A DNA stretch of 22,456 nucleotides from a virus: positions 1-22,456 of the IMG/VR virus record IMGVR_UViG_3300042312_000342. One strand, 5' to 3'. A model generated the notes under the pieces. It worked only from the letters and a program-made list of their open reading frames with translations. It did no database searches and was not told the DNA's origin. The position numbers and the translations under genes were made by a program. Below are positions 1-22,456 of this stretch, one piece after another (positions within the stretch are counted from its first letter, which is position 1; each line of letters begins with the position of its first letter).

Positions 1-149
1 CTATCTAAAGTAAATCCTGCTTGATGTATACTCTCAAGAGTTAAATCCATTAATTGTTCATGACTTACTGCTTTATAGCTTCTTGTAGAAGAAGGTATAA
101 CTGCATTTACTAAAATATTTTTAGTAATATTATAATTTTGTGTTTGCAT
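1..149 (-). CDS. N-terminal part of a possible DUF932-like phage protein (runs off the window)
   Basis: Only the first 49 codons are visible; the gene continues past the left edge. The start is the ATG at 147-149, five bases after the stop of the endonuclease gene. The visible protein has a short polar lead (NYNITKNIL), then IPSSTRSYKAVSHEQ and a helix LMDLTLESIHQAGFTL. A short lead, a T/S-rich SY(K/M) segment, 'VSH' and then a helix resemble the N terminus of phage/plasmid DUF932 proteins, but that rests on memory of the pattern and too little is visible to be sure. The same pattern occurs in the truncated fragment at 981-1058, so the two are probably related. Function unknown. Confidence 0.55.
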   Translation of the reverse strand, partial: MQTQNYNITKNILVNAVIPSSTRSYKAVSHEQLMDLTLESIHQAGFTLD

Positions 150-154
150 AATAT

Positions 155-928
155 TTAATTTAATTTTTTATTATATTTCCATTTTTTCTTAGTAAATGTT
201 CCATCTTTTATAGATTTATATACAGCAGCTTTTTTATCAGGAACTAAATCTATAATTTCTGAAAATTTCCCACTATATACAATTTGATTATTATAAAAAC
301 ATTCAATTATCATTGGAATATTTATAGTATTTATCTCAGGAAGTTCATCATCTCCTAAGTATCTAAAAATGTATCCTTTTATTTGTTTGTATCTTTTTTT
401 ACAACAATCTTTAATTGATGAGACATTAATTTTTAATTCTCTACTTGCTTCATTTAAACTTGGCCATTCTTTAATGAAGTTACCTTCTATATCATATTGA
501 TTAATAGGTTTTGTATTTTTCTTTTTTTCTTCTGGAAATTTATATCCTAAAGAACTACCAGCAATTTCACAAGTATTATATCCTTTATTACTAAAAGGTT
601 TAAAATGATCTAGCCATTTTTGTTCAATTTCTAAACATTGTTCAGGTAAACACTGTTCTATTATTTCAAATCTTAATCCATCTAGTCCATATTTATTTAC
701 AACTCTTTGTAAAAAAACTGAATGATGTACATTATTTTTTAAATTTTTAATATGTTCTACCCATCTTTGTTTAAATCCAATTCTCCATTTCTTTTGTGAA
801 CTGGCACTACCAATATACAATATATCTGGTTTACTAATATGGTATATTTTATACACACCTGTTGTGTGTATACTATCATAGTTAGAAGTTGTTCTAGCTA
901 AAATAAAATTTATTGTTATATTTTTCAT
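155..928 (-). CDS. GIY-YIG homing endonuclease with NUMOD-type DNA-binding tail
   Basis: A 257-residue free-standing homing endonuclease. The N-terminal GIY-YIG nuclease fold shows GVY at residues 24-26, YIG at 38-40, the expected arginine near residue 55 in FKQRW, and a candidate metal-binding glutamate near 102 in LEIEQKWLDHF. Residues 142-190 form a NUMOD-like segment (INQYDIEGNFIKEW, then SLNEASREL and INVSSIKDCC), and 203-257 look like a second small DNA-binding unit. Such enzymes cut a defined site in a phage genome lacking them, so that their own gene is copied in by repair. It lies between a truncated N-terminal fragment (981-1058) and an apparently intact start of a similar gene (ending at 149), so the neighbouring gene is the likely target. 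No intron could be recognised. The fold assignment is firm; the cut site is inferred. Confidence 0.92.
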   Translation of the reverse strand: MKNITINFILARTTSNYDSIHTTGVYKIYHISKPDILYIGSASSQKKWRIGFKQRWVEHIKNLKNNVHHSVFLQRVVNKYGLDGLRFEIIEQCLPEQCLEIEQKWLDHFKPFSNKGYNTCEIAGSSLGYKFPEEKKKNTKPINQYDIEGNFIKEWPSLNEASRELKINVSSIKDCCKKRYKQIKGYIFRYLGDDELPEINTINIPMIIECFYNNQIVYSGKFSEIIDLVPDKKAAVYKSIKDGTFTKKKWKYNKKLN

Positions 929-980
929 TTTGTAAATCTAACTAAAACATATGACATATGCAAACTTTTATGAACTCTTT

Positions 981-1058
981 TTATGGTTTATAACTTTTTG
1001 TTTGTTGAGGAATAGGTGCTCCTAACAACATTCCTTTTGCTGTATTGTAATTTTCCAT
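981..1058 (-). pseudogene. Truncated N-terminal remnant resembling the gene at 1-149
   Basis: A 25-codon frame, ATG at 1056-1058 and TAA at 981-983. Its product starts MENYNTAKGML and ends IPQQTKSYKP. Aligned with the gene starting at 149 it shares NYN, a K, an L, an A, IP, T and SYK at equivalent spacing, then stops exactly where the other continues into AVSHEQ. It is therefore probably the 5' end of a related gene cut off when the endonuclease gene arrived, or a decayed tandem paralogue. It starts 10 bases downstream of the stop of the 131-residue gene and may still be translated as a short peptide. Confidence 0.6.
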
Positions 1059-1068
1059 TTTTATTATA

Positions 1069-1464
1069 TTAATAATTAATAATACCTGATTTAATAATTT
1101 TCTCATACAACTCTGTTTTCTGTATAGGAAATAGTGTTGTATCTTCTATAAACTGTTTTAGATATTCTTTTCTACTTGATATATCTAAAATGTTTTCCAT
1201 TTCAAGAGCTTTTTCTACTCTGTTTGATAGTTCATGTATAACTGTTGCTCCTTTTTTAAAATGATCTATTTCATCATCTGAATGTGGTGTAATAAGTTTT
1301 TTTACATATTCTTCAATATGTGGAAGAGCTGTTTTAATACATTGTTTGGCTTTATGCACAAACAAACCATTTTTGTTCATTGTTTCATACCTTTCTAATA
1401 ATGCAACAGATAGTACAAGACTTTCTATTACAACATCACTAAGTTCTTCTGATGTTAGTTTCAT
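1069..1464 (-). CDS. Hypothetical phage protein, mostly helical, 131 aa
   Basis: Not recognised. The protein appears all-helical: a first helical pair (residues 1-30, EELSDVVIESLVLSVALLERYE), then charged helices with KKLITPHSDDEIDHFKKGATVIHELS and a lysine/glutamate-rich end. No catalytic motif, signal peptide or membrane segment is visible. The start ATG overlaps the stop of the next upstream gene by four bases (ATGA), which indicates translational coupling with the 77-residue protein and the primase-like gene above it. It is the last complete gene of this co-oriented replication block before the endonuclease insertion. Confidence 0.75.
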   Translation of the reverse strand: MKLTSEELSDVVIESLVLSVALLERYETMNKNGLFVHKAKQCIKTALPHIEEYVKKLITPHSDDEIDHFKKGATVIHELSNRVEKALEMENILDISSRKEYLKQFIEDTTLFPIQKTELYEKIIKSGIINY

Positions 1465-1694
1465 ATTGTTTTTTTGTTAAAAGTTTCATTATAATACTGT
1501 TCAGCTTGTTTACTTGCTTCCATTTCTAAAGAATATATTAATCCTAGTAAGTGTGCATTAACAATTTGTTGCTTTTCCATTTCTTTGGCTTGTTTAACTA
1601 CTTGGTTATATTTTTTTAAACCAATTACTCTTGCAATTTTAGAATCATCCCATTCTAATTGTTCACATAACCATTCTACTGCTGTTTGTTTCAT
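1461..1694 (-). CDS. Small conserved phage protein (MKQTAVEWL family), 77 aa
   Basis: A small helical protein beginning MKQTAVEWLCEQLEW and containing the run QAKEMEKQQIVNAHLLG and the ending EQYYNETF. This arrangement (an N-terminal AVEWL(F/C)EQL helix, a central AKEMEKQQI helix and a C-terminal AEQYYNETF) is one I recognise as a small family common in Bacteroidota phages and prophages. No function is established for it. Its start overlaps the stop of the primase-like gene by ATGA, and its stop overlaps the next start in the same way, so the three are co-translated. Confidence 0.85.
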   Translation of the reverse strand: MKQTAVEWLCEQLEWDDSKIARVIGLKKYNQVVKQAKEMEKQQIVNAHLLGLIYSLEMEASKQAEQYYNETFNKKTI

Positions 1695-2689
1695 ATTATT
1701 TGTTTTTGTATTAAATATTCTTGAATTACTTTTAATCCATGTACTTTGGCAAGATCACTCCAATCTTTCAAGCCTTCTTCTAGATATAGTTTTGGCACAT
1801 TACAATATTCAAATCCAAACTTTTCAGTTATTATTTGAGAATTCTTAACACCTGTTTCATCACTATCAAAGCTTAATATTTGTCTATCAGAGTTTTCCTT
1901 TAAATACTCAACATTTTCTTCAGAAAAACATCCCACACCTTCATTTTGAACAGCACAACAACATGGAAATATTTTTTTCATCACCATATAGTCTTTTTTA
2001 CTCTTATTAATGAAAGCAACATCACAATCTTTTATATCATCTAGCCCATCCATCATAGTGATTGGTACATTATTAGGCATCCATTTATTCTTTTTATCAG
2101 CATGTGGACGATAAATCTTCCAATGTCCTTCATATAAATAACCAAATCTTAATTCTGTATCTTTTAAAGGAAACTTTTTCTTATTTAAATATAAAGTGTC
2201 TATTGAATATACATTGTTAGCTCTTAAATCATCAATGTCTTGATAATATTCATTCCAATAAGCTAATTCACTGTTAGTAAATTTTCTTGTCTTTACTTGA
2301 ATAAAAAACTCACGTTTAGAAATAGCTGTTGGTTGTTTATAACTAGAAATAATTCTCTCATATTTTCTTGTAGAAGAAGCTGAAATAATTCCTAAATCAA
2401 AATCTCTATCAATCATTAGTAAAGCATCATTTAAATTTATATTAAACATCATCATTACAAAGTTAAAACATCCTCCTTTTTTACTAGAATCACCAAAATC
2501 TATAAATCTTAATGATCCTCCTCTATATCCAACAATAAAAGATGGATTTTTTTCTGCTCTAAAAGGTGAATAAGTAACTTCATTTATTTTCCAGTTATGT
2601 GGCATGTACATTTTATAAATATCATATTCAGATATTTTTTCTAATATACTGTCAATTGTTAAATTTACTTTTTTTCTTCCCTGTATCAT
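1691..2689 (-). CDS. DNA primase-like protein with degenerate zinc domain and TOPRIM fold
   Basis: Likely makes RNA primers for lagging-strand synthesis with the DnaB-like helicase encoded upstream. The N terminus (about 36-80) resembles a DnaG/CHC2 primase domain (YSPFRAEKNPSF, then GDSSKKGGCFNF) but has lost the zinc-binding cysteines: only one Cys remains at the expected place. A TOPRIM-type region follows: VAFINKSKKDYMVMKK (224-239) replaces the usual glutamate loop, QNEGVG is at 248-253, the acidic FDSDETG is at 274-280, and KDWSDL is at 308-313. The 332-residue length is short for DnaG (about 600), with no helicase-binding domain visible. This form with 'KS-KKD' in place of the TOPRIM glutamate is, from memory, usual for Bacteroidota phages. 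The start is preceded by a terminator-containing gap, so the gene may have its own promoter. Confidence 0.8.
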   Translation of the reverse strand: MIQGRKKVNLTIDSILEKISEYDIYKMYMPHNWKINEVTYSPFRAEKNPSFIVGYRGGSLRFIDFGDSSKKGGCFNFVMMMFNINLNDALLMIDRDFDLGIISASSTRKYERIISSYKQPTAISKREFFIQVKTRKFTNSELAYWNEYYQDIDDLRANNVYSIDTLYLNKKKFPLKDTELRFGYLYEGHWKIYRPHADKKNKWMPNNVPITMMDGLDDIKDCDVAFINKSKKDYMVMKKIFPCCCAVQNEGVGCFSEENVEYLKENSDRQILSFDSDETGVKNSQIITEKFGFEYCNVPKLYLEEGLKDWSDLAKVHGLKVIQEYLIQKQII

Positions 2690-2750
2690 ATGTAAGTGTA
2701 AATTATTGTTATTAGTACCTATTTAGGGTACTTATTGCATTATATTAAAT

Positions 2751-2776
2751 AAAAAACCTCACCATTTCTGGTGAGG
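2751..2776 (-). terminator. Intrinsic terminator after the SSB-like gene
   Basis: Read on the minus strand, a perfect 7-bp GC-rich stem (CCTCACC / GGTGAGG, 2757-2776) with a 6-base loop is followed at once by six T residues (2751-2756) and more T/A. This is a canonical rho-independent terminator 25 bases after the stop of the SSB-like gene, separating it from the primase-like gene. Confidence 0.9.
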
Positions 2777-2800
2777 CAGTTTATTAACAATTAATTCTAA

Positions 2801-3667
2801 TTAATAATCATCACCATCATCTGATATAAAAGAATCTGATGCAACTAAGTTATCTTCTGAATTATATTCATGAAGTTCTCTAAAAGAATAGTAGTCTTTA
2901 CAACCATACTCACCTATAACATTTAAAACAAATTTTTCATGTGCTTTTAATTCTTTAGCTTTTTTCTTTTTAAGATTTTCTTGAACGTTTTTATCATTAT
3001 AATCAATATTTCTAAAGTTTTTAATAGCATATCCGCCTAAAAATCCTTTATTATAGATTCCTTGATATTCTTTAGATTCTCCATCTTTTTCTTTAACAAT
3101 TACAGTTGCTAAAGCAGTGATGGATTTACACCATTCACCACCAATTTGATCTTTAATATCTTTTACATTACCTTTCATTAGTTTTTTCCATTCTAATTGT
3201 AAAACAGTTTCTGCATCACGATAATCAAGAGATGCTAACCATGTACGTACAAAGTTATAAAAATCTTCTTCTCCTGTATATGCCACTCTAAAATCTCTTC
3301 CTGTAAGAAACCATTCTGGTAATTCATTTTCATCTTCTGCCCAAGAACAAGTGCCAATAGAATTAATATATTGTTTTTTGGTACCATCTTTGTTTTCTCT
3401 TTCTTTATCTTCTAAAAAGAAGCTCACTTTAAATTTATCATTTTCATAATTTACTCTTTGTAACCAAAAATCTACACGTAGATAATTGTTTCCATCTTTA
3501 GTTTCTCCTAAATACTCAGTAGCTTTACTGTCTTCTTTTAAATCCATTCCAAGAATGTCTTTAAACTCTTCTGTTGTTGGATTAATAGCTATTACATTTG
3601 CTTCAAATAAGCCTACACGTTTTGCAAAATCTCCTGTGTTTTCTCGTTTTTTTCCTCCGATACTCAT
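2801..3667 (-). CDS. Probable single-stranded DNA-binding protein
   Basis: A 288-residue acidic protein, proposed as the phage ssDNA-binding protein. It begins MSIGGKKRENTGDFAKRVGLFE, then carries a beta-rich region (residues about 20-130, including NNYLRVDFWLQ, FKVSFFLEDKER and YINSIGTCSWAEDE) consistent with an OB-like fold, then a helical and basic segment (NLKKKKAKELKAHEKFVLNV). It ends in a strongly acidic, aromatic-tipped tail, SFISDDGDDY. Such tails are typical of phage SSBs (T7 gp2.5, T4 gp32), where they contact polymerase and helicase. The neighbours, a primase-like gene downstream and a Sak4-like ATPase upstream, support this. I could not identify the family from a catalytic motif, so the call rests on architecture and context. 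It is followed by a strong terminator. Confidence 0.6.
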   Translation of the reverse strand: MSIGGKKRENTGDFAKRVGLFEANVIAINPTTEEFKDILGMDLKEDSKATEYLGETKDGNNYLRVDFWLQRVNYENDKFKVSFFLEDKERENKDGTKKQYINSIGTCSWAEDENELPEWFLTGRDFRVAYTGEEDFYNFVRTWLASLDYRDAETVLQLEWKKLMKGNVKDIKDQIGGEWCKSITALATVIVKEKDGESKEYQGIYNKGFLGGYAIKNFRNIDYNDKNVQENLKKKKAKELKAHEKFVLNVIGEYGCKDYYSFRELHEYNSEDNLVASDSFISDDGDDY

Positions 3668-3689
3668 AATTTTAAAAATTTAATTTAGT

Positions 3690-3986
3690 TTATAATTGTT
3701 CATCTGTTAATAGTTTTTCTTCCCAAATTTTTCTAGTTTTTTCTGGGTTAATTACATATTTATTTAATTCTTCCATAGCTTCTTTTATTGTTGAGAAAGC
3801 AAAAGATTTGCATCCTACATCAACAACACATCCTGTAGATAAAAATCTAATACCAATTGAATATTCTTTTAAAAATTCAACTCTATTAGCTTTCCATTTT
3901 CTTTCATAAGAAAGTGATTCTCTTTCAGATCGTGCTTCATCTTGCATTGGTTGTTTACAAACATCTGATGTTAAAATGTCATTCAT
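3690..3986 (-). CDS. Hypothetical phage protein, 98 aa
   Basis: Not recognised. The first 40 residues are charged and probably helical (SERESLSYERKWKANRVEFLKEY). They are followed by short strands containing GIRFLSTGCVVDVGCKSFAFS and a terminal helix ending KIWEEKLLTDEQL. The two cysteines at GC-VVDVGC are too few for a zinc site. It sits between the Sak4-like ATPase and the SSB-like gene with short gaps, so it is likely an accessory of the replication/recombination block. The start is preceded by an A/T-rich leader containing TTAACATTTAAA. Confidence 0.7.
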   Translation of the reverse strand: MNDILTSDVCKQPMQDEARSERESLSYERKWKANRVEFLKEYSIGIRFLSTGCVVDVGCKSFAFSTIKEAMEELNKYVINPEKTRKIWEEKLLTDEQL

Positions 3987-4016
3987 AATTTTGGTTTTTA
4001 AATGTTAATAATAATT

Positions 4017-4841
4017 TTATATATCTTTATAAATACTTTCCCAATAAGTTTCTATTTCTCCTTTTTTATTCTTTTTAGAGATAATAATTTTTCCTTTTAA
4101 TTTAGGACTTCTACTACCTGCTATAATACTGTCATTTTGAACATCAAAATTTAAGTGTCTTTCTTCTCCATCTGCTACAAGTTTACATAATGCTGTCACT
4201 TTAGAAGCAAATATGCTTTTTAGCTTACCTGTTAAAGAAATCTCAGATCCTACAACTTCTTCTTTACCATTATCCTTAATGTATTTATCAGCTACGTGAG
4301 CTGCATATATTCTATAAGGAGATATTTGTCTAAAAAATTCTATTTGTTGCAAAAACCACCCTCTTGTATGCATATATCCTGCACCTTCAGGAAGTGTAAG
4401 AACAGATTTCCATTCTGGATCAGTAGGTAGATATGGATCTAAAGAAGGATCTCCATTAGGTCTATTAAACTTTTTACCAATAATACTCTTTTGATAGGCT
4501 ATTGTTCCACCAATTTCAGATAAATCATCTAAATCAGACAATCCATCTATTATTAAATAATCATACTTTCCAGCATTAGTTAGTAATAATTTTCTGTATT
4601 TAATAAAATTTTGAAAACTTTCCCATCTTGTAGTTTCTTGTCCTGTATAAGTAGACATTTTTCTAGCAGCAATATATTCATATCCTCCTTTTTCTAAATC
4701 TAATACAAGAGCATTATATTTAGTTGTAAAATCTCCTAATATAGTTCCTTTACCTATTTTAGGTTGGCCTATAATAACAAGATCTCTTGGATCATTGTTA
4801 CTCACTTCACTTATTTCATCTGGTAGTTTTAGTTCCTCCAT
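4017..4841 (-). CDS. RecA-fold ATPase, Sak4-like recombinase (AAA_24 type)
   Basis: A 274-residue NTPase. Walker A is GQPKIGKGT (residues 25-33) and Walker B is YLIIDG (95-100), preceded by a LDLEKGGYEY segment characteristic of phage AAA_24/Sak4 proteins. Sak4-type proteins are short RecA paralogues that promote single-strand annealing with the phage SSB in recombination and replication restart. The probable SSB gene is two genes downstream, as often seen. The residue after the P-loop lysine is Gly-Thr, so ATP binding looks intact. The later part is beta-rich (about 175-274), with no RecA C-terminal domain. The start is preceded 10 bases upstream by the TTAAC element at 4852-4865. Confidence 0.82.
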   Translation of the reverse strand: MEELKLPDEISEVSNNDPRDLVIIGQPKIGKGTILGDFTTKYNALVLDLEKGGYEYIAARKMSTYTGQETTRWESFQNFIKYRKLLLTNAGKYDYLIIDGLSDLDDLSEIGGTIAYQKSIIGKKFNRPNGDPSLDPYLPTDPEWKSVLTLPEGAGYMHTRGWFLQQIEFFRQISPYRIYAAHVADKYIKDNGKEEVVGSEISLTGKLKSIFASKVTALCKLVADGEERHLNFDVQNDSIIAGSRSPKLKGKIIISKKNKKGEIETYWESIYKDI

Positions 4842-4851
4842 TTGTTTATTT

Positions 4852-4865
4852 AAATTAATTGTTAA
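4852..4865 (-). promoter_or_regulatory. TTAAC-type upstream element before the Sak4-like gene
   Basis: In the sense direction it reads TTAACAATTAATTT, ending 10 bases before the ATG. Closely similar elements lie 8 and 7 bases before the starts at 11587 and 8802. It could be a promoter core or an A/T-rich translation-initiation leader; the sequence alone does not decide. Confidence 0.4.
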
Positions 4866-4901
4866 TATTATTTTGTGTAAAGATACAAATAATTATTTTA
4901 A

Positions 4902-5975
4902 TTATAAATATTTTATCTTATTTTTATCAAAAAATTCTAATGCTTTATTGAGCCATTTTAACTCTGTAGGCTCATTAGTAGTTATAATATAAATGTGTGC
5001 TTTTTTATCAGGAGTGTTATATTCCATACTCATACATCTATTTATTTTTTGTGTAAGATTTTCTGCATTACTATCAAAATAATTAATAATCACTTTGCTT
5101 AATGGTTTGTATGTTATTCCTGAATTACCTATTTTTACAACAGCTAGGTGATTACCTTTACCTTCTGCAAAATCTTCAAAAAGTTGTTTTTGAGTTGATT
5201 TGCTATGATAGGAAGGAATTCCTAAACTGTCAGCTATTTTAGTAACACCACAGAATACTAATACACGATCATTTTTATATTTAGCCAGAAGTGCTTTTGT
5301 AGCATTAGTTTTGGCTAAAGATGATTGTATTATTCTCATTCTGGCAAGACGCATAAACATTGTATCAGAACCACTATTCTGTAACTTATTAATCACCCAA
5401 GTTAAAGCATCAAACTGTTTCTTTTCAGTCTTCTTTTTACCTTTATAATCTAACATTGTTACATTGTCAAGAGGTACTTTGATAACATATATTTCATAAT
5501 CTACAATAACTCCTTCTTCAATTGCTTTTTCAATTGAATAGGTGGCTATTACATGAAGATTTAATTCTTCTTTAAGGGTTCTTTCTGTATCACTGGCTAA
5601 TGTACCAGTGAGACCAAGAATTTGTTTGTTATTATCAAACAAATCCTTACAAGCTTCTATTTGATTTTCTGAAAGCAAATGAATTTCATCAATAATAACA
5701 ACATCAAAACTCTTATCAGTATATTTCTTTAATGATAGGTGAGTTGTATATGTGACAATGCTGTCATCAAAACCACTAGCTCGAAAATCATTTTCCCAAG
5801 ATTCTTTAATTTTGTTATCTGGATAGGCAATAAGTATACTTTTAGGTTTTAATTTTTCTAAAGCTAATATACTGGTTCTACATTTCCCAAATCTAGGAGC
5901 AAGCAATAGTATACCATGTTTACTTTTAAGCCAAACTTTTGCAAATTCCTCTTGCCTAATATCTCTAGTATTCAT
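4902..5975 (-). CDS. Superfamily 2 DNA helicase / translocase
   Basis: A 357-residue two-lobe helicase. Motif I is APRFGKCRTS (residues 26-35), motif II is DEIH (96-99), motif III is LTGT (122-125), and the motif VI region is QKINRCMSM (309-317). Motif I has cysteine where Thr/Ser normally follows the P-loop lysine. The second lobe has VLVFCGVTKIADSL and the VVKIGNSGITYKPLSKVI stretch, where SNF2/DEAD-type helicases carry motifs IV and V. It probably unwinds or remodels DNA during phage replication or recombination. It lies between the DnaB-like helicase and the Sak4-like ATPase, an arrangement that fits crAss-like and related phages. The length is near minimal for SF2, with no accessory domain. 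Confidence 0.85.
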   Translation of the reverse strand: MNTRDIRQEEFAKVWLKSKHGILLLAPRFGKCRTSILALEKLKPKSILIAYPDNKIKESWENDFRASGFDDSIVTYTTHLSLKKYTDKSFDVVIIDEIHLLSENQIEACKDLFDNNKQILGLTGTLASDTERTLKEELNLHVIATYSIEKAIEEGVIVDYEIYVIKVPLDNVTMLDYKGKKKTEKKQFDALTWVINKLQNSGSDTMFMRLARMRIIQSSLAKTNATKALLAKYKNDRVLVFCGVTKIADSLGIPSYHSKSTQKQLFEDFAEGKGNHLAVVKIGNSGITYKPLSKVIINYFDSNAENLTQKINRCMSMEYNTPDKKAHIYIITTNEPTELKWLNKALEFFDKNKIKYL

Positions 5976-6011
5976 ATTGTTTAAAATTAGTTTTTAATGA
6001 TTCAATGTTAT

Positions 6012-7076
6012 TTATTTAAGAAACCAACTTTTATTTACAACTGCTTCATAATCTGCTTCAGTCATATCTTTTTTTCTGTTTAGCTCTTTAAACATACCTA
6101 TTTGTCCTAAAAAGCCCATACCAATTCTAATATCATCTTCACCATAAGAATTTTTAATTACCCTTAAGCTTCTAAAATATTTAGCTCCATACTCATCTTT
6201 TAATTTATCAAGATCATAACCACTTGGATCTGCTACTTTATATCTTATAGGATCAAATAATGCCATTACCACATCAGCATCGTTTTGTGTAGCAGAACTG
6301 TCTGCAAAATCTTCTAGCTGAGGTTCTACATCTCCATTTTTTATCCTAGTAGGATTGGATATATCTCTGTTAAACTGTGAGACTACCACTGGTGAATATC
6401 CATAAAAGTCACGAGCATATCTAAGTTCATCAGACATTTTATCAATAGCTTGTTTTTTGGTAGGTTGATCTTTAGTTAGCTTTAGAAGACCAATGTGGTC
6501 AATAACTACAATAGTTATTTCATTTGGATTATCAGGAACATAGATCTTGTTATATTCATCAAGTTGTTCTATGCTACCTCTTTCTAAAGCATACTTCTTA
6601 AGATCTTTAGCTATACCTACAGGGTTCTCTGGTCCATCAATGATGGTAACAATATCACTAAGCTGATTAACATAGTCTTCATAGTATAAAAATAGATCGT
6701 GCTCATCTTTAGTTAGTGTTTCAGTCCAACCAAGAAGCTTACTAACAGGAATAATTATTCCCTGGTCCAAAAAGATTTTACGTGATACCCACTTGGCCAT
6801 CTTGTAAGTTCTACTACGCTCCATAGATCTATACCAAACCTTAACCTTAACTCCTGAAGCTAGCCCTTCTTTAGAAAGGGCCCAATCAACAGGATTAAGA
6901 ACAAATGCATCATCGATGAATGATGTCTTACCTGATCCTGTCAGTCCACCTACAAGATAGTACATACCCTTACGGATACCTACATATCTATTCAGTCTAT
7001 GAAAGCCCATAGGAATTCCACCGTTCTTACCACTAAGGCCTTTATCAACCTCTGCTTTTAATAATTCAAAACTCAT
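6012..7076 (-). CDS. Replicative DnaB-like helicase (RecA-type core only)
   Basis: A 354-residue ring helicase core, expected to unwind the fork 5'-3' as a hexamer. Walker A is GGLTGSGKTS (43-52), Walker B is IVVIDHIG (189-196), the DnaB motif VVSQFNRD is at 231-238, and PQLEDFADSSAT (252-263) is the conserved loop before the arginine finger. The N-terminal primase/loader-binding domain of bacterial DnaB is missing, as in several phage helicases, so loading probably depends on other phage proteins. The gene looks less AT-rich than its neighbours. Its start overlaps the stop of the 34-residue membrane peptide gene by ATGA. Confidence 0.9.
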   Translation of the reverse strand: MSFELLKAEVDKGLSGKNGGIPMGFHRLNRYVGIRKGMYYLVGGLTGSGKTSFIDDAFVLNPVDWALSKEGLASGVKVKVWYRSMERSRTYKMAKWVSRKIFLDQGIIIPVSKLLGWTETLTKDEHDLFLYYEDYVNQLSDIVTIIDGPENPVGIAKDLKKYALERGSIEQLDEYNKIYVPDNPNEITIVVIDHIGLLKLTKDQPTKKQAIDKMSDELRYARDFYGYSPVVVSQFNRDISNPTRIKNGDVEPQLEDFADSSATQNDADVVMALFDPIRYKVADPSGYDLDKLKDEYGAKYFRSLRVIKNSYGEDDIRIGMGFLGQIGMFKELNRKKDMTEADYEAVVNKSWFLK

Positions 7077-7177
7077 TTTCTGTTATTTGTTAAACCTCCA
7101 ATAATAGCCAAAATCATTATAAAAACAAAGAATGTTGTCCCTGGATAGTCGTTAATTGTTTTAAAAAATTCTCTCAT
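7073..7177 (-). CDS. 34-residue single-span membrane peptide
   Basis: Begins MREFFKTINDYPGTTFF, then a hydrophobic helix VFIMILAIIGGL and a short basic end TNNRK. The layout (a short cytoplasmic lead ending in DYPGTTFF, then one membrane span) recalls small membrane peptides I associate with Bacteroidota phages. ATGA overlaps at both ends (with the paralogue at 7174 and the helicase at 7076) support it as a real translated gene. Function unknown. Confidence 0.75.
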   Translation of the reverse strand: MREFFKTINDYPGTTFFVFIMILAIIGGLTNNRK

Positions 7178-7398
7178 AATAGTTCTATTTCTTGTTTAAC
7201 TTCTAACCAATATTTAAAACTATCCCCAATCCCATTTGCATCACTCTCTAAATTAAAATGCAATTCAATACATTCATCAACTGCAATTAAAGCACATTGT
7301 TTGGCTATATACGAATTAAACCATTCTTTAGTATTATTATCGATTCTTAGATACCTCAATACTAATTCTTCTGCTTTTTCCTTTGGTGTTACTCTCAT
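7174..7398 (-). CDS. Small paralogous phage protein, copy 3 of 3 (74 aa)
   Basis: Third member in transcription order of a tandem triplet. It shares the N-terminal (V)TPKEKAEELV helix, the central AKQCALIAVDE motif (about residues 33-43) and the C-terminal YWLEVKQEIE helix with the two genes above it. The proteins are predicted all-helical, and this TPKEKAEEL / CALIAVDE / VKQEIEKL layout is a small family I recognise from flavobacterial phages and prophages. No biochemical role is known. This copy diverges most at its C terminus (ELL instead of EKL). Its ATG overlaps the stop of copy 2. Confidence 0.85.
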   Translation of the reverse strand: MRVTPKEKAEELVLRYLRIDNNTKEWFNSYIAKQCALIAVDECIELHFNLESDANGIGDSFKYWLEVKQEIELL

Positions 7399-7640
7399 AA
7401 TTTCTCTATTTCTTGTTTAACTTCTAAATAATATCCAATAGACCTTTCCATTTTAAAATCAAGCTTAAATTCAAGTACAAACAATATCTTATCAACTGCA
7501 ATCAAAGCACATTGTTTAGCCTGCCCCCAAGCTGTATAGGTTTCCATAAATTCTCCTAAAGGCTCATCAATCCAAGTCTCATTAGGCGTTGTTTGATAGA
7601 ATGTATCAACTAATTCTTTTGCTTCTTCTTTTGGTGTCAT
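7395..7640 (-). CDS. Small paralogous phage protein, copy 2 of 3 (81 aa)
   Basis: The longest of the triplet. It starts MTPKEEAKELVD, then has a variable insert rich in T/W/E (QTTPNETWIDEPLGEFMETYTAWG), then the conserved AKQCALIAVDK motif and the terminal YYLEVKQEIEKL. The variable part is the segment that differs most between copies, so any partner specificity may lie there; that is inference. ATGA overlaps occur on both sides. Confidence 0.85.
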   Translation of the reverse strand: MTPKEEAKELVDTFYQTTPNETWIDEPLGEFMETYTAWGQAKQCALIAVDKILFVLEFKLDFKMERSIGYYLEVKQEIEKL

Positions 7641-7867
7641 AATTTCTCTATTTCTTGTTTAACTTCTTGCCAATAATTAATGGAAGGGGATGTGTCGTGT
7701 GTCGTGGTTAAAAGATAATGAATCTTTATTAACTCATCCACGGCAACCAATGCGCATTTTTTAGCATTAATTTTTTTCATGTTATCGCCTAAAAATGAGG
7801 TTATTTCATTTCTAAACTTATCAACTAACTCCTCTGCTTTTTCTTTTGGTGTCATTATATGTTCCAT
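7637..7867 (-). CDS. Small paralogous phage protein, copy 1 of 3 (76 aa)
   Basis: First of the triplet. The start used here gives MEHIMTPKEKAEELVDKF; the internal methionine at residue 5 aligns with copy 2 and is an equally good start. The central motif is AKKCALVAVDE and the end is YWQEVKQEIEKL. Its stop overlaps the start of copy 2 (ATGA), and its own start lies three bases after the stop of the 209-residue gene, so all are co-translated with it. Confidence 0.82.
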   Translation of the reverse strand: MEHIMTPKEKAEELVDKFRNEITSFLGDNMKKINAKKCALVAVDELIKIHYLLTTTHDTSPSINYWQEVKQEIEKL

Positions 7868-7870
7868 AAT

Positions 7871-8500
7871 TTAAATGTCTGTACCTCCTGTTGGTTTTTG
7901 TGGAGCAATTTCTATTTTAGCTCCTTCGTTAATTAATTCAATAAATGGTTCAAATGATCTCTGATTTAAATATACAGAAGATCCTTGCATAAATGTCAAT
8001 CTATTAATGTTTGTAGCAACAGAATTTTCTTTCTTCTGTAAGATTTCAAAGTTTAAAGCAGATATAAGCTGTGCAGCTGTATATTCTCCTTCTAACAGTA
8101 TTTTATCAAATTTTAATCTACAATCATCTTTATACAATCTAAGTGCTCTAGTGCCCTTAAATGTCTTACCTTTATATTCAAAAGAATCAGTGCCTGGATA
8201 AGTTTTCCACCACTCTTCAAAATCTGTACTAGCTGGTTTTCTTTTTATTATTTTTTTATTACTTTTAGTATTTATAAAATCTAATAAATCCCTTCCTAAT
8301 ACAGTTATTTTTTCATCATCACAAGTTATGAGTCCTTTTCTTATTAAAGAATGATAGACAGAAGCAATTTTCATACTTTCATCACATAATGGTGAAACAT
8401 CAAATTTTTCGTCTATCAACTTTAATAAAAATATTACATCAATATTATACCCCCTTTTTATTAGTTCTTCGAACTGTTCTGGTGTTATGTCTATCTTCAT
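7871..8500 (-). CDS. Possible winged-helix replication accessory protein, 209 aa
   Basis: The N-terminal 80 residues look like a winged helix (VIFLLKLIDEKFDV, then KIASVYHSLIRKGLI and DDEKITVLGRDLLDFI). A lysine-rich linker follows, then a second domain beginning FEEWWKTYPGTDSFEYKGK. A (F)xxWWxxYP motif after a winged helix recalls phage replisome-organiser or helicase-loader proteins, and the DnaB-like helicase downstream lacks its own loader-binding domain. That suggests, but does not show, a loading or origin-binding role. No ATPase motif is present. It overlaps the preceding small gene by 56 bases. Confidence 0.6.
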   Translation of the reverse strand: MKIDITPEQFEELIKRGYNIDVIFLLKLIDEKFDVSPLCDESMKIASVYHSLIRKGLITCDDEKITVLGRDLLDFINTKSNKKIIKRKPASTDFEEWWKTYPGTDSFEYKGKTFKGTRALRLYKDDCRLKFDKILLEGEYTAAQLISALNFEILQKKENSVATNINRLTFMQGSSVYLNQRSFEPFIELINEGAKIEIAPQKPTGGTDI

Positions 8501-8657
8501 GGTTTAATACAGTTTTTATTTTAATAATTGCAGGTAAACTTTTAGTACGTTTTTTTTCCTCTTCTTCCCATTGTTGCCATGATCTTTCAATATCTCGTTT
8601 TCTCTCCATATGATAAATATGATCATTAGGATATTCCCAATCTTCAAACCAATTCAT
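8445..8657 (-). CDS. Small basic/acidic hypothetical protein, 70 aa
   Basis: An ATG at 8657 gives a 70-residue protein that opens MNWFEDWEYPNDHIYHMERK, has an acidic helix QQWEEEEKKR, and ends in a basic tail TVRRTNKKGV. A longer in-frame start at 8714 exists, but its 19 extra residues lie inside the 52-residue membrane peptide gene read in another frame, so I prefer 8657. It overlaps that gene by 14 bases and the next by 56 bases; so long an overlap is unusual here and lowers confidence. Function unknown. Confidence 0.5.
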   Translation of the reverse strand: MNWFEDWEYPNDHIYHMERKRDIERSWQQWEEEEKKRTKSLPAIIKIKTVLNHEDRHNTRTVRRTNKKGV

Positions 8658-8802
8658 CACTCTGAGATTTAGTTTTTTTAGCTTTTTTACGTTTAATTTT
8701 ATAACTACCATCATTAATTAATGGAGCATTTTTTAGTTCATAAATGATAAATATCATACATAAACAAAAAACACTTAAAATTATAATCCATGTTGTTGTC
8801 AT
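8644..8802 (-). CDS. 52-residue membrane peptide with basic tail
   Basis: Begins MTTTWIIILSVFCLCMIFII (one hydrophobic membrane span), then YELKNAPLIND and a lysine-rich cytoplasmic tail (SYKIKRKKAKKTKSQ). The positive-inside rule puts the C terminus in the cytoplasm. The start is preceded seven bases upstream by the TTAAC-type element at 8810-8824, which supports the ATG chosen. Function unknown; small membrane peptides are common early phage products. Confidence 0.7.
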   Translation of the reverse strand: MTTTWIIILSVFCLCMIFIIYELKNAPLINDGSYKIKRKKAKKTKSQSDELV

Positions 8803-8809
8803 TTTTTTA

Positions 8810-8824
8810 AAATTTAATGGTTAA
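8810..8824 (-). promoter_or_regulatory. TTAAC-type upstream element before the 52-residue membrane peptide
   Basis: In the sense direction it reads TTAACCATTAAATTT, ending seven bases before the ATG at 8802. It differs from the copy at 11596-11610 by a single base. Confidence 0.4.
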
Positions 8825-8828
8825 ACAT

Positions 8829-9113
8829 TCATTCTTTTATTCTTAATCCAAATTCTAGATTAAACCAATCAAAAGTACGAAGAGCTCTTAATTTATTACA
8901 TTTAAAAACTTTTTTTATTAAAGCTAAAGCATAAGCTTTAAACTCTTCATGTTGTTTTTGTGTCATTGTGATGTTAAAATACCACATATCATCATCAAGG
9001 GTGTCCATTATTGTTTTTCCTACCATTTTTAATTGATATTCAACAAGATGTCTACTGATGTTTTCTCGATTAATTTTACTTGGCTTTTCCCCAAGATTCT
9101 CCGATGTTTGCAT
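8829..9113 (-). CDS. Conserved phage hypothetical protein, 94 aa
   Basis: A small protein with HLVEYQLKMVGKTIMDTLDD (residues 22-41), DMWYFNITMTQKQHEEFKAYAL and a final helix NLEFGLRIKE. I recognise the pattern 'LVEYQL..(I/V)GKT...DTL(D)DD.W(Y/F)FN' followed by 'QHEEFK.YA' as a family found beside DNA polymerase genes in Bacteroidota phages; no function is known to me. Its start lies 38 bases inside the end of the polymerase gene, so it is translated in coupling with it. A role near the polymerase is inferred from position only. Confidence 0.8.
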   Translation of the reverse strand: MQTSENLGEKPSKINRENISRHLVEYQLKMVGKTIMDTLDDDMWYFNITMTQKQHEEFKAYALALIKKVFKCNKLRALRTFDWFNLEFGLRIKE

Positions 9114-11094
9114 CTGCTTTAATTTTTAAATTAGTTAAATAATAATTTCCTGCTTTAATCATACATTCTTGTACTTTTAATCTAACTAATTCTGCCATAT
9201 TTTTAGGACACTCAACAATTATTTCATCATGTACTGTATTACAAATTTTAACTATCCATTGATAATTATTTTGTATAATCCAGTTATATAAATAAAGTGC
9301 AGCTGTCTTTAATTGGTGCGAAGCACAAGTTTGAACAGGACTGTTAAGACATAGTCTTTGATATTCTGATTTAAGTTTGGAATATTGAGATACTTCTGTT
9401 TTTTTAGATTTATAATATTTTACAGCTTCAGGAAATATATAATTATATTCTTTTCCTTTTTCTTGCTCATCAAATTTCTTTTTATAATCTAATTTACCTT
9501 GCTTATATATTTGCCATTGTTCTTTAGTTATTTGATTCACTTTGTTTTTATACTCTTTAAACTTGTCAAATTTTGGTAAAAATAGTTTCCAACCATCAAC
9601 AGATTCTATATATCCTTGTTTAATGGCTTTATCAAATTCTTTTTGTCCCCAAGTATATAATCCTTCATGAAGTTCTTTAAAAGCATTTTCTATTTTATTT
9701 GCTTCTGATAAAGGAATACCATCTTTTTCATGTATTGTATATGCACTACCACCATATTGAAAAGCAAATCTAGGTGCTTTAGCAGCTTGTCTTTTATCTT
9801 TATGAAGTTTAATAATTGTTTCATCATCCATATCTTTAATTTCTGGAAATAACACTCTAGCAAAAGCACAATGTAAATCATCTCCATTGATTACAGAAGC
9901 TGTCATAGCAGCATCTCCTGATAAATCAGCAGCAATAACAGTTTCTTGACCACTCCAGTCACATACAATCATTTTATTACCTTTATTAGCTACAAAACAA
10001 TCTCTTGTTGTTGAATCTGAAGGAAAGTTTAAAAAATTAATATTTCCTTTTCTTGTAGAAAGTCTTGCAGTATCCACCATAGGATTAAAATTAGTGTATA
10101 TACGTTCTTTTTCTATTTTTTGATAAATTTTTTCACCAAAAGTTGTCACTCTATGATTTGCTTCTTGAAAATTAAGCCACATATCAACAAACACATGTTT
10201 TGATTTTCTAATAACATCTTCATTAATACTATCCTTACCATTTTTATCTTTAGTTTTAATACCAAAAGCATTAAATACTTTTATCATTTGTATAGGAGAA
10301 GTTATGCTAATCAATATTCTTTTTTTTGTGTCAAACATATCAATTTGATTATCCGCAAATTGTGGAAGTTCATCAAAAATATATTCTTCAATTGTTTTTT
10401 TCCATTTTAAAGAATTTATAACATCTTCTTCCATTTTGGCTTTCCATTTTTTAGAACTAATAGGCATACCACATTGTTCCATATAAGCTAATGCTTTAAT
10501 ATATTCACAATGTAATAAATATGTAGGTTCAAATCCTCCTTTTTTAATTTTATCATATAATACATCATGTAATTCACCAAGCTTATCAACATCATTAAAA
10601 GAATATTCTATTGTACTTTTTTGACTTAATTTAACTATATGAATATTTTTTTGTTCTGTTTTATCATAAACAATCTCTAACTCTCTTTTCATTACAGAAC
10701 CAAAATCATGTCTATATGGAAGAAAATCTTCATCTATAGCCCCATTATATATAATTTTACTAGCTAACATTGTATCTCTCACTTTTTCAGGATAAAAACC
10801 ATATTTATAACAAAACCCTAAATCAAATAAAGCATTGTGAAATATTAATGTTTTATATTGTAAATAAGGAATTATATCAGAAAACTGATAATTATCATTG
10901 TATAAAACAATAATATAATTATTATTTCCTGTTCCTATTTGACAACAAAACATTTCATGATGTCTAGCTTCAAGACCTGCTGTTTCACTATCAAAAGCTA
11001 TTGTTTCAGGAAGAATCATATCTTCAATATTACAATAATTGTATTCTCCAATTTTTTCAAAAGGTGTTCTATCTTTACAAACTATATAATCCAT
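9076..11094 (-). CDS. Family A DNA polymerase with 3'-5' exonuclease domain
   Basis: The phage replicative polymerase, 672 residues. The proofreading domain has Exo I FDSET (D35, E37), Exo II FHNALFDLGF (N87, D91) and a probable Exo III aspartate near 168-178 (NDVDKLGELHDV). The polymerase domain has motif A CDWSGQE (D379), motif B DKRQAAKAPRFAFQYGG (433-449) and motif C VHDE (621-624). There is no N-terminal 5' nuclease, as in T7 and crAss-like enzymes. A lysine/tyrosine-rich insert of roughly 70 residues (about 510-580) separates motifs B and C. It stands at the head of the replication block, with the DnaB-like helicase further downstream. Confidence 0.96.
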   Translation of the reverse strand: MDYIVCKDRTPFEKIGEYNYCNIEDMILPETIAFDSETAGLEARHHEMFCCQIGTGNNNYIIVLYNDNYQFSDIIPYLQYKTLIFHNALFDLGFCYKYGFYPEKVRDTMLASKIIYNGAIDEDFLPYRHDFGSVMKRELEIVYDKTEQKNIHIVKLSQKSTIEYSFNDVDKLGELHDVLYDKIKKGGFEPTYLLHCEYIKALAYMEQCGMPISSKKWKAKMEEDVINSLKWKKTIEEYIFDELPQFADNQIDMFDTKKRILISITSPIQMIKVFNAFGIKTKDKNGKDSINEDVIRKSKHVFVDMWLNFQEANHRVTTFGEKIYQKIEKERIYTNFNPMVDTARLSTRKGNINFLNFPSDSTTRDCFVANKGNKMIVCDWSGQETVIAADLSGDAAMTASVINGDDLHCAFARVLFPEIKDMDDETIIKLHKDKRQAAKAPRFAFQYGGSAYTIHEKDGIPLSEANKIENAFKELHEGLYTWGQKEFDKAIKQGYIESVDGWKLFLPKFDKFKEYKNKVNQITKEQWQIYKQGKLDYKKKFDEQEKGKEYNYIFPEAVKYYKSKKTEVSQYSKLKSEYQRLCLNSPVQTCASHQLKTAALYLYNWIIQNNYQWIVKICNTVHDEIIVECPKNMAELVRLKVQECMIKAGNYYLTNLKIKADANIGESWGKAK

Positions 11095-11123
11095 AATTTT
11101 TTATATTAATAATGTTATAAATT

Positions 11124-11171
11124 AATTATAGATGATGAAAAATATATTCCACCATCTATAATTTTTTTTTT
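11124..11171 (+). terminator. Hairpin plus T-run pointing against the genes (plus-strand intrinsic terminator)
   Basis: Read on the plus strand, an 11-bp stem (AATTATAGATG / CATCTATAATT; 11124-11134 and 11153-11163) with an 18-base loop runs into ten T residues (11162-11171). On the minus strand the hairpin follows an A-run and has only a weak A/T tail, so it suits plus-strand transcription best. All neighbouring genes are on the minus strand, so it may stop antisense transcription between the polymerase gene and its upstream neighbour. Confidence 0.55.
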
Positions 11172-11197
11172 AGTTTACAAAGATAATTAAAATTATT

Positions 11198-11587
11198 TTA
11201 GTTATCAAAGTAATATCTGACATGATTTGAGTATACAACAATTTTACTTGGTACACCAATAAAATTCATACTGTTTACAGGTACTTCTATACCTATATCT
11301 GCAGGTTGTACAGTGTCAATAGGTGTGTTAATATCTTTAGTGACATCTTTAACTCCTATTTCTGCCATTAAAGAATCTGGTAGTGGAATTGTATTAATTA
11401 CTTTTGGTTTACTAAAGTTTTTAGTAATTTTTCTAGTAATTTTAGAAATTCTCCACACTTTACTGTATACAGCATGATAGGGTCTTTTCCATTCTTTTGC
11501 TAAATCACTAGCAATAATGTTTAAATCTTTACCTGTTCTTACTAGTGTTTTAACTTGATTTACTTGTCTTGTTGAATAACGTTGCAT
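11198..11587 (-). CDS. Putative small DNA-binding protein, 129 aa
   Basis: The first 50 residues (MQRYSTRQVNQVKTLVRTGK, then DLNIIASDLAKEW and AVYSKVWRIS) form three short helices typical of a helix-turn-helix or SANT/Myb-like unit, followed by a basic stretch ITRKITKNFSKPK. The rest is low in regular structure, with a short strand-rich end (NFIGVPSKIVVYSNHVRYYF). It lies just upstream of the polymerase gene and could be a regulator. The motif match is by eye only. The ATG is preceded by the TTAAC-type element at 11596-11610. Confidence 0.65.
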   Translation of the reverse strand: MQRYSTRQVNQVKTLVRTGKDLNIIASDLAKEWKRPYHAVYSKVWRISKITRKITKNFSKPKVINTIPLPDSLMAEIGVKDVTKDINTPIDTVQPADIGIEVPVNSMNFIGVPSKIVVYSNHVRYYFDN

Positions 11588-11595
11588 AGTTTAAA

Positions 11596-11610
11596 AAATT
11601 TAATTGTTAA
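11596..11610 (-). promoter_or_regulatory. TTAAC-type upstream element before the 129-residue gene
   Basis: In the sense direction it reads TTAACAATTAAATTT, ending eight bases before the ATG at 11587. Near-identical copies precede 4841 and 8802. Confidence 0.4.
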
Positions 11611-11612
11611 TA

Positions 11613-11912
11613 TTAATTATTGTTTATTTTTACAAGTGATACCGCTCTTTCATGACCTTCAAGAGCACCTTCATAAGATGTATATCTTTCTTGATACATA
11701 TCATCTTTTCCTCCAAATATCATAGTTTCCCATAATACTGGAACATTTTTATTATAAGAATGATCCAATCCTAAAAAAACTGTTGAAACATGTACATCAT
11801 TAATGTTTTCTTGTTTAACAATTCTTTTTTCAGGATTTTTTAAGTCCCATTTTATATAATCTTTTATATCTGCTTTTATAGGCAAATTATTTTCATCTAA
11901 TATATACCACAT
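11613..11912 (-). CDS. Conserved phage hypothetical protein (LGLDHS/PVLWETM family), 99 aa
   Basis: The protein contains VSTVFLGLDHSYN, PVLWETMIFGGKDD, YQERYTSYEGALEGHERAVS and a short lysine end. The order 'STVFLGLDH(S/R)', 'PVLWETM(I/V)FGG', 'RY(T/S)S..(E/D)AL.GH..A' is one I recognise as a widespread family in phages and bacterial chromosomes, with no experimental function known to me. It is a compact alpha/beta protein with no signal or membrane segment. It lies between the secreted protein gene and the putative DNA-binding protein gene. Confidence 0.85.
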   Translation of the reverse strand: MWYILDENNLPIKADIKDYIKWDLKNPEKRIVKQENINDVHVSTVFLGLDHSYNKNVPVLWETMIFGGKDDMYQERYTSYEGALEGHERAVSLVKINNN

Positions 11913-11946
11913 AATTTTAATTGTTTTTACTATCTTCTCATTTCTT

Positions 11947-12450
11947 TTATTTTATTTTAACAATTTTGCTATTTGTAATAACTCTTATGAATAAATTGTT
12001 TTCTTTAGCACTTGGATTATTCTCAAATTCTGCATATTCATACCCGTTAACAAATCGAACTAATTTTACTTTAGATTCAGATAAGTTTTTTAAATCTTCA
12101 TCTGTAAAATTAAAATAAGAGGTACCATCACAGTTAAATTTATTCCATGATGTTAATGTAATAACTTTACTATTTTCTAAAAGAAAATAAAGAGTGTTTT
12201 TTTCTACACAAGAACTTCCTACAAATGATTTCACAATTAAAGATTTTAAGATTAATTTATCTTGCTCAAATTTAAAATTAGGCGTTATGATAAATCCTTC
12301 TGTTTTTTCTTTATTTGCAATAATCATTTTCTCAGTTGGTAAATAATATTCTTTTTTTGTAATTTCATCAACTAAATGCTCTACAAAATACTCTTGAGCA
12401 TTAAAAAATAAACCTTGTAATAAAACTGCGACAACTAATAATTTTTTCAT
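11947..12450 (-). CDS. Secreted protein with Flavobacterium-type signal peptide, 167 aa
   Basis: Residues 1-18 form a signal peptide: KK, hydrophobic LLVVAVLLQGLFF, then NAQ with cleavage predicted after Ala or Gln. The NAQ ending is typical of Flavobacteriaceae exported proteins. The mature part is beta-rich and charged, with Cys pairs CVEKNTLYFL and FNCDGTSYF that could form a disulfide. There is no phage-specific motif. A periplasmic or surface protein in a phage genome suggests a cargo gene that alters the host envelope, for example by blocking superinfection; that is inference. About 100 bases of upstream sequence hold a GTTAA-CAA-TTAAC inverted repeat (12480-12492). Confidence 0.75.
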   Translation of the reverse strand: MKKLLVVAVLLQGLFFNAQEYFVEHLVDEITKKEYYLPTEKMIIANKEKTEGFIITPNFKFEQDKLILKSLIVKSFVGSSCVEKNTLYFLLENSKVITLTSWNKFNCDGTSYFNFTDEDLKNLSESKVKLVRFVNGYEYAEFENNPSAKENNLFIRVITNSKIVKIK

Positions 12451-12551
12451 TTTGTGTTTGTTTTTATAATTAATATTAAGTTAACAATTAACCTATACAT
12501 TGTGAGGTGATTATTTTTCTATATGTTTATAATTCTTTCTTATCACTCTAT

Positions 12552-12833
12552 CTACTTTGTATCATTTTCTTTATATTTTTGAATAATCAATAAACAACTA
12601 TCTCCTACTTTCCATTTATTTTCATACTCAAATGGAATATCTATTTCTTGAGTTGTTTTATCATTCTGAATCCATAATGTAGGATTTTGGGAATGACCTC
12701 TACCAATATGTCCTTCTCTAACAGCAGAAGCTTTACCATCAATAATTTCTTGTCCTATATGTTCATATTTAGGCTGTGTACAAGAAATAATTAATAAACC
12801 TATTATTAATGTGTATAATATATTATTTTTCAT
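12552..12833 (-). CDS. Small lipoprotein, 93 aa
   Basis: The N terminus is MKNNILYTLIIGLLIISC, a lipoprotein signal with lipobox LIISC, so the cysteine at residue 18 is likely lipidated. The mature 75 residues (TQPKYEHIGQEIIDGKASAV, then GRGHSQNPTLWIQND and FEYENKWKVGDSCLLIIQKY) look like a small beta domain. It probably sits in the inner or outer membrane facing the periplasm. The gene starts three bases after the stop of the 318-residue gene, so it is coupled to it. Phage lipoproteins can prevent superinfection; that role is a guess from location only. Confidence 0.8.
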   Translation of the reverse strand: MKNNILYTLIIGLLIISCTQPKYEHIGQEIIDGKASAVREGHIGRGHSQNPTLWIQNDKTTQEIDIPFEYENKWKVGDSCLLIIQKYKENDTK

Positions 12834-12836
12834 ATC

Positions 12837-13793
12837 TTATTGCTTTTTAAATTGTTCAAACCATTCATTAAAATCATAATACATTTGATTTACCCCACCA
12901 TGTTTTCCAACTGTATATGCTCGCCTTAAATCTTCCTCACTATACATTTTTTCAGCTTGCCATTTAGCACCATCTTTAAATCCATGTTCATAAGTATTTT
13001 TATTTTCATAATCCTCTAAATATTCTGAATACTTCTCAAATGCTTGTTTTAATTTGTCATTTGGTTGAGATGGATTGTTTATTTTATCAATAAACTTTTT
13101 AATATTCTCTTTTTTTTCATCATTGAATACTTCTTCCAATTTGATTTCTTTTCCTATGTTTTGTATGTAATCTGAGGTTAAGGCTATTCCTTGCTTGCTA
13201 TGAACTTCTCCATATAAGCCTAACTCTTCATCATCTTTCATCATATCAATTAGATGTTGTTTTTGTTGTTCTTTGTTAATATAATCAGTTACAGTATCGA
13301 TGTCTTTTTGATTAAAAATATCTTCCTCAGTTAGTACTTTTTTAGGTTCTTCTTTTGAAATGATTATTTCGTAGTATTGCCACTCTTCTCTATAACCACC
13401 TTCAATCTCTGGATGGTCTTCGCTATCTTTAATTAGATTAACTTGAACTTCCTCACAACTTGGATTCTTAACAAACCATTCTAAGAAATCATCAGGAATT
13501 GCTTGTACACCATCTTTGATTAAGTCTTGGTCTGTTGTTAGGATGATTTTTTGAGTCCACTCTGGAGTTACACCAGATAACTTTATTGTTTTAGGACATT
13601 TAGCAACCTTATTTTCTTTTGGTAAATAATACCAGTCTCCTTCTTTAATTTCTTCATCAGAAGTGATGTAGATGTTTTGATTAACTTGTTTACTATAATC
13701 TCTATAAGGTTCTTTTGTTAAAACAAGTACATTTGATAAATTATATCTTAACCTACTTGGTTTGTCTGTTGGTAGTACGTGTATGTTTTTCAT
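12837..13793 (-). CDS. Conserved Bacteroidota phage protein (MKNIHVLPTDKPSRL family), 318 aa
   Basis: The N terminus, MKNIHVLPTDKPSRLRYNL, then VNQNIYITSDEEIKEGDWYY, KIILTTDQDLIKDGVQAI and FLEWFVKNPSCEEV, is a pattern I recognise from many Flavobacteriia phages and prophages, where it varies only in the middle. No enzymatic activity is known. The middle (about 135-235) is charged, with KEEPKKVLTEEDIFNQ. The end (about 245-318) is helical, with YEHGFKDGAKWQAEKMYSEE and FNEWFEQFKKQ. This layout suggests a beta domain plus a helical tail acting as an adaptor; that is inference. It sits between small genes with 1- to 4-base gaps. Confidence 0.88.
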   Translation of the reverse strand: MKNIHVLPTDKPSRLRYNLSNVLVLTKEPYRDYSKQVNQNIYITSDEEIKEGDWYYLPKENKVAKCPKTIKLSGVTPEWTQKIILTTDQDLIKDGVQAIPDDFLEWFVKNPSCEEVQVNLIKDSEDHPEIEGGYREEWQYYEIIISKEEPKKVLTEEDIFNQKDIDTVTDYINKEQQKQHLIDMMKDDEELGLYGEVHSKQGIALTSDYIQNIGKEIKLEEVFNDEKKENIKKFIDKINNPSQPNDKLKQAFEKYSEYLEDYENKNTYEHGFKDGAKWQAEKMYSEEDLRRAYTVGKHGGVNQMYYDFNEWFEQFKKQ

Positions 13794-13794
13794 C

Positions 13795-14058
13795 TTATTT
13801 TATATTTTCTAGTGGATAACTGTTTAAAATTGAATCTATATCAATAACTAAAAACTCAGGAAAATCACCATCTTCATCTTCATAATGACAATCCTCATTA
13901 TGATTTTTCATTACAGCTTTTTCAGCAGCTTCTTTCAATGCTGCTTCTACATGGAGTTTAGCAAATTCAATCATGCATTCTGATATAGGTGTATTGGGAT
14001 ATGCATTTTCTTCAAAATGTTTTAACCATTCTTCTGCTGTTGGTATATTATTTTTCAT
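13795..14058 (-). CDS. Small conserved hypothetical protein (IPTAEEWL family), 87 aa
   Basis: Starts MKNNIPTAEEWLKHFEE, then MIEFAKLHVEAALKEAAEKA, and ends DSILNSYPLENIK. The pattern 'TAEE(F/W)L', 'M(I/V)EFAKLHV(E/K)AAL..A' and the terminal 'SIL.(S/A)YP..(N/L)I' is a family I know from flavobacterial phages, without known function. It is helical in the first two-thirds with an acidic middle (NEDCHYEDEDGDF). Its start overlaps the end of the zinc-ribbon-like peptide gene by 11 bases. Confidence 0.85.
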   Translation of the reverse strand: MKNNIPTAEEWLKHFEENAYPNTPISECMIEFAKLHVEAALKEAAEKAVMKNHNEDCHYEDEDGDFPEFLVIDIDSILNSYPLENIK

Positions 14059-14173
14059 GATTTATAGGTTTAGGTTTACATACATGACCATCACTCCATT
14101 TAATACCTGGAGGTGGTGTTAATTCTGGTGAGCTGTATTTTGTACCACACTCATTACATATAAATTTGTTCAT
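14048..14173 (-). CDS. 41-residue zinc-ribbon-like peptide
   Basis: The peptide opens FICNECGTKYSSPELTPP, then GIKWSDGHVC and a proline/lysine tail. CxxC at residues 6-9 and H30-x-C32 give a plausible CCHC-type zinc site. The 'CGTxYSSPELTPPPG(I/W)KWSDGHxC' layout resembles tiny zinc-binding proteins I associate with phages of this host group. The ATG at 14173 is the first in frame. Function unknown. Confidence 0.7.
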   Translation of the reverse strand: MNKFICNECGTKYSSPELTPPPGIKWSDGHVCKPKPINHEK

Positions 14174-14184
14174 ATTTTGTTTTT

Positions 14185-14400
14185 TTATTGATTAATACTA
14201 CTTTCTACTATTAAATATCCATTTTGCATATTAATAGGTTCAAATCTTTTAAAAGGTAATGTAGTTTTTAAATATTCAATTACATCAGATAAAATATATA
14301 AATTATACACATGTAATCTTCTACATTTAATACCTTTTTCAACAGGATTAATGCCTGTTATAGCTATAACTTCTTTTTTTGTTAATATTCTATTTTCCAT
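14185..14400 (-). CDS. Hypothetical protein, possible helix-turn-helix, 71 aa
   Basis: The N terminus NRILTKKEVIAITGINP resembles the start of a MerR/excisionase-like helix-turn-helix (LTxKEVxxxTG). The rest has CRRLHVYNLYILSDVIEYLK and a beta-like end. The similarity is short and by eye, so a DNA-binding role is only suggested. It is separated by 11 bases from the zinc-ribbon-like gene and by 16 bases from the gene above. Confidence 0.6.
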   Translation of the reverse strand: MENRILTKKEVIAITGINPVEKGIKCRRLHVYNLYILSDVIEYLKTTLPFKRFEPINMQNGYLIVESSINQ

Positions 14401-14416
14401 AAGTTAAAAATAATTA

Positions 14417-14542
14417 TTAAAGGTTTTCATATGCTAATAACATACGTTTATGATCTGTATAATAAATGTTTTTAATTTTAATCATCCATTCATTAAATTT
14501 CTCAATCTTTTCCTGTTTGTTTTTTAACAATGTATTGTTCAT
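14417..14542 (-). CDS. 41-residue helical peptide
   Basis: Starts MNNTLLKNKQEKIEKFNEWM and continues IKIKNIYYTDHKRMLL; a single amphipathic, lysine-rich helix. It lies two bases downstream of the 59-residue coiled-coil gene. No homology is recognised. Position in the gene string and codon pattern support translation. Confidence 0.55.
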   Translation of the reverse strand: MNNTLLKNKQEKIEKFNEWMIKIKNIYYTDHKRMLLAYENL

Positions 14543-14544
14543 AA

Positions 14545-14724
14545 TTATAAGAGTTTTTTAAGTTTGTCTTTAATTTCTTGTATTTCATCTTCTAGTTTAT
14601 ATTTAGCAGCTCTGTATTTAGTATCATCATGCCAATATTCTAAATCTCTTAATTCAACTTCTTTATCAAAAAGAAGTTTTACCATTTTTTGTATTTCTAA
14701 TAATTCTTTAAATATTTCTTTCAT
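14545..14724 (-). CDS. 59-residue coiled-coil protein
   Basis: The sequence is a nearly continuous heptad-type helix: KEIFKELLEIQKMVKLLFDK, then VELRDLEYWHDDTKYRAAKY and LEDEIQEIKDKLKKLL, alternating acidic and basic residues with leucine/isoleucine spacing. It is probably oligomeric. It starts about 37 bases after the hairpin at 14761-14780, so it is likely the first gene of the accessory string that runs to 11.6 kb. Confidence 0.65.
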   Translation of the reverse strand: MKEIFKELLEIQKMVKLLFDKEVELRDLEYWHDDTKYRAAKYKLEDEIQEIKDKLKKLL

Positions 14725-14760
14725 TTTATGTCATTTTTTAAAAATTAATATAAGAAATAA

Positions 14761-14780
14761 GGGCTCTTGTTATAGAGCCC
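14761..14780 (-). terminator. Intrinsic terminator after the 48-residue gene
   Basis: A perfect 7-bp stem GGGCTCT / AGAGCCC with a 6-base loop. On the minus strand it is followed by a T-rich tail (TTATTTCTTA); on the plus strand by TTTATT. It lies 14 bases after the stop of the 48-residue gene and probably works in both directions. Confidence 0.75.
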
Positions 14781-14793
14781 TTTATTCCTCTCC

Positions 14794-14940
14794 TTAATAA
14801 CCCAACTTTTCTAGTTGGTCTATGTTAGCTTCTACAATATACACACTGTGTGTTATTGAACATGTAAATGCAAGACTCATTGCGAGTGCTAATTTTCTAA
14901 AATGCCAAAAATCTGTTGGGCTTAGGGTGATTGTTTTCAT
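14794..14940 (-). CDS. 48-residue protein in a one-gene unit between two terminators
   Basis: A small protein beginning MKTITLSPTDFWHFRKLALA, then MSLAFTCSITHSVYIV and an end LEKLGY. The frame is complete from the ATG at 14940. It lies alone between the terminator at 14961-14996 and the hairpin at 14761-14780, and only about 20 bases separate the upstream T-run from its ATG. In that space sits the element at 14950-14963. No function is recognised; the middle is mildly hydrophobic but not a clear membrane span. Confidence 0.7.
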   Translation of the reverse strand: MKTITLSPTDFWHFRKLALAMSLAFTCSITHSVYIVEANIDQLEKLGY

Positions 14941-14949
14941 TGTTTATAG

Positions 14950-14963
14950 TTATTAAGGATTAA
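14950..14963 (-). promoter_or_regulatory. CCTTAATAAC-type upstream element before the 48-residue gene
   Basis: In the sense direction it reads TTAATCCTTAATAA, ending nine bases before the ATG at 14940. It lies directly downstream of the VWA-gene terminator, so transcription of this gene should begin here if the terminator works. The same core occurs before 17435, 20399 and 21356. Confidence 0.5.
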
Positions 14964-14996
14964 AAAATCCCTACACATTTTGTATATGTGTAGGGA
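14961..14996 (-). terminator. Intrinsic terminator after the VWA gene
   Basis: A perfect 11-bp stem (TCCCTACACAT / ATGTGTAGGGA) with a 7-base loop, followed on the minus strand by six T residues (14962-14967). It lies about 20 bases after the stop of the VWA gene and closes the MoxR-VWA unit. Confidence 0.92.
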
Positions 14997-15017
14997 AAAT
15001 ATTAAATAATTTTATCG

Positions 15018-16412
15018 TTATTTAATTTTTTGTTTTCCTGCTTCTGCAGAATAAGAAAATACTTCATCATTATATGTAACCTCAATTTGTTTACCCTCTG
15101 TAGCTAAACATAAATCTTTTAATTGATCACTAAATTCTAATAATGATATAGCATTCACTTTGTATGGAAATTCTTCTGAACCCACACTGTCTTGACCATC
15201 ATTTGTAATTAATATTTCAGGCTTTTCTTCTGATAAATCTACATCTAAATTATGTAATCTACCACAATTCACTTCATTAGCAACATATTCTACTATACCA
15301 CCAATATCAGTTCCTCCACCATTAGGAGAATTAGAAAATGTTTGCCAAAATTTAATTACATCTTCTCTATCTTTAATGTGTTGAAAATTAAGATCGCTAG
15401 TTCTTTCAACAAAATAGCTAACAAACACTTCAGCTTCTCCTTTCATGACATATTTAAATCTATCAATAAGAATAGCATTCACCCATATTTGTTTTTCAAC
15501 TTCATTCATGCTTCCTGAAAAGTCTATAAGCATAATAATCTTTTGAATTTGTTCTTTTCTATCTACAGGAACATTAACTGTTAAATCTTTAGTTAAGAAC
15601 TTACTTCTAAAATTTGGATAAACTTTCTGCATTAGATTCATCATATGAATTTGAGAGTAATCTCTCATTATCATAGTGGAATACTCATCAGAGTTAGCTA
15701 CAATCTTTTCACTAATTTCTTTTTCCACTTTAAATTCAGAACCAAACTTACCAACAAGAGATAGACAATTCATAATCTCCATTTTTCTGTCTTTACTAAG
15801 CTCGTTTAATTCTAATTGTTCATTGATGTTAGGATCAGAATACAACTGTCTATCAAAGTCAAGTCTTTTAGTAAGATCTATCTCTTCATCTTCATCTCTC
15901 TCTTCTCTTTCTTCTCTACTTGATTGACCTTTTAGTTTCAAATAAATAGATATAGCTTGCTCTAATGGAGAGAATCCAGGAATGAATTGCTCGAATATAC
16001 TATCGTACAAAGCTTTCTTCTGTTGGTATTCACCTTGTTCAGATTCTGATAGCTTATCATAGTCTGCATATTTCTCAGCAACATATTCTCTTTCATCAAT
16101 CATCTTGAAATAGCATATACGTGCTAGTTCTTTGATTGTATCAATAGATGTTTGCTTAGGTGCATGCACTTTCTTTTTGATCTCTGCAGCTGTTGGTGTT
16201 AGATAGTTAACTGGATTTTTAACAAACAGATCATCATTGTTATCAACACTACCATAGTCCCAAGAGTAAGAGAATGATGACCAGTTTGATTTAGACCATC
16301 CACTGCCACCATATTTACTCTTCCATCCTCCTGTACTCTTTTTAGGAGCATAGGTTGGGGCATAATAACTATCGTAATAGTCATCATACCCATCATCCCA
16401 TAACTTTCCCAT
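15018..16412 (-). CDS. VWA-domain protein partner of the MoxR ATPase
   Basis: A 464-residue protein with a C-terminal von Willebrand A domain. The metal-binding MIDAS motif is intact: DFSGS (D297, S299, S301), threonine T368 in GGGTDI, and D405 in ITNDGQD. VWA proteins paired with MoxR ATPases act as adaptor/substrate partners in complex assembly or disassembly (RavA-ViaA and CoxD-CoxE types). Residues 1-60 are low complexity, rich in Y, G, S, W and D (DDYYDSYYAPTYAP; YGGSGWSKSNWSSFSYSW), and probably disordered. Residues 80-290 are mostly helical, with a highly charged EEREERDEDEEID stretch. The gene starts three bases after the MoxR stop and is followed by a strong terminator. Domain call firm; role inferred. 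Confidence 0.92.
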   Translation of the reverse strand: MGKLWDDGYDDYYDSYYAPTYAPKKSTGGWKSKYGGSGWSKSNWSSFSYSWDYGSVDNNDDLFVKNPVNYLTPTAAEIKKKVHAPKQTSIDTIKELARICYFKMIDEREYVAEKYADYDKLSESEQGEYQQKKALYDSIFEQFIPGFSPLEQAISIYLKLKGQSSREEREERDEDEEIDLTKRLDFDRQLYSDPNINEQLELNELSKDRKMEIMNCLSLVGKFGSEFKVEKEISEKIVANSDEYSTMIMRDYSQIHMMNLMQKVYPNFRSKFLTKDLTVNVPVDRKEQIQKIIMLIDFSGSMNEVEKQIWVNAILIDRFKYVMKGEAEVFVSYFVERTSDLNFQHIKDREDVIKFWQTFSNSPNGGGTDIGGIVEYVANEVNCGRLHNLDVDLSEEKPEILITNDGQDSVGSEEFPYKVNAISLLEFSDQLKDLCLATEGKQIEVTYNDEVFSYSAEAGKQKIK

Positions 16413-16415
16413 CTC

Positions 16416-17717
16416 TTAGATAAATGAAGCGATAGTTAAATTCTTCTCAAACTTCTCAAGAGCAGATGTAGCTGCTTTAACAAGTTGTGAGTGTACATGT
16501 ACAACATCATCACCCACTACTAATCCTTTGATATCAGACAATTGCTTCTTAAGGTCTGAAATAGCACCTTTATGTAACTTTTCATCTTCTTTAGATACCA
16601 ATGGTAGAGTTGTTAGAGTTTCAATGCTAAATGTAATAGCTGCAGACAGTTCTCTAAATTTAATAGTAGATTCAAACTTTTTAATAGCTTCAGCTATTAA
16701 AGAAGGTTTTTTAGCAAACTCTGCAATGAATGTTAATGATTCAGGACCACACTCATCATACACTTGATAAGCTGTTACAGCTACACGTGGACTGATTATG
16801 ATGCTGTTTTTAGCATATTCTTGTAATAAATAAGGAATTACAGGATCTACATTATCTACACCAAACTTACTCTCAAGTAGTTTGTTATAGCTAATTTCTG
16901 TATAATTATCCCATATTACATTTAATTCAAGAGGAAATCTTTCCATAAGTGCTTTTAAAGACATATTCTTAGAGAATTCATCTCTAGTACGATTGGTACA
17001 ACAAATAATAAACTTTGTTTCAATAGGAAATATTTGTGAACCATTTCTAAAAATACCACTAGATAGAATATCCTTCAACTGCTCTAGAATGAAATCAGGA
17101 GCATCAAACAACTCTTCGAATATAACATATTCATGGTTCATAAAACTATTCTCTACAAGATATTCAATCTTACCTGTTGTTTCAAATGTTGGTATATCAA
17201 GACCACCAAACAATCTGTCTGTTGTCATACCTGTACCCATAGTTTGAACAAATGGGTTAATACCTTTTGATTTAAGAAAATCAAGGGTTATTTCTGATTT
17301 TCCATGTCCCCCAGGACCATGTAAAATAACATTTTTACGAGTTTTAAACCCTACATTTAAAATGTTAACTGTTTTGTCCATAAATACAAATTTCTCTGTT
17401 GTTTGAACTACTGCTTTCTTTGTTTTTGTTGCCATTGTTTTCTGTGTTATTAAGGAATTATTTAATTGTTTTAATTTTTCTAATGTTTCTTCAATGTTTG
17501 TTTCTTCAATTTCTATTATATCTCTAGGAAAGAATTTCCATCCTTCATATATAAACCCTTCTTTAATTTTTGAATAATATTCATCAGGAATTTCTTCTCC
17601 TAAAAAACAATTCATTTCTTCGTCTGAATTCCACTGCAAAGGAAACTCACATCCATATTTTTCTCTCCAATTTCCTTCTTTTTGAAACTCTTCTTTAGTT
17701 TTAAAACGATATCTCAT
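16416..17717 (-). CDS. MoxR-type AAA+ ATPase with a fused N-terminal phage domain and an internal start
   Basis: A 433-residue protein. The MoxR part has Walker A GPGGHGKS (134-141), Walker B VIFEE (198-202), sensor-1 CCTNR (239-243) and a candidate arginine finger in MERF (R260). MoxR ATPases remodel protein complexes together with a VWA partner, encoded here by the next gene. Residues 1-70 (RYRFKTKEEFQKEGNWREKY, then WNSDEEMNCFLGEEI) are a separate small domain resembling stand-alone phage proteins with an (F)KTKEEF...W...W...(M)..(F/L)G pattern. In frame at residue 95 an ATG (17435, MATKTKKAVVQTT) is preceded 11 bases upstream by a CCTTAATAAC element, so a 339-residue MoxR form may also be made. 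The assignment is strong; the dual start is inferred. Confidence 0.92.
   Translation of the reverse strand: MRYRFKTKEEFQKEGNWREKYGCEFPLQWNSDEEMNCFLGEEIPDEYYSKIKEGFIYEGWKFFPRDIIEIEETNIEETLEKLKQLNNSLITQKTMATKTKKAVVQTTEKFVFMDKTVNILNVGFKTRKNVILHGPGGHGKSEITLDFLKSKGINPFVQTMGTGMTTDRLFGGLDIPTFETTGKIEYLVENSFMNHEYVIFEELFDAPDFILEQLKDILSSGIFRNGSQIFPIETKFIICCTNRTRDEFSKNMSLKALMERFPLELNVIWDNYTEISYNKLLESKFGVDNVDPVIPYLLQEYAKNSIIISPRVAVTAYQVYDECGPESLTFIAEFAKKPSLIAEAIKKFESTIKFRELSAAITFSIETLTTLPLVSKEDEKLHKGAISDLKKQLSDIKGLVVGDDVVHVHSQLVKAATSALEKFEKNLTIASFI
17447..17460 (-). promoter_or_regulatory. CCTTAATAAC-type element inside the MoxR gene, before an in-frame ATG
   Basis: In the sense direction it reads TAATTCCTTAATAA, ending 11 bases before the ATG at 17435 (methionine 95). 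It lies within coding sequence, where such a match at start-codon spacing is not expected by chance, so it supports internal initiation. Confidence 0.45.
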
Positions 17718-17730
17718 AAAAATGTGTTTT

Positions 17731-17769
17731 AAATAAAAACACGCATATTTATAAAAAACATGCGTGTTT
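17731..17769 (-). terminator. Intrinsic terminator upstream of the MoxR gene
   Basis: A 10-bp stem AAACACGCAT / ATGCGTGTTT (17737-17746 and 17760-17769) with a 13-base loop, followed on the minus strand by T-rich TTTTTATTT. It lies 11 bases after the stop of the 114-residue gene, so the MoxR-VWA pair begins a new unit or is reached only by read-through. Confidence 0.85.
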
Positions 17770-17779
17770 AGTTAATTTT

Positions 17780-18124
17780 TTAGCTATCAAGCAAACTAGC
17801 TTGCTCATTTAAAAATTCTAATTTAGAAATATGAGCTTCTAATTCTTGTTCTGTTGTTATTAAAGAATTTTTAGCATTTAAAAGGGTTCTTATGTAAGAA
17901 TTTCTATCTGAAATCAAACATCCATTGTTTAACCTTGCAAGTCTAAGATTTTCTTTAGCTTCTTCCACTTTGTCTTCCAAAGAAATTGTATCACCTATTA
18001 GTGAAGCAATTTGTGTTTTAAAAGCACTATCAGCTTGTCTTAATACTTTTTGTGCTGTTGCTTCAGCATCATCTCCTTTTAAAAGAGCTACAATTTCTTT
18101 TACAAATGACTTTGTTGTGTTCAT
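17780..18124 (-). CDS. Coiled-coil hypothetical protein, 114 aa
   Basis: All-helical by appearance: KSFVKEIVALLKGDDAEATA, then DSAFKTQIASLIGD and a long heptad-rich helix (LEDKVEEAKENLRLARLNN; LLNAKNSLITTEQELEAHIS). No catalytic motif or membrane segment. It lies five bases after the 576-residue gene and upstream of the MoxR unit, from which the terminator at 17731-17769 separates it. A scaffold or complex component is possible, but nothing in the sequence proves it. Confidence 0.75.
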   Translation of the reverse strand: MNTTKSFVKEIVALLKGDDAEATAQKVLRQADSAFKTQIASLIGDTISLEDKVEEAKENLRLARLNNGCLISDRNSYIRTLLNAKNSLITTEQELEAHISKLEFLNEQASLLDS

Positions 18125-18129
18125 GGGTT

Positions 18130-19860
18130 TTAAAATTTTAAATGATTAATTTGTTTTTTTGTGCATAACTTAACATTAACAGAGTGCACAGGTTCTATTA
18201 ATGGAATTTGTTTATTAAGATTTGTACTTATAAAATAACCTGCCTCAGAATTTTTTATTAATTCTGAAGACAATTGAGACTTGCTCAATACATTTTGTTT
18301 AAATTCTTCAAATGATATTTCTGTATAACCATAAGGAATAGATACATTCCACTTAGTGTAAGTTCCATCATTTGCATTAGAAACTAACCATCCTTTAAAA
18401 GTTGTAATTCTTGTTGAAAAATATGGTTGGTTTTTTCTCCATTCATCTAATGTTTTAGAATTTTCATCATTGATTTTTACACACCAATTACTTGGAAATG
18501 ATTTATTAACTGGTTCTAAATTAGCATGATTTATTTCTTCTTGTGTTGCTAACCTCATTTGGTTTTTAAAATATTTATGAGTAACATTAGAAACTGTATA
18601 ATAATCATCATTATAATATTCTTCTATTATACCTGTTGTACCTAAATCTTTAGTGTTTTGAGTTATTGTAACCCAATCTCCTATTTTAGGAATCCAACTT
18701 AAATCAGTTACATCATAAGGCTTTCCTAATCTATTATACTCAGCTATTTCTTCAACAGTGGCATATCTCCAAAGAGATGATTTATATTGTAAAAAATATA
18801 AACCATTAGTAGTTTTTTCAGATAAATCTAACTCAGGTAGAATACTAGAACTATTTTGTCTTTGTTTATAACAATAATTTTTTTTAAAGTTTGTAGATTC
18901 ATCATTATTTAAAACAATATAATCTCCTTTTTTAAATTCATTTACTGTTATAGGAAAACTTATTATTTCAGCCCATTTTCCATCTCCATAAATAGCAGCA
19001 CCATTAGGAACACCTCCTCCATTTCCTTTATCAGTAGAAACAATAATTTTATTTGTTTCAAAAACAATATGATTATTTTTAGACACTGTTAATTCTTTTT
19101 TTTCACCATAAAGAGGAACAAACTTTGTATTAATTGGATACATTTCTTTAGCTTGTGCTAATATTGTTCTCATTGAATCAATTTTATCAGGGTGACTATC
19201 AGGTAAATATTGTTGAACTTCTTCAATAGAAAGTTCTTTAATGTCACTCATTTTGCTAAGATTATAAGCATCATTATTACTTATTGTACCACTCCATAAA
19301 TATGTTCTCCAAGAAATATAAATAATATCATTATCTATTGATTTAACTTTACATACCACTCTTCTGTTTGATTCTCTTAATCCTTCCCAACTAAAAGAAT
19401 AAAACTTACCTATTTCAATATTAGGTTTTGATTGTTGTACTTCATAAGCTTCTTTAGTAGAAGGTTTTACAAGATGTTTAAATGGTTGTTCTCTTTGACC
19501 ATCATAAAATATCACTTTACAATAACTTCCACATTTCCAATCTTCGACTTTAACAATTTGTCCTTTATATTTAGTATCAATATATTCTACATATTCATGA
19601 GATATATATTTTCTTTTAAACTCTTCAAAAGAAATAATATGATTTTCACCATGTTTCTTTAAATAAGAGATTGTCCATTTTCCTGCAACAGGAACACTAC
19701 TAGGCTCTAAATAAACACTAATATATTTCCATACGCTTGGTTCAAAACCAAAATAATAACGATCAATCTTTTCTTCTATTGATTCTAAATAATCAAAAAC
19801 TTTATCAACTTCTTCCTTAGAAGAACATTCTATAAATAATTTTTTATCTATATTTTCCAT
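18130..19860 (-). CDS. Large modular phage protein with repeated ISFEEFK and ATxEEI units, 576 aa
   Basis: A mosaic of small phage modules. ISFEEFK occurs at residues 76-82 and again at 515-521, each ending a similar module; the second runs from WCVKINDENSKTLDEW (459-474) through GWLVSNANDGTY to GYTEISFEEFK. Two short repeats, RYATVEEIAEYNRL (365-378) and RLATQEEINHANL (436-448), follow beta segments starting GDYIVLN (312-318) and GDWVTIT (394-400), resembling SH3-like folds. A GDGKWAEII segment is at 292-300. These units also occur as short stand-alone proteins in Bacteroidota phages, and none has a known activity. The gene lies between the acidic-tailed 160-residue gene and the 114-residue gene, upstream of MoxR-VWA. 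A multivalent adaptor role is inferred only from the repeats. Confidence 0.82.
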   Translation of the reverse strand: MENIDKKLFIECSSKEEVDKVFDYLESIEEKIDRYYFGFEPSVWKYISVYLEPSSVPVAGKWTISYLKKHGENHIISFEEFKRKYISHEYVEYIDTKYKGQIVKVEDWKCGSYCKVIFYDGQREQPFKHLVKPSTKEAYEVQQSKPNIEIGKFYSFSWEGLRESNRRVVCKVKSIDNDIIYISWRTYLWSGTISNNDAYNLSKMSDIKELSIEEVQQYLPDSHPDKIDSMRTILAQAKEMYPINTKFVPLYGEKKELTVSKNNHIVFETNKIIVSTDKGNGGGVPNGAAIYGDGKWAEIISFPITVNEFKKGDYIVLNNDESTNFKKNYCYKQRQNSSSILPELDLSEKTTNGLYFLQYKSSLWRYATVEEIAEYNRLGKPYDVTDLSWIPKIGDWVTITQNTKDLGTTGIIEEYYNDDYYTVSNVTHKYFKNQMRLATQEEINHANLEPVNKSFPSNWCVKINDENSKTLDEWRKNQPYFSTRITTFKGWLVSNANDGTYTKWNVSIPYGYTEISFEEFKQNVLSKSQLSSELIKNSEAGYFISTNLNKQIPLIEPVHSVNVKLCTKKQINHLKF

Positions 19861-19876
19861 GTTATATAAATTTTAA

Positions 19877-19906
19877 AAGAAAAGGAGATTTTTTTCTCCT
19901 TTTCTT
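19877..19906 (-). terminator. Perfect 12-bp hairpin between the 160- and 576-residue genes
   Basis: The stem AAGAAAAGGAGA / TCTCCTTTTCTT with a 6-base loop lies 10 bases after the stop of the 160-residue gene. The 3' flank on the minus strand is A/T-rich but lacks a T-run, so it could be an attenuating terminator or a processing or stability hairpin at the head of the 576-residue gene. Confidence 0.55.
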
Positions 19907-19916
19907 ATTAATATAA

Positions 19917-20399
19917 TTAATCTTCATTATCATTGTTCTCTTCTTTATTAGCAAAACCATCAAGAAAATCTTTAATTTCTTTTGGTAATTTACTACCATC
20001 AATTGGTTCACCATTACTTTCTTTAGCAAGTTGTATAAGAAAGTCTTTTATATTATCAGGTACATCATCTTCAGAAATAGAAACTTTCTGAACACCTTCA
20101 AGAATATCTAGTAAACCTTTCATTTTTTCTTCCATTTGTTTTTCAAAATCATCTAATTTATCTCTTAAATAGAAAGAAGCTAATATAACCAATTGGTTAT
20201 AACTAAAATTATGTAAACATTCTTCTACTAACATACTAGGAGAAAAATCTTCTCTTATTTGTTTTGTTTCTGTAAACATACTGTTTTTTATAATTTCTAG
20301 AACATTGTTTTTTAGGTCAGTAAGATAATTTTCTTCTACACCAATTGCTTTGTTAAGCTTTTTTTGACCGTGGTCAAAAGTAAAAATACTTGTACTCAT
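19917..20399 (-). CDS. Hypothetical acidic-tailed protein, 160 aa
   Basis: Not recognised. The start MSTSIFTFDHGQKKLNKAIG is followed by helices with LVEECLHNFSYNQLVILASF and DDFEKQMEEKMKGLLDILEG. A charged C-terminal third has DDVPDNIKDFLIQLAKES and ends in the acidic FANKEENNDNED. The segment DNIKDFLIQLAKES repeats loosely as KEIKDFLDGFANKE, so two related short helices occur in tandem. The ATG is preceded by the CCTTAATAAC element at 20410-20423. It heads the string of genes that ends at the MoxR terminator. Confidence 0.7.
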   Translation of the reverse strand: MSTSIFTFDHGQKKLNKAIGVEENYLTDLKNNVLEIIKNSMFTETKQIREDFSPSMLVEECLHNFSYNQLVILASFYLRDKLDDFEKQMEEKMKGLLDILEGVQKVSISEDDVPDNIKDFLIQLAKESNGEPIDGSKLPKEIKDFLDGFANKEENNDNED

Positions 20400-20409
20400 T
20401 TTGTTTATG

Positions 20410-20423
20410 TTATTAAGGATTAA
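20410..20423 (-). promoter_or_regulatory. CCTTAATAAC-type upstream element before the 160-residue gene
   Basis: In the sense direction it reads TTAATCCTTAATAA, ending 10 bases before the ATG at 20399. About 13 bases further upstream is a palindromic hairpin, TATAACT-AAT-AGTTATA (20437-20453). Confidence 0.45.
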
Positions 20424-20448
20424 AATTTTTTGTTTTTATAACTAATAG

Positions 20449-20526
20449 TTATACTGTTTCTGAAATACTTGTTCTAAGACTTATAATTTCTTTTAGAAGA
20501 TCTAATAATTTTTCTTGTTGTTTCAT
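20449..20526 (-). CDS. Possible 25-residue peptide
   Basis: A complete frame starting MKQQEKLLDLLKEIISLRTS. It is helical and amphipathic, but too short to judge. The start has an A/T-rich leader as for other genes. It could be a real small peptide or chance. The rest of 20527-20617 shows no frame I can support. Confidence 0.35.
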   Translation of the reverse strand: MKQQEKLLDLLKEIISLRTSISETV

Positions 20527-20617
20527 TTTAAAAATAATTTAAGTTAAATTTTAGCACTCAATGGCCATAAAATTACTTCTATGACCACTTAAGCTAAAAA
20601 CAAATCTATACTCTTTT

Positions 20618-20779
20618 TTAATTATTATTTTCTTTCGAGTCTGCTAACATCATCCCAATAATTATTGGAAGAGTGATAGGACTCAACACCCATATTATAA
20701 AAGAAGAACTCTCTTCTTTTTCAAAAGACTGAATAAACATACCTAACATAATTAAGTATGATATTATTATGTAAAACAT
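20618..20779 (-). CDS. 53-residue membrane peptide with two spans
   Basis: Starts MFYIIISYLIMLGMFIQSF, then KEESSSFIIWVLSPITLPII and IGMMLADSKENNN, giving two hydrophobic segments around an acidic turn. Its ATG overlaps the stop of the 63-residue gene (TGATG), so the two are translationally coupled. Function unknown. Confidence 0.65.
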   Translation of the reverse strand: MFYIIISYLIMLGMFIQSFEKEESSSFIIWVLSPITLPIIIGMMLADSKENNN

Positions 20780-20970
20780 CATAAACCTATCATTTCATCA
20801 AAAGAGTTTTTTAATAACTCTTTAAGGTTAATTTTTTCTTCTTCTAATTCAGTGATACGTTCTTCAATGATATGAACATTCACATCATCGTAACCATCTT
20901 TAAGACTATCCAATGAATGTATCTCCATATGAATATCTTGTAGTCTTTGTTGGATATTTTCTACTCTCAT
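20779..20970 (-). CDS. 63-residue coiled-coil protein
   Basis: The helix MRVENIQQRLQDIHMEIHSL, then EERITELEEEKINLKELLKN, gives two amphipathic segments likely to pair. It overlaps the stop of the 129-residue gene by ATGA and the start of the 53-residue membrane peptide gene by one base. Unrecognised otherwise. Confidence 0.7.
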   Translation of the reverse strand: MRVENIQQRLQDIHMEIHSLDSLKDGYDDVNVHIIEERITELEEEKINLKELLKNSFDEMIGL

Positions 20971-21356
20971 GATAATAAGTATTTAGAATATTTCTCTGTT
21001 ACTAATCTTATTTGTTCTTTAGCATAAACATCTGCATCATAATCCATATATGCATCAACAAGAGCTTTTATTGCATTAGCTTGTGCTGTAACATATGCTT
21101 CATCATGTAAATCGTTGTTATAAATATGAGCTGTATCAAAGCCTATAACAAAATACTCTTTGTCTTTATCCCATTCACTATAAGTGATTTCTTCAGGACA
21201 ATTATCAAGTTCTAAATAGTTTCCCCAACCTTCTTTCAATTTAACCAATATTGGATGGTCTTCGGGAATATGAACGTATCCACATCCCCAACCAGTTTTA
21301 CATGATGATACAAAATCACCATTATATGCCATTGTACTAATAAATGTTTCTTTCAT
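20967..21356 (-). CDS. Conserved phage hypothetical protein (GYVxIPxxHP...GFDTAH family), 129 aa
   Basis: The protein contains GWGCGYVHIPEDHP, EEITYSEW and FVIGFDTAHIYND, the signature of a small widespread family (a 'GYV..P..HP' strand, a 'TYS' strand and a 'GFD(T/C)AH.(G)D' end) found in phages and bacteria; function not known to me. The C-terminal 40 residues are helical (ANAIKALVDAYMDYDADV; EQIRLVTEKYSKYLL). The start is preceded by a CCTTTAATAAC element (21365-21380) just after a terminator (21387-21414), so it begins a new unit. Confidence 0.85.
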   Translation of the reverse strand: MKETFISTMAYNGDFVSSCKTGWGCGYVHIPEDHPILVKLKEGWGNYLELDNCPEEITYSEWDKDKEYFVIGFDTAHIYNNDLHDEAYVTAQANAIKALVDAYMDYDADVYAKEQIRLVTEKYSKYLLS

Positions 21357-21364
21357 ATTATTTG

Positions 21365-21380
21365 TTATTAAAGGATTATT
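21365..21380 (-). promoter_or_regulatory. CCTTTAATAAC-type upstream element before the 129-residue gene
   Basis: In the sense direction it reads AATAATCCTTTAATAA, ending eight bases before the ATG at 21356, and lies seven bases downstream of a terminator T-run. Compared with the other copies it has one extra T. Confidence 0.45.
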
Positions 21381-21386
21381 TATATT

Positions 21387-21414
21387 AAAAAAATGTAGAG
21401 GTTAAGTACTCTAC
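21387..21414 (-). terminator. Intrinsic terminator after the tRNA-like region
   Basis: A 6-bp stem GTAGAG / CTCTAC (21395-21400 and 21409-21414) with an 8-base loop, followed on the minus strand by A then seven T residues (21387-21393). It would end the transcript carrying the tRNA-like gene. Confidence 0.8.
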
Positions 21415-21536
21415 TCCAACTTTGGCAGTAACTCATGTGTTACATAATTGACTAAGAATTATAAGGAATCCCACCTCTTTCACATGGCGACTTTAAGTAG
21501 CTGCGTGTTGCTGTTAATAAACTAGCTTAATTAGTG
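21415..21536 (-). other. Non-coding stretch between the tRNA-like gene and its terminator
   Basis: 122 bases with no supportable open frame, visibly richer in G/C than the surroundings (for example GCAGCTAC and AGAGGTGGGATTCC in the sense direction). A 5-bp stem with loop, GTAAC-ACATGA-GTTAC, is near its 3' end. It is probably part of the tRNA transcript and could be a small structured RNA, but I cannot assign a family. Confidence 0.35.
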
Positions 21537-21632
21537 TAGTCAGGACAGGATTCGAACCTGTATCTTTTTCCATATCCCCAATAATCTTTTGGGAGGTAAA
21601 ACGTGATAACCAATATTTTACACCACCTAACT
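21537..21632 (-). tRNA. Atypical tRNA-like gene, anticodon not resolved
   Basis: Read on the minus strand, a complete 7-bp acceptor stem (AGTTAGG with CCTGACT, discriminator A, one T-G pair) encloses a perfect T arm (ACAGG-TTCGAAT-CCTGT) and a class-II-like D arm (GTG / CAC with the conserved GG). The centre is odd: total length is 96 bases. The only strong 5+7+5 arm is CCCAA-AAGATTA-TTGGG, with no U at position 33, and nine unpaired bases (GTTTTACCT) precede it. CCA is not encoded. It may be a phage tRNA with an insertion, a decayed tRNA, or a tRNA mimic. The tRNA-like ends are clear; the isotype is not. Confidence 0.6.
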
Positions 21633-21749
21633 ATTTTTGTTCTTATTTTAATACTTTTTAGTAGTTATAATATAATTTTGCCACCTGACTGTTATGCTCT
21701 ATTTTTATTAGTCCGCTAGTTGTGTTAGTACTAATAAGAATAAAGATAT
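21633..21749 (-). other. Intergenic leader upstream of the tRNA-like gene with a long hairpin
   Basis: No open frame is supportable. It holds an 11-bp stem with one G-T pair (21702-21712 with 21730-21740) around a 17-base loop that itself contains CTAGTTGTGTTAG. Without a T-run it is not a terminator on the minus strand. It may be a regulatory hairpin or part of a degenerate RNA gene. Confidence 0.3.
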
Positions 21750-21842
21750 TTATTTGTTGTGTTTATCATTAAAAGCTAATAATAAAAAACCTATAAGCAA
21801 TACAAACAAAAATGATTGTGTATATACATCTGTTGTTGTCAT
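21750..21842 (-). CDS. 30-residue single-span membrane peptide
   Basis: Starts MTTTDVYTQSFLFVLLIGFL, continues LLAFNDKHNK, one span with a short polar end. Its ATG overlaps the stop of the 87-residue gene (TAATG). The same MTTT start and single-span layout occur in the 52-residue peptide at 8644-8802. Function unknown. Confidence 0.6.
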   Translation of the reverse strand: MTTTDVYTQSFLFVLLIGFLLLAFNDKHNK

Positions 21843-22105
21843 TATTTAATTAAATTTAATTGTTTTGCTCTTCTCCACATTTCTTCATAACATTCCATAT
21901 CTCTATTAATATTACCACCTGACAAATAATCTCCTGGTGTGTCACCATAAACAATAGCTGCTGATGTTTCATCACCAAGATAAATACCTAAATCATAATT
22001 ATGTCCTTTACTATCTGTGAAAGGACCTAAATAGACACAATAATTCCACATCCATTCTCTAGCAGAAGGATAATACAAAGGTGCATTAACTAATAAATTA
22101 TTCAT
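21842..22105 (-). CDS. Conserved small phage hypothetical protein, 87 aa
   Basis: Contains YYPSAREWMWNYCVYLGPFT, YDLGIYLGDETSAAIVYGDT, PGDYLSGG and ends CYEEMWRRAKQLNLIK. The 'GIYLG......AIVYGD(T/E)PGDY.SG' core followed by 'E....RA(K).L.L' recurs in proteins of Bacteroidota phages, as far as I can recall, but the function is unknown. The start lies eight bases inside the end of the preceding small gene. Confidence 0.78.
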   Translation of the reverse strand: MNNLLVNAPLYYPSAREWMWNYCVYLGPFTDSKGHNYDLGIYLGDETSAAIVYGDTPGDYLSGGNINRDMECYEEMWRRAKQLNLIK

Positions 22106-22235
22106 TTCCCCAAAGATGTTTAGATAGTTCTTTAATTCTTTCTTTCTTACCTATTTTATCTTTAACAACAGCTTGTAGCTGTTTTAATTCTTTTAAAGAC
22201 AAATAACCTAATAAATTCAATACCTCATCCATCAT
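22098..22235 (-). CDS. 45-residue helical peptide
   Basis: Starts MMDEVLNLLGYLSLKELKQL and ends KERIKELSKHLWGNE, giving two amphipathic helices. The first ATG (22235) overlaps the stop of the upstream membrane protein (ATGA); an ATG at 22232 is an equal choice. It overlaps the next gene by eight bases. No family recognised. Confidence 0.65.
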   Translation of the reverse strand: MMDEVLNLLGYLSLKELKQLQAVVKDKIGKKERIKELSKHLWGNE

Positions 22236-22456
22236 ATCTTTTCATCTATATATTGACAAGCATAAACAATCGTATATATAGACCCAATTAAGGCAATTAT
22301 ATATATAAGCACCATTGGACTATCAGCTGCTACACCAATTTCCACAGAAAATATTTTAGCAAAAAATGCTGTTAATAACCAACATAAACAAGTATTAACT
22401 ACTATAATAGCAGTTATTACTATTGGAAAAAGAAATGTTTTTTTTAAAGCGTTCAT
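22232..22456 (-). CDS. Small membrane protein, two spans, possibly cut at the window edge
   Basis: 74 residues with a basic start (MNALKK), a first span (FPIVITAIIVVNTCLCWLLT), a loop (FSVEIGVAADSP) and a second span (MVLIYIIALIGSIYTIVYAC), ending QYIDEKI. The ATG is the last three bases of the window, so an earlier start may lie outside and the true gene could be longer. Function unknown. Confidence 0.7.
   Translation of the reverse strand: MNALKKTFLFPIVITAIIVVNTCLCWLLTAFFAKIFSVEIGVAADSPMVLIYIIALIGSIYTIVYACQYIDEKI

Follow-up and report, generated by a model that had tools for sequence, protein, structure and literature searches.

A MoxR–VWA gene pair and its small companion gene in the early region of crAss-like phages

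The MoxR–VWA locus and its products

The window, that is, the whole stretch of 22,456 bases analyzed here, is a virus fragment of a crAss-like phage of ~110 to 118 kb (the genome size of its relatives is 110 to 118 kb) and not host DNA. On its minus strand, two complete open reading frames lie 3 bases apart: one encodes a MoxR-type AAA+ ATPase of 433 amino acids (positions 16416 to 17717; ORF and Pfam, bpMoxR/AAA_5), and the other encodes a VWA protein of 464 amino acids with an intact MIDAS (15018 to 16412; ORF and motifs). The initial annotation had described exactly this arrangement, and its coordinates, open frames, and motifs were all confirmed.

The window itself spans the early region only, and crAss-like membership is assigned through TerL, the portal, and the head protein of a relative, G002. 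The terminase, portal, and head protein of G002 match PHROGs families, and its terminase is similar to those of Cellulophaga phi4:1 and gut crAss phages. G002 also encodes a giant protein of 4186 amino acids with a DFDID motif, which we take to be a mark of the crAss RNA polymerase. The nearest isolate by terminase is Leptolyngbya phage Lbo-JY46, in which neither MoxR nor VWA was detected above noise. The virus record, the related contigs, and the phage proteins of G002 together rule out contaminating host DNA as the source of the pair, which is thus phage borne rather than a stray host operon. The pair shares its strand with the polymerase, helicase, and primase genes, while the virion genes of G002 lie on the opposite strand. 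The DNA polymerase belongs to family A in the window (9076 to 11094) and in G039, and a phrog_1252 polymerase occupies the same place in G002 (96470 to 98437), G038, and G042; the polymerase type is independent of the pair and its companion gene described below. An Rfam match missed by ARAGORN marks a tRNA of ~96 nt at 21537 to 21632 (minus strand), possibly with an insertion.

MoxR scores 55.6 bits against Pfam bpMoxR (PF20030; cutoff, 27) and also matches AAA_5. Its motifs are GPGGHGKS at residue 134 (Walker A; minus-strand codons at 17295 to 17318), IFEE (Walker B) at 199, TNR at 241, RFP at 260, and SPR at 309. Walker A, Walker B, sensor 1, the arginine finger, and sensor 2 are conserved in 48 sequences, with GGHGKSE of the P-loop, FEE, TN, RFP, and SPR invariant; Walker B reads E-E, not D-E, in all 48 phage sequences. 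Judged by these motifs, the protein appears to have everything expected of an active MoxR AAA+ ATPase. Its AlphaFold model (pLDDT, 80) has NorQ, CbbQ, and RavA as nearest folds. An N-terminal module of ~85 residues (1 to 85 in the window's MoxR) is clade specific and missing from more distant relatives. The same module also starts other phage proteins or stands as a separate ORF (G002, 80522 to 80740; L029, 5998 to 6288).

The VWA protein consists of a disordered N terminus rich in W, Y, and G, a helical middle domain, and the VWA domain, which carries DFSGSM at residue 297 (minus-strand codons at 15507 to 15524), T368, and NDG at 404. The MIDAS residues D297, S299, S301, T368, and D405 are invariant in 48 sequences. 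HExxH is absent from the same 48 sequences, and no Pfam peptidase domain was found. Directly before the VWA domain lies a conserved strand-helix-strand segment (residues ~228 to 290). In NorD, the finger comprises residues 403 to 448, just ahead of the VWA core, and by analogy the phage segment could be a pore “finger.” The AlphaFold model (pLDDT, 77) has Rea1/MDN1-MIDAS and NorD among its best fold matches; among the matches listed by VIA-align, there were only generic VWA domains.

Terminator-like hairpins found by a hairpin scan flank the pair on the minus strand, one upstream of MoxR (17737 to 17769) and one ~20 nt past the VWA stop codon (14968 to 14996), and the 5.5-kb region holds 7 terminator-like sites against 1.5 expected. 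In 18 relatives, a hairpin stands at similar spacing, 14 to 15 nt ahead of the ATG, and a downstream hairpin is found in 19 of 51 loci. The pair had been described as isolated between two terminators. Hairpins are indeed present on both sides, but only ~19 nt lie between the upstream hairpin and the start codon of MoxR, which leaves no space for a promoter, and isolation does not follow. The upstream hairpin may instead be an attenuator, be read through, or control read-through.

Conservation of the pair and inserts in its motif codons

Both genes occur in 37 of 37 related contigs tested and are adjacent in every locus that covers both; this pairing is far beyond chance. No relative carries a single gene and, as the invariant catalytic and MIDAS residues indicate, none of the 48 sequences has a degraded motif. 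The dN/dS ratios of the pair range from 0.17 to 0.52, pointing to purifying selection. Between the window and G002, identity is 77% for MoxR and 84% for VWA, compared with 82 to 86% for DnaB, the helicase, and the primase; most small neighboring genes are more divergent than the pair. In the very close genomes G002 and G003, dS is 0.16 for MoxR versus 0.72 for VWA, which suggests that the VWA gene was exchanged alone.

In some relatives, both genes are interrupted within their motif regions. Two relatives have a group I intron that carries a GIY-YIG endonuclease and divides the MoxR P-loop codons (GPG/GHGKS); in two, the VWA gene is split at the aspartate-glycine of the MIDAS by an insert bearing LAGLIDADG. 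These introns and inserts of the P-loop codons and MIDAS region lie at L025, 5041 to 5998; L026, 5041 to 5998; and L010, 8570 to 9534 (Rfam E values of 3e-7 and 0.004).

Beyond the crAss-like relatives, in which the pair is intact and its neighborhood could be compared, tblastn with MoxR and VWA against 50,697 GenBank phage records gave no convincing relative.

Distribution of the cassette and of DUF932

A third gene, upstream of the pair, accompanies it. Located at 19917 to 20399 (minus strand), this gene encodes a fast-evolving protein of 160 amino acids, p160, with an FDHGQKKL...AIGV motif and an acidic tail; its dN/dS is 0.3 to 0.58, and it matched no named family. It occurs in 21 of 29 records that carry the pair and in none of 16 that lack it, 2 or 3 of which do not cover the region. 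These 16 large contigs were picked by terminase or primase similarity and not by MoxR, and neither MoxR nor VWA is found in any of them. Among 193 families, families 98 and 115 gave the top hhalign raw scores against p160, at a probability of only ~5%; a conserved third gene in all distant loci is doubtful. In another clade, small genes of families 75 and 74 (L041, 5083 to 5874 and 4713 to 5081) stand directly before MoxR and are perhaps a counterpart of p160.

We compared 19 genomes gene by gene. Among 117 variable families (18 genomes), only MoxR and VWA match the pattern of the cassette exactly; p160 follows it by tblastn. In G039 and G042, the cassette is missing and the flanking genes are retained. 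In a phylogeny built from 20 core proteins, G038, which lacks the cassette, groups with pair-bearing G010, and the likewise cassette-free G039, G042, G051, and G048 group with pair-bearing G013 and G017; at least 3 gain or loss switches are needed on this tree, and 3 to 4 on early-gene trees. p160, MoxR, and VWA are therefore gained or lost as one unit among otherwise syntenic relatives, and they form a three-gene accessory cassette in the early/replication half of this crAss-like group, kept intact by purifying selection. Phage-encoded tmRNA genes follow the VWA gene within a few kilobases in 8 of 10 pair-bearing genomes (G003, G006, G008, G010, G013, G016, G017, and G019; e.g., L025, 8543 to 8929, and L016, 8970 to 9292) versus 2 of 9 genomes without the pair, namely, G038, where the tmRNA sits in the empty cassette site (63106 to 63428), and G039. 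The tmRNA tags are long, such as ANMNKVFSLLGEEVAVAA or GGTEVKSNDIVEFELAA.

This distribution bears on whether the pair is a virion-assembly chaperone for the remodeling or maturation of a head, tail, or fiber protein, a role proposed both for p618-p892 of Acidianus two-tailed virus (ATV) and for the MoxR-vWA pair that group 2.2 jumbo phages encode. The virions of crAss-like phages are large, and pair-bearing phages could differ in fast-changing tail proteins. However, close relatives without the cassette (TerL up to 94% identical) share virion proteins, and their portal, major head protein, and terminase belong to the same families; no virion family tracks the cassette in the 19-genome scan; the virion genes lie on the other strand; and no metallopeptidase motif is present. 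Since close relatives produce the conserved virion proteins in the absence of the cassette and no virion family tracks it, this role is weakened, and we consider it unlikely; the comparative data speak for an accessory, early role rather than for assembly of conserved virion proteins.

Among the 117 variable families, one alone, DUF932 (PF06067), is the exact complement of the cassette pattern. It is absent from 14 near-complete genomes with the pair and present in 13 of 13 genomes that lack the pair and have a complete DnaB gene (Fisher P = 5e-8 for 14 versus 13 genomes, phylogeny ignored); this coupling is based on a small number of switches and on metagenomic contigs that are unfinished. 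Two contigs with neither pair nor DUF932, G048 and G053, were set aside because the DnaB region is missing, and G050 ends within DnaB. A further 29 contigs with DUF932 have no MoxR, while the distant pair-bearing phages G024 and G028 carry remote DUF932 relatives.

Strict mutual exclusion is nevertheless refuted by the window's own phage. The first 49 codons of a DUF932 gene lie at the edge of the window (1 to 149, minus strand), where contig L451 overlaps it with 99.8% identity over 4637 bases and holds the intact gene (257 amino acids; 4018 to 4791), so this phage carries both modules. The two are thus alternatives rather than incompatible: the presence of one does not render the other pointless or damaging, and what links them is a strong tendency short of exclusion. 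The window may represent a transitional state. Exchange of the two loci together as one block is not favored, because the genes between them also need 3 to 4 switches.

In genomes without the pair, DUF932 lies directly or closely behind the primase gene. Together with the position of the cassette inside the same-strand replication block, this would fit a replication or recombination accessory for remodeling the replisome of the phage or replication proteins of the host, with DUF932 doing a similar job. Yet DnaB, the primase, and both types of DNA polymerase are found whether or not the cassette is present, and no DNA-binding feature was seen, which makes such an accessory rather improbable. 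In the Escherichia coli element CP4-6, the DUF932 gene yafZ is near a RadC-like gene, a toxin-antitoxin pair, and yafX, which presumably has an anti-restriction role; this neighborhood would fit the counter-defense role proposed below. The titles and abstracts that we found report neither a tested function nor an anti-defense role for DUF932 and its relatives.

Proposed role and comparison with known systems

The intact motifs and invariant pairing lend good support to the original reading of the locus as a phage-encoded MoxR–VWA remodeling machine. The best explanation of our data, which we put forward tentatively, is an early, accessory remodeler of a host complex for which DUF932 may be a substitute. 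By analogy with NorQ-NorD, MoxR would form an ATPase ring whose pore is plugged by VWA via the segment ahead of the first VWA strand; the MIDAS would hold the target, and ATP hydrolysis would twist or pull it apart. p160, the fastest-evolving member, would likely be an adaptor, a regulator, or a substrate. The proposed target is a host complex that stands in the way of early infection, so that the machine would serve counter-defense or host takeover. In related phages, DUF932, a protein unrelated to the cassette, probably fills a comparable need, which would explain why most genomes retain just one module. A possibility of which we are less confident is that one and the same host obstacle is overcome in two unrelated ways, by the cassette or by DUF932, which would be swapped between close crAss-like phages. 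If they are equivalents, the function of one would reveal that of both, including the widespread DUF932 of plasmids and phages. Few AAA+ systems are as poorly understood as MoxR–VWA machines; a compact version from phages, natural sister genomes with and without it, and a possible DUF932 substitute provide a clean comparative handle on the role of the machine in infection and on the common DUF932 family.

The bpMoxR name stems from proposed bacterial MoxR-vWA ternary conflict systems (PMC7159879), with which the phage locus shares a MoxR above the PF20030 cutoff and a third gene beside the pair. An anti-phage weapon derived from such systems and used for superinfection exclusion would account for this likeness. 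However, none of their beta-propeller, VMAP, iSTAND, FtsH, or effector domains was found here: Pfam detects no beta-propeller on the VWA protein, whose model has a helical N-terminal half, and no PADLOC defense model matches the cassette. With just two proteins and p160 present, we regard such a weapon as quite improbable.

NorQ-NorD, CbbQ-CbbO, RavA-ViaA, and Rea1/Midasin offer the nearest folds and probably similar mechanics (PMC13036017, PMC9976466), but their substrates are cellular, sequence similarity is low, and the phage Walker B departs from their D-E. The analogy initially drawn with RavA-ViaA and CoxD-CoxE therefore holds for mechanism and fails for membership: MoxR reaches 27.3 bits against the NCBIfam RavA equivalog (cutoff, 681), and VWA reaches 17.3 bits against Pfam VWA_CoxE (cutoff, 26.4). 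With NorQ and CbbQ as nearest folds, the pair might insert a metal or cofactor into a phage or host metalloenzyme, like NorQ-NorD or chelatases. We find this very improbable, as no metalloenzyme gene was noticed beside the pair in the loci read and a “porphyrin biosynthesis” PHROG match is weak (E value, 0.0045). The nearest cellular pairs found are adjacent MoxR and VWA genes on Planctomycetes chromosomes (L089 to L091). Homology with their VWA protein runs through the pre-VWA segment, but its motif is DRSKSM rather than DFSGSM, and, unlike the phage MoxR, theirs has two AAA modules in one protein of ~700 amino acids.

Among viruses, group 2.2 jumbo phages likewise encode a MoxR AAA+-vWA chaperone-cochaperone pair (PMC7824862). 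Their vWA protein has an N-terminal metallopeptidase, whereas the present one has neither HExxH nor a peptidase domain, and the phages here are crAss-like, of ~115 kb, rather than jumbo. As cited in PMC4124505 (Scheele et al., 2011), p618 of ATV, a viral MoxR whose VWA partner is p892, is a virion component assigned to tail growth. The MoxR of SMV1 (ORF588), which also has a VWA partner, resembles the present MoxR at an E value of 0.03 and 25% identity only. As the jumbo-phage and ATV pairs are published, the kind is already known. We found no report of MoxR-VWA in crAss-like phages in the literature searched; what is new is this crAss-like setting, together with the behavior of p160 as part of the unit, the anticorrelation with DUF932, and the presence of introns in the P-loop and MIDAS regions.
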